A stretch of DNA of 64,000 nt, taken from contig NZ_KE386495.1 of the NCBI RefSeq assembly GCF_000427425.1, positions 512,554 to 576,553 of the forward strand. Direction: 5' to 3'. Position 1 is the first letter of the stretch. Each line of letters starts with the position of its first letter. Below the pieces are notes generated by a model, which was given only the letters and a program-made list of their open reading frames with translations, was not told where the DNA came from and did no database searches. Positions 1-64,000 of the stretch are shown piece by piece. A program made the position numbers and the translations under genes. This stretch comes from Caldanaerobius polysaccharolyticus DSM 13641 (GTDB lineage: Bacteria; Bacillota; Thermoanaerobacteria; Thermoanaerobacterales; Caldanaerobiaceae).

Positions 1-1337
1 AGCACATTTCTCACAAAAGCCAGTGCAAACAAAGGCTCTATGCCACTGGACACACCTGCTATTATGCTTATAGTGCCTGTAGGAGCTATGGTAGTTGTAG
101 TGGCATTTCTCAGCTTTATACCTCTATCCCTGTATACGCTCTTATCGTAATAAGGGAATACCCCTCTTTGTTCAGCCAGCTCCGCTGATGCCTCTTTGGA
201 TTTCTCGTCGATGAATTTCATCACATTGTCAGCTAGCTCTACTCCCTCTTGGGAATTATAGGGTATGCCCAATTTCAAGAGCATATCAGCAAATCCCATG
301 ACTCCCAGGCCGATTTTACGAGTTCCCTTGGTGGTGCTTTCAATGATGGGCAAGGGGTATTTATTTACATCTATCACATTGTCCAGAAATCTTACAGCCA
401 GCTTAACCGTTCTCTCCAGCTTATCATAATCCACTGTATAGCCGCCTTCCCAAGGCTTTAGCATATTGGCGAGGTTTATAGACCCCAGGTTACAGCTCTC
501 ATAGGGCAAAAGCGGCTGTTCACCACATGGGTTGGTGGATTCTATCTCTCCCAGCTCCGGGACCACATTGTCCCTGTTGATTCTATCAAGGAAGATGATG
601 CCAGGCTCGCCGTTATTCCAGGCCATGTCCACGATGAGATCAAATACCTCTCTTGCCCTCAATTTATTTGTGACTTTCTTGGTATGGGGATCTACCAGCT
701 CATACTCCTGATCTCTTATCACCGCCTGCATAAACTTCTCCGTTATCCCCACGCTTATATTAAAGTTGGTTATCTCGCTGTTGTCCTTTTTACATTGTAT
801 AAACTCCAGTATATCCGGATGGTCTACCCTCAAGATGCCCATATTGGCCCCTCTCCTGGTGCCTCCTTGTTTTACTGCCTCAGTAGCAGCGTTAAATACC
901 CTCATAAAGCTTACCGGTCCTGACGCTATGCCGCCCGTCGTCTTTACCGCAGAACCTTTAGGCCGTATGCGGGAAAAGCTAAAGCCCGTCCCTCCGCCGC
1001 TTTTGTGGATGACGGCGGCGTTTTTTACGGCATCAAATATCTCCTCCATGGAATCTCCCACCGGGAGCACAAAACAAGCTGACAACTGCCCTAAAGGTCT
1101 CCCCGCATTCATGAGCGTAGGGGAATTAGGGAGAAAATCCAAATCCGTCATCAACCTGTAAAACTCTTCTTCCATCGCTTTCACATCAGCATTCTCATCG
1201 TACAGCCTTTCAGCTCCCGCGACAGCAGAAGCTACCCTTCTGAATAGCTCCTCAGGGGTTTCGATTATGTTTCCGTTCTCGTCTTTGGCCAGATAACGAG
1301 TTTTAAGTACCTTAATCGCATTTTCCGTAAGCTTCAT
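1..1337 (-). CDS. nrdJ: Adenosylcobalamin-dependent ribonucleotide reductase (class II), N-terminal part
   Basis: About 445 N-terminal residues are in the window; the gene runs off the left edge. It should reduce ribonucleotides to deoxyribonucleotides with a B12-generated thiyl radical, an oxygen-independent route that suits an anaerobe. The translation starts [11 protein letters not shown] behind a clear AGGAGGTAAAT site. It then shows the reductase landmarks: NSPTLMNAG, the first redox cysteine in [11 protein letters not shown], the [15 protein letters not shown] segment, and [21 protein letters not shown], which carries the radical-site cysteine and catalytic glutamate. No ATP-cone precedes the catalytic core. 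The distal part, including the C-terminal redox cysteines, is outside the window, so intactness cannot be judged. The aminotransferase gene lies 12 bases upstream, close enough for cotranscription. Confidence 0.93.
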
Positions 1338-1349
1338 ACCATTTACCTC

Positions 1350-2729
1350 CTATTTCCTGAACAACGAGCCTATTACGGTCTTTGTGCTCTTCAACGTAAT
1401 ACCTAAAAATGACCCATTTTTTTCCAGTATACCGTCAATAGCATCCACTACCGCATCGATGTGCTTTTCCTCCACGATTAGCGGAGGCTCAAGCCTTATT
1501 ACATTGGGGTTATTAAGCGTATAAGCTGTTATTATGTGGTAATCATTTTGAAGCTGCGCCGCCACTAAAGACCCCAGGTACTCATAAGAAAGCTTGCCTA
1601 AAAGCCCTCCTGACAGCTTATTTATAAATCCCTCAGGTTGATTAAACTCTATACCTACCATCAATCCCCTGCCCCTTACATCCTTGATCAGAGAATGCTT
1701 TTCTTTAATAGCATTCAGACGCTCCAACAGGTAATTTCCCATCTTCTGTGCCCGGGTAGGTAAATCCCTGTCTACTATAGACTTTATCGCTGCGATGCCA
1801 GCAGCCATAGCCCATGTATTCCCTCCAAATGTAGATGTGTGCAGCAATGCTCTATCCATGGTCCCATATGCCTTTTTCCATATCTCATCGGTGGTTATAT
1901 AAGCTCCTACGGGCATTACACCACCACCAAGGGATTTGGCCACGCACATTATATCGGGAACCACTTCCTCTCTTTCGCAGGCAAACATGGTACCCGTCCT
2001 GCCAAAACCCGTCTGAACCTCATCGGCTATCATATACGCATCGTACCTGGTACAAAGTTCTCTTACGCCTTTTAAATACCCTTCCGGTGGGACGATTATA
2101 CCTCCCTCACCCTGTATAGGCTCTACTATAAATGCAGCTACATCCCTAGCTTTGAGCTTGTCCTCCAGTACATTCAGATCGCCATAAGGTACGCTCTCGC
2201 AGTTGGGCACAAGAGGCAAAAAGGGTTTCTGGTACTTCTCCCGGCCTGTAACAGATAAAGCCCCCGCTGATTTGCCGTGGAAAGAGCCTTCACAGTATAC
2301 GATTTTGCTCTTGCCGCTGGCTATTTTAGCTAATTTCAATGCCCCTTCCACCGCCTCAGCACCGCTATTGCAAAAAAACGACCTCTTTAAATTACCTGGC
2401 GTAATCTGAGCTAAATTATAAGCCAGTACGCCGGGTAGATTTGCTATAGCTGCCTGAAGGATATTGGGCATGCCCTTGACCTTATCTATAGCCTCAATGA
2501 CCTCAGGGGGATTGTGTCCCAGGTTTAACGCGCCATACCCACCTAAAAAATCGTAATACTCGTTGCCGTCGCTATCCCATACCGACATCCCCTGAGCTTT
2601 TACAAAGTACTTATCAAAATTTAGCAATGACAGCATACTCACAAAGCTGGAATTTATGTATTCACTGTAATTTTCTTTGATAGAGTTCCTACTTAAAGCC
2701 AATGCCTGATCCAGTTCAATGTAATTCAC
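1350..2729 (-). CDS. Class III PLP aminotransferase, putrescine/ornithine type
   Basis: A fold-type I PLP aminotransferase of the ornithine/putrescine (PatA/YgjG) group, about 459 residues, which matches the usual length. Landmarks are FLGGYGALNLGHNPP, FFCNSGAEAVEGALKLAK for phosphate binding, the YCEGSFHGKS motif, IVEPIQGEGG, the ADEVQTGFGRTG motif whose Asp contacts the pyridine nitrogen, and the Schiff-base Lys in CVAKSLGGGVMPVGAY. I use the GTG at 2729 because an AGGGG element sits about 10 bases upstream; a longer in-frame extension to 2804 has no ribosome site and an unlikely sequence. It probably converts putrescine or ornithine with 2-oxoglutarate. An Orn/Lys/Arg decarboxylase at 55.7 kb could supply polyamine substrate. 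The exact substrate cannot be read from sequence. Confidence 0.85.
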   Translation of the reverse strand: MNYIELDQALALSRNSIKENYSEYINSSFVSMLSLLNFDKYFVKAQGMSVWDSDGNEYYDFLGGYGALNLGHNPPEVIEAIDKVKGMPNILQAAIANLPGVLAYNLAQITPGNLKRSFFCNSGAEAVEGALKLAKIASGKSKIVYCEGSFHGKSAGALSVTGREKYQKPFLPLVPNCESVPYGDLNVLEDKLKARDVAAFIVEPIQGEGGIIVPPEGYLKGVRELCTRYDAYMIADEVQTGFGRTGTMFACEREEVVPDIMCVAKSLGGGVMPVGAYITTDEIWKKAYGTMDRALLHTSTFGGNTWAMAAGIAAIKSIVDRDLPTRAQKMGNYLLERLNAIKEKHSLIKDVRGRGLMVGIEFNQPEGFINKLSGGLLGKLSYEYLGSLVAAQLQNDYHIITAYTLNNPNVIRLEPPLIVEEKHIDAVVDAIDGILEKNGSFLGITLKSTKTVIGSLFRK

Positions 2730-2842
2730 GATTATCACGCCCCTATAAAAAAGATTTATTCCATTATACAATTTCAAGCAGCATAATACAACAAGCGCAT
2801 ACACCGCCTTTTTTAAAGCAAAAATAAATAAGGGGTGCTGAT

Positions 2843-3031
2843 ATGGCCATAAGGTTGAGCAAGTTTACCAATATCAAAGGCAAGCAAGTAGAGTTTGCAG
2901 CAGATAACATCACCTACGACAGCAGGCACTTCGCCAGGGAAGCAAAGTCGCAGAAAGCTCAACTGGAAAGTACCCACAGGCACGGTATGAATAGAGGCGT
3001 CAAAGTACCCATCCGCAAAAAAACAACCTGA
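2843..3031 (+). CDS. Small basic protein of unknown function (62 aa)
   Basis: I do not recognise this family. The 62-residue product is basic and hydrophilic, with no membrane segment, signal peptide or cysteines, ending in a Lys/Arg-rich tail (VPIRKKTT). An AAGGGG element sits 8 bases before the ATG, and codon use is sensible. It lies alone on the plus strand between two minus-strand genes, and its stop codon sits in the arm of an 11-bp hairpin that would end transcripts from both sides. That gene-like framing is the main argument that it is real. A nucleic-acid-binding or spore-associated role is conceivable but is not shown. Confidence 0.5.
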   Translation: MAIRLSKFTNIKGKQVEFAADNITYDSRHFAREAKSQKAQLESTHRHGMNRGVKVPIRKKTT

Positions 3032-3054
3032 GGAGTAGTCATAGACTACTCCTC
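3030..3054. terminator. Bidirectional hairpin between convergent genes
   Basis: A perfect 11-bp inverted repeat (GAGGAGTAGTC, 3-nt loop, GACTACTCCTC) spans the stop codons of the plus-strand 62-aa gene and the minus-strand cyclase gene. The U-tract is weak on both sides, so it may act mainly as a 3'-end stabiliser. Confidence 0.6.
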
Positions 3055-3666
3055 TATTAATATAGCCCTGGCAGGCGAACCGTCCCCACCCTTTATCTTT
3101 AAAGGCAAGCATATAAACTTATATTTTCCAGGATTTACATCATTTAAGTAAAGGCCCTCTACCACTACCACTCCATTTCCCAACAACAGCCTGTGAACGC
3201 GACCTCCGCCATGGTACTCTTCAATGGACAGGTAATCGATACCCACTGCCTTTACGCCTTTTTCCACTAGGTACTGAGCCCCTTCCAGCCCTAAAGACGT
3301 AAACTCCTTTTGAAATTGCGGCTGCTTCCACCGCTTTGCGTTATCGGTTTTAAATAGCACCATATCCCCTTTTTGTATGTCCAGATTTTTGAGGTGCTCA
3401 GGCTGAATTTTAAGAGTACCGTATACTTCAAATACCTTTGCTTCTCCCATCAGCAAAGACAGGTCTAGCTCATCTACCGTGTTTCCACTCTGGACAAAGT
3501 GAAAAGGCGGATCTACATGGGTGCCCGTATGGGTACCCATGCTTATAACAGAGACGTTAGCTCCATTTTCTTCTATAGATTTCACCCTTTTAATCTCTGG
3601 CGCAGGATCGCCAGCAAAAACGTGCATTCCCATAAAAATGGGCACAGACACATCGTGTACGATCAT
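3046..3666 (-). CDS. Cyclase-family metal-dependent hydrolase (kynurenine formamidase-like)
   Basis: About 206 residues, the usual size of the cyclase (PF04199) superfamily that includes bacterial kynurenine formamidase. The metal-binding signature HTGTHVDPPFHF is intact, and a second His-containing stretch (YHGGGRVHRLLLGNG) follows near residue 160. The chosen ATG (MIVHDVSVPIFMGM) has GAGGGGG five bases upstream; a longer reading starts inside fprA and lacks a site. It begins 11 bases after the fprA stop, so the two form an operon. The substrate is unknown. No tryptophan-catabolic genes are nearby, so formamidase activity is not implied by context. Confidence 0.8.
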   Translation of the reverse strand: MIVHDVSVPIFMGMHVFAGDPAPEIKRVKSIEENGANVSVISMGTHTGTHVDPPFHFVQSGNTVDELDLSLLMGEAKVFEVYGTLKIQPEHLKNLDIQKGDMVLFKTDNAKRWKQPQFQKEFTSLGLEGAQYLVEKGVKAVGIDYLSIEEYHGGGRVHRLLLGNGVVVVEGLYLNDVNPGKYKFICLPLKIKGGDGSPARAILIEE

Positions 3667-3676
3667 ATTATCCCCC

Positions 3677-4870
3677 TCATTTAACGATCTCTTTGACAAA
3701 CTGCCTTCCAAATTCCACGCACCTGTTCAAGTCCTCAGAGGATGGCTTAAAATTAACCCTGATCCCGGGCTGTACCACATGGAACTTGAGCTGCTTTAAC
3801 CTCTCCTCCATCATAGGAACGGCCTCACCGCTCCAACCAAAAGACCCGAAGGCGGCTGCATATTTGCCTTTGCATACGATGGGATTCAAAGATGTCAGCA
3901 CGTCCCATATCGGCTTGACCGCATCGCCATTTATCGTAGGCGACCCAAACAGCACTCCTTTCGCCTTGAGTATTTGAGAGAGCACTTCTTCTTTATCGCT
4001 ATACAATATGTTGTACGCCTTTATGTCCACCCCACCTTCGCTCTGCATCCCCTCTACGATGGCGTCGGCGATTTTAGAAGTATAGTTATACGCCGAAGCG
4101 TACACCACCACCACATCTTTTAGATCGCTAAAATCGCTGCTCCACTCCCGGTACTTGTCCACATACATCCACGGATCTTTTCTTAAAACAGGCCCATGGC
4201 TTGGCGCTATAATTTCCACATCCAGCCCTTTTATCCTGTCCACCGCCTCCAGAACTTTGGGCTTAAACGGCGCCATTATGCTGTTATAATAGTATTTAAA
4301 CTCATTGAAATATTCCCCTGCGGTATCGTTGAACATGCTGCCTTCTTTGTCTTCCGGGCAGTAATGGGCGCCAAAGGCATCACACGTAAACAGGACCTTA
4401 TCCTCCTTTAAATACGTAAACATGGTATCAGGCCAATGCAAAAAAGGCGCCATGATAAACTCCAAAGTCTTGCCTCCTAGGTCAATGGTATCGCCCTGAT
4501 TTACCACCATGGACTTAAATTCCCTGTTAGCAATACCTGAGGCAAATTTAATAGCAGCCCGAGTGCCCACAACCGTGGCTTCAGGAACTCTTTCCAGCAA
4601 CCTGGGGAATGCGCCGGAATGATCGGGTTCTGTATGATTCAGTATTATGTAATCGATTTTACCAGGATCTACTAAAGAAGTGATCTTCTCATAGAATTCG
4701 TCAAAAAAAGGTTCCTTTACGGTATCTATTAAAGCAATCTTCTCTCCCTTGACAAGGTACGAATTATAAGTCGTACCGCTATTCAAAGGAAAAACTATAT
4801 CGAAAACCAAGAGGTCCTTGTCCATAACCCCTACCCAGTATATGCCTTTTTTTACCTCAAATGCCCTCAT
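3677..4870 (-). CDS. fprA: Flavodiiron protein (A-type flavoprotein), O2/NO reductase
   Basis: A 397-residue flavodiiron protein that reduces O2 to water and/or NO to N2O with electrons usually delivered by rubredoxin. The N-terminal metallo-beta-lactamase domain holds the diiron ligands: HTEPDHSG (H79, E81, D83, H84), H145 in APFLHWPDT, D164 in TCDAFGAH and H225 in PSHGP. A flavodoxin domain begins near residue 253 (VVVYASAYNYTSKIA, then SFGWSGEA for FMN binding). No extra C-terminal rubredoxin domain is fused; a free rubredoxin is encoded at 7371. The upstream region has a sigma-A promoter and a palindrome suited to Fur/PerR-type control, as known for clostridial fprA genes. It is the first gene of an operon with the cyclase-family hydrolase. 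Confidence 0.95.
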   Translation of the reverse strand: MRAFEVKKGIYWVGVMDKDLLVFDIVFPLNSGTTYNSYLVKGEKIALIDTVKEPFFDEFYEKITSLVDPGKIDYIILNHTEPDHSGAFPRLLERVPEATVVGTRAAIKFASGIANREFKSMVVNQGDTIDLGGKTLEFIMAPFLHWPDTMFTYLKEDKVLFTCDAFGAHYCPEDKEGSMFNDTAGEYFNEFKYYYNSIMAPFKPKVLEAVDRIKGLDVEIIAPSHGPVLRKDPWMYVDKYREWSSDFSDLKDVVVVYASAYNYTSKIADAIVEGMQSEGGVDIKAYNILYSDKEEVLSQILKAKGVLFGSPTINGDAVKPIWDVLTSLNPIVCKGKYAAAFGSFGWSGEAVPMMEERLKQLKFHVVQPGIRVNFKPSSEDLNRCVEFGRQFVKEIVK

Positions 4871-4893
4871 AAAGACGCCTCCTTTGTTTAACG

Positions 4894-4945
4894 GAAAATA
4901 ATTATTTTCTAATAATATTATACTACTTTTCTCGAATTTGTTAAA
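4894..4945 (-). promoter_or_regulatory. fprA promoter with start-site palindrome
   Basis: On the minus strand a -35 TTAACA (4939-4944) and a -10 TATAAT (4917-4922) are 16 bases apart. A perfect 16-nt palindrome, GAAAATAATTATTTTC (4894-4909), lies just downstream of the -10, about where transcription starts. That is where a repressor would block initiation. Confidence 0.55.
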
Positions 4946-4964
4946 GGACTAAATAGCTGACCTT

Positions 4965-4979
4965 TGATAATAATTATAC
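4965..4979. promoter_or_regulatory. PerR/Fur-like box between fprA and helD
   Basis: TGATAATAATTATAC matches the PerR consensus TTATAATnATTATAA at 12 of 14 defined positions. It lies between the divergent fprA and helD genes and could bind a peroxide- or iron-sensing Fur-family repressor. It is A/T-rich, so chance is not excluded. Confidence 0.4.
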
Positions 4980-5065
4980 CATATTATGGCTTTAAAAAAT
5001 AGACTGTATTAAAAGCGGTAAGTATAGTAATATAATATATAACACGTTGTAAAGGAGGCCTCGTT

Positions 5066-7324
5066 ATGGACGAAGAGCTCAGATTAAAAACAGTGATCCA
5101 GCTAATTCAACAAGAAATTGAAAGACTTAAAAACAAGCGCATCAACGTGTCAAAGAGGCTGAGAGAGCTTACCAGTAATGAAATGGAAGAATTTCGGGTC
5201 AACCCTGAAGATCCATTGAATATAAATCCCTTTAATCATGAATACCTGTTGAACCAAGACCTATATGCCATTATTACAAAAAAACTGAAAGAACTCAACA
5301 TACTAAAGGACTCGCCTTATTTTGGTAGGGTCGATTATAAAGACCTGCTTTTTAACTCCGCGGAGTCCATATATATAGGTAAGTTTAGCTTTTTCAGGGA
5401 GCAAGATCAAGAACCTTTAATCGTCGACTGGCGTTCTCCTGTAGCTTCACTGTTTTACGAGGACAAGATAGGAAGGATTTCTTATAAAGCGCCGGGCGGG
5501 CGGATACCTGTAGATGTCACCTTGAAAAGACAATACCTCATAAAAAATGGAACCCTTATAAACATGTTTGACACAGAGCTCAACGTAGAAGACGAGATGC
5601 TGCAACTGGTGCTGGGTAAAAACGCCGACGCTCGGTTAAAAGACATAGTTATGACTATACAGAAGGAGCAAAACACAGTTATACGCCGGCAGCTAGAAAA
5701 AAATTTAATCATCCAGGGCGTCGCAGGTAGCGGAAAAACCAGCATAGCCCTTCATAGGGTCGCTTACCTGGTCTACACTTATAGGGACAAACTACGGGGC
5801 GACGACATCCTGGTCTTGGGGCCTAACGAAATTTTTCTGGAATACATCTCAGACGTACTGCCTTCGTTGGGCGAAGAAAACATAAAGCAAATGACTTTCG
5901 TGCGCTTTTGCCGGTGGTTTTTAAACGCTAATATAACCGTTATAGGGTTAAAAAATCAGTTTGAAAAAATCGTCGCTGACAACTCTAAAGATAAAGGCAA
6001 TGAAATCAAGCAAGCTTCCCGAATAAAAGGCTCGCTTAAGTTTAAAGACATGGTTGATAAGTACATCGATTACCTCAGGGATTATATCTTTGAATTTCAA
6101 GACATCAAATTCTACACAGCCACAGTAATAGACAAAAGCGAATTATATCAAATGTTTCAAAGTACTTTTAAGCACATGCCTATAGGAAAGCGAATAGAGA
6201 GAATGAGGATAGTAGCCATAGAACGCCTTAAAACCAGTGCCGCGTTCATTATAGACAGCTTAAAAGCTGAATACCGAAGAAAACTTCTCTCGCTGGACAA
6301 AGACGACGTCTACTACGAGTACAACAAGATAGAGTTAAAGGACAGGTACACAGAAATCATAAAGGAAATTAAAAGGCAGCTGCTGAAATACATTGAAGAA
6401 ATAACTCGATGGTGGCGTCACGATATATTATCAATTTACCGCCGAATGTTTCGCAAAGACATACTGTTAAAGCTCTGTGGCGATGAAGCAACCGCAGATC
6501 TGCTAATAAACAACTCCAGGGATTTAATAGAAAACGGCGTGCTGGATTACGATGATTTAGCGCCATTGCTCCACATCGCCTTCAAAATAGAACAGGTAAA
6601 ACTAGGCGATGAAATAAAGCACGTGGTAATCGATGAAGCCCAGGATTTTACTCCTTTCCAGTTTTACGTCATAAAAGAACTTATAGGAGACAGAACGTTG
6701 ACGGTGTTGGGAGATCTCTCCCAAGCCATATACTCGTACAGGAGCATCCAGAACTGGAATGAGGTAAAAGAGATTTTAGGGCCTGATACAACCGAATTTT
6801 ACGCCCTCAACAGGAGCTACAGATCCACCATAGAGATCATGGAATTTGCAAAGCGCATATTGCCCAACGACCTGGCTCCTATGGTGCGATCAGGGGACAA
6901 ACCCACACTGATCAAATCCCCTAGCATCGAGGGAATAACATCGTCTATCTGCCAGATTATCAAAGACTCGACAGACAAAGGATATAAAAACATAGCTATT
7001 ATATGCAAGACCTCAGGAGAATGCAGAGAGCTTTACGAGTTGCTGAAAGAAAAAATCACCTTAACGCTTATCGGCGACGAAAAAGACGATTACACAGGTC
7101 AAACCGCGATAATGCCTTCATACCTCTCCAAAGGCCTGGAATTTGACGTGGTAATCGTGCCTGACGTAAGCGAACGCAAATACAAAGACAGTCCCTTAGA
7201 TCGAAAACTTTTATACACCATAGCCACCCGCACTTTACACCGCCTGTACATGTGTTGCGTCGGCGAAGAAAGTCCTATAATAAAAAGCGTGCACAGCGAT
7301 TTATACAATTGCATTAACGTATAA
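5066..7324 (+). CDS. helD: HelD-like RNA polymerase-recycling helicase (UvrD/Rep superfamily 1)
   Basis: A 752-residue superfamily 1 ATPase of the HelD type, which displaces nucleic acid from stalled RNA polymerase. The N-terminal coiled-coil arm ([19 protein letters not shown]) and the [16 protein letters not shown] segment are family hallmarks. Walker A is GVAGSGKTS at 218-226. The DEAQD Walker B box is near residue 525, followed by [11 protein letters not shown], and a C-terminal [13 protein letters not shown] motif completes the helicase core. The start has a strong AGGAGG site (AAAGGAGGCCTCGTTATG). A TATAAT at 5031-5036 may be the -10. It is divergent from fprA, sharing a 195-base control region. 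The rubredoxin promoter lies inside its last codons. Confidence 0.9.
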
Positions 7325-7342
7325 TTTCTGTTACAATATAAT
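7314..7342 (+). promoter_or_regulatory. Rubredoxin promoter
   Basis: A -35 TTAACG (7314-7319) and a -10 TATAAT (7337-7342) are separated by exactly 17 bases. The -35 overlaps the final codons of helD, so rubredoxin can be expressed independently of the helicase. Confidence 0.6.
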
Positions 7343-7370
7343 CAGTATTAAGAGAAAAGGAGTGTTGACA

Positions 7371-7535
7371 ATGAAAAAATGGCAATGCATAGTGTGCGGC
7401 TACATATACGACCCGGCAGTGGGTGATCCCGACAACGGTATCGCTCCCGGAACAGCTTTTGAGGACCTGCCTGAAGATTGGGTATGCCCTGAGTGCGGCG
7501 TAGGCAAGGATCAATTTGAGGAAATAGACGAATAA
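7371..7535 (+). CDS. rub: Rubredoxin
   Basis: A 54-residue rubredoxin, a small one-electron carrier with an Fe(Cys)4 site. The ligands are C6 and C9 in [11 protein letters not shown] and C39 and C42 in [10 protein letters not shown]; the family's [10 protein letters not shown] and FEDLPEDW segments are present. The ATG has an AAAAGGAG site about 7 bases upstream. It has its own sigma-A promoter and a strong hairpin terminator just after the stop, so it is probably a single-gene transcript. The natural partner in this window is the flavodiiron protein at 3.7-4.9 kb; clostridial rubredoxin commonly passes electrons to such enzymes for O2 detoxification. Confidence 0.95.
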
Positions 7536-7540
7536 AAATA

Positions 7541-7575
7541 AAAGCGATAGAAAGGCACATGCCTTCTATCGCTTT
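7541..7575. terminator. Bidirectional terminator, rubredoxin and transglycosylase
   Basis: A 15-bp stem with one bulged A (AAAGCGATAGAA pairing with TTCTATCGCTTT, loop ACAT) lies between the convergent genes, with T-rich ends in both directions. Confidence 0.85.
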
Positions 7576-7591
7576 TAACATGACTTTAACA

Positions 7592-8164
7592 TTACGCCTT
7601 TTTATCAAACTGAGATTTATACATGAGAACTTTATTTATATAGTCTTTTGTTTCGGAAGGATAATTCTCCACCCCGTTTCTCTCAACAAAACTCGGCCCT
7701 GCATTATATGCCGCCAGCGCTTTTTTTACATCCTTAAAGCGATCTAAAAGCATCTTCAAGTACTTTACGCCGCCTTCTATGTTCTCAACAGGATTCATAG
7801 GATCTTTCACGCCCAACTCTCTAGCAGTAGCAGGCATAAGCTGCATTAGACCTAAAGCTCCAGCGTTAGAAACAGCCCTGGGATTAAAACCTGACTCCTG
7901 CTTTATAACGGCTTTTACCAGACTGGAATCTATACCATATCTACTCGATATTTGCTGGATAGCGCTCCACAGGCTTTGATCTGTATTTAACTCAGCTTTT
8001 AATTCCGGCGTATCCGTTATAGCGCTTAAATCGCTTAAAAACTTCTGAATTAAAAAACTAAAGTCTATGACTGTATTGTTTTCAATTATCGGGGTACTTG
8101 CAATGCTCTGCCTGTTGATCAGACTATCTAAATACCTGACTCCATTTATTGACTCAATGTCCAT
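7592..8164 (-). CDS. Lytic transglycosylase, SLT domain
   Basis: A 190-residue protein with an N-terminal region of unclear role and a C-terminal goose-lysozyme-like SLT domain that cleaves peptidoglycan with 1,6-anhydro ring formation. The catalytic Glu is in VIKQESGFNPRAVSNAG (about residue 90), followed by the family motifs GLMQLMPATA and AAYNAGPSFV. The ATG at 8164 is preferred because AGGTGA lies 6 bases upstream; the TTG two codons earlier abuts that site. There is no signal peptide, which is common for this Firmicutes subgroup associated with flagellar or sporulation loci. It follows the Eis-like gene with a 16-base gap and probably shares its transcript. Confidence 0.85.
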   Translation of the reverse strand: MDIESINGVRYLDSLINRQSIASTPIIENNTVIDFSFLIQKFLSDLSAITDTPELKAELNTDQSLWSAIQQISSRYGIDSSLVKAVIKQESGFNPRAVSNAGALGLMQLMPATARELGVKDPMNPVENIEGGVKYLKMLLDRFKDVKKALAAYNAGPSFVERNGVENYPSETKDYINKVLMYKSQFDKKA

Positions 8165-8180
8165 GACCAATCACCTGTTT

Positions 8181-9359
8181 TTAAAAACTATTATTATTGT
8201 AGGTATGAGATTTTGTATATACTTTTTCCATTTGCTCCACGGCCTCAATTTTGCCTGTCAGCTTTCCGAGAGCATATGCCTCCATAGGCGTAATAAAACC
8301 TACAAAAATCTGGCTAAACGTCTGTATGTCACAGAATAACTGTGGATCGCTGCACTCTCCTACTTCAACAGATCCATTTTCCAAACATATGTCCAAAGGC
8401 TTCTGATTCCAGGGTGCATTTTTGTCTTCGATTTCTATTTTAAACCTCCCTGACGCATTTTTTGCATATCCCCTTTTCTTTACAGCTTCCTTAACGTCCA
8501 CCACCCTGAACATCATTCCTGCCTGGATCTCTCTCTTTACTCTGGGATTAGGAAGCAATACGTGCAGTTTTTCATCAGTTGCAGTAGACCATGAAAATTC
8601 ACCTATCTGTGACTGATGCGCGTATATAAACGCCAAAAGTCCTTTTAACGCCTCGATGTCCTCATAAATCATCTCATATATATCCATTCGCCCATTTTTT
8701 ACAGTAAATATGATGTAGCCTTTTCCATCCCCTTTTTCATCCAGATATATATATGCGTACCTTCCATAATTATCGCTCCATGGATGGCTAAGAGTGAACT
8801 CATTCCAAAGCATCTCATCCCTTTTGGCACAGCCATTATGATTTAAAGCATATTTTGTATATATTCTATCCAATATGCCTATATCACCTGGGGTAACAGC
8901 TCTGACTCTTCCCATTTTCTTAAAACCCTTTATATGCTCTATAGGGACGGTATAAACTACCCGTTCAAAGCCCAATTCCCAACCATACTTTCTATAAAAT
9001 TCAAAAGAAAAAGGACCTAGCATAGAAACATACTGACCTCTATCCCTCATCACTTTTAGCCACTCCGTCAGCAGCTGTCCCACCCGTCCCCCGTGCCTGC
9101 CTTCAGGCATGGAGGAAACCAACGCTACGCCCCCCATTTTCAAAGGTTTTCCCCCGATATAGATCTCAAAAGGGAAAACAACGACCTGAGCCATTAAAGT
9201 ACCGCTCTCATCATAATATCCTAATATGTATTCAGACTTTACATACTGCTGTAAATAATTCTTTATTTTATCTTTTGCATCATGCATCCACGGAAAGCAA
9301 TACGTCGCAATAGCATGTACCCTATCAAACTCTTCTAAAGGTACAAATTTAATCGCCAC
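8181..9359 (-). CDS. Eis-like GNAT N-acetyltransferase
   Basis: A 392-residue protein with the Eis arrangement: an N-terminal GNAT domain, a second GNAT-like domain, and a C-terminal sterol-carrier-like domain. The acetyl-CoA region is GGVALVSSMPEGRHGGRVGQ, followed by LGPFSFEFYRKYGWELGF, where Eis enzymes place a conserved catalytic Tyr. The last residue is Phe, as in mycobacterial Eis, whose C-terminal carboxylate serves in catalysis; this may be coincidence given the loose tail here. The start is a GTG with GGAGGG six bases upstream. Family members acetylate amines of aminoglycosides or peptides; the substrate in clostridia is unknown. Confidence 0.82.
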   Translation of the reverse strand: MAIKFVPLEEFDRVHAIATYCFPWMHDAKDKIKNYLQQYVKSEYILGYYDESGTLMAQVVVFPFEIYIGGKPLKMGGVALVSSMPEGRHGGRVGQLLTEWLKVMRDRGQYVSMLGPFSFEFYRKYGWELGFERVVYTVPIEHIKGFKKMGRVRAVTPGDIGILDRIYTKYALNHNGCAKRDEMLWNEFTLSHPWSDNYGRYAYIYLDEKGDGKGYIIFTVKNGRMDIYEMIYEDIEALKGLLAFIYAHQSQIGEFSWSTATDEKLHVLLPNPRVKREIQAGMMFRVVDVKEAVKKRGYAKNASGRFKIEIEDKNAPWNQKPLDICLENGSVEVGECSDPQLFCDIQTFSQIFVGFITPMEAYALGKLTGKIEAVEQMEKVYTKSHTYNNNSF

Positions 9360-9448
9360 AATATTCCCTCCATTTGTTCACTTTATGCATTTAATTATAT
9401 CATTTACTAGCGCATAATAGCAAGTTAAAAGAAAAAGCTCGGATAACC

Positions 9449-9491
9449 AAAAAAGATAAGCTGGCCTGTGATGAGGCCAGCTTATCTTTTT
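9449..9491 (-). terminator. Terminator of the ECF sigma/anti-sigma operon
   Basis: A very strong hairpin: AAAGATAAGCTGGCCT and its complement around a 6-nt loop, followed on the minus strand by a run of T. It starts directly after the anti-sigma stop codon. Confidence 0.9.
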
Positions 9492-11429
9492 TTACGGGAT
9501 GTTTATTTTACCAGTGAGAGGATTGTACTCATAGCTTACCGTTTGACCTTCGTTAGATGTGATATCAATTATGAGTTTATCTCCATTCCAGAACACAGCG
9601 GCGATGTTACTAATTTCTACCCCTTTAAACATTGAAGATATCTGGGTCTTTTTACCTGTAGATAGGTCGTATAAATATACTCCGTTTTTTTTCGTTCGCT
9701 CGTCAAAAAAGTTCGCCGCTAAATATTTACCTCTTTCGTCAACTTTAAGTTCATAAAAGAATCCATTATCCACGCTGTCGATCATTTTAAATTCTTTATC
9801 ATTTAAATTATAAGCTAGGAGCTTTACTTCCGGTTTATTCACTCCCTGCATTGTAAAAATCAGTACACCTGTTCTGCTAAATGCTATAGGCCCAAATCTG
9901 TAATTGCCGTTGGGAATATATTCTTTTGGCACGCTATTTTTATCAAATAGCTTTATATCCTTTTTATCCTCTATTTTGTACATGACGCCGTCTTTGCCTA
10001 CATACTCTACTGTACTTAAACTTTTTGCACTATTTATTATATAGCCGTTGTTAGCAGGTTCCAAATAATATCTAGATTTCTGTACGGAGTAGTAGCTATC
10101 CATTGTATAAGCATAACTGAGTTCTGCATCCACATACATTTTTTCGCCTTCGCTACCTGACTTTAAAATTGCGTACGCCACCGGATGAGGATTTGAAATC
10201 GTAAGCATTGAGGGGGGATTTTTCATAAGTATTTTTGCAAAATCATCATCCCTTACTATCAACGCTTGTAAATATCTTCTCACCACATCTTCAGCACGGA
10301 GTTTTTCTTTACTTAAATCTATTTTCATAAGCTGCATTATATTACCCTTAAAATCCGCATTTGTGTTTTTTAATACAAATATACTATTAGAACTGCTGCT
10401 CCATACGGGGTCATAATAAGAATATAACGCTTCAATAGCAATAGATTGCACCTTTTTATCTTTTACCATATTCTCTTTATTGATATACTTGTTTTCCACA
10501 TTCATAGTAACCTGCTTTTTAGTCGCAAAACTCTCTACATCTGTCACCCAAATGTTGCTTACATCTTCCACTACTTTTACCCCATCTATTTCTTCCGCAT
10601 TTGACTGTGTTTTCTCATAGGCTATATAATAGCCGTCGGGGGACACAGCGGGAAATCTTCCACTATCCACAACCTTTTCTTTGTTTTCCTTTAAATCTTT
10701 GTATATTATTTTGTTGTCCTTTTCAAATACGATAGCATCTCTCCCCTTTATAAAGGAACCATAAGAGCCATCGGCATATTTAACGGCTTTTAGTGTTTTT
10801 AAGTCCACTGCATATATTGAAGACTCTTTTACCTCAAAGCCATGGGTTTTTCTTGGCGCATAAACTTTTTTCGTATAAATTATTTTGTTTCCGTCGGGAG
10901 ACAAGGAAGGATTTTCATAAAAGGTAAACGTCCCATCCCCTTTTAACACCTGGCTTTCCTTGCCCATTTTTAAATCTCTAAGATAAATACTGCCGTTTGA
11001 CGAAAAAACCAGCTTTGTGCCATCGGCGGAAATACTAACATAATCCGCAGGTCTATCAGATATTTTTTTAAAGCCTTTACTGTTGTACTCAAAAATTCCT
11101 TTATCATATAAAGGAATATATATTGTGCCATTGTACTCAGCGATTTTGCCGGCGTTTATCTTGCCCATGTTTATAAACGACATCTGGTTCAAAATTTTCA
11201 AATCAGCCGCATTGACTTTTTGTATAAAATTATCAGTAAAATTTTTATTGCCAAAAGAATACAATATCATCAATAACAAAGCAGCCGCTGCAACCATAGC
11301 CAATAACTTATTTCTCCAGCCATTCTTTTTGAAACTTTTGCGAAGCCTCTTCTTTAACTCATAGTTTACAGGTATTTGCTCTTTTATTTTATTAAGCCCA
11401 TCTTCTATTCTCTTCTCGTCCACTTTCAT
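9492..11429 (-). CDS. Probable membrane anti-sigma factor with extracellular beta-propeller
   Basis: A 645-residue protein starting in an ATGA overlap with the ECF sigma gene, the classic sign of a cognate anti-sigma factor. A cytoplasmic N-terminus of about 38 basic residues precedes one membrane helix (LLAMVAAAALLLMILYSF, about 42-59). The rest is extracytoplasmic and contains repeated TolB/WD40-like blades, for example SADGTKLVFSSNG, SPDGNKIIYTK and SPDGYYIAYEK, then a region that resembles none I know and further propeller-like repeats near the C-terminus. There is no zinc-binding HxxxCxxC anti-sigma motif. Topology suggests that the outside propeller senses cell-wall or surface state and the short N-terminus holds the sigma factor. 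The anti-sigma role is inferred from position. Confidence 0.7.
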   Translation of the reverse strand: MKVDEKRIEDGLNKIKEQIPVNYELKKRLRKSFKKNGWRNKLLAMVAAAALLLMILYSFGNKNFTDNFIQKVNAADLKILNQMSFINMGKINAGKIAEYNGTIYIPLYDKGIFEYNSKGFKKISDRPADYVSISADGTKLVFSSNGSIYLRDLKMGKESQVLKGDGTFTFYENPSLSPDGNKIIYTKKVYAPRKTHGFEVKESSIYAVDLKTLKAVKYADGSYGSFIKGRDAIVFEKDNKIIYKDLKENKEKVVDSGRFPAVSPDGYYIAYEKTQSNAEEIDGVKVVEDVSNIWVTDVESFATKKQVTMNVENKYINKENMVKDKKVQSIAIEALYSYYDPVWSSSSNSIFVLKNTNADFKGNIMQLMKIDLSKEKLRAEDVVRRYLQALIVRDDDFAKILMKNPPSMLTISNPHPVAYAILKSGSEGEKMYVDAELSYAYTMDSYYSVQKSRYYLEPANNGYIINSAKSLSTVEYVGKDGVMYKIEDKKDIKLFDKNSVPKEYIPNGNYRFGPIAFSRTGVLIFTMQGVNKPEVKLLAYNLNDKEFKMIDSVDNGFFYELKVDERGKYLAANFFDERTKKNGVYLYDLSTGKKTQISSMFKGVEISNIAAVFWNGDKLIIDITSNEGQTVSYEYNPLTGKINIP

Positions 11430-11914
11430 CCCTCCAAACAGTTAATAACAAAATTCTTTAATTTTTGAATAATTCTGCTAGATTTCATTTTGACAGCATC
11501 TTCAGTTTTATTCAATACCTGTGATATTTCTTTGTGCGTCATACCCGAAAAGTATTTGAGATTTATAATCTCAATCTCTTCTTTAGACAGCCTATAAATT
11601 GATTTCTTCAGGCAATTGAGCTCTATCTCTCTAAAGAGCTTACTTTCAAAAATATCAGGGTAAGAGTACTGGGAAATATCATCACCTACCAATAAATCTT
11701 TCTTTTTTCTATAAAAGTCCGTAACTGCATTGCGAGCAATTGTAAAAAGCCATGATTTAGAGTTCACTTTTACAGTTTTGTATTTTTCATAAGCCCTTTT
11801 AAAAGTGTCACTGACGATGTCATCAGCATCCCACCTATTGCCGACTTTAAAATATATATACCTGTATACATCGTCAAAACAACTTTCATACAAATCTAAG
11901 AAATCATCTTTCAC
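11426..11914 (-). CDS. ECF-family RNA polymerase sigma factor
   Basis: A 162-residue extracytoplasmic-function sigma factor. Region 2 is visible in DDVYRYIYFKVGNRWDADDIVSDTFKRAY and SWLFTIARNAVTDFYRKKK (-10 recognition), and region 4 in LSKEEIEIINLKYFSGMTHKEISQVLNKTEDAVKMKSSRII (-35 recognition). It starts at a GTG with GGAGG eight bases upstream and overlaps the propeller protein gene by four bases. An ECF-type promoter directly upstream suggests positive autoregulation. No regulon members can be named from this window. Confidence 0.93.
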   Translation of the reverse strand: MKDDFLDLYESCFDDVYRYIYFKVGNRWDADDIVSDTFKRAYEKYKTVKVNSKSWLFTIARNAVTDFYRKKKDLLVGDDISQYSYPDIFESKLFREIELNCLKKSIYRLSKEEIEIINLKYFSGMTHKEISQVLNKTEDAVKMKSSRIIQKLKNFVINCLEG

Positions 11915-11937
11915 TCTTTAACCTCCTTCCACATATA

Positions 11938-11965
11938 TAGACGTATTAAAGAAAAAAGGGTAACA
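11938..11965 (-). promoter_or_regulatory. ECF-type promoter of the sigma factor gene
   Basis: Minus-strand TGTTAC (-35, 11960-11965), a 16-base spacer and CGTCTA (-10, 11938-11943). CGTCTA with an AAC-like -35 is the promoter class read by Bacillus SigX/SigV/SigW-like factors, and it sits just upstream of an ECF gene. Confidence 0.55.
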
Positions 11966-11980
11966 TTGACTTTTACTAAA

Positions 11981-12016
11981 AAAAAAGCATCTCCTGATTT
12001 TAAGGAGATGCTTTTT
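11981..12016 (-). terminator. Terminator of the rRNA-tRNA operon
   Basis: AAAAGCATCTCCT and its exact complement flank a 7-nt loop, followed on the minus strand by a long T-run, 20 bases after the tRNA-Asn 3' end. Confidence 0.9.
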
Positions 12017-12035
12017 AATACTACCAAATATTTAG

Positions 12036-12107
12036 CTCCTCAGGTAGGGCTCGAACCTACAACCTACCGGTTAACAGCCGGTTGCTCCACCATTGAGCTA
12101 CTGAGGA
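12036..12107 (-). tRNA. tRNA-Asn (GTT)
   Basis: A 72-nt cloverleaf on the minus strand: acceptor stem TCCTCAG/CTGAGGA with discriminator G, anticodon loop CTGTTAA (anticodon GTT), T-loop GTTCGAGCC. CCA is not encoded (CTA follows). It is the last gene of the rRNA operon. Confidence 0.97.
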
Positions 12108-12127
12108 ATATTAACTTTTATTTTCAA

Positions 12128-12147
12128 GACCTTGCCAGGATAAAGGG
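12128..12147 (-). repeat. 23S processing stem, 3' arm
   Basis: GACCTTG (12128-12134) and AGGATAAAGGG (12137-12147) are complementary to CAAGGTC (15123-15129) and CCCTTTATCCT (15107-15117) on the other side of the 23S gene. Together they would form the long precursor stem cut by RNase III-type enzymes. Confidence 0.7.
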
Positions 12148-12439
12148 GGGTGGGTATAAGGTCAAGGCCTCGACCTATTAGTACTTACCAGCTTAAAGCA
12201 TTTCTGCTCTTACACCTTAAGCCTATCTACCTCGTCTTCTTCGAGGGGTCTTACTACCTTTCCGGTATGGGAAATCTTATCTTGAGGCGTGCTTCACGCT
12301 TAGATGCTTTCAGCGTTTATCACTCCCGGACTTGGCTTCCCAGCTGTGCGGTTGGCACCGCAACTGGTGCACCATCGGTCCGTCCTTTCCGGTCCTCTCG
12401 TACTAGGAAAGGCTCCTCTCAAATTTCCTACGCCCGCGA

Positions 12440-12519
<80 letters not shown>

Positions 12520-12524
12520 AACCT

Positions 12525-12634
<110 letters not shown>

Positions 12635-12656
12635 CGCGATGGCTATCCCACTCTAC

Positions 12657-12694
<38 letters not shown>

Positions 12695-12775
12695 TCTTGT
12701 CTGACTCGCAGTTAAGCTACCTTATGCCTTTGCACTCCACGCGCGATTCCTATCCGCGCTGAGGTAACCTTTGGA

Positions 12776-12822
<47 letters not shown>

Positions 12823-13077
12823 ACTGTCAGTGTCCCTTAACCGGCTCTACGGCTTAAGGTTAGAACCTCAATATATACAGAGTGGTATCCCACCGCCGAC
12901 TCCAGTAATGCTGGCGCACTACTCTCTCCGTCTCCCACCTATCCTGTACAGTATATATCGAAGTCCAGTGACAGCCTGCAGTAAAGCTCCACGGGGTCTT
13001 TCTGTCCTGTCGCGGGTAATGAGCATCTTCACTCATACTACAATTTCACCGGGCCCCTTGTTGAGACAGCTCCCAAG

Positions 13078-13172
<95 letters not shown>

Positions 13173-13878
13173 GTTCGGGGCTCTCACCCCTCCCCTTAAC
13201 CTTCCAGCACCGGGCAGGCGTCAGCACCTATACTTCGTCTTCCGACTTCGCAGATACCTGTGTTTTTGGTAAACAGTCGCTTGGGACTCTTCTCTGCGGC
13301 CTTTCGGCACTCCTTCTCCCTAAGTTACGGAGTCTTTTTGCCGAGTTCCTTAACAAGGGTTCTCCCGCTCGTCTGTGGATTCTCTCCTCGCCTACCTGTG
13401 TCGGTTTCCGGTACGGGCACCTCGTCCTATTTAGCGGCTTTTCTCGGCGGCTCCTTCCTCTGCTTCGCCTTGCGGCTCCCCTTCGCTTCAGCGCTTCGCT
13501 CAGGGGTACTTCACTCCCTTCGCTACGCCTCCACTTGGACGCGCTCTACCAACCGCGCGCTCAGATTCCGTCGCCGCGTCCCCGCTTCATTCCCAGACTC
13601 GGTGGTATCGGACTCTTCACCGATTGCCCATCGCCTACGCTTTCGCCTCGGCTTAGGTCCCGACTTCCCCTGGGCGGTTTAGCCTTCCCCAGGATACCTT
13701 AGGCTTCCGACGGTAAGGTTTCTCTCCTTACTCTCGCTACTCATACCGGCATTCTCTCTACTTAACAGTCCACCTCGCCTTTCAGCTCGGCTTCTACCCG
13801 TTAAGTACGCTCCCCTACCAAGTCCTCCTTCCACAGCTTCGGTGGATAGCTTTAGCCCCGGTTCATTTTCGGCGCAGT

Positions 13879-13914
<36 letters not shown>

Positions 13915-14453
13915 TGTATGGCTGCTTCTAAGCCAACATCCTGGTTGTCTTCGTAACACTACCTCCTTTTACACTTAGCTATCTCTTCGGGACCTTAGCT
14001 GGTGGTCTGGGCTCTTTCCCTCTCGACCACGGATCTTAGCACCCGTAGTCTCACTCCCAACCTTACCGTTATGGCATTCGCAGTTTGATAGGGTTCGGTA
14101 GCTTTTACGCCCCTAGCCCATTCAGTGCTCTACCTCCATAACTTACCGGTTGAGGCTAGCCCTAAAGCTATTTCGGGGAGAACCAGCTATCTCCGTGCTC
14201 GCTTGGAATTTCTCCCCTACCCACAGCTCATCCCATGCCTTTTCATTGGCAACGTGGTTCGGGCCTCCACGGGGTCTTACTCCCGCTTCACCCTGGCCAT
14301 GGGTAGCTCGCACGGTTTCGGGTCTACGCATTGTTACTTCCGCCCTCTTAAGACTCGGTTTCCCTTCGGCTCCGGAGCTTCACTCCTTAACCTCGCAACA
14401 ATGCGTCTCTCGCCGGTCCGTTCTACAAAAAGTACGCAGTCACTATCCGGGTC

Positions 14454-14478
14454 CCCAACGCGAGATACTCGCGTTGGG
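14454..14478 (-). other. Extended helix 25 hairpin in 23S rRNA
   Basis: An 11-bp perfect stem (CCCAACGCGAG, 3-nt loop, CTCGCGTTGGG) prolongs the region between CAAGCAG and GACTGCGTAC. There, Bacillus and E. coli have only a short tip of about 20 nt. Helix 25 is a known site of intervening sequences in other bacteria. Confidence 0.7.
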
Positions 14479-14537
14479 TGGTTTAGCTCCTGCTGCTTGT
14501 AAGCATGCGGTTTCAGGTTCTCTTTCACTCCCCTCCC

Positions 14538-14568
<31 letters not shown>

Positions 14569-14827
14569 CTGCTCTATCAGTCACCAGGGAGTATTTAGCC
14601 TTGGGAGGTGGTCCTCCCTGCTTCCCACCGGCCTCTCTTGCCCTGTGGTACTCTGGATCCCGACTCGCCAGGCCTCATTGCGCCTACGAGACTCTCACTC
14701 TCTTCGGTCGGCCTTTCCATGCCCGTTCGGCTTCTTACTACCTGACCTTTACGTCGGTCCTCAACCCCAGACCTTTCGGCCTGGTTTGGGCTCTTCCCCT
14801 TTCGCTCGCCGCTACTCAGAGAATCGA

Positions 14828-14865
14828 TATGACACCCCAGCGAAGTCTCCTTCGCTGGGGGCCCC
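14828..14865 (-). other. 38-nt hairpin insertion in 23S domain I
   Basis: In the rRNA sense, GAGAAGAAAGAAAAA and TCGATTCTCTGAGTAGCGG are normally contiguous in clostridia. Here 38 nt lie between them, containing CCCCAGCGAAG, a GAGA tetraloop, and CTTCGCTGGGG, an 11-bp perfect stem. Confidence 0.75.
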
Positions 14866-15106
14866 TTTTTCTTTCTTCTCCTCGGGGTACTTAGATGTTT
14901 CAGTTCCCCCGGTTCCCCTCATATGCCTATGTGTTCAGCATATGATGCTGAGGTATTGCCTCAGCGGGTTCCCCCATTCGGATACCTCCGGATCAATGCC
15001 TGCTTGCGGCTCCCCGGAGCGTTTCGCCGCTTGCCGCGTCCTTCTTCGGCCCCTGGTGCTTAGGCATCCCCCGCATGCCCTTATTACCTTGACCTCATTA
15101 CCTTCT

Positions 15107-15129
15107 CCCTTTATCCTATTTTCAAGGTC
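15107..15129 (-). repeat. 23S processing stem, 5' arm
   Basis: This arm lies between the 5S and 23S genes and pairs with 12128-12147 downstream of 23S. Its presence shows that 23S is released from the precursor independently of the misplaced 5S. Confidence 0.7.
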
Positions 15130-15137
15130 CTAGTTAT

Positions 15138-15280
15138 GGCAGCGTCCTACTCTCCCGGTCTCCCAGTACCATCGGCGCTGAAGGGCTTAACTAGTACCCC
15201 AAAAAGCTTTCGCTTTTCGGGGACCCCTTTCGGGCTGTGTTCGGTATGGTTACAGGTGTTTCCCCTTCGCTATCGCCACC
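15138..15280 (-). rRNA. 5S ribosomal RNA with expansion segment, located between 16S and 23S
   Basis: A 143-nt 5S gene, against the usual 116-120. The ends pair as helix I (GGTGGCG / CGCTGCC), and the conserved segments ATACCGAACACAG, GTTAAGCCCTTCAGCGCCGATGGTAC and GAGAGTAGGACGC are present. Between GAACACAG and GTTAAG, where a standard 5S has two A residues, 43 nt are inserted (15192-15234). They can form a short CCC-GAAA-GGG hairpin and an 11-bp CCCCGAAAAGC / GCTTTTTGGGG hairpin capped by GAAA. The rest of the molecule looks normal, so it is probably functional. It lies 37 nt after 16S and 43 nt before 23S; no second 5S copy follows 23S. Confidence 0.9.
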
Positions 15281-15296
15281 ATATATTTAATTAAAC

Positions 15297-15307
15297 CAGT
15301 GAGCGGG
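15297..15307 (-). repeat. 16S processing stem, 3' arm
   Basis: CAGTGAGCGGG here is complementary to CCCGCTCACTG at 16839-16849 upstream of 16S, with further pairing of flanking TTAAA/TTTAA. This is the expected 16S precursor stem. Confidence 0.7.
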
Positions 15308-15310
15308 TAT

Positions 15311-16812
<1,502 letters not shown>

Positions 16813-16838
16813 TTTTCTATCACTTAACACATTTGTAT

Positions 16839-16849
16839 CCCGCTCACTG
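16839..16849 (-). repeat. 16S processing stem, 5' arm
   Basis: CCCGCTCACTG pairs with 15297-15307 on the far side of 16S, forming the precursor stem for 16S maturation. Confidence 0.7.
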
Positions 16850-16892
16850 TTTAATTGGCAAGGTCCGTTAGCCTCTCGGCTGACAGCTTCTT

Positions 16893-16921
16893 ATTCTATC
16901 ACTTTTCTCCTTACCTGTCAA
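16893..16921 (-). promoter_or_regulatory. rRNA promoter P3 (proximal)
   Basis: Consensus -35 TTGACA (16916-16921), 17-base spacer, -10 TAGAAT (16893-16898), about 75 bases before 16S. Confidence 0.85.
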
Positions 16922-16951
16922 GGGCTTTTTCTCTCCCCTGACGGCTTTTTT

Positions 16952-16981
16952 AATATACCACAATTTTTCCCCTCTTGTCAA
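16952..16981 (-). promoter_or_regulatory. rRNA promoter P2 (middle)
   Basis: Consensus -35 TTGACA (16976-16981) and -10 TATATT (16952-16957), spacer 18. It lies 60 bases upstream of P3 and shares the same CCC before the -35. Confidence 0.8.
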
Positions 16982-17010
16982 GGGATTTATCCATTTATCG
17001 TTGCTTTTAT

Positions 17011-17039
17011 AATATATCACGGCTTAGGTTTTGTGTCAA
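17011..17039 (-). promoter_or_regulatory. rRNA promoter P1 (distal)
   Basis: Consensus -35 TTGACA (17034-17039), 17-base spacer, -10 TATATT (17011-17016). The -35 begins just 3 bases beyond the lysS stop, so the three promoters fill the whole lysS-16S gap. Confidence 0.85.
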
Positions 17040-17042
17040 GGG

Positions 17043-18578
17043 TTAGCTTTCTTCCTCATTTTCTCGAAAGTCAACTACACTTTCCCTTCCTTCATTGGTC
17101 TGAGCAGCATTTCTTGGCTTCATGGTGGGAAATAGTATCACATCTCTTATGGAATACGAACCAGAGAACACCATTGCCAGCCTGTCAATACCAATGCCTA
17201 ATCCACCTGTAGGAGGCATCCCATACTCCATAGCCGTCAGAAAATCCTCATCCATGCGGTGTGCTTCTTCGTCTCCGGCTTCCCTAGCCTTGACCTGTTT
17301 TTCAAACCTTTCCCTTTGATCAAAGGGGTCGTTTAATTCAGAAAAAGCATTAGCTATTTCCATCTTGTATATAAAAAGCTCGAATCTGTCTGTAAACTCA
17401 GGATTGCCAGGTATCTTCTTAGCCAAAGGCGATACTTCAATGGGGTATTCAGTTATAAACGTGGGCTGAATCAAATTTTCCTCTGCAAACTCCTCAAACA
17501 GCAAGTTCAATATCTGGCCCTTGGTCGCATTGTCATCAAATTCAAGGCCTTTTTGCGCAGCAATTTTTCTGGCTTCTTCATCTGTTTTTACCTGATCAAA
17601 ATCCACGCCTGCATACTTAAAGACAGCTTCCTTCATTGTCATCCTTGTCCACGGCTTACTTAGATCTATTTCCACGCCCTGGTACAAAAGCAGTTCCGTC
17701 CCCAATACCTCCTTGGCAAGGTATTTGATCATGTCTTCCGTCAATTCCATCATACCTCTGAGGTCGGTGTAGGCCTGGTAAAGCTCAATGGTGGTAAATT
17801 CAGGATTATGCTTTATATCGATGCCTTCATTCCTGAACTGCTTGCCTATCTCGTACACCCTGTCAAATCCACCTATAATAAGCCTCTTTAAATAAAGCTC
17901 AGTAGCAATTCTCAGGTACATATCAATATCCAGCGCATTGTGATGGGTTATAAAAGGCCTCGCTGCAGCACCCCCGGGTATCGTCTGCAATATGGGGGTT
18001 TCCACTTCCATAAAACCTCTTGAGTCCAGATATTGCCTCATCTTGCTGATAAGCTTGCTCCTTATGATAAAGTTCTTTCTGGAGTCATCGTTTACTATCA
18101 AATCCACATATCGCTGCCTGTACCTGAGCTCTACGTCTTTAAGCCCATGCCATTTTTCCGGTAAAACCTGTAAAGACTTAGCCATTACTACCAGGTCGTG
18201 GGCTTTCACTGAGATTTCTCCTTTGTGGGTCTTGAAAACTTCGCCCTTTACGCCTATTATATCGCCTATATCTACCAGTTTAAATATAGCGTACTTCTCT
18301 TCTCCTACATCATTTAACCTAAAATAGATCTGTATTTTACCCTCCTGGTCTTTTAAATCTGCAAAACTGGCTTTACCGTGTCCTCTGATAGACATAACTC
18401 TACCCGCTACGGCTACTTCTTTGCCTTCCATAGCTTCGAAGTTTTTTATAATTTCTGTTGAGTAATGGGTCCTCTCGAAGCGCAACACCTCATAAGGGTT
18501 ATAAGCAGTTTCACACAACTGCTGTAATTTTTGCCTTCTTACCTGCTGCAATTCATTTAAGTTCATATCCTGCTCCAT
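17043..18578 (-). CDS. lysS: Lysyl-tRNA synthetase, class II
   Basis: A class II LysRS of 511 residues that charges tRNA-Lys in the cytoplasm. An N-terminal OB-fold anticodon-binding domain (about 55-160, [19 protein letters not shown]) precedes the catalytic core with motif 1 ([21 protein letters not shown]), motif 2 ([23 protein letters not shown]) and motif 3 ([12 protein letters not shown]). I take the ATG at 18578; the TTG one codon upstream is also within reach of GGAGGG. It follows greA by 33 bases, a common clostridial greA-lysS pairing, and ends where the rRNA promoters begin. No separate terminator is visible before those promoters, so read-through into the rRNA operon is possible. 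Confidence 0.97.
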
Positions 18579-18611
18579 CAACGTTTTCCCTCCAACCTCT
18601 TGTGCGCGAAG

Positions 18612-19085
18612 TTATCTTCTGATCTCCAAAATCTTCATTTTGATTATTCCATCGGGCACTTCTACATTTACCACTTCACCCACGCTATGCCCTAATAGCG
18701 CTTTGCCCACTGGTGACTCATCGGAAATCTTCATCTGAGAAGGATCAGCCTCTGCTGAACCCACAATGGTGTACTCCACCTCTTCACCTAGGTCTTCATC
18801 GTAAACCTTCACCGTAGATCCGATGCTCACTTTGTCCAATGTTATGTCGTCTTCATCAATCACTTTGGCATTTCTCAACATGGCTTCCAAGGTAGCGATC
18901 CTGCCCTCCACAAAGGCTTGTTCATTTTTTGCCTCGTCGTATTCTGAGTTCTCGCTGAGATCTCCAAAAGCCCTCGCCTGTTTTATCCTCTCAGCAACTT
19001 CCTGTCTTTTTACTGTTTTAAGGTATTCTAACTCCTCCTCTAACTTTTTTAAGCCTTCATATGTCAAAATAGTCTGCTTTGCCAT
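18612..19085 (-). CDS. greA: Transcription elongation factor GreA
   Basis: A 157-residue GreA, the usual length. It rescues backtracked RNA polymerase by stimulating transcript cleavage. The N-terminal coiled-coil tip carries the acidic residues ([19 protein letters not shown], with D and E at the tip), and the C-terminal FKBP-like domain ends [21 protein letters not shown]. The ATG has a GAGGGG site 6 bases away. It is first in an operon with lysS. Confidence 0.97.
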
Positions 19086-19155
19086 ACATTTCCCCTCTTC
19101 ATAAAATACTTTTTTATTCTCTATGCGACAGTTACAAAATTTATGTCTTTATACA

Positions 19156-19184
19156 AATAAGCACCGCTTTATGCAGTGCTTATT
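19156..19184 (-). terminator. Terminator after nadC
   Basis: AATAAGCAC and GTGCTTATT flank an 11-nt loop about 70 bases after the nadC stop. The following T-tract is modest, so efficiency is uncertain. Confidence 0.6.
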
Positions 19185-19253
19185 ATATTTTTATTTATAA
19201 TGCAAATTATACTGCACCTGATATTAAAAGTCAAGATGATTTGTAATCCCAAC

Positions 19254-20087
19254 TTATAAAAGCTTTAAACTTATATCCAGGGCATTTACGGAATGGGTCA
19301 AGCTGCCTATAGATATTATATCGACGCCTGTGGATGCTACTTCTCTTACATTGTCCTCAGATACGTTGCCCGAAGCTTCCAACAATACCCTTTTATCCGC
19401 AATTACAACGGCCTTTCTCATAGTCTCTACATCCATGTTGTCCAGCATGACGATATCAGCTCCAGCCTCAATGGCCTCTTCAAGCTGTTCCAGCGTCTCA
19501 ACCTCCACCTCTATTTTAACAGTAAAAGGCGCCTTCTCTTTGGCCAGCATAACAGCTTTCTTTATACCACCTACCGCTTTTATATGGTTATCCTTTATAA
19601 GCACCAGATCCGAGAGGTTTATCCTGTGGTTGTGTCCGCCGCCTACCATCACAGCGTATTTATCCAGCATCCTGAAACCAGGCAGGGTCTTTCTGGTATC
19701 CACAATCTTCACATCGTAATCCCTCACCAAGCGGCATATCCTGTAAGTCTTCGTGGCAATCCCGCTCATCCTCTGGAGGATATTAAGGGCTACCCTTTCC
19801 CCTTTTAAGATTGCCGCAGTATGCCCTTGAACCTCAGCTATTACGTCTCCCTTATCCAGAAGATCGCCGTCATAATGGCTTTTGCTAAAATGAATATCCT
19901 GATCCAGAATCTCAAAAACCCTCTTGGCCACGTCGATACCTGCCAAAACTCCTCCTTCTTTGGCTATAAACCTGCCTTTAGAGATTTGGTCTTTGGGTAT
20001 AAGGCAATCTGTAGTCACATCGCCAAAACCTATGTCCTCGATGAGGGCATTTTGTATCAAATCGTCAATAACCAGCCAATTGAGCAT
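19254..20087 (-). CDS. nadC: Nicotinate-nucleotide pyrophosphorylase (quinolinate phosphoribosyltransferase)
   Basis: A 277-residue NadC that turns quinolinate and PRPP into nicotinate mononucleotide, CO2 and PPi, the third step of de novo NAD synthesis. Conserved segments include EDIGFGDVTTDCLIP, the PRPP-site ALNILQRMSGIAT, DTRKTLPGFRMLDKYAV, GGGHNHR and the lysine in IKDNHIKAVGG, plus IMLDN-like VMLDNMD and LEASGNVSEDNV. The start has a GAGGTGA site. It is last in the nadA-nadB-nadC operon, 34 bases after nadB. Confidence 0.97.
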   Translation of the reverse strand: MLNWLVIDDLIQNALIEDIGFGDVTTDCLIPKDQISKGRFIAKEGGVLAGIDVAKRVFEILDQDIHFSKSHYDGDLLDKGDVIAEVQGHTAAILKGERVALNILQRMSGIATKTYRICRLVRDYDVKIVDTRKTLPGFRMLDKYAVMVGGGHNHRINLSDLVLIKDNHIKAVGGIKKAVMLAKEKAPFTVKIEVEVETLEQLEEAIEAGADIVMLDNMDVETMRKAVVIADKRVLLEASGNVSEDNVREVASTGVDIISIGSLTHSVNALDISLKLL

Positions 20088-20121
20088 AAAATCACCTCGC
20101 CTTTTTTTATACTTTCATACT

Positions 20122-21657
20122 CTATCGCTGTACATAATGGCTGCCAACACTCCGCTTATTTTTAAGAGCCCCTTCAATTATAAACCTGGCTACCAGGTAC
20201 ATATTGGCCACCTCCATTTTGTCCACCGTGTCTAAAGCAGCCCTGTCCAGAAATTCCAGACGTTCATTTACGCAATCCAGCGCCTCTTTAAGGTCCTTCT
20301 CGTTTCGCACTATACCAACTTTTGACAGCATAAGCTCTCTAAGATCGCCCTTCATAGCAGAGGGATCAAAAGGCCTGTACTCCTTATAGCTTTTAAATTC
20401 CACATCTGCCACATTTTCGCCTGCACAGGCATCGCTGCGGTTTTTTATGTCTTGTGCAACTCTTCTGCCAAACACCACCCCTTCCAGAAGGGAGTTGCTG
20501 GCAAGCCTGTTGGCTCCGTGTACCCCTGTGCACGCACATTCTCCTACCGCATAAAGCCTTTTTATTCCGGTCCTTCCCCACATATCCGTTTCAATTCCAC
20601 CCATAAAATAATGGGCTACAGGGGTTATAGGAATGTAGTCCTTCGCCATATCTATACCCATGCTCTTACACGTGTTGTAGATCAAGGGAAAACGCCTTTT
20701 TAAAAAGTCTTCGCCGAGATGAGTCACATCCAGGTACACAAAATCGCTCCCCGTCCTTTTCATCTGGTCAAATATAGCCCTGGACACTATATCCCTCGGA
20801 GCCAGCTCCATTCTCTCATCGTACTTTTCCATAAACCTCTCCCCGTGGATATTCCTAAGTATACCACCTTCGCCTCTAACCGCCTCGGATATTAAAAAAA
20901 GCTTTTCGCCGTATTCCCCGGAATAAAACGCCGTAGGGTGAAACTGGATATACTCCATGTCCCTGGTTTTCGCACCCGCTCTTATAGCCATGGCTATGCC
21001 GTCCCCTGTAAGGACCTTACAATTAGTGGTTTTAGCGTACAGCTGACCTATCCCACCTGTAGCCATGACCACATTCTGCGCCCACAGGACATTTACACCC
21101 TTACTATCCACCGCTATAACGCCCCGGCATATGCCCTCATGGGTTATGATGTCCACCACAAAGGCGTTCTCAATAACGCGTATATTGGCGCGAACGCGCA
21201 CCTGCCCTATGAGAGCGTCCATTATACCTTTACCCGTAGCATCTCCGTTCACGTGCAAAACCCTGGGCACCGAGTGCCCTCCCTCCAGCGACCTATACAA
21301 ATTGCCCTGCTGATCCCTATCAAACATGACACCCAGGCGCATCAGGCTCTCAATAGCGCCTTCCGATTCCTCCACAAGACTCCTTACCACATTTTCGTCA
21401 TTGGCAAAAGCCCCTGCTACCATGGTATCCCGCACATGAAGATCTCTATCGTCATCCCCGATGCTGGCAGCAATGCCGCCCTGGGCAAGATACGAATTGC
21501 TGTCTGCAATGGAGCCTTTACACATAATCACAATCTTTAAATGCTCAGGGAGACAAAGGGCGGTATAAAGGCCAGCTATTCCGCTGCCGATAATTAAAAC
21601 ATCGCACCTGGCGCCATTGCTTGTACTCGCTTTAAAATCCATAAGGTATCTGCGCAT
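20122..21657 (-). CDS. nadB: L-aspartate oxidase
   Basis: A 511-residue flavoenzyme that oxidises L-aspartate to iminoaspartate for quinolinate synthesis; in anaerobes fumarate is the likely electron acceptor. The FAD-binding motif IGSGIAGLYTALCL lies near residue 22, followed by SNSYLAQGGIAAS, HVNGDATGKGIMDAL, QFHPTAFY, the active-site VRGEGGILRN and ARG-like DIVSRAIF, THLG and HYFMGGI. The C-terminal helical domain is complete. It begins with ATG behind GGGGTGA and lies 13 bases after nadA. Confidence 0.96.
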   Translation of the reverse strand: MRRYLMDFKASTSNGARCDVLIIGSGIAGLYTALCLPEHLKIVIMCKGSIADSNSYLAQGGIAASIGDDDRDLHVRDTMVAGAFANDENVVRSLVEESEGAIESLMRLGVMFDRDQQGNLYRSLEGGHSVPRVLHVNGDATGKGIMDALIGQVRVRANIRVIENAFVVDIITHEGICRGVIAVDSKGVNVLWAQNVVMATGGIGQLYAKTTNCKVLTGDGIAMAIRAGAKTRDMEYIQFHPTAFYSGEYGEKLFLISEAVRGEGGILRNIHGERFMEKYDERMELAPRDIVSRAIFDQMKRTGSDFVYLDVTHLGEDFLKRRFPLIYNTCKSMGIDMAKDYIPITPVAHYFMGGIETDMWGRTGIKRLYAVGECACTGVHGANRLASNSLLEGVVFGRRVAQDIKNRSDACAGENVADVEFKSYKEYRPFDPSAMKGDLRELMLSKVGIVRNEKDLKEALDCVNERLEFLDRAALDTVDKMEVANMYLVARFIIEGALKNKRSVGSHYVQR

Positions 21658-21670
21658 GATTTCACCCCTT

Positions 21671-22594
21671 TTACCCCACTTCCAGCATCCTTTCCAAGGC
21701 CCTTAGGGCTTTTAACCTTATGTCATCAGCTACCGTGACCTCGTATTTCATATCCTTTAGCGAATTCAGCACATCCTCAAGCCTGGTCTTTTTCATATTG
21801 GGGCAAACCAACCCCTTTGAGAGGAGGTAAAAGGTCTTGTCCGGGTTATCTTTTTTCAATTTGTGCAAAACTCCCATCTCCGTCCCTATGATAAATTTCC
21901 TGCTGTCAGATCTTTTAGCGTAATCGATTATTTGAGCTGTACTGCCTATGAAATCGGCGTATCGCCATATTTCAGGAGATACTTCAGGGTGCACCAGTAT
22001 CTCTGCGTCGGGGTGTGCCTTTTTGACTTCCACCACGTCGTCAACGGCAATCCTGTGATGGGTCACACAATAGCCATCCCATAGGATGATCTTCTTATCT
22101 TTAACCTTGTCAGCCACATAAGTTCCTAAATTCCGGTCGGGCACAAAAATCACTTCATCGCAATCCAATGACTCTACTACTTTTACCGCGTTAGACGAGG
22201 TGCAACATATATCGCTCATCGCTTTAACCGACGCCGGTGAGTTGATATAGCAAACCACCGCGGCATCTGGATGTTCTTTTTTCTTTTCTTCCAGGGCTTC
22301 TGGCCATACGAAGTCAGCTAGGGGACATCCAGCGTCCCTCGCCGGCAACAATACGGTTTTATCCGGTGACAATATTTTTGCGCTTTCGGCCATAAAGTGG
22401 ACACCACAAAATACGATTACATCACAATCGGCTTTGGCGGCAGCCCGGCTTAACGCAAAAGAGTCTCCTACCAAATCCGCTATGTCCTGGACCTCCGGGA
22501 TCTGATAATTATGAGCAAGGATGACAGCATTTCTCTCTCTTTTAAGCCTCTTTATTTCCTCCACAATGGGCGCATAATCAGTCTCAATATTCAT
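21671..22594 (-). CDS. nadA: Quinolinate synthase
   Basis: A 307-residue [4Fe-4S] enzyme condensing iminoaspartate with dihydroxyacetone phosphate to quinolinate. The three conserved cysteines fall in [26 protein letters not shown] and [11 protein letters not shown]; the [14 protein letters not shown] motif and HPEVSPEI also match. The ATG at 22594 has GAGGTG five bases upstream; a GTG two codons earlier overlaps that site. It is first of the nad operon behind a sigma-A promoter. No operator was recognised with confidence. Confidence 0.96.
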
Positions 22595-22636
22595 ATACAC
22601 ACCTCGCGAAAAAATCCTATGTAAATAATTAATAAT

Positions 22637-22665
22637 ATAATAGCACTATCCCCTGTGATATACAA
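22637..22665 (-). promoter_or_regulatory. nadABC promoter
   Basis: Minus-strand -35 TTGTAT (22660-22665), 17-base spacer, -10 TATTAT (22637-22642), about 40 bases before nadA. Confidence 0.6.
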
Positions 22666-22675
22666 CTATATTATT

Positions 22676-22702
22676 AAAAGGGTAACGTGACGTTACCCTT
22701 TT
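22676..22702 (-). terminator. Terminator of pckA
   Basis: A perfect 12-bp inverted repeat, AAAAGGGTAACG and its complement around 3 nt, that begins within the pckA stop codon. Confidence 0.85.
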
Positions 22703-24455
22703 AAAAACCAAATCTCTTTTTAAGCGCTTCTTTTTGTTCGATTATCTCCTGAGGAAGCCTATCAAACTTCTTCAAAAATTCCTCCTGGTCTTTGATTTCC
22801 TCTGCCCAAGCCTCTTTATCGATGCTCAAAAGGGCGTCCATGACTTCCTGAGAAATATCCAGTTCCGTAGTGTCTATAGCTCCCTTTGAAGGCACATATC
22901 CAATAGGCGTCTCTACCGCTTCGCCATTGCCGTTGCACCTATCAACTATCCATTTCAGAACCCTCATGTTTTCGCCAAAACCTGGCCACAGGAAATTACC
23001 GTCGTCATCGGTTCTGAACCAGTTGACATTGAATATCTTGGGCGGATTGGGTACTCTCTTGCCCATTTCCAGCCAGTATGCAAAGTAATCCGCCATGTTG
23101 TAGCCACAGAAAGGCAACATCGCCATGGGATCGCGCCTTACCACTCCCACCTTGCCAATAGCAGCCGCTGTGGTCTCAGAAGCCATAGTAGCGCCAATGT
23201 ACACCCCGTGATTCCAATCGTAAGCCTGGTAGACAAGAGGTGCTACTTTCGCCCTTCTTCCTCCAAAGATAATAGCAGATATAGGCACACCTTTAGGATT
23301 TTCCCACTCCGGCGAAATAGAGGGACATTGCCTGGCAGGAGCTGTAAACCTCGCATTGGGATGGGCTCCTTTTTCTCCACTGTCAGGGGTCCAAGGATTG
23401 CCTTTCCAGTCTATTCCACTAGCCGGAGGTTCACCCATGCCTTCCCACCAAACCGTGTTGTCGGGGGTCAAAAGCACGTTGGTAAATATGGTGTTGGCCT
23501 TAATAGTCTCCATGGCATTGGGATTGGTCTTATAGCTGGTCCCCGGAGCCACGCCAAAAAATCCTGCCTCAGGGTTGACCGCCCACAGCCTTCCGTCTTC
23601 TCCGATCCTCAGCCATGCTATATCATCTCCTACCGTCCACACCTTATAGCCCTGTCTTGCGTAATACTCCGGTGGGATGAGCATAGCGAGATTGGTCTTA
23701 CCGCAGGCGCTGGGGAATGCCGCAGCCACATAGGTCACGTTGCCTTTGGGGTCCTCCACCCCCAGTATGAGCATGTGCTCCGCCATCCACCCCTGTTTTC
23801 TGCCCATGTAACTGGCAATCCTTAAAGCAAAGCATTTTTTGCCTAAAAGCACATTTCCACCATATCCTGAGTTTATGCTCCATATGGTATTGTCCTCAGG
23901 AAAATGGCATATGTACCTCTCTTCCGGGTCCAACTGCCCTTTTGAATGCAATCCTTTGACGAATTCGGGAGAATCGCCCAGCTGTTCCCACGCCACATCT
24001 CCCATCCTCGTCATAATCCCCATGTTCAGGACCACGTATATGCTGTCGGTTAATTCCACACCCACCTTGCTAAAAGGCGATCCTAGCGGTCCCATTACAT
24101 AAGGGATGACGTACATCGTCCTTCCCCTCATAGACCCGTCAAACAGCTTGCCTAGTTTCGTATAGGCCTCCTGAGGATCCATCCAGTTATTGGTCGGGCC
24201 GGCATCGTCCTTGCTTCTGGTGCATATAAACGTCCTGTGCTCCACCCTCGCTACGTCGCTGACGTCGGTGCGGTGCAGATAACATCCAGGCATTTTCTCC
24301 TGATTCAGCTCGTGCAACTCGCCTGTCTTCAGAGCCTGCGCTATAAGCCTTTGCCTCTCTTCTTCAGACCCATCTATCCACACCACGTCATCTGGCTTTG
24401 TAAGCTTCATCATCTCTTCTACCCACTCTAGCACGTACCTGTTCCTTGTAACCAT
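22701..24455 (-). CDS. pckA: Phosphoenolpyruvate carboxykinase (GTP)
   Basis: A 584-residue GTP-type PEPCK that interconverts oxaloacetate and phosphoenolpyruvate. Diagnostic segments include [12 protein letters not shown], the P-loop-like [13 protein letters not shown] with the family's reactive Cys, [14 protein letters not shown] for metal binding, [20 protein letters not shown], the [13 protein letters not shown] stretch and the C-terminal [11 protein letters not shown]. The ATP-type P-loop is absent. In fermentative clostridia the enzyme may run either toward gluconeogenesis or toward succinate-type pathways. It appears monocistronic, with AAAGGGGAAAG before the ATG, a TATAAT about 40 bases upstream and a strong terminator. 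Confidence 0.97.
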
Positions 24456-24647
24456 ATCTTTCCCCTTTCCCTTTTATCTACTTTAGCTATATTATATCAA
24501 ATATCTCCGACAAAAGAAACTTTTCTGAATATGTATACAGTATGTCTTGCAAATTTGCCCTATGCAAATATTAGATACCAGCCATTTAACCGAAAAAAGT
24601 ACAAGTTAAAGAATGAAAAATGAAATTTTAAATAACCCGTTTTGCAA

Positions 24648-25751
24648 TTACGCATTGCCCATGTTATACGTGGATATATTGAGCTTTTTCCTCCTGGCGT
24701 TCATCTTGATCTCCTTTATTTTCTCTACAGGGACTTCCCTCTCAAAGCTCCTGAAGCCTGCTAGCTTAAACCCATGCTTTTTAGCCAAAGCCGCAATCTC
24801 TTCCACCTGCTCTACGGTCATATCCCTTCCCAGAGAGAAGTTCTCGATGCGCCCTTCCATGGCCAGTATCATCGTCTCAGCCATACAGGCGTAACTGGTC
24901 TTGGGCGGAAAACCAAAATTAAAATGGAAATCCACATCTCCTGGCACCTCTACCACGCCACCCTCTATGACCAGCACGTCATCCCTCTTTTCCACCACTT
25001 CCTTAGACACATCCCGCGGCCTAGCCACATCGCAGACCACCGCTCCTGGCTTTAAGTGCTCCGGTTGTATTACCGTGTCCACCGCGCTGGTCACTGTTAT
25101 GACCACATCGGCATTTCGCAGCGCTTCCCCCACATCTGAGGTTATGGTCGGCGATATGCCTGTTTTGTACATGAGGGTTTCAGCAAAATCCCTGAGCTTT
25201 TCTCTGTTTCTGGCCACAAGGGCAAGCTCTTTCACCTGCCTTGCCAGTATCTCCGCGCACACCTTTCCGATGGAACCCGTCGCGCCGATAACCACTGCGT
25301 TGCAGTCCTTTATATCCTTTCCCATAATCTCAGCTGCTTTTATAGTCCCCTCAATAGCAGTAGCTACCGTATAGCTGTTACCGGTAGTTACAGCGATATT
25401 CAGGTTCTTTGCCACGGTTATCCCCGCATCCCCTACCACAGACGTCATGGCGCCAAGTCCTACGATCTCTGCCCCCAGCTTCTCCGCCAGTTTACCCGCT
25501 TTAATTATCTTTTTCATAACCGTATCTTCAGGTAAGCTCAGCATCTGGTCTGATACCAGCGGTACAGCCACAAAATAGCCCTCAGTGCTGCCATAAGGGC
25601 TTTTCACCCCCTCTATTTTTGACACCTTCACAGGAGGCAATACTGTCATGAGGCTCTTAACTACTCCCTTAGGCACCTTTTGCAGGAATTTAAGCTTTCT
25701 GAAGATATCGTCGTACTCGATAGGGTGTATCAAAAAAGCAAACCTATGCAC
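24648..25751 (-). CDS. Acyl-ACP reductase-like NAD(P) dehydrogenase (COG5322 type)
   Basis: A 367-residue predicted dehydrogenase of the group annotated 'predicted amino acid dehydrogenase'. From memory it aligns well with cyanobacterial long-chain acyl-ACP reductase (AAR). It shares LGAMTSVVGDAG, TTGNSYTVAT, the Rossmann motif VVIGATGSIGKVC (153-165), LALVARNREKL, GGVVEVPGDVDF and YACMAETMILAMEG...NFSLGR. C289 in YACMAET corresponds to the AAR cysteine that forms the acyl thioester. It may therefore reduce an acyl thioester to an aldehyde rather than act on an amino acid. No aldehyde-deformylating oxygenase is nearby, and that partner would need O2. The start is a GTG with GGAGGGG six bases upstream. 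It is the last of a three-gene unit. Confidence 0.75.
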   Translation of the reverse strand: MHRFAFLIHPIEYDDIFRKLKFLQKVPKGVVKSLMTVLPPVKVSKIEGVKSPYGSTEGYFVAVPLVSDQMLSLPEDTVMKKIIKAGKLAEKLGAEIVGLGAMTSVVGDAGITVAKNLNIAVTTGNSYTVATAIEGTIKAAEIMGKDIKDCNAVVIGATGSIGKVCAEILARQVKELALVARNREKLRDFAETLMYKTGISPTITSDVGEALRNADVVITVTSAVDTVIQPEHLKPGAVVCDVARPRDVSKEVVEKRDDVLVIEGGVVEVPGDVDFHFNFGFPPKTSYACMAETMILAMEGRIENFSLGRDMTVEQVEEIAALAKKHGFKLAGFRSFEREVPVEKIKEIKMNARRKKLNISTYNMGNA

Positions 25752-25783
25752 AACAAACCCCTCCTTTTTTGTTTTTAAATATT

Positions 25784-26695
25784 TTAAGATCGCCGTTGAA
25801 GGTATTCGATTCTAGGCTGGAAGCCTATCTTATCCAACAGATCGTTGTAATCCTCAGGTCTCATATCCTCAGGTCTTTTGCCTGCCAGGCACACCAGTAC
25901 GGCTTCCATGACGTTGGTGCCAAAGGATCGGCCGTTTAGCTCTGGGGTGGTGGTGACCAAAAGCTCAACACCCCTATTCCTCATCATATCCACGTCCTGT
26001 GCTGTCACGGTGTTGGTTATGATGACCTTGCCTTTCATGTCCTCAGGCATAAACCGCTTTATAAATAGATAATCCCCGGCTATTATTTCTGCATCTTTGT
26101 AATACCTGCTGTGCTTATTCTTTACTACTTCCTGCTCCTTGCCTACAGGGTACAATATGGAAAAGGGCAACTTTACAACTATAGGAGCTAATACAGCTGC
26201 AAGGGCATACAATAACCTCAGGGATTTAAGGGGTATGGGCAAACCCAGCAAAAATATAAAATCGCCTATTGTAAGGTCAGCCCCTTCCTGTTCAAAAGCC
26301 TGCGCCATGCCAAAGCGATCCATGGCACAAGTCATGAGAACTTTCTTGCCCTTAAAATCTATTATCCCCTTTTGTGCCAGATACTTTATAACCCTTCGCT
26401 CCAGCGTGTTTTTAAGCCCCGATCCGTCCACAATAGGCGTCTTTTGAGCAGCTTTTTTAAAAGGAACAGCGTCTCTTATTATATACCGCCTGTTGCCTCC
26501 GTAAACGTAAAGGTCTATCCCCCCCATGCCAAAGGCATCCACCTTACCGTCCAGGTCTTTTATCATCTGAAGGGCCTTTTTAAAATCTCCATCTGTACCT
26601 ATCCTCTCGATGATAAATCTTTCTCCCAGTATCTCAGCCTCAGCCCTGTGATTTCTCTTTGATGAACCTACGCTTATGCTCACAATCCTCTTCAT
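25784..26695 (-). CDS. Conserved protein of unknown function (often annotated quinate dehydrogenase)
   Basis: About 303 residues. I do not know a demonstrated function; similar proteins carry the label quinate 5-dehydrogenase, which the sequence does not justify. Visible features are an N-terminal ISVGSSKRNHRAE, FGMGGIDLYVYGGNRRYIIRDA, a possible nucleotide-binding stretch KGKKVLMTCAMDRFGMAQAF, a hydrophobic segment LRLLYALAAVLAPIVVKLPF (about 162-181) that might touch a membrane, and VIITNTVTAQDVDMMRNRGVELLVTTTPELNGRSFG. No canonical Rossmann GxGxxG is seen. The ATG two codons into the reading frame has AGGT seven bases away. It lies 10 bases after the regulator and 32 before the AAR-like gene, so the three are very likely one functional unit. 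Confidence 0.6.
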   Translation of the reverse strand: MKRIVSISVGSSKRNHRAEAEILGERFIIERIGTDGDFKKALQMIKDLDGKVDAFGMGGIDLYVYGGNRRYIIRDAVPFKKAAQKTPIVDGSGLKNTLERRVIKYLAQKGIIDFKGKKVLMTCAMDRFGMAQAFEQEGADLTIGDFIFLLGLPIPLKSLRLLYALAAVLAPIVVKLPFSILYPVGKEQEVVKNKHSRYYKDAEIIAGDYLFIKRFMPEDMKGKVIITNTVTAQDVDMMRNRGVELLVTTTPELNGRSFGTNVMEAVLVCLAGKRPEDMRPEDYNDLLDKIGFQPRIEYLQRRS

Positions 26696-26705
26696 AACCA
26701 CAACC

Positions 26706-27227
26706 TCACTTTATCGAATCTAACAGTTTTTCCACTACCGCTGGATCCACGTAGACATCGTGGGTCAGAGGAGATGGCCCTATGTTTACGGTGATCACGT
26801 CGTTATCCAGTATTCCTTCTATTATCTCACTCCTCTTGTCCGAGCCCAAAAATATAACTACATCGTATGACCTTACCTCAGCTATTAAATCCATAACCCT
26901 GTTTACCAGCTCAGGACCTGACATACCCAGTGCGAAATCCCATCGTTCTTTTTCAGACAAAAGCAATTTAAAACCCACTCCGTGCTTATCCAGCAGCTCT
27001 TCCAGCTCTTGCTTATTGCCTATAGGAAAACCAATAACCGCTATGTTGCCTCCTCGCCTGATCTCGCCTAAACTTTCCAGTCTTGATATAAACGTCCTAT
27101 CGGTGTTAAACTTTGACGCAATCTCTTGCTGCGAATACCCCCTCGACCTCATTTCAAATATCTGGTCTACTATCCTGTGAACCTTATCTATGTTGATCAC
27201 TTTGTCGCCGATGTTCGCCAGTTTCAT
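26706..27227 (-). CDS. HTH transcriptional regulator of the AAR-like operon
   Basis: A 173-residue protein with an N-terminal helix-turn-helix (RGYSQQEIASKFNTDRTFISRLE, roughly residues 28-50). A C-terminal domain follows that has GGNIAVIGFPIGNKQEL and VVIFLGSDKRSEIIEGIL, suggestive of a small-molecule-binding alpha/beta fold. The ATG at 27227 is used because GAGGTGG sits just upstream; an 11-residue longer form starts inside the operator-like dyad. It is first of the three-gene unit, and a dyad at its own transcription start suggests autoregulation and control of the two enzymes. The effector is unknown. Confidence 0.7.
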   Translation of the reverse strand: MKLANIGDKVINIDKVHRIVDQIFEMRSRGYSQQEIASKFNTDRTFISRLESLGEIRRGGNIAVIGFPIGNKQELEELLDKHGVGFKLLLSEKERWDFALGMSGPELVNRVMDLIAEVRSYDVVIFLGSDKRSEIIEGILDNDVITVNIGPSPLTHDVYVDPAVVEKLLDSIK

Positions 27228-27241
27228 AAGACCACCTCTAT

Positions 27242-27299
27242 GTGCACATTTTGTGCTCATTCATTACTATTATTTTACTACATGATAAAAAAAATGCAA
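27242..27299 (-). promoter_or_regulatory. Promoter and operator-like dyad of the AAR-like unit
   Basis: Minus-strand -35 TTGCAT (27294-27299), 16-base spacer, -10 TAAAAT (27272-27277). Just downstream, at or after the start site, is the imperfect dyad GTGCACA-ttt-TGTGCTC (27242-27258, six of seven positions paired), a plausible site for the regulator encoded next. Confidence 0.5.
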
Positions 27300-27314
27300 G
27301 CACTTTTAAGCGAT

Positions 27315-27345
27315 AAAAAAGCCGGCTTTCAAAGCCGGTCTTTTT
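27315..27345 (-). terminator. Terminator of the ilv-leu operon
   Basis: CCGGCTTT and AAAGCCGG pair, followed on the minus strand by TTTTTT. It starts at the ilvB stop codon. Confidence 0.85.
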
Positions 27346-29011
27346 ACTCTTCAATGGTATCCTCTACCGAGCCACCTGCAGGTATAAACGGCAAGACCTT
27401 TTCATCTTTATCTATCATACACTCTATAACCAAAGGTTTATCTTCCGCAAGGGCTTTTTTCATAGCCTCGTCAAACTCCTCCGGAGTAGTGACCCTCAAA
27501 GCGTCTACGCCGTAAGCCTGAGACAGTTTCACAAAATCCAGGCTGGGATTTAAATCGGTCTGGGAATACCTCTTTTTGTAAAGTATTGTCTGCCATTGCC
27601 TCACCATGCCCAAAACATTGTTGTTCAATATGACGGTTATGACGGGCACGTGGTATAAAGCCGCCGTCTCCAGTGACTTGATATTCATGCGTATGCTGCC
27701 GTCGCCTGCGATATTGATGACCTTTTTGTCAGGCCTTCCGATTTTCGCGCCAATAGCCGCTGGCAAGCCAAAGCCCATAGTGCCCAAACCTCCCGAGGTC
27801 ACAAAGGTGCGGGGCTTTGTGAAATTGTAATACTGGGCGGCCCACATCTGGTTCTGCCCCACCTCTGTGGCTATAATAGCATCACCCCCGGTGAGCTCGC
27901 TGATCCTCTCCACGACGTACTGGGGCTTCAGACTGCCGTCTCGCTTATACTTGAATTTATACTTTTCTTTCATGCCCGCCAGCTGTTCATGCCACTCTTT
28001 ATGGTAAGGGACATTAACCCTGTTGATGAGCTCTTTTAGCACAGCTTTGGCATCGCCGACGATGCCTATATTTGTCTTTATATTTTTTCCGATCTCAGCG
28101 GGGTCGATATCTATATGAATTATCCTGGCATCAGGAGCAAATCCGGTGGCCTTCCCCGCGACCCTATCGCTAAACCTGGCACCAATGGCTATCACCAGGT
28201 CCGAGCAGTATACCGCCATATTGGCGTATTTACTGCCGTGCATCCCTAAAAAGCCCAGGGAAAGGGGATGGTCTTCCGGAAAGGCCCCAAGGCCCATAAG
28301 GGAGGTGGTAACAGGGATATCAGCTTTTTCAGCAAATTCCACAAGCTCAGCGCACGCATCAGAGGATATGACGCCTCCGCCAGCGTATATGACAGGTCTT
28401 TCGCTTTTATTTATCAACTGCACAGCCCTATCCACGATAGCATAATCTACGCCTTTTTTTACTTTATGGTCATAATTTATCGCATTTTTATCCACAGGCT
28501 CGTACTCTATCATCATGGACTGGACATCCTTTGGTATGTCTATGAGCACAGGTCCAGGCCTACCTGTTGTGGCGATCTCAAAGGCCTCATAGATGATGTA
28601 CGCCAGCTTTTCCGGGTCTTTTACAATGTAGCTGTGCTTTGTGACAGGCATTGTAATACCGGCTATATCCACTTCCTGAAAGGAGTCCTTGCCTATGAGG
28701 TTTCTCCCCACCTGCCCCGTTATGGCTATAATAGGCACAGAGTCCATGTAGGCGTTGGCTATACCTGTCACCAGGTTGGTAGCGCCGGGGCCTGATGTGG
28801 CAAAACACACACCGGGTTTCCCCGTCACTCTGGCGTAACCATCAGCCATATGAGCCGCCATCTGCTCATGGGCGACGAGCACGTGCTTTATATCTGAATC
28901 ATAAAGGGCATCGTATATAGGCAAAATCGCTCCTCCAGGATAGCCGAATATCACGTCAACGCCTAAATCCTTCAGGCATTTTATGACAATCTCTGCCCCT
29001 TGCAACTTCAT
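27344..29011 (-). CDS. ilvB: Acetolactate synthase large (catalytic) subunit
   Basis: A 555-residue ThDP enzyme that makes acetolactate or acetohydroxybutyrate, the first common step to branched-chain amino acids. The catalytic Glu region is FGYPGGAILPIYDAL...AHEQMAAHMADGYARVTG; the FAD/central domain follows, and the ThDP motif is GDGSIRMNIKSLETA...VILNN. It is the last gene of the operon while its regulatory subunit ilvN is first, seven genes away; usually the pair is adjacent. It begins at the base after the ilvD stop. Confidence 0.96.
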   Translation of the reverse strand: MKLQGAEIVIKCLKDLGVDVIFGYPGGAILPIYDALYDSDIKHVLVAHEQMAAHMADGYARVTGKPGVCFATSGPGATNLVTGIANAYMDSVPIIAITGQVGRNLIGKDSFQEVDIAGITMPVTKHSYIVKDPEKLAYIIYEAFEIATTGRPGPVLIDIPKDVQSMMIEYEPVDKNAINYDHKVKKGVDYAIVDRAVQLINKSERPVIYAGGGVISSDACAELVEFAEKADIPVTTSLMGLGAFPEDHPLSLGFLGMHGSKYANMAVYCSDLVIAIGARFSDRVAGKATGFAPDARIIHIDIDPAEIGKNIKTNIGIVGDAKAVLKELINRVNVPYHKEWHEQLAGMKEKYKFKYKRDGSLKPQYVVERISELTGGDAIIATEVGQNQMWAAQYYNFTKPRTFVTSGGLGTMGFGLPAAIGAKIGRPDKKVINIAGDGSIRMNIKSLETAALYHVPVITVILNNNVLGMVRQWQTILYKKRYSQTDLNPSLDFVKLSQAYGVDALRVTTPEEFDEAMKKALAEDKPLVIECMIDKDEKVLPFIPAGGSVEDTIEE

Positions 29012-30688
29012 TCACATTCCCCCTTGTCTAAACACAGCTCCTGTACTGGCAGATGTCACCATTTCCGCGTATCGGCTTAAATACCCGCTCTTTATTTCCG
29101 CTTCTTTTCTTATCCAGTTCCTGAACCTTTCATAGATTTCCGATTCAGATACCTTTACTTCCAGCTTGCGCTTAGGTATATCTATGGAGATGATGTCCCC
29201 ATCTCTGACCACGGCGATAGGCCCTCCCTCTGCTGCTTCTGGCGAAACATGGCCTATGGATGCCCCTCTCGTCGCTCCCGAAAATCGCCCATCGGTAATA
29301 AGCGCCACATCTTTGTCAAGGCCCATTCCCGCCAGCGCTGATGTAGGACTCAGCATCTCCCTCATGCCAGGCCCTCCCTTGGGTCCTTCATACCTTATAA
29401 TCACCACGTCACCTTTATTGATCTTGCCCCCCAATATGGCTTTAATAGCTTCCTCCTCCGAATCAAACACCCTCGCAGGTCCTTCGTGCACCATCATTTC
29501 AGGTGAAACCGCCGAAGCCTTAACTACAGCCCCATCGGGTGCCAGATTCCCCGTGAGCACGGCAAGCCCTCCTGTACTGCTATAAGGTTCATCCACCGGC
29601 CTTATGACATCGTAATTTTTGACGGATGCATTTTCTATGTTTTCACCTACTGTCTTTCCCGTAACAGTAAAACCGGATGTATCTATATAGCCTTTTTTGT
29701 TAAGTTCTGCCATCACGGCCTGTATGCCACCGGCTTCGTGGAGGTCTTGAATGTGATAGGGACCTGCTGGGCTCAATTTGCACAGGTTGGGCACCGTATT
29801 GCTTATTTTATCAATATCTTTAAGGCTTATATCCACGCCGGCTTCGCGGGCTATGGCGGTAAGGTGCAATACCGTATTGGTAGACCCTCCCAGGGCCATA
29901 TCCACAGCAAATGCGTTTATAAAAGCATTGCGCGTCATGATGTCCCTGGGCCTTATATCTTTTTCTACCAGGTCTATTATGCGCACCCCTGCGGCTTTAG
30001 CCAGCCTTATCCTCTCAGCATACACCGCGGGAATTGTGCCATTGCCGGGCAAGCCCATGCCTAAAGCCTCGGTAAGGCAGTTCATGGTGTTCGCCGTATA
30101 CATCCCCGAGCAGGAACCACAACCAGGGCAGGCGCTTTGTTCCAACTCCCGCAACTCATCTTCTCCCATCTTTCCTGCTGAAACGGCACCTACGGCCTCA
30201 AACACTTTGCTGAGATCTGAGTCTTGCCCTCGGAATCTCCCCGCCAACATGGGACCGCCGCTGACCAAAATAGCCGGTATATTCAACCTGGCAGCAGCCA
30301 TGAGCATACCCGGCACGATTTTATCGCAATTGGGTATTAACACGATGCCGTCAAAGGCATGGGCTCTCGCCACCACTTCCACGCTATCTGCTATGAGCTC
30401 CCTGCTGGCCAGGGAATACTTCATGCCCTGATGGTTCATCGCTATCCCATCGCATACCCCTATGGTGTTTATCTCAAAAGGAACGCCCCCTGCCATCCTG
30501 ACACCTGCCTTTACCGCTTCGGCTATTTTATCCAGGTGTAGGTGGCCTGGTATTATCTCGCTCTTAGAGCTTATAACCCCTATAAACGGCCGTTGTATTT
30601 CCTCATCTGTAAGCCCCAAGGCGTACAAAAGGGATCTGTGAGGGGCCTTTTCCACGCCCCTCTTCACACTGTCGCTCAATCTTCTCAT
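29012..30688 (-). CDS. ilvD: Dihydroxy-acid dehydratase
   Basis: A 558-residue Fe-S dehydratase that makes the 2-oxo acid precursors of valine and isoleucine. The cluster cysteines lie in [12 protein letters not shown] and [44 protein letters not shown] and [11 protein letters not shown] are also family signatures. The short spacing to leuB and ilvB on either side makes it part of the ilv-leu transcript. Confidence 0.97.
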
Positions 30689-30692
30689 GTAT

Positions 30693-31766
30693 TTACCCCC
30701 TTATTTCCTTGACCACCAGATCTCCCATCTCTACCGTACTCACGAGGGTCATACCCTCTTGCATTATATCCGATGTCCTGTACCCTTTCTCCAGCACCGA
30801 TACCACCGCCTTTTCTATATCCCTGGCGGCATCTTCCATATCAAAAGAATACCTGAGCATCATAGCCACCGACAGTATGGTAGCAAGGGGATTGGCCTTT
30901 CTAGTACCAGCGATGTCAGGGGCAGAGCCGTGGACAGGTTCATATATGCCAACTTTGTCGTCACGCAGGCTAGCTGAAGGAAGCATTCCAATAGAACCCG
31001 TGAGCATAGAGACCTCATCGCTTAAAATATCGCCAAACATATTGCCTGTCACGATGACGTCAAACTGATGGGGATTTTTTATAAGCTGCATGGAGGCATT
31101 ATCCACATAGAGGTGCTCCAGCGTTACTTCAGGATAATCCTTGGCCACCTCTTCTACCGTCTCCCTCCACAGCCTTGAGCTCTCCAGCACATTGGCCTTA
31201 TCCACTGAGGTAACCTTTTTGCGCCTTTTCATAGCGGCCTCAAAAGCCACTTTTGCTATGCGCTTTATCTCATGGGTTGAGTAAACCTCTGTATCGTAAG
31301 CCCTATAGCCATCTTCAACCATTTCCCTGCCCCTTTGCCCGAAATATATACCCCCTGTGAGCTCTCTAATCACCAATACATCCAGGCCATCCCCTATTAT
31401 CTCGGGCTTTAGTGGCGATGAATCCTTTAAAGGGCCGTACAGGACTGCCGGCCTTAAATTGGCGTAAACCCCCATGCTCTTCCTCAAGTCCAAAAGCCCG
31501 GCCTCTGGCCTTTTGCTGCCAGGCAGCGAATCCCACTTTGGACCTCCTACCGCACCTAACAGCACCGCATCGCTCTTTAAGCAAGCTGCCTGGGTCTCAG
31601 CAGGATAAGGATCCCCTGTCTTGTCTATGGCAACCCCTCCAAAGGGGTACATATCCTCTTGAAAATCCACACCGTACTTGCTCTCAATGGCGTTTAAAAC
31701 TTTCAACCCCTCATTTATAACCTCAGGCCCTATCCCATCCCCCGGCAGCACCGCTATTCTAGGCAT
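30693..31766 (-). CDS. leuB: 3-isopropylmalate dehydrogenase
   Basis: A 357-residue beta-decarboxylating dehydrogenase, NAD-dependent, that makes 2-oxoisocaproate for leucine. It shows [37 protein letters not shown], the catalytic Lys region [16 protein letters not shown], the metal-binding [12 protein letters not shown] and the coenzyme loop [13 protein letters not shown]. It overlaps leuD by 8 bases, suggesting translational coupling. Confidence 0.97.
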
Positions 31767-32256
31767 TTTTGCTCACCTGCGCCTTCACGTAGTTTATAAG
31801 GCCGTCGTGCTTTATGATCTCCTGAATAAATTCCGGAAAGGGCATAGCCTGGAACTTCAAGCCCTTGGTCTCGTCGTAAATAACGCCTGTGTTAAAGTCC
31901 ACTTTTACCACATCGCCGTCATCTATAGCGTCCACAGCCTCAGGACACTCCAGTATAGGAAGCCCTATGTTTATAGCGTTTCTGTAAAATATCCTGGCGA
32001 AGGTGCGAGCTATGACGCAGGAAATGCCGGCTGCTTTTATAGCTATAGGCGCATGCTCCCGGGATGAACCGCAACCAAAGTTCTTGCCCGCTATGATCAC
32101 ATCGCCAGGCTTTACCCTATTTTTAAAACCTGGATCCAGATCCTCCATACAGTGCTGGGCTAATTCTGAGGGATCTGATGTATTTAAATACCTGGCCGGT
32201 ATGATGACGTCTGTATCCACATTATCGCCGTATTTTATGGCGTTTCCCTTAATCAT
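31759..32256 (-). CDS. leuD: 3-isopropylmalate dehydratase small subunit
   Basis: A 165-residue swivel-domain subunit of isopropylmalate isomerase. It starts [24 protein letters not shown] and contains [19 protein letters not shown], typical of the short prokaryotic/archaeal-type LeuD. It overlaps leuC upstream and leuB downstream by 8 bases each, so the three are translationally coupled. Confidence 0.96.
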
Positions 32257-33517
32257 TTAAGATCACCTCCGGATCCTCTATATGCCCGGCTACAGCTGAT
32301 GCCGCGGCCACAGCAGGACTGGCCAGGTAGACTTCGCTCTCTGGATGCCCCATCCTGCCAACGAAATTTCGGTTGGTAGTAGCAATGGCCCTTTCCCCTT
32401 TTGCCAGTATACCCATATGGCCTCCCAGACAGGGCCCGCAGGTAGGCGTGCTCACCGCAGCCCCTGCTTTCACAAATTCCTCGATGTAACCCCGCCTCAG
32501 GCACTCCAGGTATATCTCCTGGGTGGCCGGGAATATGATAAGCCTTACATCAGGGTGCACTTTCCTGCCTTTAAGTATCTGATAGGCCTCCTCCATATCC
32601 TTCATGCGGCCATTGGTACACGAACCTATGACCACCTGGTCTACCTTTATCCCTCTGGCTTGGTCAATGGGTTTGGCGTTTTCAGGGAGATGGGGAAAAG
32701 CTACCTGGGGCCTTATGCTGCTTAAATCTATCTCATAGACCCTCTCGTACTCCGCATCCTCATCAGCCTTGAACACTTCATAGGGCCTCTTTGCCCTTCC
32801 CTTTACGTAGTCCAGGGTCTGCTCATCTACCTCAAATATGCCGTTTTTGGCCCCCGCTTCAATGGCCATATTGGCTATGGTAAACCTGTCGTCCATGGCC
32901 AACGACTTTAAGCCCTCACCGGTATACTCCATGGACATGTACAGGGCTCCATCTACCCCTATCATGCCTATAATATAGAGTATCACGTCCTTACCGCTTA
33001 CCCACCTGTTTAGCTTGCCCTTTAAATCCAACTTGATGGCCTGAGGCACTTTAAACCACGCCTCTCCTGTAGCCATAGCTGCTGCCATATCCGTGCTACC
33101 TACTCCTGTGGAAAAAGCCCCTAAGGCTCCATAGGTACACGTATGGGAATCAGCTCCTATGACCACATCGCCAGGTCCCACAAGACCTTGCTCGGGCAGA
33201 AGCGCGTGTTCAATGCCCATGCGACCTACCTCAAAATAATTTACGATGCCGTATTTTTTTGCAAATTTTCTTATCACATTGGCCTGCTCCGCTGACTTTA
33301 TATCTTTGTTGGGCGTAAAATGGTCAGGGACCAACGCTATTCTCTCCCTGTCAAAAACCCTGTCAATGCCTAATTTTTCAAATTCCCTGATGGCCACAGG
33401 GGATGTCACGTCATTGCCCAACACCATATCCAATTTAGCCTTCACAAGCTGGCCCGCTACCACTTTATCCAATCCCGCATGTCTTGCCAGGATTTTTTGA
33501 GTCATCGTCATTCCCAT
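32249..33517 (-). CDS. leuC: 3-isopropylmalate dehydratase large subunit
   Basis: A 422-residue aconitase-family subunit holding a [4Fe-4S] cluster through [16 protein letters not shown] and [16 protein letters not shown]. The length and [12 protein letters not shown] start match the homoaconitase-type LeuC that works with a small LeuD. Substrate-site segments [23 protein letters not shown] are intact. It begins 4 bases after the leuA stop. Confidence 0.96.
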
Positions 33518-33520
33518 GGC

Positions 33521-35065
33521 TTACTTCACACCTTCCTCACTATCGTTGCTATAAGACAGCTCGACCATCATCCTGTTTATGGCGCTTATAAAAGCCCTGG
33601 CGCTGGCCTCTATCACGTCTATGCTCAGGCCATGGCCTAAAAACGTCTTGCCGTTTTTCCCTATCTTGACAGTTACCTCGCCCAGCGCATCTTTACCGCC
33701 TGTCACAGATTTCAAGAAATAGTCCTGCAATTCCACCTGTTGACCCACGGCCTTTTCTATGGCTTTAAAAACAGCGTCTACAGGGCCATCGCCGCAATCA
33801 GCAGCCTGCATCACATTTCCCTCTCGCCTTATGCCCACCGTAGCCGTAGGCGTCACGTTGGTACCCGACGATATCTGGACGAATTCCAGCTGATAGATCT
33901 CCGGTACACTTATGGCCTTGTTTTCCACAATGGCTTCGATATCCTGGTCCAATATGGTCTTTTTCTTATCAGCGAGATCCTTAAAGCGCTCAAATGCCCT
34001 GTTTATAGCGTCAGCGTCCAGATCATATCCCAGCTCTTTTAGCTTGGCCTCAAAGGCGTGTCTACCCGAGTGCTTACCTAGTACGATGTTGTTGTGGCTC
34101 AAGCCGATGGATTCAGGAGTCATTATCTCGTAGGTGCTTCTCTCGCTCAAAACGCCGTGCTGGTGTATACCTGCCTCATGGGCAAAGGCGTTGGCACCCA
34201 CGATCGCCTTATTGGGCTGCACGCTTATACCTGTCAATGTGCTTACGAGCTTGCTGGTCCTGTAAATCTGCTGGGTGTTTACGCGCACATCTCTCTTGTA
34301 GTAGTCCTTTCTGGTATTTAAGGCCATAACTACCTCTTCCAGCGACGCGTTTCCGGCCCTTTCCCCCAGGCCGTTTACAGTGACTTCAATCTGCTTTACC
34401 CCATGATACGCAGCGGTGAGGGAATTGGCCACAGCCATGCCCAGGTCATTGTGGCAGTGGACGCTCATAATCGCCTTATCGATGTTTCTTACGTGGGTTT
34501 TTAGGTAATTTATAAGCTGGGCAAATTCCCCGGGAGTCGTATACCCTACGGTATCCGGTATGTTGATTATGGTAGCCCCTGCCTCAATGACGCTCTCATA
34601 AACTTTTGCGAGATAATCCCAATCGCTTCTGGTGGCATCTTCCGCAGAGAACTGAACTTCGCCGATCTTGGACCTGGCATACGCCACCATATCCACAGCT
34701 CTATTCAACGCCTCTTCCCTGCTCATTTTAAGCTTGTGCTTTAGGTGTATATCCGAGGTAGCGATGAACACGTGTATTCTAGGATGTTCAGCTCCTTTCA
34801 ACGCCTCGTAGGCCCTGTCGATATCTGCCTTTGAGGCCCGGGCCAGGGCTGATACCCCCACGCCCCTGACCTCAGCGGCAATCAACTTTACCGCCTCAAA
34901 ATCTCCTCGGGATGCAATAGGAAACCCCGCCTCTATGACGTCTACGTTCAGGTTTTTGAGCTGTTTTGCGATCTCCAGCTTCTCAGCGGCATTTAAGCTG
35001 ACGCCTGGGGTCTGCTCTCCATCCCTTAATGTGGTATCGTATACTATAACGTCGTTGACCCCCAC
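33521..35065 (-). CDS. leuA: 2-isopropylmalate synthase
   Basis: A 514-residue synthase condensing acetyl-CoA with 2-oxoisovalerate, the committed leucine step. The TIM-barrel catalytic domain has YDTTLRDGEQTPGVSL and the metal-binding SVHCHNDLGMAVANSL, and NGLGERAGNASLEEV follows. HEAGIHQHGVL marks the linker, and the C-terminal LeuA allosteric domain (from about residue 370, including GDGPVDAVFKAI and SIDVIEASARAFISAINR) should bind leucine for feedback. It begins with GTG behind GGGGGGA. The C-terminal domain looks full length, so feedback control is likely retained. Confidence 0.96.
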   Translation of the reverse strand: MGVNDVIVYDTTLRDGEQTPGVSLNAAEKLEIAKQLKNLNVDVIEAGFPIASRGDFEAVKLIAAEVRGVGVSALARASKADIDRAYEALKGAEHPRIHVFIATSDIHLKHKLKMSREEALNRAVDMVAYARSKIGEVQFSAEDATRSDWDYLAKVYESVIEAGATIINIPDTVGYTTPGEFAQLINYLKTHVRNIDKAIMSVHCHNDLGMAVANSLTAAYHGVKQIEVTVNGLGERAGNASLEEVVMALNTRKDYYKRDVRVNTQQIYRTSKLVSTLTGISVQPNKAIVGANAFAHEAGIHQHGVLSERSTYEIMTPESIGLSHNNIVLGKHSGRHAFEAKLKELGYDLDADAINRAFERFKDLADKKKTILDQDIEAIVENKAISVPEIYQLEFVQISSGTNVTPTATVGIRREGNVMQAADCGDGPVDAVFKAIEKAVGQQVELQDYFLKSVTGGKDALGEVTVKIGKNGKTFLGHGLSIDVIEASARAFISAINRMMVELSYSNDSEEGVK

Positions 35066-35080
35066 TAAAATCCCCCCATA

Positions 35081-36584
<1,504 letters not shown>

Positions 36585-36605
36585 AAGATCACCCCCTTGT
36601 GTATC

Positions 36606-36894
36606 AAAAAACCCTCGTCCCTATACACTCGTATAGGGGCGAGGGTTAACTCGCGGTACCACCCTAATCCGCCCATGCCTCGCGACATGAGCCTCATCAG
36701 GTTTTACAACCTTGCCTTTTAACGCAGGCACACGGCATAGCCTACTCCCATTTCAGCCATGCAGCTCCAGAGTGAGTAAGATATACACCGCAACACCGGT
36801 TTCCACCGCCCCCGGCTCTCTATGGTTTTTAGGTGTATACCCGTCTCCTTCACAGCTTTTATGTATTGATATGCATCGAGGTGTTTAATAATTA
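36606..36894 (-). promoter_or_regulatory. T-box riboswitch leader of the ilv-leu operon
   Basis: The leader has the hallmarks of a tRNA-sensing T-box. Stem I contains AGAGAGCCGGGGGC and GGTGGAAACC. The conserved antiterminator box GGGTGGTACCGCGA is at 36651-36664. A terminator hairpin follows (36610-36647: AACCCTCG...CCCTATAC, loop GAGT, complement) with six T. The likely specifier is CTC (36776-36774), placed by the TTACTCACTCTGGAGC context, so uncharged tRNA-Leu should switch the operon on. The neighbouring ATC and CTT triplets leave some doubt. The leader runs from the promoter at 36901-36929 to ilvN. Confidence 0.93.
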
Positions 36895-36900
36895 CTAGTT

Positions 36901-36929
36901 ATTCTAACAGCAATATTGGGAAATGTCAA
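36901..36929 (-). promoter_or_regulatory. ilv-leu operon promoter
   Basis: Consensus -35 TTGACA (36924-36929), 17-base spacer, -10 TAGAAT (36901-36906), just upstream of the T-box leader. Confidence 0.85.
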
Positions 36930-37197
36930 CTGAATTTTTTTGAAATTTTCACATCTGTTATCGATTTCCTATAAATTTTTTTAAGAAATCAAGCACAAAG
37001 GCCAGCTAGTGTGAGTATCTTATCTTACCCCTATATTCATAGCTTAATTGTAGCAGAAATTAAAAAACGCTGCTTTCATCCCATCCCCTAAAGAAGATGG
37101 ATCTTCCCGCAGCGATTTTATAAAATACTCAAACATGCGTTTGGTATTTCCCGTAAAGCAAATTATGTGCTACAATATCATATCGCTGTCCTTGAAT
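36930..37197. other. Intergenic region between ilv-leu leader and MFS gene
   Basis: No gene is supported. A minus-strand frame encodes about 40 plausible residues ending at 37044, without a start site; it may be a decayed coding remnant. A long-range CGCTGC/GCAGCG hairpin at 37062-37119 may terminate the MFS transcript. Confidence 0.4.
37062..37119 (-). terminator. Possible terminator after the MFS gene
   Basis: CGCTGC and GCAGCG enclose a 35-nt interior with its own GAAGAT/ATCTTC pairing, followed on the minus strand by TTTTTT. It lies about 80 bases past the MFS stop. Confidence 0.4.
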
Positions 37198-38424
37198 TTA
37201 ATCATCAACCACCTTATACCTTAGCTGTAAAAATGCAGCTACAGCAGCTACCAGGCTTACCAAAAATACCGAAGTGAAACCAAAAGCATCTATAAGCCTG
37301 CCGCTTAGCATAAACATAAGGGTAGAGAAAAACATGGTTATGGTGTTATTTATAGCCACATACGTGGATATACTGCCCTGTTCAACGTATTTTGATATCA
37401 AAATACCGCTGGATAAAGCGTATCCGCTGGAGAGCACCGTGCTCAGCGTAAAAGCTACAAATATGCCGATCAAACTCCTTATAAGCAATACACTTATGGA
37501 TGCACATATGCCAAGAACCGTAGACACCATAAGGACTGCCCTATGGCCTTTTTTGGAAGAAAGCTGGCCCAGCAATATATTGCTCACTACATTGGCGCCC
37601 AGGGAGATGGCGGTGAAAGCAGCTATATCCGAAGGGCTGGCATGAAACGCCCTTGTAGCGTACACGGCGTAATAGGATAGGGATACGTTGGCGATAACTA
37701 TAAAGACGTAGGCAATAACGGAATTCCTAAAATGCCCATTCTCTTTTAAGATGACAGGTATTTCTTTGAAAAAATCTTTTATACTGCCGCCTTTTGTCAC
37801 CTGTTCATCAGGAGGTTCTTTTATGATGGCAAACAGTAAGGCATCCACGATCAATATGAACACGCCCAATCCAAATACCGCTGTATAGTTTAAAGGAAAC
37901 CTCAGCTTGTTGAGGAGCACGTTTAACAGATACGACGACATAAGGGCCGTTATGCTGCCAAAAGCGTAAGAGTTGCCCAAAAGACTTCCCCTTTTGTCAT
38001 ATGGTATAACCTTTGTCATTATGCTGAAGTAAAAAGGAGAATAGGTGCCTACAAAAAAGCTAAATACACCCCAAAATATCAGAAACATTACAATGCTCAG
38101 CCGTGGATTTTTAACGGCAAAAAAGGGAATAGTAAAGACATATGCTGCAAATATAAATCTCTGAGCTAGAAGCACCCATGTAAAATTTACGCTCTTATAC
38201 CGCATACCCTGCACTACTTTAGCGATAAACAGCTGGGGTATAAGGGTGCCCAGACTGACCAGCACGTTGGCAATGCTTATCTGCGTATTGGACGCCCCAA
38301 GCTTTATCAAAAAGTACGGTATCACCGCGGTTATAGATAAAAAAGTCATGCCGTTCATAAACAGAGCAGGATCGATGAATATCAAGAAAGCGTTACGTCT
38401 GTAGTACCTCTTCGCTATATCCAT
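37198..38424 (-). CDS. Major facilitator superfamily transporter
   Basis: A 408-residue polytopic membrane protein with about 12 hydrophobic segments and an MFS-like cytoplasmic loop (MTKVIPYDKRGSLLGNSYAFGS, around residue 135). The N-terminal half pattern (LGASNTQISIANVLVSLGTLIPQLFIAKVVQ) resembles efflux or uptake permeases of unknown substrate. The ATG follows AAGGGGGA. The gene stands alone between the T-box operon and the SLH-transglutaminase gene; context gives no substrate clue. Confidence 0.8.
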   Translation of the reverse strand: MDIAKRYYRRNAFLIFIDPALFMNGMTFLSITAVIPYFLIKLGASNTQISIANVLVSLGTLIPQLFIAKVVQGMRYKSVNFTWVLLAQRFIFAAYVFTIPFFAVKNPRLSIVMFLIFWGVFSFFVGTYSPFYFSIMTKVIPYDKRGSLLGNSYAFGSITALMSSYLLNVLLNKLRFPLNYTAVFGLGVFILIVDALLFAIIKEPPDEQVTKGGSIKDFFKEIPVILKENGHFRNSVIAYVFIVIANVSLSYYAVYATRAFHASPSDIAAFTAISLGANVVSNILLGQLSSKKGHRAVLMVSTVLGICASISVLLIRSLIGIFVAFTLSTVLSSGYALSSGILISKYVEQGSISTYVAINNTITMFFSTLMFMLSGRLIDAFGFTSVFLVSLVAAVAAFLQLRYKVVDD

Positions 38425-38540
38425 AAAATCCCCCTTGGAATCTCCAAAAATCGCACTTATGCCTCAGTTGATTATAACGTTTTCGCATACAAGATTATTA
38501 TAAACGAGCATCTAAGAAAATACAATAAGAAACTTCCCAC

Positions 38541-39935
38541 CTATTTGCACTGAGGATAGACACTCCTGTCCCAGTAGTGGTCTTTAGACATCTCGTTGTC
38601 GTTCAGGTTAAAATACTGATGGCTCAATATCTCCTGCCCATCCTGTGTAACAGGATCATCCCACGTGGCATCAACGTGATAGTATCTACCACCCACCTCT
38701 ACTATGTTCCAAGCGTGGTTTTGTGTAGAGGAACCGTCTTTAGCTGTACCTGTGACGATTATCGTGTTGATGCCCGCCATGTTGAGGAGCATATGCATGG
38801 CGGCAGCGTAACCCTGGCACACTCCTGTGCCCTTTACCAAAACGCCATACGCCGTGTAGGATTCTTCTGGAACGGTATTATTTAAAAAGTTATCATAGTC
38901 GTATTGCGTATGCGTAACTATGTAATCGTGTATTGCCAGTTCCTTTTCGTAATCCGTCATACCGGGCTTTACAATCTGACTTATTATGTCATGAGCCTTG
39001 CTGATTGTCTCTTTTATCTCTTTTTCTCCTATGCCATAATCAAACTTTATATAGTAAACATCCCCCACAGAACCGTATTCGATACTTGACGCGTACATAT
39101 CGTGTTGAAGGAACAGATTTACTACATTCTCATTTTTTATTTTATAACCATCAGCGCTGTTTAAATATATTTTATCAACACCGTTCATTAGAGCTGATAC
39201 AATGACCTTTTTTAAATCATCATACGAGTTTATAACATAGACATCTTTTGAATCCACATTTGATTGCAAAACCAACAGAATGCCACCATTTGTCATCAAC
39301 CTGTTTACAATGACCATGGCCTGCTCTCTAGTCACATAGCCTTTAGGATCAATTCTGTTACCAGAAACGCCCCGTATTATGCCCATATGATTCAAATAGA
39401 GAAGCGGTCCTTTAGCCCAGACGGATATGTCCTTATCATCAGCAAAATCAGAAACATAAGATGAGTATTTGTCATAATCAAATTCCCCTGGCGCAAGTTT
39501 ATCTAAGAATCTCACAATCATAACAGACATCTGTTCCCTGGTCACAGGGTTTAATGCGCCAAATGTGTTATCGCCATATCCTTTTATTATCCCAAGCTCA
39601 TAGGCTTTTTCTATGTAATCTCGATACTCAGGCGCATACCTATCAGTAAAAGGATAAGCGTCCTCACCGGTTTGAACAGCAGATGAGCCTGGTGCAAAAA
39701 AATCGTAGGCTTTTACAAAGAGCATGGCGGCCTCCTGCCGGGTCAATGGCTTTTGATAATCGCTGAAAAAACTGCTATCAGCATAACCATTATCTTTAAA
39801 CCACTCCACTTCCGCTAATGCCCAATTGCTGGGCCTGGAATCCGCTGAATACGCTGGTAGGAAATGTAAGGCGGTAAATAAAAAGGATGTAATGGACAAT
39901 ATGTATAATATTATCTTCATTATCTTTGATGACAT
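38541..39935 (-). CDS. SLH-domain surface protein with transglutaminase-like protease domain
   Basis: A 464-residue exported protein. A signal peptide (about 1-31, ending HFLPAYSA) is followed by three SLH repeats (about 34-215; for example GIIKGYGDNTFGALNPVTREQM and GIIRGVSGNRIDPKGYVTREQA) for binding pyruvylated cell-wall polymer. A C-terminal transglutaminase-core domain has the catalytic triad in place: C373 in GTGVCQGYA, H407 in QNHAWNIV and D422 in YHVDATWDDP. Such domains act as cysteine proteases or cross-linkers on the bacterial surface. It lies downstream of the S-layer gene on the same strand but is separated by a strong terminator and a structured segment, so it likely has its own control. 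Confidence 0.88.
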   Translation of the reverse strand: MSSKIMKIILYILSITSFLFTALHFLPAYSADSRPSNWALAEVEWFKDNGYADSSFFSDYQKPLTRQEAAMLFVKAYDFFAPGSSAVQTGEDAYPFTDRYAPEYRDYIEKAYELGIIKGYGDNTFGALNPVTREQMSVMIVRFLDKLAPGEFDYDKYSSYVSDFADDKDISVWAKGPLLYLNHMGIIRGVSGNRIDPKGYVTREQAMVIVNRLMTNGGILLVLQSNVDSKDVYVINSYDDLKKVIVSALMNGVDKIYLNSADGYKIKNENVVNLFLQHDMYASSIEYGSVGDVYYIKFDYGIGEKEIKETISKAHDIISQIVKPGMTDYEKELAIHDYIVTHTQYDYDNFLNNTVPEESYTAYGVLVKGTGVCQGYAAAMHMLLNMAGINTIIVTGTAKDGSSTQNHAWNIVEVGGRYYHVDATWDDPVTQDGQEILSHQYFNLNDNEMSKDHYWDRSVYPQCK

Positions 39936-40043
39936 CGCATTGTTTTTCCTCCTTGTTTAAGTTTCAGAACATATTTGGCAATTAATCGCCGATTCTATTC
40001 CGCTAACATAAAAAGTAATTTATCACACCTCAGCTTAGTAATT

Positions 40044-40153
40044 AAAAAGCGGAGTCAGGCTTGCTTCCGGCTCCGTTTGTTGCAATGATTAGTGCTAATC
40101 AACCCCCGTAACGGAATTTCACCGTCTAGGTCGTGCGCATGCCGCGTACACCT
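40044..40153 (-). ncRNA. Structured RNA-like leader element of unknown class
   Basis: Between the S-layer terminator and the SLH-transglutaminase gene, the minus strand holds consecutive stems. GACGG/CCGTT encloses TGAAATT; TTGATTAG/CTAATCA is separated by two bases; and GGAGCCGGAAGCAAGCCTGAC is closed by CGGAG/CTCCG and followed by CTTTTT. The last could be a terminator, making an attenuator or riboswitch layout. The GGTGAAATTCCG and ACGGGGG pattern also recalls the 5' domain of bacterial group II introns, so a decayed intron end is the alternative. It fits no riboswitch class I know. Confidence 0.35.
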
Positions 40154-40185
40154 AAAAAGAGCCCTCTTTAACGAGGGCTCTTTTT
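40154..40185 (-). terminator. Terminator of the S-layer gene
   Basis: AAAAAGAGCCCTC and its exact complement around a 6-nt loop, ending in T5 on the minus strand, 11 bases past the stop. Confidence 0.92.
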
Positions 40186-40195
40186 ACAAATTATT

Positions 40196-42526
40196 TTAAT
40201 GTAATACTATTACACATACCTTACCATTATCATTCAGATAGTAATCTACTGTTGCGTCTTTAGTCACATCTCCTAGTCCTTTAACGCTATAAGTACCATC
40301 GCTGTTCTTCTGATAAATCATTACATTGTTGTCCATAAGGAGCTTCTGACCATTTGAGAATGCCACTTTATAATTTGTCGTATCTATGTCACTTACTGTT
40401 ACACCCGATACTGCTGTTGCTACTGCTTTACCAATTACTTTATTGTTAGCATCAAATGTCAGCTTATAGAATGTATTCTTGCTGAAATCAGATGTTGTAT
40501 ATCTCGTTGAATCATATGTCTTTTCTACGCCGTTTTCATCGACATAAATTCTTACACCACCATCAATTGCTGCATAAGTCTTTACAAGAACTGTCTTGGT
40601 AGTTTCAGCAGTTGTCGATGTATCAGCATTTGTAAACAAAGCAGCTTTTACTACATGGTACTCATCTGCTACCAACTGAACCGTATTTGTCGATCCATCT
40701 TTTATGTCGGATAATTTAATCACACTATATGAGTTGTCACTAGTTTTTTTGTTGAATAACACTGTGTTGCTATCTACATAATAAGTAGTGCCATCAATAA
40801 CTATTCTATTATTTGCCGAGTATACAGTTGCACTTACTGATGAAACTCCTGATGGTGCTTCTATACTATTAATCTTACCATCGCTATTTACAGTATAGTC
40901 TACCAAAACACCAGAGCCTACACTTACATTGTATACATTATCGTATACTGCACTCATTACTACTGTGGTACCATCTGATTTAAACAATTTAATCTTAGAA
41001 TCCCACGCATTATTTAAATCCGATAACAACGCCACAGCATAATAGGTTGTAGTAGTAGTACCAGATGCCTGATATACGATATTGTTATCCTTATCTAGAA
41101 CCCAAGTTCCCTCTGTATTAACAGCAGGTACACTAATACCTTTTACTGTATATTTCGTACCATTTACTACAATGAAATCAGGACCTGCCTCTGTTACTTT
41201 ACCGCTGACTGTATTCCTTACCACAAGGATTGTTATCTTATTACCATCAATGCTTGTGCCATAGTATATAATATCATTGGCTTTGATATCTGTTACTTTT
41301 GATACAGCTCCTTTGACAATTATCGTCTTAGAAGGATCAATAGACAATGAAGTTGTATTGTTAATGTACTTATCACTACTTGTCACATCTTTTGCCACAC
41401 GAACAGCTTGTGAACTAAACGAATTGTCCACAATCATATAATCATAACCCGTTGTACCATCATTATTTATAAGTGTAACATTAGCACCTGCATATACTTT
41501 CTGGTTTGTTCTCACATCTTTAAATGTGGTTTTTACACCATTATATACAACAGGAGTACTATCACCCACCGTGACAGTCTTGAGTGTATCACCATCTTTG
41601 TAATATACTGTATTGCCGACAGAGTTGTCACTCTCTGTAAATGTCAATACATCACTGTCAGATGTATCAACACTTTTAACTCCAACTATCTTTTTCGAAT
41701 TATTGCTTACATAAACCTCTACTTTTTTACCTAAATAATTATTCAAATCTATTGCTGTTGCAACACTACCTTTATCCGTATTTACATTTCCTGCTGATAC
41801 AGATGAATCAACATCCGGTGTCGCTAAAATCGTGTACGTAGCAGTTGAAGCCAGTTTGCTTAATAACACATTGTCACTGTCTACTTTATTCCCATTGCTA
41901 TCTGTTTTCGCTATCTTTGCATTGTTTAACGCATTGTACAATAATTTAGCTACATCACCGCGTGTAGCAGGAACACCGTTAACTATCTCTACGTCACCAA
42001 TAATTCCTTCTTCATCAGCTTTTGCTGTATAAGCAACAACCAGATCAGCATAAGTTTTCGCTGATGCAATATCATTGTCGTTGTAGCCCAGCGCCCTAAC
42101 CAGCATGATCAATACTTGATCATACGTGACATTGTCGTTGGGGCCAAATTTGCCATTGCCATAGCCCTTTACGATTCCCTTTGATGCAGCCACGTTTACA
42201 TAACCAGCAAACCAATCGCTTGGTTTAACGTCACTAAACTTCTTTACGGATTTAGAAAGATTAGCTGCATTGTTCAGGTTTAGCGCTCCAACGATCATCT
42301 TGGCAACTTCAGCTCTGGTTATATTTTTATCCACGCCAAAGGTGCCACCAGGATAACCGTTGACTATGCCCAGGGATGTCAGTGTGTTGACTGCCGTGGC
42401 ATAATCCGTGCCATTTACGTCTGGATATGTGGACGTATTGGTGTCAGCAAAGGCAAATACCATCATGGAGCTTAACACCAAGGCCACGGTCAACACGAAA
42501 GCAAGAGCTTTCTTAAAACTCCTCAT
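40196..42526 (-). CDS. S-layer protein with N-terminal SLH domains
   Basis: A 776-residue secreted protein. It has a classical signal peptide (RSFKKALAFVLTVALVLSS, cleavage after AFA near residue 27) and three SLH repeats (about 35-215): GIVNGYPGGTFGVDKNITRAEV, GIVKGYGNGKFGPNDNVTYDQV, and a third ending PATRGDVAKLLYNALN. About 560 residues follow, rich in Thr, Ser, Val, Asp and Asn with almost no Cys, typical of beta-rich S-layer assembly domains. A consensus promoter, a stable hairpin in the 5' leader, an AGGAGGA site and a strong terminator all point to very high expression. The C-terminal region shows repeated short VDxNTVLFNKK-like strands. It is probably the main surface-layer protein. 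Confidence 0.92.
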   Translation of the reverse strand: MRSFKKALAFVLTVALVLSSMMVFAFADTNTSTYPDVNGTDYATAVNTLTSLGIVNGYPGGTFGVDKNITRAEVAKMIVGALNLNNAANLSKSVKKFSDVKPSDWFAGYVNVAASKGIVKGYGNGKFGPNDNVTYDQVLIMLVRALGYNDNDIASAKTYADLVVAYTAKADEEGIIGDVEIVNGVPATRGDVAKLLYNALNNAKIAKTDSNGNKVDSDNVLLSKLASTATYTILATPDVDSSVSAGNVNTDKGSVATAIDLNNYLGKKVEVYVSNNSKKIVGVKSVDTSDSDVLTFTESDNSVGNTVYYKDGDTLKTVTVGDSTPVVYNGVKTTFKDVRTNQKVYAGANVTLINNDGTTGYDYMIVDNSFSSQAVRVAKDVTSSDKYINNTTSLSIDPSKTIIVKGAVSKVTDIKANDIIYYGTSIDGNKITILVVRNTVSGKVTEAGPDFIVVNGTKYTVKGISVPAVNTEGTWVLDKDNNIVYQASGTTTTTYYAVALLSDLNNAWDSKIKLFKSDGTTVVMSAVYDNVYNVSVGSGVLVDYTVNSDGKINSIEAPSGVSSVSATVYSANNRIVIDGTTYYVDSNTVLFNKKTSDNSYSVIKLSDIKDGSTNTVQLVADEYHVVKAALFTNADTSTTAETTKTVLVKTYAAIDGGVRIYVDENGVEKTYDSTRYTTSDFSKNTFYKLTFDANNKVIGKAVATAVSGVTVSDIDTTNYKVAFSNGQKLLMDNNVMIYQKNSDGTYSVKGLGDVTKDATVDYYLNDNGKVCVIVLH

Positions 42527-42565
42527 GCCAAAATTCCTCCTTTTTTGTGTGATTTTATGTACCGA

Positions 42566-42581
42566 AGGGGATGAGTCCCCT
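42566..42581 (-). other. Hairpin in the S-layer mRNA 5' leader
   Basis: AGGGGA and TCCCCT pair around a 4-nt loop in the leader, close to the expected 5' end. Such hairpins often stabilise abundant S-layer mRNAs. Confidence 0.45.
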
Positions 42582-42593
42582 CATACGCTTACG

Positions 42594-42622
42594 ATTATAT
42601 CACCCACTTTTTCCATAGTCAA
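42594..42622 (-). promoter_or_regulatory. S-layer gene promoter
   Basis: Minus-strand -35 TTGACT (42617-42622), 17-base spacer, -10 TATAAT (42594-42599); near-consensus sigma-A. Confidence 0.8.
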
Positions 42623-42659
42623 TAATTGTTACATATCTGTAATATTATTGTAAACTATG

Positions 42660-45694
<3,035 letters not shown>

Positions 45695-45715
45695 AAAAGC
45701 ACCCCTTTACATATA

Positions 45716-45737
45716 AAAAGCGGCTTTATTGCCGCTA
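45716..45737 (-). terminator. Terminator after the MBL hydrolase gene
   Basis: AGCGGC and GCCGCT pair around a 6-nt loop, followed by TTTTT on the minus strand, beginning at the stop codon. Confidence 0.8.
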
Positions 45738-46388
45738 TACCTGTTCTTTCAGCACAACTACCTGCATCTTTTCTGGCAATACGCCTTTTGAAATCACCAA
45801 TTCGTCCATAAACTGGGCGTCTCCGATGAGATTTAAAAATTCGTCTACGGGCTTTATCGGAAGATTATACTCCTTGTGCTTTTTGGTCTCTTCAGAGCTG
45901 TAGTGCATAGGTATAACTATCTTGGGGTTTATCTGCTTGGTTACGTAAACCGCCTCGTCCGGTTCTATGGTGAAGTAGCCGCCTACAGGTATCATGAGCA
46001 CATCCACAGGCCCTATAGCCTGCAGGTCGTCAAAGGATAAGATGTGGCCTAAGTCGCCCATATGGCACACGTTGATGCCTTCCAGCCCCTTAAACACGTA
46101 TACATTGTTTATACCTCTTATGGCACCCTTTTCCTTATCGTGAAACACCTGTACTCCCACGATGTCCACGCCCTTGACGTTGTGATCTCCAGAGGTGGTC
46201 ACAGACTCAGGGTTTCCTTTTATCCCTTCAATGTAATTATGGTCAAAATGGCCATGGCTTGACGTCACGATGTCAGCGTAAATCTCGGGCATAGAAAAGC
46301 CTAGCGAGCTATCAAAAGGATCCGTCACGATCCTCTTACCGTCTGCCTCAATGTAAAAACACGAGTGAGCGATATGCTTAATTTTCAT
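45735..46388 (-). CDS. Metallo-beta-lactamase-fold hydrolase (UPF0173-like)
   Basis: A 217-residue single-domain MBL-fold protein. The metal-binding motif is SSHGHFDHNYI, followed by a later histidine in SGDHNVKG, an aspartate in CHMGDLGH and a histidine in IPMHYSS. It groups with the metal-dependent hydrolases related to UlaG/UPF0173, whose substrates are mostly unknown. It is last of the ddl-murI-DUF1934-argS run, 12 bases after argS. Confidence 0.85.
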   Translation of the reverse strand: MKIKHIAHSCFYIEADGKRIVTDPFDSSLGFSMPEIYADIVTSSHGHFDHNYIEGIKGNPESVTTSGDHNVKGVDIVGVQVFHDKEKGAIRGINNVYVFKGLEGINVCHMGDLGHILSFDDLQAIGPVDVLMIPVGGYFTIEPDEAVYVTKQINPKIVIPMHYSSEETKKHKEYNLPIKPVDEFLNLIGDAQFMDELVISKGVLPEKMQVVVLKEQV

Positions 46389-46400
46389 AACTTACCCTCC

Positions 46401-48083
46401 TCACATTCTCTCGGGCGCTGTAATCTTCAAAAGATCCAGGCCGTTTTTTATAACCGTCTTGACAGCAAGGGCAAGGGCAAATCTGGCTTGCAAAAGAGGC
46501 TGTTCCTCTCCTTTTACCCTGCAGGTGTTGTAGAAATTGTGAAACAATCCGGCCAGATCCAAGAGATAGCGGGTGATCCTGTGTGGCTCCAGGTTTTGAG
46601 CTGCCAGCACTACCTCTTCAGGGTAATCCGCCAGCTTTCTCATAAGTTCCCACTCCACTTCTTGCTTTAAAAGGCTGAAGTCGATTTTTTCAACGCTTTC
46701 CAGCTCTACCCCTTCCTGCTTCAGTATGCTTTCCATGCTGCAGATACGGGCATGGGCATACTGAACGTAATATACGGGATTGTCGTTGGACTTTTCCACA
46801 GCCAGGTCCAGGTCAAAGTCCATCTGACTGTCGGCAGACCTCATGGTAAAGAAAAACCTGGCAGCGTCCTTTCCTACTTCATCTATCAGGTCGATGAGGG
46901 ATATGGCTTTGCCTGTCCTCTTGGACATCTTCACCACTTCTTTGCCTCTAACCAACCTTACCAGTTGCAAGATGATGAATTTAAGCCTGCCTGGATCTAT
47001 GCCCAGTGCTTTCATCGCAGCATGCATTCTGGCCATATGGCCGTGGTGGTCTGCGCCCAGCACTGTTATGACCCTTTCAAAACCCCTATCTACAAACTTA
47101 TCTCTGTGGTAGGCAATATCAGAGGCCAGATATGTGGGAATACCGTTAGACCTCACCAGTACCTCGTCTTTAGGTGCCCCGTACTCCGACGCCTTAAACC
47201 ACAAAGCGCCGTCTTTCTCGTAAGTGCTGCCATTGGCTTTTAGCGTCTTTATCACGTCGTCTACTTTACCGCTGTCGTAAAGAGATTGTTCTGAAAACCA
47301 GACGTCGTAATTAATGCCATATGCCTCAAGGTCTGATTTCAGCTTTTGCACATTTTTCTTTAAAGCGTAGTCACACAATGCCTTTCTACGCTCCTCAGGT
47401 GGCGCATCGAGGTACCTGTCGCCAAACATATCTTTAAATTCTTTAGCCCGCTCTACGATGTCTTCGCCGTGGTAACCGTTCTCAGGTATCTGAGCAGGTC
47501 TGCCGAACAGCTCAAGGTACCTGGCTTCCAGCGATAATGCAAAATTTTCAATCTGGTTGCCCGCATCGTTTATGTAAAATTCCCTGGTGACATCGTGTCC
47601 TGTGGCTTCAAGCACACTGGCTATGGCATCGCCAATGGCGCCGCCTCTGGCGTTTCCCATGTGCATAGGACCTGTGGGATTGGCGCTGACGTACTCTACC
47701 TGAACTTTTTCCCCTTTGCCTATATCGCATCTGCCGTAATCAGGCCCTTCCTTTAAAATAACAGGCACCACATCGTATACCCAATCCCTCTTGAGGTAAA
47801 AGTTTATAAACCCAGGTCCCGCCACGTCTACTTTTTCGACCTTTTCTTCGTCGATATATTTGGCAATGGCCTCAGCTATATGCCTTGGATTTTTCTTTAG
47901 CACGCTGGCAATGCGCATGGCCACGTTGGTGGAGAAGTCGCCAAAATTTTTATCCCTGGGCACTTCAATTTCTATCTCAGGAACCTCATCAGAGGAAATC
48001 ACACCGTCAAAAGCGGCTTTGTTTACAGCTCTTTTTATGGAGTTCACAAGCCCGTTCTTTATTTCCATTATAAGGTTTTTCAT
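46401..48083 (-). CDS. argS: Arginyl-tRNA synthetase
   Basis: A class I synthetase of 560 residues. The N-terminal Arg-specific domain has VPRDKNFGDFSTNVAM. The catalytic core has VEYVSANPTGPMHMGNARGGAIGD (HIGH-like HMGN), and the KMSKS counterpart is VVKMSKRTGKAISL. The C-terminal DALR anticodon-binding domain ends KTVIKNGLDLLKITAPERM. The ATG overlaps the DUF1934 stop (TGATG) and has GGAGG seven bases upstream. Confidence 0.97.
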   Translation of the reverse strand: MKNLIMEIKNGLVNSIKRAVNKAAFDGVISSDEVPEIEIEVPRDKNFGDFSTNVAMRIASVLKKNPRHIAEAIAKYIDEEKVEKVDVAGPGFINFYLKRDWVYDVVPVILKEGPDYGRCDIGKGEKVQVEYVSANPTGPMHMGNARGGAIGDAIASVLEATGHDVTREFYINDAGNQIENFALSLEARYLELFGRPAQIPENGYHGEDIVERAKEFKDMFGDRYLDAPPEERRKALCDYALKKNVQKLKSDLEAYGINYDVWFSEQSLYDSGKVDDVIKTLKANGSTYEKDGALWFKASEYGAPKDEVLVRSNGIPTYLASDIAYHRDKFVDRGFERVITVLGADHHGHMARMHAAMKALGIDPGRLKFIILQLVRLVRGKEVVKMSKRTGKAISLIDLIDEVGKDAARFFFTMRSADSQMDFDLDLAVEKSNDNPVYYVQYAHARICSMESILKQEGVELESVEKIDFSLLKQEVEWELMRKLADYPEEVVLAAQNLEPHRITRYLLDLAGLFHNFYNTCRVKGEEQPLLQARFALALAVKTVIKNGLDLLKITAPERM

Positions 48084-48505
48084 CAATTTACCTCCCTGAC
48101 AGTTACATGGATTTTATTGGTGGACACTATCCTGTCATCCACATCCAGAAGGTATTCCACGTACAGTTCTCCGCTGGTATCGGTAAAATCTACGCGCAAT
48201 TTTTTTGAGATGACATTTATGTCCATCTCACCGTAAGGGGTGCTGTATTCTGCCACGTGTTTTTTATCCTCCTCAAACACCATCCTGGCCCCATTGTTCC
48301 CGTGCCTGAACATGACCACTTTTTCAGGCTCAATTTTTATAGTGGTGCTGGTGCCTTCCATACCCGAAAGCTGCGATTCGTCGTAATGAATGTAGTAGTT
48401 ATTGCCTTTCTTATAGAAATTCCCTTCCGTGATAAGCTCTATGGTGTCTTTGCTGTCTTCCACCTGATGAACGCCTCTTATGGTTATTATGGCTTTCTTG
48501 TTCAT
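48083..48505 (-). CDS. DUF1934 (YwiB-like) beta-barrel protein
   Basis: A 140-residue protein of the DUF1934 family, a calycin-like beta-barrel of unknown function. Its members typically sit directly before argS in Firmicutes, as here. Characteristic pieces are ITIRGVHQVEDSKDTIELITEG, YYIHYDESQLSGMEGTSTTIKI and ISKKLRVDFTDTSGELYVEY. Its stop overlaps the argS start, so the two are translationally coupled. A link to arginyl-tRNA or arginine metabolism has been inferred from position only. Confidence 0.9.
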   Translation of the reverse strand: MNKKAIITIRGVHQVEDSKDTIELITEGNFYKKGNNYYIHYDESQLSGMEGTSTTIKIEPEKVVMFRHGNNGARMVFEEDKKHVAEYSTPYGEMDINVISKKLRVDFTDTSGELYVEYLLDVDDRIVSTNKIHVTVREVN

Positions 48506-48531
48506 AAAACTCCCTTTCCATTATTTTCTCA

Positions 48532-49335
48532 TCAATACTGTTCTATGTCAACCAGTTTAATACCCGATACAGGCCTTTTTAAAAAATTTTTTCCAATTTC
48601 CTCAAATTTCTCCGGGTTGTCGCTGACAAAGTACCTGTACTCAGGTACGGCCTGTCTTTGAGCGCACAACCCCATCTCGCTTAATCTCTCTTTAACCATT
48701 AAAGCGGTCTCCCGAGCCGGGTTGACCAGCGTCACATCCCCCATAACCTTTGATATAGTATTCATAAGAAGCGGATAATGGGTACAACCTAAAACCAATG
48801 TATCCACTCCGCTTTCTTTCAAAGGCTTTAAATACTCTCTTGCCACCATGTAAGCCACTTCAGTATCAGCCCACCCTTCTTCCACTAGCGGCACGAAAAG
48901 GGGGCAGGCCACGCTCTTTATATCTATAGAAGGGTCCAGCGCCTTTATAGCTTTTTCATAAGCGCCGGATAAAATTGTCCTCTCTGTTCCTATTATGCCC
49001 ACTTTTTTGTTCCTGCTGGCATTTACAGCAGCCACGGCCCCAGGCTCTATGACTCCAAAAACAGGTATATCAAATTGGGCCCTCACATCTTCAAGGCTGG
49101 TGGCGCTGGCGGTATTGCACGCGATAACTACCGCCTTTACGCCCTGGCTGAGCAGAAATCGCGTGTTCTGAAAGGAATACTTGGTAACAGTCTGCTTTGA
49201 TTTGCTGCCATAGGGCACCCTCGCTGTATCCCCAAAGTAAACCAGGCTCTCTTCTTTCAGCACGTCCATGAGCTCTTTTACAACGGTCATGCCTCCCACG
49301 CCTGAGTCAAATACTCCTATCGGCCTTAAATCCAT
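48532..49335 (-). CDS. murI: Glutamate racemase
   Basis: A 267-residue cofactor-independent racemase supplying D-glutamate for peptidoglycan. The two catalytic cysteines are in VVIACNTASATSLED and LVLGCTHYPLLM; IGVFDSGVGGMTVVKEL and GDTARVPYGSKS are standard N-terminal motifs. It overlaps ddl by one base and is followed by DUF1934, placing two cell-wall precursor genes together. Confidence 0.97.
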   Translation of the reverse strand: MDLRPIGVFDSGVGGMTVVKELMDVLKEESLVYFGDTARVPYGSKSKQTVTKYSFQNTRFLLSQGVKAVVIACNTASATSLEDVRAQFDIPVFGVIEPGAVAAVNASRNKKVGIIGTERTILSGAYEKAIKALDPSIDIKSVACPLFVPLVEEGWADTEVAYMVAREYLKPLKESGVDTLVLGCTHYPLLMNTISKVMGDVTLVNPARETALMVKERLSEMGLCAQRQAVPEYRYFVSDNPEKFEEIGKNFLKRPVSGIKLVDIEQY

Positions 49336-50399
49336 TATCTATCCGTCTCCCGTCTCTTTATCGCCAGTTCTATTAGCTTATCCAGCAGCTGACTGTAAGG
49401 TATACCCGAATAATCCATGAGCTTGGGGTACATGCTTATTCTGGTAAAACCGGGAATGGTATTGACCTCGTTTACGTAAACCTCAAGGGTCTCTCTGTCT
49501 ACAAGGAAATCCACTCTCGCCATACCCTCGGCATTTACCGCCCTGAAGGCCCTGGCAGCCAGTTCCCTTATCTCAGCTACTTTACGATCGCTGAGTTCAG
49601 CAGGTATAAGCAGCCTGGAATTATCCCCATCCAGGTATTTGGCTTCGTAATCGTAAAACTCTTTTGACGGTATTATCTCACCAGGGTATGATACGATGAG
49701 CTCGTCATCGCCCAGCACAGCGCATTCCATCTCCCTGGCGTTTATAAACTCCTCGACAATTATTTTTTTATCATATTTGCCCGCTTCTTTCAAGCCAAAA
49801 ACCAATTCTTCCCTGTTATGCGCTTTGGTTATACCTACACTGGAGCCCATATTGGCAGGCTTTATAAAGCACGGATAACCGAATCTTTTCTCTATATCGT
49901 CGACCGCCTTTTCTGCCTCGCTGCTCCTCAGCGATATAAAGTCGGCGTGGGGCAACCCCGCCTGCAAAAAAAGGGAATTGGCCACAGCCTTATCCATGGC
50001 ACACGCAGAGCCTACAACCCCAGAACCCACATAAGGTAGCCCGGCCAATTCCAGAAGGCCCTGGACAGTACCGTCTTCTCCGTTGGGCCCGTGCAACACA
50101 GGAAAAACCACATCTATGCTCAACGTGACATGGCTATCATCCTTGATCACCATAATCCCCTTTACCGACGGATCGGGTGGAATAAATGCCTTTTCAGCGT
50201 ATTTAACCCACTCACCTGGCCTTATATTCTCAGTATCGCCTTTATATAAATACCACTGTCCGTCTTTATCTATCCCAAGAGGGATTATGTTGTACTTCTC
50301 TTTAGACAAATTCTTGATCACTGACATGGCAGACATTATGGATATTTCATGCTCACCGGATTTTCCTCCGAATAACACTGCTACGTTTAATTTTCCCAT
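49335..50399 (-). CDS. ddl: D-alanine--D-alanine ligase
   Basis: A 354-residue ATP-grasp ligase that makes D-Ala-D-Ala for the peptidoglycan stem. It shows VLFGGKSGEHEISIMSA, VFPVLHGPNGEDGTVQGLLELAGLPYVGSGV, ATP-grasp FIKPANMGSSVGITKA, and ARVDFLV...EVYVNEVNTIPGFT. The tyrosine and serine of a D-Ala-adding enzyme (Y in LPYVGSG; S in GSSVG) are conserved, so no D-Ala-D-Lac type resistance form is indicated. A consensus-like promoter precedes it. Confidence 0.97.
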   Translation of the reverse strand: MGKLNVAVLFGGKSGEHEISIMSAMSVIKNLSKEKYNIIPLGIDKDGQWYLYKGDTENIRPGEWVKYAEKAFIPPDPSVKGIMVIKDDSHVTLSIDVVFPVLHGPNGEDGTVQGLLELAGLPYVGSGVVGSACAMDKAVANSLFLQAGLPHADFISLRSSEAEKAVDDIEKRFGYPCFIKPANMGSSVGITKAHNREELVFGLKEAGKYDKKIIVEEFINAREMECAVLGDDELIVSYPGEIIPSKEFYDYEAKYLDGDNSRLLIPAELSDRKVAEIRELAARAFRAVNAEGMARVDFLVDRETLEVYVNEVNTIPGFTRISMYPKLMDYSGIPYSQLLDKLIELAIKRRETDR

Positions 50400-50432
50400 A
50401 TATATCCCCTCCCAACTCTCCCAACTATATAG

Positions 50433-50461
50433 ATTTTAAGTCTATACTTGATTTTATTCAA
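50433..50461 (-). promoter_or_regulatory. ddl-murI operon promoter
   Basis: Minus-strand -35 TTGAAT (50456-50461), 17-base spacer, -10 TAAAAT (50433-50438). Confidence 0.6.
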
Positions 50462-50486
50462 TAGCTTTTTTAAAAGAACAAACAAA

Positions 50487-50512
50487 AATAGCGGAATTAA
50501 AATCCGCTATCT
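50487..50512 (-). terminator. Terminator of the SASP gene
   Basis: ATAGCGGA and TCCGCTAT pair around AT-rich loop bases, followed by TTTTTG on the minus strand, about 20 bases past the SASP stop. Confidence 0.75.
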
Positions 50513-50533
50513 TTGTGGGCATGGTGGTTTTAA

Positions 50534-50728
50534 CTATCTATCGTATCCAACCTGTTGCTGCTGGGCAAGAGCTCTTTCTGCTCTCTCTATAGCCAGTTTT
50601 ACAAGGTTACCGCAATTTCGCGACGATACCGCCCCCCAGCCTTCGGTTCGAACGATGTCTTCAACGCCAAGTTCTTTTGCCAGCTCGTATTTCAACGCGT
50701 CTGACATGATACTTCGGCGCCTCGACAC
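50534..50728 (-). CDS. Alpha/beta-type small acid-soluble spore protein
   Basis: About 64 residues of the DNA-protecting alpha/beta SASP family, made in the forespore. KYELAKELGVED contains the site cut by the germination protease, and the C-terminal signature WGAVSSRNCGNLVKLAIERAE matches the second conserved block; a short QQQQ tail follows. I choose GTG at 50728 because GGGGGG sits seven bases upstream; the ATG five codons earlier lies inside that purine tract. It is shorter at the N-terminus than many SASPs. Confidence 0.92.
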   Translation of the reverse strand: MSRRRSIMSDALKYELAKELGVEDIVRTEGWGAVSSRNCGNLVKLAIERAERALAQQQQVGYDR

Positions 50729-50768
50729 ATTAAAACCCCCCATCGTTAAATTAGGCCCACACTTATTA

Positions 50769-52118
50769 TCACATGGTAAGGTCGCCTTTATACGTCTTTA
50801 CCTGCTGTAACACCTTTACCTCTTTTCCTGTGCTGGCGTCGATGTACACATAAAAGGTATCGCCAGCATGCGTCCCCTTAAATTCGTACGTCAAAACTTC
50901 TACTTTATTCTCAAGGGGTATTACCGCAAGCCTGGAAGACTGTACCTTCAAATTTCTGCTGAGCTTTTTCATAGCTTCTTCTTCTGTTAGTTTAGGCGGC
51001 TTTAAATCCCTGTCTCTGTGGTTCATGTAATAGCCTTTGGCATCAAATCCCACCACTTCCCCGTTGTCCAGGGCAACTTTGACCTTTACCATATCAGGGT
51101 AGATTATAGCACCGCTCTGAAGAGGCACAAAGTTAAATATAGCCGTATTTTCGTACTTTTCTGAATAAGCAGACGCCATGTTTTTAAAACCTCTTTTTGT
51201 CAGAAAATCCAAGGCCTTTTTCTCCGCTTGAGGCAAGGCCAGGCTCGCCTTGCCGATAGCCCTCTGGTTGAGCATCCATATCACGTGGCCACCCTTTTTG
51301 CTGACATTTACGGCGATGCCATCCCCTGCGCTGCCCGCGGTGTGCACCACAAAGCCGTACGAGGCAAATGTAGAGTTATTGGCTCTATACGCATCCACAG
51401 ATCTCACATTTCCTGACCCTATAAAGTCCACGGCGCTGGTCCTGGCCTGGCTTTGGGTCACATCAGGGCCTGTCAAACCCTTGGGCGGCACGTTTTCCAG
51501 GTGAGCGGAAAAGGGGCCGTCGTATATCAGTTGAGGATAGCTGGCCACCTGCTTTTCTACATTAGCTATACCTGTGTTTACTATGTCCCTGTTGTTTGTA
51601 GATGTAAAAGGCATCATAGCCCGCTTTATGTTCCCTGAAAACGCCCATCCTCGCACAGCTACATCGTTTCTAAGCTTTTGAAGCTCTGCAGTTATATCTG
51701 CAGCCCTTGCGTGAAGGTCTTTTATATTCTTTACGTCTTTTGAGTCCAGCTTTTGCCCCGAAGCCTGTTTTTTCATCAGGGTGCTGGCGTAATCCCCCAC
51801 CTGTGACAAAAACTTAGATGTATTTATAGTAGAAATTGCCCCTAGGGGAAGCTGGCTCAAATTAGCCTGAGCCGCATAAGCCTGCCTCCACGTATCCGAA
51901 AGGAGATTTATATTTTGGCTGGTGGAATCAGCCACCATAAGCTTGGCCAGGTTTGACTGCACGCTTTGGACGTGATCCACCAGCTCGTAAAAGGACCTCT
52001 GGTACTGCCCTTCCAGATACCTATAGTAAAACATCTTATCTGAATACTGGTACCACGCGATAGCTGCCAGAATCAGCAATACCGCCAGCCCCGCGATTCT
52101 CCTTGTCCATCTGCTCAT
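50769..52118 (-). CDS. ypeB: Germination protein YpeB
   Basis: A 449-residue YpeB, needed to assemble and stabilise SleB in the spore. An N-terminal membrane anchor (about 9-23, LAVLLILAAIAWYQY) is followed by a helical domain (SFYELVDHVQSVQSNLAKLMV...) and, from about residue 215, PepSY-like repeats (TQSQARTSAVDFIGSG, LTEEEAMKKLSRNLKV, YVYIDASTGKEVKVLQQ). The length is normal. It follows sleB by 12 bases, the conserved sleB-ypeB arrangement, and is expected to be forespore-expressed. Confidence 0.95.
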   Translation of the reverse strand: MSRWTRRIAGLAVLLILAAIAWYQYSDKMFYYRYLEGQYQRSFYELVDHVQSVQSNLAKLMVADSTSQNINLLSDTWRQAYAAQANLSQLPLGAISTINTSKFLSQVGDYASTLMKKQASGQKLDSKDVKNIKDLHARAADITAELQKLRNDVAVRGWAFSGNIKRAMMPFTSTNNRDIVNTGIANVEKQVASYPQLIYDGPFSAHLENVPPKGLTGPDVTQSQARTSAVDFIGSGNVRSVDAYRANNSTFASYGFVVHTAGSAGDGIAVNVSKKGGHVIWMLNQRAIGKASLALPQAEKKALDFLTKRGFKNMASAYSEKYENTAIFNFVPLQSGAIIYPDMVKVKVALDNGEVVGFDAKGYYMNHRDRDLKPPKLTEEEAMKKLSRNLKVQSSRLAVIPLENKVEVLTYEFKGTHAGDTFYVYIDASTGKEVKVLQQVKTYKGDLTM

Positions 52119-52130
52119 ACATATACCTCC

Positions 52131-52631
52131 TCACTTGGCAAAAACGTGGTCGCCTATCTGGGTCATTATAACCCTGCTCCACATCCACGGGTTGACAGGC
52201 TTACTGGGATTCCAGAAAAAAACCGCTCCACCTGTGGGATCCCAGCCTGCCATGGCGTCCTCTGCAGCCCTCAGGCTATCAGGAGATATGTCCGTCCATA
52301 TCTGGCCGTTGGACACCGATTCAAAGGCTCCAGGTTGATATATCACCGCAGGTATGGACTTAGGGAAGGAAGGATTCATGACCCTGTTTAACACCACTGC
52401 TGCTACAGCTACCTTACCTATGTAAGGCTCTCCCCTGGCTTCGCCGTTTACCAACCTCGCCAGCAGCCAGACATCTCCCCTGTCAGAATAACCCCTGGAC
52501 TGAGCATATCCTGTTGTCTCAATAAAATCCCGCACCCTCCAGGTCTTGTTATTTATGTAAAACATATAACATGCCAGCGTCAGCACAAGGATCAATGCCA
52601 ATGCTATCATGCGCTTTTTGCCCAATGCCAT
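52131..52631 (-). CDS. sleB: Spore cortex-lytic enzyme SleB, short form without peptidoglycan-binding domain
   Basis: A 166-residue cell-wall hydrolase (hydrolase_2/SleB-CwlJ domain) that degrades spore cortex during germination. A signal or anchor segment (about 8-26, IALALILVLTLACYMFYI) is followed directly by the catalytic domain, with the glutamate in RLVNGEARGEPYIGKVAVAAVVLNRV and GAVFFWNPSKPVNPW near the end. Bacillus SleB has an extra N-terminal PG-binding domain and about 300 residues; that domain is missing here, as in CwlJ. The ypeB neighbour argues that this is the SleB of the pair. Confidence 0.88.
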   Translation of the reverse strand: MALGKKRMIALALILVLTLACYMFYINNKTWRVRDFIETTGYAQSRGYSDRGDVWLLARLVNGEARGEPYIGKVAVAAVVLNRVMNPSFPKSIPAVIYQPGAFESVSNGQIWTDISPDSLRAAEDAMAGWDPTGGAVFFWNPSKPVNPWMWSRVIMTQIGDHVFAK

Positions 52632-52767
52632 ACATCTTCATCCTCCTTAAACTTTTATATAATTTTATATTTATTCTCTTCTTTAAATAACATTTTTATG
52701 CGATTCACAATAATATAGCTCGTGAATATGCTATTACTGAAATACTTTAATGTCAGGAGGATAGCAT

Positions 52768-52929
52768 ATGGACAGGTATATGCAACACGGATGGAAACTG
52801 GCCCATGCTTATGTGCCTTTTCAGACATATACAAAAAGCTATAGCCCTGAGCAGGCTCTAAAAAGGGGAACGATGTTCCCTGAGCTGGATATGCCTTACG
52901 TTGAAGAAAAAAAGAGGGGTGATGGCTAA
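52768..52929 (+). CDS. cotJA: Spore coat-associated protein CotJA
   Basis: A 53-residue CotJA-like protein: WKLAHAYVPFQTYTKSYSPEQALKRGTMFPELDMPY, in which the AYVPFQ and ALxxGTxFPEL pieces are diagnostic. The ATG has an AGGAGG site 7 bases upstream. It is first in the cotJABC operon, normally transcribed in the mother cell by sigma-E, and its stop overlaps the cotJB start (TAATG). It is divergent from sleB-ypeB. Confidence 0.9.
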   Translation: MDRYMQHGWKLAHAYVPFQTYTKSYSPEQALKRGTMFPELDMPYVEEKKRGDG

Positions 52930-53171
52930 TGGATATGCTGAAAAAAATTCAGGAACTGAGCTTTATGGCCATAGAACTCACCCTCTACCTGGACACTCAC
53001 CCCCACGATCAAAACGCCCTGGCTCACTACAATATAATAACGCAGCAGTTGAACGCGCTAAAACAGTCCTATGAACAAAGGCACGGTCCATTTATCGCCT
53101 ACGGCTTTAGCCCCAGCGCCTACCCATGGCAGTACATCAACGAGCCCTGGCCGTGGCAGATCGAATATTGA
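52929..53171 (+). CDS. cotJB: Spore coat protein CotJB
   Basis: An 80-residue CotJB: a helical N-terminus (KIQELSFMAIELTLYLDTHPHDQNAL) and a Pro/Trp/Tyr-rich tail (SAYPWQYINEPWPWQIEY). The LYLDTHP motif is typical. It is needed with CotJC for coat association in Bacillus. It is translationally coupled to cotJA. Confidence 0.93.
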   Translation: MDMLKKIQELSFMAIELTLYLDTHPHDQNALAHYNIITQQLNALKQSYEQRHGPFIAYGFSPSAYPWQYINEPWPWQIEY

Positions 53172-53188
53172 TATAAGGAGGGACGAAC

Positions 53189-53761
53189 ATGTGGGTGTAC
53201 GAGAAAAAGCTAGAATATCCCGCTAATGTATGCAAGCCCGATGTGAAGATGGCAAAATTCCTCATAGCCCAATACGGAGGACCTGACGGAGAGCTGGCAG
53301 CTGCCCTCAGGTATTTAAATCAGAGGTATACCATGCCTACAGGGCAATCCATCGCCACTCTGACGGATATAGGAACTGAAGAACTGGCTCACTTGGAGAT
53401 AATAGCAACTCTCGTCTACAAGCTCCTAAAAGGAGTACCCGTGGAGGAGTTAAAGAGACATGGCCTGGGCGAACACTACACTGAACACGACAGGGCTTTA
53501 TTTTATTCTGACACCACGGGGATGCCCTGGACGGCCACATATATACAGGCAAAAGGAGACCCTATAGCTGATCTTCACGAAGATATGGCAGCAGAAGAAA
53601 AGGCCAGGTCTACTTACGAACACCTTATAAACCTCACCGACGATCCATGCGTGAAAGATACCTTAAGGTTTTTGAGAGAAAGGGAAATAGTCCACTTCCA
53701 GCGCTTTGGAGAGACACTGGACCTGGTGCAAGAAGAATTGGAGAGAAAAAAGTTCTATTAA
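53189..53761 (+). CDS. cotJC: CotJC, manganese catalase-family spore coat protein
   Basis: A 190-residue manganese-catalase-fold protein of the spore coat. Likely metal ligands are the glutamates and histidines in DIGTEELAHLEIIATLV, DLHEDMAAEEKARSTYEHL and REREIVHFQRFGE. It may remove peroxide at the spore surface. It starts 17 bases after cotJB with AAGGAGG upstream and ends at a strong terminator shared with the convergent glnK. Confidence 0.95.
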   Translation: MWVYEKKLEYPANVCKPDVKMAKFLIAQYGGPDGELAAALRYLNQRYTMPTGQSIATLTDIGTEELAHLEIIATLVYKLLKGVPVEELKRHGLGEHYTEHDRALFYSDTTGMPWTATYIQAKGDPIADLHEDMAAEEKARSTYEHLINLTDDPCVKDTLRFLREREIVHFQRFGETLDLVQEELERKKFY

Positions 53762-53763
53762 AG

Positions 53764-53799
53764 AAAAAGAGAAGCTGCGTAAAGCAGCCTCTCTTTTTA
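53764..53799. terminator. Bidirectional terminator, cotJC and glnK
   Basis: AAAGAGAAGCTGC and GCAGCCTCTCTTTTT pair (one mismatch) around GTAAA. It closes both convergent transcripts. Confidence 0.85.
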
Positions 53800-54135
53800 T
53801 ACCGCAGCATCTCCTCTTTCCCCTGTCCTTATCCTTATGGCTTCAGCTATTTCGTACACAAATATTTTTCCATCGCCGATATTGCCCGATCGAGCCACTT
53901 TAATAACTGCCTCTATAATTTTATCCACTTCTGAATCTTTTACAACAAGCTCTAATTTTATTTTGGGAAGAAGATTTATGTTAATTTCAACTCCACGATA
54001 GTATTCTGTTTTACCCTTTTGCAAACCACATCCCATAACCTGGGATACAGTCATACCTTTTACTCCCAAACTATTTAATGTGTCCTTGAGCTCTTCAAGC
54101 TTTTCAGCCCTGACAATACATTCAATTTTTTTCAC
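53797..54135 (-). CDS. glnK: P-II family nitrogen regulator (GlnK type)
   Basis: A 112-residue trimeric P-II signal protein, paired with amtB as in most bacteria, where it plugs the ammonium channel when nitrogen is plentiful. The T-loop reads GCGLQKGKTEYYRGVEI, and the ATP/2-oxoglutarate site includes KIFVYEIAEAIRIRTGERGDAAV. Y46 is present but the residue at the enteric uridylylation site, Tyr51, is Ile, so GlnD-type modification is not expected. The gene follows amtB by 57 bases. Confidence 0.96.
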   Translation of the reverse strand: MKKIECIVRAEKLEELKDTLNSLGVKGMTVSQVMGCGLQKGKTEYYRGVEININLLPKIKLELVVKDSEVDKIIEAVIKVARSGNIGDGKIFVYEIAEAIRIRTGERGDAAV

Positions 54136-54192
54136 ACCATTTCACACCCCTTTTTAGGATCAGGTTGGTAATCATTCTAATCACTTTACGAC

Positions 54193-55518
54193 CTAAGATT
54201 TAATTACAAAGTCACCATATGCTGTTGCGCCATGTTCTACAATATCCAGTCCTTCTATCTCTTCTTCTTCGGAAACCCTCAAACCAATGGTTGCTTTGAT
54301 TATACTAAAAAGTATCAAAACTGTCAATGTAGTCCATACAAATGTAGCCGCAACACCCATAAGCTGGATTAAAAATTGTCTAATACCTCCGCCATAGAAT
54401 AGCCCAGTGCCAGTTGCAAAAAAACCAACCATCAACGTACCAAACGCGCCACATACTCCATGTACTGAAATTGCACCTACCGGGTCATCTATTTTAAGTC
54501 TTTTGTCGATAAACTCAACAGCCACTACAACCAAAATACCTGACAAACCACCTATTATCGCAGCACCAAATGTATTTACCGCCGCAGCACCTGCCGTTAT
54601 TCCAACCAAACCCGCCAATGATCCGTTTAATGTCATACTGACATCAGGTTTTTTATATTTCACCCATGTAAAAATCATTGCCATAACTGCACCCATTGCC
54701 GCCGCTAGATTGGTATTGACAGCAATATCCCCAATTTTCTCATCCAAACCAGAAAGAGTACTACCTGGGTTAAATCCAAACCAGCCAAACCACAAAATAA
54801 ATGTTCCCAACGCTGCTAACGTGATGCTATGGCCAGGTATTGCATTGATCTTTCCATCTTTAGTGTATTTCCCAATTCTTGGCCCAAGCATCATAGCACC
54901 AATCAAAGCGGCCCAGCCGCCAACAGAATGGACAACTGTTGAACCTGCAAAATCAACAAAACCTAATTTACTCAACCAGCCACCGCCCCAAGCCCAATGT
55001 CCTACCACCGGATAGATGATAAGAGAAATAACCGCACTATAAATACAATACGCAGAAAACTTTGTTCTTTCTGCCATAGCACCAGAAACAATTGTTGCAG
55101 ACGTTGCCGCAAATACTGTTTGAAATATTAAAAATGATGTTAGAGGAATTTTAAGCCCTAGGTGTTTGAAAGAATCACTAAAGAAAAATCCTGATGTTCC
55201 AATAAAACCACCCACATCTTTACCAAACATTATAGCAAAGCCTATAAGCCAAAAAATAACCGAGCCAATCGCAAAATCCATAAGATTTTTCATGACAATA
55301 TTGCTTGCATTTTTTGCCCTTGTAAAACCGGCTTCAACCATTGCAAAACCAGCCTGCATGAAAAATACCAAAAATGCTGTTATCAATACCCATACATTAT
55401 CTACCGCAACTGCAATTTTATCAGGAGTAATTTGATCTGCAGCATACGCAGCATTAAATGAGAATAGAATAAAGAATAACATAATAATGAGAACAAAAGT
55501 TAACTTAGGTCTACTCAT
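54193..55518 (-). CDS. amtB: Ammonium transporter Amt
   Basis: A 441-residue Amt-family channel with a cleavable N-terminal signal (about 1-26, ending AYA) and 11 expected membrane helices. Family signatures include FFMQAGFAMVEAGFTRAKNASNI, the twin-histidine pore (H in VVHSVGGWAAL and in ISVHGVCGAFG), and WFGWFGFNPGS. The C-terminal tail (LRVSEEEEIEGLDIVEHG) is the part that contacts GlnK. It has its own consensus promoter at 55652-55680 and a hairpin in the leader. AGGAGG lies 8 bases before the ATG. Confidence 0.97.
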   Translation of the reverse strand: MSRPKLTFVLIIMLFFILFSFNAAYAADQITPDKIAVAVDNVWVLITAFLVFFMQAGFAMVEAGFTRAKNASNIVMKNLMDFAIGSVIFWLIGFAIMFGKDVGGFIGTSGFFFSDSFKHLGLKIPLTSFLIFQTVFAATSATIVSGAMAERTKFSAYCIYSAVISLIIYPVVGHWAWGGGWLSKLGFVDFAGSTVVHSVGGWAALIGAMMLGPRIGKYTKDGKINAIPGHSITLAALGTFILWFGWFGFNPGSTLSGLDEKIGDIAVNTNLAAAMGAVMAMIFTWVKYKKPDVSMTLNGSLAGLVGITAGAAAVNTFGAAIIGGLSGILVVVAVEFIDKRLKIDDPVGAISVHGVCGAFGTLMVGFFATGTGLFYGGGIRQFLIQLMGVAATFVWTTLTVLILFSIIKATIGLRVSEEEEIEGLDIVEHGATAYGDFVIKS

Positions 55519-55566
55519 TTATGAAACCTCCTTAAAATATTTAGATTTTAAAAAATGTCTAAAATT

Positions 55567-55607
55567 AAAAAAAGCAAAGACACTTTTAAAAAGCGCCTTT
55601 GCTTTTT
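55567..55607 (-). terminator. Hairpin with T-run in the amtB leader
   Basis: AAAAAGCAAAG and CTTTGCTTTTT form the base of a longer imperfect stem, followed by T7 on the minus strand. It lies downstream of both the decarboxylase stop and the best amtB promoter, so it is either the decarboxylase terminator or an amtB attenuator. Confidence 0.7.
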
Positions 55608-55651
55608 CCTTTATTCTATATATATCTATATATTATAAGTTCTTGTTCTTA

Positions 55652-55680
55652 ATTTTAACAATCTTTTTTAACTTTGTCAA
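55652..55680 (-). promoter_or_regulatory. amtB-glnK promoter
   Basis: Minus-strand -35 TTGACA (55675-55680), 17-base spacer, -10 TAAAAT (55652-55657). It is the only strong promoter before amtB and starts transcription about 125 bases upstream of it. Confidence 0.75.
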
Positions 55681-55687
55681 TACATAA

Positions 55688-57154
55688 TCATTCATAATAG
55701 TCTTGTCCCAGCACCTTAATGTAATTGGCATAGGGATCTTCCGTACCCTGAAGCTGGCACTTTTCGCTTTTTAAAGCCTTTATATAGTCTATGATCTCCG
55801 CGGTTATCCTCTCGCCGGGGCAAATCACCGGTATGCCAGGGGGATATGCCATTACCATCTCTCCGCTTATCTCCCCTTCCGCATCTTCCAGTTTCACCAC
55901 CTTCTTTCTGCTGTAGTAAGCGTCCCTGGGCGACACTATGAGATCAGGCATAATAGGGCTTCTCGTAGCGTTTTTAATCTCATGGCCTATGTGTTCTGAC
56001 GCGATGCCCCTTAAACCGTCTACCAGTTTAGCTATAGATGTTTCATCGTCTCCAAGGCTTACTATGGCCAGTATATTGTAGAGGTCCGCCATCTCCACCT
56101 GTATATCGTATTTCTTTCTCAGAAGGGATTCCACCTCAAAACCCGTAAGGCCAAGCCCCATGACGTTCACGCCCAGCTTGGTTTCGTCAAAGGCGAAGCT
56201 GCCTGGCGTACCCGTCACCTCCTTGCCAAAAGCCCTGAGCCCTGGTATCTGGTTTATCTTGTCCCTGGCTTCCCTGGCCAACCGCAACACCTCTGTGAGC
56301 ATCTCATATCCTCTTGTAGCCAGCTGTTTTCTCGCTACATCCAGCGATGCCATAAGGACGTAAGAAGCACTGGTGGTCTGGGTTAGATTTAAAACCGATT
56401 TGACATACCCGGGATCCAGTCTATCCCCTTTAAGCAAGAGCAAAGAGCTCTGGGTCATGGAACCCCCTGTCTTATGCATACTCACAGCGCTCATATCCGC
56501 ACCAGCTCTCATGGCGCTTACGGGGAATTCCGGATGAAACCCCATGTGAGCGCCATGGGCCTCATCCACCAGGACCATCATATCGTTTTGATGGGCAATT
56601 TTTATAATTGATTCCAGATCCGACGCCACCCCATAATAAGTAGGATTTATGACAAAAACAGCCTTAGCGTAAGGATGTGCCTCAATAGCAGCTTTCACAC
56701 TGGACACACTCATACCCATGGCTATGCCCAACTCTCTGTTTATCTCAGGTTGCACGTATACGGGTATAGCGCCGCTTAAAATGATACCGCCGATGGTAGA
56801 CTTGTGGGCATTTCTGGGTATTATTATTTCATCGCCGGGCTCACAGGCGGCCATAATCATGGCTTGTACGCCACTGCTGGTCCCATTTACTAAGAAATAA
56901 GCGTAATCAGCGTCAAAAGCATCGGCAGCCAGCTCCTGGGTTTCTTTTATGACTCCCACCGGATTGCACACATTATCCAGGTCTTCCATGCCGTTGACAT
57001 CTATCCACATCAGGTTTTCTCCTACGTAATCTGTAAACTCTTTAAGTCCTTTGCCGTGTTTATGTCCCGGCACGTGAAAGGCTACCGTCTGTCTTTCCCG
57101 ATACCTCTTGAGGGCATCAAATAACGGCGTCTTATTTTGATCAAGTCTGTACAT
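55688..57154 (-). CDS. Orn/Lys/Arg decarboxylase family protein (SpeA-like)
   Basis: A 488-residue fold-type I PLP decarboxylase of the short Gram-positive group that includes Bacillus arginine decarboxylase SpeA. It shows TVAFHVPGHKHGKG, FLVNGTSSGVQAMIMA, PRNAHKSTIGGIILSGA, the PLP-ring Asp in LVDEAHGAHMGFHP and the Schiff-base Lys in VSMHKTGGSMTQSS. The C-terminal AYPPGIPVICPGERIT is typical. It should make agmatine, cadaverine or putrescine; arginine is the best guess. A promoter lies at 57187-57215. The aminotransferase at 1.3-2.7 kb could act downstream in polyamine breakdown. Confidence 0.9.
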   Translation of the reverse strand: MYRLDQNKTPLFDALKRYRERQTVAFHVPGHKHGKGLKEFTDYVGENLMWIDVNGMEDLDNVCNPVGVIKETQELAADAFDADYAYFLVNGTSSGVQAMIMAACEPGDEIIIPRNAHKSTIGGIILSGAIPVYVQPEINRELGIAMGMSVSSVKAAIEAHPYAKAVFVINPTYYGVASDLESIIKIAHQNDMMVLVDEAHGAHMGFHPEFPVSAMRAGADMSAVSMHKTGGSMTQSSLLLLKGDRLDPGYVKSVLNLTQTTSASYVLMASLDVARKQLATRGYEMLTEVLRLAREARDKINQIPGLRAFGKEVTGTPGSFAFDETKLGVNVMGLGLTGFEVESLLRKKYDIQVEMADLYNILAIVSLGDDETSIAKLVDGLRGIASEHIGHEIKNATRSPIMPDLIVSPRDAYYSRKKVVKLEDAEGEISGEMVMAYPPGIPVICPGERITAEIIDYIKALKSEKCQLQGTEDPYANYIKVLGQDYYE

Positions 57155-57186
57155 GTATCCGCCCCTTTCCTTTAAATAACGTATTA

Positions 57187-57215
57187 ATTACAGCACAACT
57201 TTTGTGTAATTGCAA
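57187..57215 (-). promoter_or_regulatory. Promoter of the decarboxylase gene
   Basis: Minus-strand -35 TTGCAA (57210-57215), 17-base spacer, -10 TGTAAT (57187-57192). Confidence 0.5.
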
Positions 57216-57262
57216 TACTTTTTTTTATTTATTTTAGGGCTAAAAAGTGTATAAAAATAAAT

Positions 57263-57285
57263 AAGACAGGCATTCAGCCCGTCTT
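57263..57285 (-). terminator. Terminator of spoIIR
   Basis: AAGACGGGC and GCCTGTCTT pair with one mismatch around a 5-nt loop, followed by an AT-rich, T-biased tail. It begins at the spoIIR stop. Confidence 0.75.
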
Positions 57286-57931
57286 ACTTTAATGCAAATC
57301 TAATAGAATTGGCAAAGGCGTTAATAGTCTGTTCTATGACCTCGTAAATTTTAAACCTGAAAACCACCTGGTGGTTTTTTTCTTCATCTATCATATTCAG
57401 TTGTTCCTTGGTGAGCACCTTATTTAAATTTTCCTCCGCCTGAGCACTGGTCAACCCATGGGTAATATCCGTAAAGCACAGAGGTGGAAACATGACACAC
57501 CACCAGTTTTTCCCCTTGCCATTGCCTAAAACTACCCTTAGCGCCTGGTAATTGCCTGGCGGAAGAACTATCGGGCCGTAGCTCTTGATGGGAAAATCAA
57601 ACCTGCCAAATTGAACCTTTGCCCTGTAATTCATGCCGTTGTCTTTAAGTACTTTATTAGCTATGCGCTCTATGTAACCTAAATTGCTCTCTATAGTCTT
57701 CTTCGCCTTATCCAGGCTGTAATTTCCTTCGAACTTTGGATCCATAGCCTTTATGATGGCATCCCTTACCTTGAGCTTTACAGCTTGGTCAACGGCTGAG
57801 TCGCTGTTTGCTATTACGTGAAGCCTTATTAGCCTGTTAGCTATATCCGCCTTTTCTGCCCTATAGGAGCTGTACTGAAAACCTATCGTTACTATTATCG
57901 TTAACATCAATACCAGCGCCAGCTTTTTCAT
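57284..57931 (-). CDS. spoIIR: Stage II sporulation protein R
   Basis: A 215-residue SpoIIR, the forespore signal that triggers SpoIIGA to process pro-sigma-E in the mother cell. An N-terminal export segment (about 1-20) is followed by the family core: LIRLHVIANSDSAVDQAVKLKVRDAI and PPGNYQALRVVLGNGKGKNWWCVMFPPLCFTD. The ATG at 57931 has GGGGGGA five bases upstream; the longer reading lacks a site. In Bacillus the gene is read by sigma-F. It follows the germinant receptor operon by about 60 bases. Confidence 0.95.
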   Translation of the reverse strand: MKKLALVLMLTIIVTIGFQYSSYRAEKADIANRLIRLHVIANSDSAVDQAVKLKVRDAIIKAMDPKFEGNYSLDKAKKTIESNLGYIERIANKVLKDNGMNYRAKVQFGRFDFPIKSYGPIVLPPGNYQALRVVLGNGKGKNWWCVMFPPLCFTDITHGLTSAQAEENLNKVLTKEQLNMIDEEKNHQVVFRFKIYEVIEQTINAFANSIRFALK

Positions 57932-57960
57932 CTTAATCCCCCCGGTTACTATCGCTAAAA

Positions 57961-57991
57961 TAATTATTGACAACCATCCCGATTTTTATAC
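57961..57991 (-). promoter_or_regulatory. Possible forespore promoter of spoIIR
   Basis: GTATA (57987-57991, starting in the gerC stop codon) and CAATAATTA (57961-57969) are 17 bases apart and resemble a sigma-F/sigma-G promoter. The match to the -10 is imperfect. Confidence 0.3.
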
Positions 57992-59136
57992 TACCTCACC
58001 AATCCGTTTCTCCTGAGGAATACCTTGGGGTGTATCACCACGTTTACCTCCGGGAAATAGCCATCATCCCAGTTGTCTTTGACCTTTTCCCATATAGAAG
58101 GGTAATATTTGCTCAGGAGGTCACCGGCGCCTATGACATCAACCCTGTAATTTTTCAGCTTGGCTACAGTGTGATTTACGTTCTCCTTTATTTTTTGCTC
58201 TGCAAGAGTCTGGACATCCCTCACAAACTGCTCTGTCATCACCTCATCCATTCTATCCAGTATATCGCCGCTTACGTCACCCTCAAACACGCTGTTGAGT
58301 ATAAGGTATATTTTGCCGTTTTGAACCGCCAATCTCCTGGATGTCCTGGCGCTATATATCTGTATAGATACATTGACCCCTTTTCTTTTTACCACCACGC
58401 TTCCACCTTGCATCTGATTTTGCATTATTTCTACAGCGCCGTTCTCGAGGCCATTGAGCTCACCTACAATCCTGAATTTTTTTATAACAGCCGCACCCGC
58501 TATCTCCACGTCTTTTTTGGAATAAGACATCAAGGGGATAAGGCCATCGCCACCGGTGTTGTGAAACCCTATGATTATTTTCCCTATATCCCCTGTCCTG
58601 ATGTTAGAGGTGATATTCTTATTGGAAAATACCCCGTCGATAAAAACCCCCAGTACGGGCTCATATTGAGGCGTTATCTCCATGACATCTTTTACGTCCC
58701 CTTTTACGCAAACCACGTTTACTTTTCTACTAAACTCGTGGTACCTCTCCAGCTCGTCCAAAACCTGCCTGAAGAGCATAGGGTCTTTAAGGATATTTTC
58801 TCCAAATATCACCACTTTGGTATGGCCAAAGTACAGCCTGTCATTTAACCTGGTTTCCACAGATCGAGCTATGTCAAAAATGCTATCTCCTCTGCCGCTA
58901 ATTGTAAATTTGGGAGTGCCTTTGCCCCCGCCTCCCATCGGCGTGCTTATATAGGACTTTAAGTTAGGGAACGAAAAGAACACCTCTATATTTTTACCGC
59001 TCCCCTCTACCTTGTCAACGCCCATGGTAAGCACAAACGCCCTTTTATCTATCTCTACCTTATCCCAACAACCCGTAGCAGCAAACGCCACCGCAAAAAT
59101 AAGCAGTGCGCAAAGCACCTTATGCCTCTTTTGCAT
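57991..59136 (-). CDS. Ger(x)C-family germinant receptor lipoprotein (C subunit)
   Basis: A 381-residue spore germination lipoprotein. The signal peptide ends in a lipobox, AATGCWDKVEIDKRAFVLTMGVD, with the modified Cys at about residue 23. The GerAC fold segments (FVEINNR-like RAFVLTMGVD, VVIFGENILKDPMLFRQVLDELERY, and a C-terminal DVIGAGDLLSKYYPSIWEKVKDNW) are recognisable. With the A and B subunits it forms an inner-membrane receptor for germinants. It overlaps the B-subunit gene by 17 bases. Confidence 0.93.
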   Translation of the reverse strand: MQKRHKVLCALLIFAVAFAATGCWDKVEIDKRAFVLTMGVDKVEGSGKNIEVFFSFPNLKSYISTPMGGGGKGTPKFTISGRGDSIFDIARSVETRLNDRLYFGHTKVVIFGENILKDPMLFRQVLDELERYHEFSRKVNVVCVKGDVKDVMEITPQYEPVLGVFIDGVFSNKNITSNIRTGDIGKIIIGFHNTGGDGLIPLMSYSKKDVEIAGAAVIKKFRIVGELNGLENGAVEIMQNQMQGGSVVVKRKGVNVSIQIYSARTSRRLAVQNGKIYLILNSVFEGDVSGDILDRMDEVMTEQFVRDVQTLAEQKIKENVNHTVAKLKNYRVDVIGAGDLLSKYYPSIWEKVKDNWDDGYFPEVNVVIHPKVFLRRNGLVR

Positions 59137-60232
59137 TTCTATCGCCTCTCGAATTCTTAATCTTTGCGATAAGCAACAGAATCAACGGCACCGCCACTGT
59201 CAGTATAGCCGCTACGTACACGCTGACAGCTCTGAACACCTCAAAAGTCTGAACCAAATCCGCAGGCGACATGGCGACAATGTATATGACCGGCAACAAT
59301 GCTATAACCGCGTAGTTGTACTCATGGGCCCTCACCACTCTGCTGAAGCCCAGCGACATTATGTAAAGAATCGTAGCGATGGTGGTAAAAACCGACAGCG
59401 TCCATATGCCTATCATGATACCTTCCAGATTCTCTATAAAAAAACCAGGAATACTGATTATCTTAGCAAGGGATATCACAGGCCATACCAGGTGAATTTC
59501 CTCCTTGGCTCCAAAAACGGCAGTGGTCAACAGGACCAGTGTAAGGTTAATGGCCGCGGCAACCCCTATAGCGTAAAAGGTATACCTTGTGCTTTCATGG
59601 GGTTTTTTGAGAAAGGGAATCAAAAACAGCATGGACTCAAAGCCCATAAAGAAAAAAGCCGAATACACGACACCGTCTATAAAAGCCCCAGGAGAAAACT
59701 TCATAAAAGGCAAAAGGTTGCTGAGGTCCGCATCCTTTAGCGTAGGCAGCAAAATCAGCGCCATAATAATGATAAACACGGGCAACATGATTTCACTCAA
59801 CCGGGCTATAGGCTCTATGCCGTGCCTTACTATGTACACACTGGTCAGAAGCATCGTCATTATGACGATTTCCAACGGGGTATAGTACAACAAAAACATC
59901 TTTAGCACCTCAGCAAAAATCCTCACCTGAACCGCTGTAAAAAACGCAAAGTAAATGACCATAATCAGAGAGAGGATATTCCCTAAAAAACCCCCCACGA
60001 TTTTTTTGCTGTACTCTACAAATGTGTCATTTATATACATCCTCCCTAGCCCTGTGACTATAACAGAAAACACCATAGCCACCAATGCCCCCAACACCAC
60101 CAGCACCCATCCGCTGGCACCAGCTCGCGCTGCCACGTCCCGGGGAAAGCTGAGGCTGGCTATGCCCAGCATCTGTACTATCAGTGTGGCCGCCAATTGA
60201 ACGGATGTTATCTTGTCATCATTTTTCATCAT
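59120..60232 (-). CDS. GerAB/ArcD/ProY-family germinant receptor B subunit
   Basis: A 370-residue membrane protein of the APC superfamily with about ten transmembrane segments. The N-terminal QLAATLIVQMLGIASLSFPRDVA and the middle AFFFMGFESMLFLIPFLKKP are typical of spore germination permeases (endospore_perm family). The B subunit forms the ligand-binding, transporter-like part of the receptor. It overlaps the A subunit by 14 bases and the C subunit by 17, so all three are translationally coupled. Confidence 0.93.
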   Translation of the reverse strand: MMKNDDKITSVQLAATLIVQMLGIASLSFPRDVAARAGASGWVLVVLGALVAMVFSVIVTGLGRMYINDTFVEYSKKIVGGFLGNILSLIMVIYFAFFTAVQVRIFAEVLKMFLLYYTPLEIVIMTMLLTSVYIVRHGIEPIARLSEIMLPVFIIIMALILLPTLKDADLSNLLPFMKFSPGAFIDGVVYSAFFFMGFESMLFLIPFLKKPHESTRYTFYAIGVAAAINLTLVLLTTAVFGAKEEIHLVWPVISLAKIISIPGFFIENLEGIMIGIWTLSVFTTIATILYIMSLGFSRVVRAHEYNYAVIALLPVIYIVAMSPADLVQTFEVFRAVSVYVAAILTVAVPLILLLIAKIKNSRGDRNAKEA

Positions 60233-61808
60233 CCTGATTCGCCTCCGCGCTTCTCACCTTCTCATCCCTTTCATCGTCAATCCTCACCTTATCTTTTTGC
60301 TGTAAATAAACGGGCCTGTACTTCATAAATGGCAATGGCAATTTCACAACAATATCCGCCAGATCTCTTGAGGTATAGCTCATAAAGGAGGCGATATAAG
60401 GCACTCCAAAGCTCTTTAATATCACCATGTGAGATAGAAGCAAAATAGTCCCTATATATATGCCGTAAAGCCCCAACACAGTGGCCAGCAGCATAAATCC
60501 AAATGTCATCATCCGCAGGCTCAGGCTCAAGCTGTAATTGGGTATAACAAAGGAAGCCATAGCTGTAATAGCTACCACGATGACCATAAAAGGACTGGCG
60601 ATTCCGGCCTGTACCACCGCCGACCCTATGACAATAGCCCCTACAACGCCCAACGTCTGAGATACAGGTGTAGGGAGCCTTATTCCTCCTTCTCTCAGTA
60701 TCTCCAGTACCCCCATCATCATAAACGCCTCTACAAATGAAGGAAAAGGCACTGTGACCCTAGTAGCTGCTATATACAGCGCAAGGGTGGTAGGTATCAT
60801 CCCAGGGTTGTACGACGTTACAGCGATATACAGAGCGGGCAGATACAGCTCAATCAATATACTCAAAAACCTCAACAGCCTTATCACGCTGGCAATAGGC
60901 CACCGCATGTAATAATCGTCAGGGGATTGGGTTAAAACGCTGATGGTTGCAGGAATCAACAGCGCAAAGGGGCTATTGTCCACCAGAAGGGCTACCCTTC
61001 CTTCATACAGCGCTGCCGCCACCTTATCCGGCCTCTGGGTCATCTCCAGCTGAGGAAAAGGCGAATACCAGCAGTCCTCAATTAGTTGTTCTATGTACCC
61101 ACTTTCCAGCACGGCGTCGATTTTTATGGTGTTAAGGCGCTTTTTCACCTCATTCAACACATCTTCGTCCACTATGCCCTCAATATATCCTATAACTACA
61201 TCGGTTTTGGAACGAGACCCCACCTGAACAGACTTTAGTTTAAGCTTGCTATCCCTTATCCTGCGCCTCACCAGTGCTGTGTTTACCCTCAATGTCTCCA
61301 CAAAACCTTCCTGAGACCCTCTTATGGTCATTTCGGCTTCGGGCTGTGAGATCGACCGCATTTGCCACCCTCTGGTCTCTAAAACGATACCCCTGTCATA
61401 ACCGTCCAGCAGCAAAACGGTAAGTCCCGAAAGCACATATACTATGATCTTTTCAACGTTCTGTACTTCTTTAATATCAGCAGCTGACAGCGAGGTATTC
61501 TTTATCAGCTCAAGTATATCTTTAATATCCTTTGTCCTTGGCCTGGCTTGCCTGGCGTCTAACATCAAGGATTTCATCACATGGTTATTTATAAGGTCTT
61601 TGTTGGCCATACCGTCGATGTAAATCAATGTCATCTTAAATTTCTGGTTTTCCCCAATAGCAAAGTCTCTGTACACGACGTCGTCGCAATCTTTAAACGC
61701 CTCTTTAAAAAGAGCTACATTTTCATTGAGATCTTTGGAAAGGCGCCGATCTCCGTTTTTTCCGCTGTTGTCTTTCCCTATAAGCCTCTTTATAAAATCC
61801 ATCGGCAA
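60219..61808 (-). CDS. GerA-family germinant receptor A subunit
   Basis: A 529-residue GerAA-type protein. A large cytoplasmic N-terminal domain (about 1-250, including SVQVGSRSKTDVVIGYIEGIVDEDVLNEVKKRL) is followed by the conserved QLEMTQRPDKVAAALYEGRVALLVDNSPFALLIPATI. Five or so membrane helices then carry PFPSFVEAFMMMGVLEILREGGIRLPTPVSQTLGVVGAIVIG. Recent work on this class describes the A subunit as an ion channel. It follows a small membrane protein gene that begins the operon. Confidence 0.94.
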   Translation of the reverse strand: MPMDFIKRLIGKDNSGKNGDRRLSKDLNENVALFKEAFKDCDDVVYRDFAIGENQKFKMTLIYIDGMANKDLINNHVMKSLMLDARQARPRTKDIKDILELIKNTSLSAADIKEVQNVEKIIVYVLSGLTVLLLDGYDRGIVLETRGWQMRSISQPEAEMTIRGSQEGFVETLRVNTALVRRRIRDSKLKLKSVQVGSRSKTDVVIGYIEGIVDEDVLNEVKKRLNTIKIDAVLESGYIEQLIEDCWYSPFPQLEMTQRPDKVAAALYEGRVALLVDNSPFALLIPATISVLTQSPDDYYMRWPIASVIRLLRFLSILIELYLPALYIAVTSYNPGMIPTTLALYIAATRVTVPFPSFVEAFMMMGVLEILREGGIRLPTPVSQTLGVVGAIVIGSAVVQAGIASPFMVIVVAITAMASFVIPNYSLSLSLRMMTFGFMLLATVLGLYGIYIGTILLLSHMVILKSFGVPYIASFMSYTSRDLADIVVKLPLPFMKYRPVYLQQKDKVRIDDERDEKVRSAEANQDDEK

Positions 61809-62021
61809 TCACCTTAAACCTAAACTCCTGATTATGTACATCGCAACAGCAAAGACGATATAAAAATATCCCATCTTTTGGGCTATGCTCGCGTCTTTTT
61901 TTAATTTTTTTCTCCTTAAGTTTTCACCATCCACAAACACTAAAAAAAGCCCTATTCCCGTCATCAACACAAGTGCATACAGGTCAAATCTCATGCCCAC
62001 GTACTTTAAAACGGCGTTCAA
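61809..62021 (-). CDS. Small two-helix membrane protein of the germinant receptor operon
   Basis: A 70-residue protein with two hydrophobic segments (LYALVLMTGIGLFLVFV, about 14-30, and MGYFYIVFAVAMYIIRSLG, about 50-68) joined by a basic loop (RRKKLKKD). It begins at a TTG with GGGTGA six bases upstream; a later ATG at 61994 has no good site. The stop touches the GerA-type start, so it is the first gene of the receptor operon. It may correspond to the tiny accessory (D-like) proteins found with some ger operons; function is not established. Confidence 0.65.
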   Translation of the reverse strand: MNAVLKYVGMRFDLYALVLMTGIGLFLVFVDGENLRRKKLKKDASIAQKMGYFYIVFAVAMYIIRSLGLR

Positions 62022-62038
62022 TTAATATCACCCTAAAT

Positions 62039-62068
62039 TAGATTGGACATCCAATGCGAATTTTATGC
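62039..62068 (-). promoter_or_regulatory. Possible sigma-G-type promoter of the ger operon
   Basis: GCATA (62064-62068), 18-base spacer and CAATCTA (62039-62045) resemble a forespore promoter. The implied leader is very short, which weakens the case. Confidence 0.3.
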
Positions 62069-62070
62069 GC

Positions 62071-62096
62071 AAAAAAAAAACACCTTTCGGTGTTTT
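62071..62096 (-). terminator. Terminator of the nucleotidyltransferase gene
   Basis: AAAACACC and GGTGTTTT pair around a TTTC/GAAA loop, followed by T10 on the minus strand, starting at the stop codon. Confidence 0.92.
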
Positions 62097-62836
62097 CAGG
62101 CTGATTTAATGTAATTTTCCGCCATCTCCACGTCAGAGGGCTTATCCACATCATTCCCTATCTCCGGATATTCTGATATGACAGCCCTGGCATCAATGCC
62201 CAGCATCTTTGAGACCCGCTCTTCTACTTTGGGTATCGTAAGCCTACCCAACAAGAATTTCATCGTAAAAGACCAGCCCAACATCCTCACGAGCTTTATA
62301 GGCCTCTTGCGGTTTTCTATGACCTCATAGGCCATGTCCATGAGATTGTCTATAATGCGGGGATTCATATATATTATATTTCCACCGGTAAACGTTCCTT
62401 CCCGCAACCTGGCATACGTGCGCCTGGCTTTAGGAAACTTCTCCTTGTTCACCTCTTTTTTTACTATGGGATAGCAAAAATCCCCACCGATGGCTTTTGC
62501 CTTTTCTACAAAGTCGATGATAGCCTCAGGAGTTATCATAGGTATATCCGAGGTCAAAACCAGCACTCTATCCTGGTCGCCCAGGTACCTGACACCCAAC
62601 AACAGGTTGTCCAGCATATTCCCACCCCCATCTAATACAGTGCAGCAATCGTCTCCTTCAAAAAGGGGTGAAAGACCGGCAGCGTTACCAACTACTACTA
62701 TTCTGTCGATTATCCCCGATGCCTTAAGGGCATCGGTAACGTACAGTATCATGGGTTTGTCCTTTATCTTTAAAAGAGGTTTATCAGGAAGTTTATCGCC
62801 ATCACCGCTGCCCGCCAGTACAATGGCATTTAACAT
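62096..62836 (-). CDS. Nucleotidyltransferase family protein (MobA-like NTP transferase)
   Basis: A 246-residue nucleotide-diphospho-sugar transferase-fold protein. The N-terminal AIVLAGSGDGDKLPDKPLLKIKDKPMI is a variant NTP-binding loop (GS instead of the usual GGxGxRM), and VLVLTSDIPMITPEAI holds the metal-binding Asp. The substrate is unknown; in related genomes it sits with ispE and a GntR regulator, as here. It follows the regulator by 15 bases and ends the transcript. Confidence 0.8.
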   Translation of the reverse strand: MLNAIVLAGSGDGDKLPDKPLLKIKDKPMILYVTDALKASGIIDRIVVVGNAAGLSPLFEGDDCCTVLDGGGNMLDNLLLGVRYLGDQDRVLVLTSDIPMITPEAIIDFVEKAKAIGGDFCYPIVKKEVNKEKFPKARRTYARLREGTFTGGNIIYMNPRIIDNLMDMAYEVIENRKRPIKLVRMLGWSFTMKFLLGRLTIPKVEERVSKMLGIDARAVISEYPEIGNDVDKPSDVEMAENYIKSA

Positions 62837-62851
62837 AATAACAAGACCTCC

Positions 62852-63523
62852 TTATTTATCCTGGCTCAATTCTTTTATTACCTCATTCTGTATATTCTCT
62901 ACATGCTTTATAGCCAGCTTTTTCGCCTGTTGAGCATTGCCAGTCTTTATTGCCTGCAGGAGTTCCCCATGTTCCTCCACCAGTTTATTTGCCCTTTCAG
63001 CCATATTCACATATATAATCCTGAAGCGGTGTATGTGCTCCTGTAGATTGGCCATTATCTGAATAAGCTTTTCATTTCTAGAAGCATTAAACACCGCATC
63101 GTGAAACTTCACATCACATTCTATTATACCCCGACTGTCCCCTTTTTCTACGTTCTCTTTGGTCTTTTTCAAAATTTCATTGAGGTTTTCGATCTCTTCT
63201 TTGGTTATCCTTTCTGCCGCCAGATAAGATGCCAGACCTTCCAATGTCTCCCTTACTTCAAACACGTCGATTATATCTTTAAGCGAGACATCAGACACAA
63301 AGGCGCCTTTGCGGGGAACCATGACCACGAGGCCCTCCAGTTCCAGTTTGCGTATAGCCTCTCTCACCGGAGTGCGACTTACGCCTAATTTTTCCGCCAG
63401 CTGCACTTCCATAAGTCTTTCACCGGGTTTTAACTCGCCTGTTATAATGGCATGTTTTATGTGCTCAAACACCAATTCCCTCAATGGTTTGTAGTTTTCC
63501 AGTTGAAACATCCCGCTATCCAT
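62852..63523 (-). CDS. GntR-family (FadR/FCD) transcriptional regulator
   Basis: A 223-residue regulator. The winged helix is at about 10-75 (LKPGERLMEVQLAEKLGVSRTPVREAIRKLELEGLV), followed by the all-helical FCD ligand domain with metal-type histidines (CDVKFHDAVFNAS, LQEHIHRFRI, EEHGELLQAI). The ATG at 63523 has GAGGAG upstream and overlaps the ispE stop by 8 bases. Effector and targets are unknown; the operon position next to ispE is conserved in related thermophiles as far as I recall. Confidence 0.9.
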   Translation of the reverse strand: MDSGMFQLENYKPLRELVFEHIKHAIITGELKPGERLMEVQLAEKLGVSRTPVREAIRKLELEGLVVMVPRKGAFVSDVSLKDIIDVFEVRETLEGLASYLAAERITKEEIENLNEILKKTKENVEKGDSRGIIECDVKFHDAVFNASRNEKLIQIMANLQEHIHRFRIIYVNMAERANKLVEEHGELLQAIKTGNAQQAKKLAIKHVENIQNEVIKELSQDK

Positions 63524-64000
63524 TTGCACTCTCCTCGTCAATAGTTTTTGCTAAAAAAGCCGTATAAACGCGGCTCAGCGCTTCATACGCCTTCCGGGCG
63601 CTCTTTTCATCCATGTATACACCATAAACAGCCGTTCCACTGCCGCTCATAAGGGCTGTCTCACACCCTGTATCCATCAAAGCCTCTTTTATCTCTTTGA
63701 CCTTAGGACAAATCTTCATCGTCACGGCTTCCAGCCCATTGGAAGCCAATTCACATATTCTCTTCAAATCGCCGTCCTGGATCGCTTTTACCTGCCCTAA
63801 AACATCGGGGTGCAAAGGATCCACCAGTTGGTCATACAACTGGTATACAACCTCGGTGGACGCAGATGCATCAGGCTTTACTAATACTATATGAAATGGA
63901 GGTGTCTTCAATGGCACGAGCTTCTCTCCTACACCGCCTGCGAAAGCCGTACCACCTCTCACGCAGAAAGGCACATCAGCTCCCACTTCCAGCCCCAATG
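63516..64000 (-). CDS. ispE: 4-diphosphocytidyl-2-C-methyl-D-erythritol kinase, C-terminal part
   Basis: About 161 C-terminal residues of a GHMP kinase of the MEP isoprenoid pathway; the 5' part lies beyond the right edge. Visible motifs are LGADVPFC-like GLEVGADVPFCVRGGTAFAGGVGE and LMSGSGTAVYGVY (GHMP motif 3). The stop overlaps the GntR gene start (ATGGATAG). Confidence 0.92.
   Translation of the reverse strand, partial: LGLEVGADVPFCVRGGTAFAGGVGEKLVPLKTPPFHIVLVKPDASASTEVVYQLYDQLVDPLHPDVLGQVKAIQDGDLKRICELASNGLEAVTMKICPKVKEIKEALMDTGCETALMSGSGTAVYGVYMDEKSARKAYEALSRVYTAFLAKTIDEESANG

Follow-up and report, generated by a model that had tools for sequence, protein, structure and literature searches.

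The window analysed here, a 64,000-nt stretch of the Caldanaerobius polysaccharolyticus DSM 13641 genome (contig NZ_KE386495.1), carries on its reverse strand an rRNA operon in the order 16S-5S-23S-tRNA-Asn (12035-16808), and its 5S rRNA gene contains a large insert. In the direction of transcription, the features are:

16893-17039, reverse strand: three sites resembling promoters, ahead of 16S, with 11 of 12 consensus positions matched in each and TG before the second hexamer (consensus scan)
15321-16808, reverse strand: 16S rRNA gene, upstream of 5S with a 37-nt spacer (RF00177)
15134-15283, reverse strand: expanded 5S rRNA gene (RF00001, 58.2 bits, model positions 1-120)
15225-15234, reverse strand: short hairpin of the insert, CCC-GAAA-GGG (fold; relatives have a hairpin at the same position with different loops)
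15194-15224, reverse strand: long hairpin of the insert, 11 bp (CCCCGAAAAGC/GCUUUUUGGGG) capped by GAAA, with a conserved bulged U and, beneath it, two closing pairs (fold and covariation)
15192-15234, reverse strand: whole 43-nt segment, 41 nt longer than the A52-A53 that it replaces in helix III (aligned to both normal and expanded 5S of relatives)
12158-15094, reverse strand: 23S rRNA gene, downstream of 5S with a 39-nt spacer (RF02541)
12035-12107, reverse strand: tRNA-Asn(GTT) after 23S (ARAGORN and Rfam)
11982-12016, reverse strand: terminator-like hairpin with a T run at the operon end (consensus scan)

A T-box leader (36632-36862, reverse strand, 110 bits) also lies in the window.

Compared with the Rfam 5S model, as a preliminary description of this DNA had proposed, the gene scored well above the RF00001 gathering score of 38, with the model aligned end to end (15283 to 15134) and two non-standard pairs marked in all. 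This agrees with the earlier claim that everything outside the insert is ordinary 5S, and the core is undamaged. The same description had placed the gene at 15138-15280 and given its length as 143 nt; the gene is the same one, and a length of 146-150 nt is also possible, depending on where helix I is cut. The Rfam bounds are used here.

The insert occupies the 43 nt between CCGAACACAG and GTTAAG, where normal 5S rRNAs have AA. In alignment with normal 5S genes of relatives from the order, exactly 41 columns are surplus, all between G51 and A53 (E. coli numbering), with base 15192, the last of the 43-nt segment, aligned to A53. The reported size of the insert was thus correct, while its placement in loop C was off by one structural element: alignments with both normal and expanded relatives put it between G51 and G54, rooted at the A52-A53 bulge of helix III, which is universally conserved, and loop C (UAACCAUACCGAAC) has its normal length, with no insertion at positions 34-37. 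The distinction matters because insertions in loop C and in the helix III bulge are separate published types.

Secondary structure prediction gave the segment two GAAA-capped hairpins, the larger with 11 bp including one G-U pair, as had been described. The insert folds at -23.9 kcal/mol compared to a mean of -11.5 for shuffled sequences (z = -4.6; 0 of 200 shuffles as good). When the whole 150 nt was folded without constraint, a 5S-like architecture was recovered in which the two hairpins form side arms inside helix III. We also compared ten insert sequences in a hand-made alignment, one of them from a metagenome-assembled genome (MAG) labelled Aquificota. Stem sequences of the long hairpin diverge strongly among groups with pairing preserved: 96% of cells are paired, compensatory double changes occur in 8 of the 14 long-stem pairs, and all ten sequences retain the bulged U. 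None of 2,000 shuffles matched this pairing, although the shuffles ignore the kinship of the ten sequences. A structured insert with a covarying long stem in an intact core bears out the view that this is a true expansion segment rather than decay.

Inserts of this kind are known. In Thermoanaerobacterium, Thermoanaerobacter, Caldanaerobacter and Caldanaerobius, Stepanov & Fox 2021 (PMC7812874) described a 41-46-nt insertion at positions 52-53 that forms two unequal hairpins, the longer one abounding in homopolymer runs. By its sequence, the 5S gene studied here is a helix III-bulge expansion of this thermoanaerobacterial kind: it shares the site, the size range (net +41 nt), the two unequal hairpins (3 bp and 11(+2) bp), the homoiteron-rich long hairpin with its CCCC, AAAA, UUUUU and GGGG runs, the intact core and the host order, Thermoanaerobacterales. 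It differs in having an 11-bp long stem, GAAA loops on both hairpins, and G-C and U-A as basal pairs, and in lying between 16S and 23S rather than after 23S. It also comes from another family of the order (f1) than the one in which the named relatives were seen (f3), and so appears to be an added family-level member of the type with a sequence of its own. The loop C expansions of Thermacetogenium, Halobacteroides, Halanaerobium and Lachnospiraceae COE1/A4 (positions 34-37; PMC7812874) are likewise helical inserts of bacterial 5S at an exposed position in this arm, but their insertion site is different.

A pattern search of 24 genomes of the order found helix III-bulge inserts in three other genera, represented by G004, by G013, G014, G018 and G021, and by G003, G015 and G017. 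One of these served as a positive control: the match in G015 (84938-85004), by its coordinates the T. thermosaccharolyticum locus, falls inside the published expanded 5S of strain DSM 571 (84899-85053). A match in G019 and one further match in G015 were not 5S and were taken as chance. Among 398 sampled genomes of the phylum Bacillota, 5S matches were confined to C. polysaccharolyticus and G003; a third match (G131) was not 5S-like and was also taken as chance. Together with the published cases, the homologous inserts in relatives uphold the initial impression of a rare kind known from Thermoanaerobacterales. Two relatives (G014 and G018) carry expanded and normal 5S genes together, and the draft genome of a third (G004) has expanded copies only. 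The assembled sequence of a genome from the same genus (G001) contains no 5S, which speaks neither for nor against expansion there.

The gene order is unusual for the group. In every relative from the order with both genes in view, 5S follows 23S, the reverse of the arrangement in C. polysaccharolyticus. The 16S-5S-23S order has been reported for Butyrivibrio proteoclasticus and other Lachnospiraceae (PMC2914790), a distant family with the same arrangement; a literature search for this order within Thermoanaerobacterales returned nothing. Of about five rRNA operons in the genome, one is assembled through and four are gapped between 16S and 23S, where 5S would sit; a search of the genome detected a single 5S. 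Ends of rRNA operons lie at 460 kb on contig C2 and at 616 and 671 kb on C3, each with a 100-N gap, and one further operon is split over the ends of C2 and C3. At the 671-kb site, the first 101 bases of the query (16S promoter side) stand before the gap and a 23S end after it. A CRISPR-like array with repeats of ~30 nt (ATTTCAATTCCATAATGGTCCGATTAAAAC; L003, about 2300-3000) adjoins the gapped rRNA operon on C2. No 5S follows any other assembled 23S end of this genome or the five 23S ends of G001. Because of this, the simplest inference is that 5S precedes 23S throughout the genus, with the other copies hidden in collapsed repeats. As four operons are gapped, normal 5S copies may exist elsewhere in the genome.

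Our preferred reading, to which we assign a probability of roughly 0.83, is that this is a functional 5S gene with a thermoanaerobacterial helix III-bulge expansion segment and that the insert is kept in the mature RNA. Since 5S sits between 16S and 23S, transcripts that start at the promoter-like sites and reach 23S contain it. RNase M5 is the usual 5S maturase of Firmicutes; the genome encodes one (165 bits), which would mature the transcript. The insert would then remain in the mature RNA and form a four-way junction in helix III, with the arm projecting from the top of the central protuberance and leaving uL5 and uL18 binding undisturbed; position 52-53 is among the least obstructed sites on the 50S subunit (PMC7812874). 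A physical precedent for retention is the 5S of Halococcus morrhuae, where cryo-EM resolved a 108-nt insertion as a four-way junction with the core undisturbed (PMC7530397). That insertion is also archaeal, located near loop E (104-105), unrelated in sequence and more than twice as long. Our best guess for the role of the extra arm is near-neutral tolerance with structural maintenance at the level of the lineage.

The long hairpin could instead be an intervening sequence excised by RNase III, leaving the ribosome with a nicked, two-piece 5S, as happens in some 16S and 23S rRNAs. The fold lends this something, as the long stem, with its 11 bp and two further pairs, is almost perfectly double-stranded and of a size close to the lower limit for RNase III; an excised insert, too, would be expected to conserve its stem. 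Against it, excision would leave helix III broken, and a mere cleavage site has no need of the conserved bulged U and the covarying basal pairs. Stepanov & Fox (PMC7812874) held that sequence by itself does not settle the question of excision. Because an oversized 5S of about 160 nt, of the homologous type, was isolated intact from T. thermosaccharolyticum ribosomes (Sutton & Woese 1975, as cited in PMC7812874), we consider retention more likely than excision by analogy, and give the excised, two-piece 5S a low probability. We rate slightly lower the prospect that the expanded copy is non-functional or minor and that the ribosomes draw their 5S from normal genes within the gapped operons. Four gaps across the would-be 5S region leave room for such genes, and the coexistence of expanded and normal copies in relatives (G014 and G018), and in Caldatribacterium as described below, is a counterpoint to our reading. 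Set against this are the location of the expanded gene inside an intact operon, where co-transcription with 16S and 23S is expected, its undamaged core and structurally constrained insert stem, and the relative whose draft holds only expanded copies.

An assembly artefact, in which the collapse of rRNA repeats created either the insert or the 16S-5S-23S order, is very improbable. Only one of the roughly five operons was assembled through, the remaining repeats having been collapsed or left as 100-N gaps, but separate assemblies of relatives carry a homologous insert at the same site, which makes an assembly error across 15192-15234, raised at the outset as a possible objection, very unlikely. 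The 23S 3' ends of this genome and of G001 that lack a following 5S likewise fit a 5S upstream of 23S.

About 85,000 species genomes were also scanned, with incomplete coverage of near relatives of C. polysaccharolyticus. Helix III-bulge expansions turned up within the phylum Atribacterota (Candidatus Caldatribacterium and an uncultured bacterium) and on one contig of a MAG labelled Aquificota:

L037, 7002-7187: expanded 5S, Atribacterota (Caldatribacterium)
L038, 48-206: expanded 5S, Atribacterota
L042, 2280-2438: expanded 5S, Atribacterota
L034, 4660-4820: expanded 5S with the full thermoanaerobacterial layout, at a contig end of the Aquificota-labelled MAG

Each of the three Atribacterota genomes has one normal 5S besides. 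In L037, the 23S that precedes the expanded gene shares 99.6% identity with the 23S next to a congener's normal 5S (L082, from G063); the expanded gene is therefore native rather than contamination. Relative to the thermoanaerobacterial inserts, those of Atribacterota differ at the base but closely resemble Thermoanaerobacterium in the distal hairpin (CCCCAAAAAGTC...GACTTTTTGGGG). About 27 nt of the L037 gene (AAACACCCGGAACCATTCCGAACCCGG) are also directly duplicated, perhaps through an assembly fault or as a second expansion. On L034, an open reading frame resembling a tyrosine recombinase (2481-3668, judged by eye) lies near the expanded 5S.

The insert in the Aquificota-labelled MAG may reflect transfer, parallel gain or misbinning, those in Atribacterota transfer or parallel gain. 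Five more hairpins similar to the long one, CCCCAAAAAGT...ACTTTTTGGGG, occur outside 5S in the Aquificota-labelled genome (G061; L121, L122, L123, L124 and L125, near position 500); in C. polysaccharolyticus, a genome-wide search for the long hairpin as a dispersed repeat found only the copy in 5S. A tentative and rather doubtful idea is that horizontal transfer or repeated insertion brought the long CCCC-AAAAA-GTC hairpin, as a mobile or dispersed module, into the same bulge in unrelated phyla (Thermoanaerobacterales, Atribacterota and the Aquificota-labelled MAG). If so, the helix III bulge would be a recurrent landing site for the growth of bacterial rRNA.

The terms 'Atribact' and 'Caldatri' are absent from the main text of Stepanov & Fox 2021 (PMC7812874), whose abstract names neither Atribacterota nor Aquificota. 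The additions to the known type are a family-level member, an operon arrangement unusual within Thermoanaerobacterales and, in Atribacterota, expansions at the same site. The last of these widen the published bacterial distribution past Clostridia and Alteromonadales, and do so in genomes that hold expanded and normal copies together. Rare as they are, the expanded 5S rRNAs of bacteria serve as natural experiments on ribosomes that gain an arm, and C. polysaccharolyticus, with its 5S wired between 16S and 23S, offers a lineage in which to ask whether every ribosome keeps such an arm and tolerates it.
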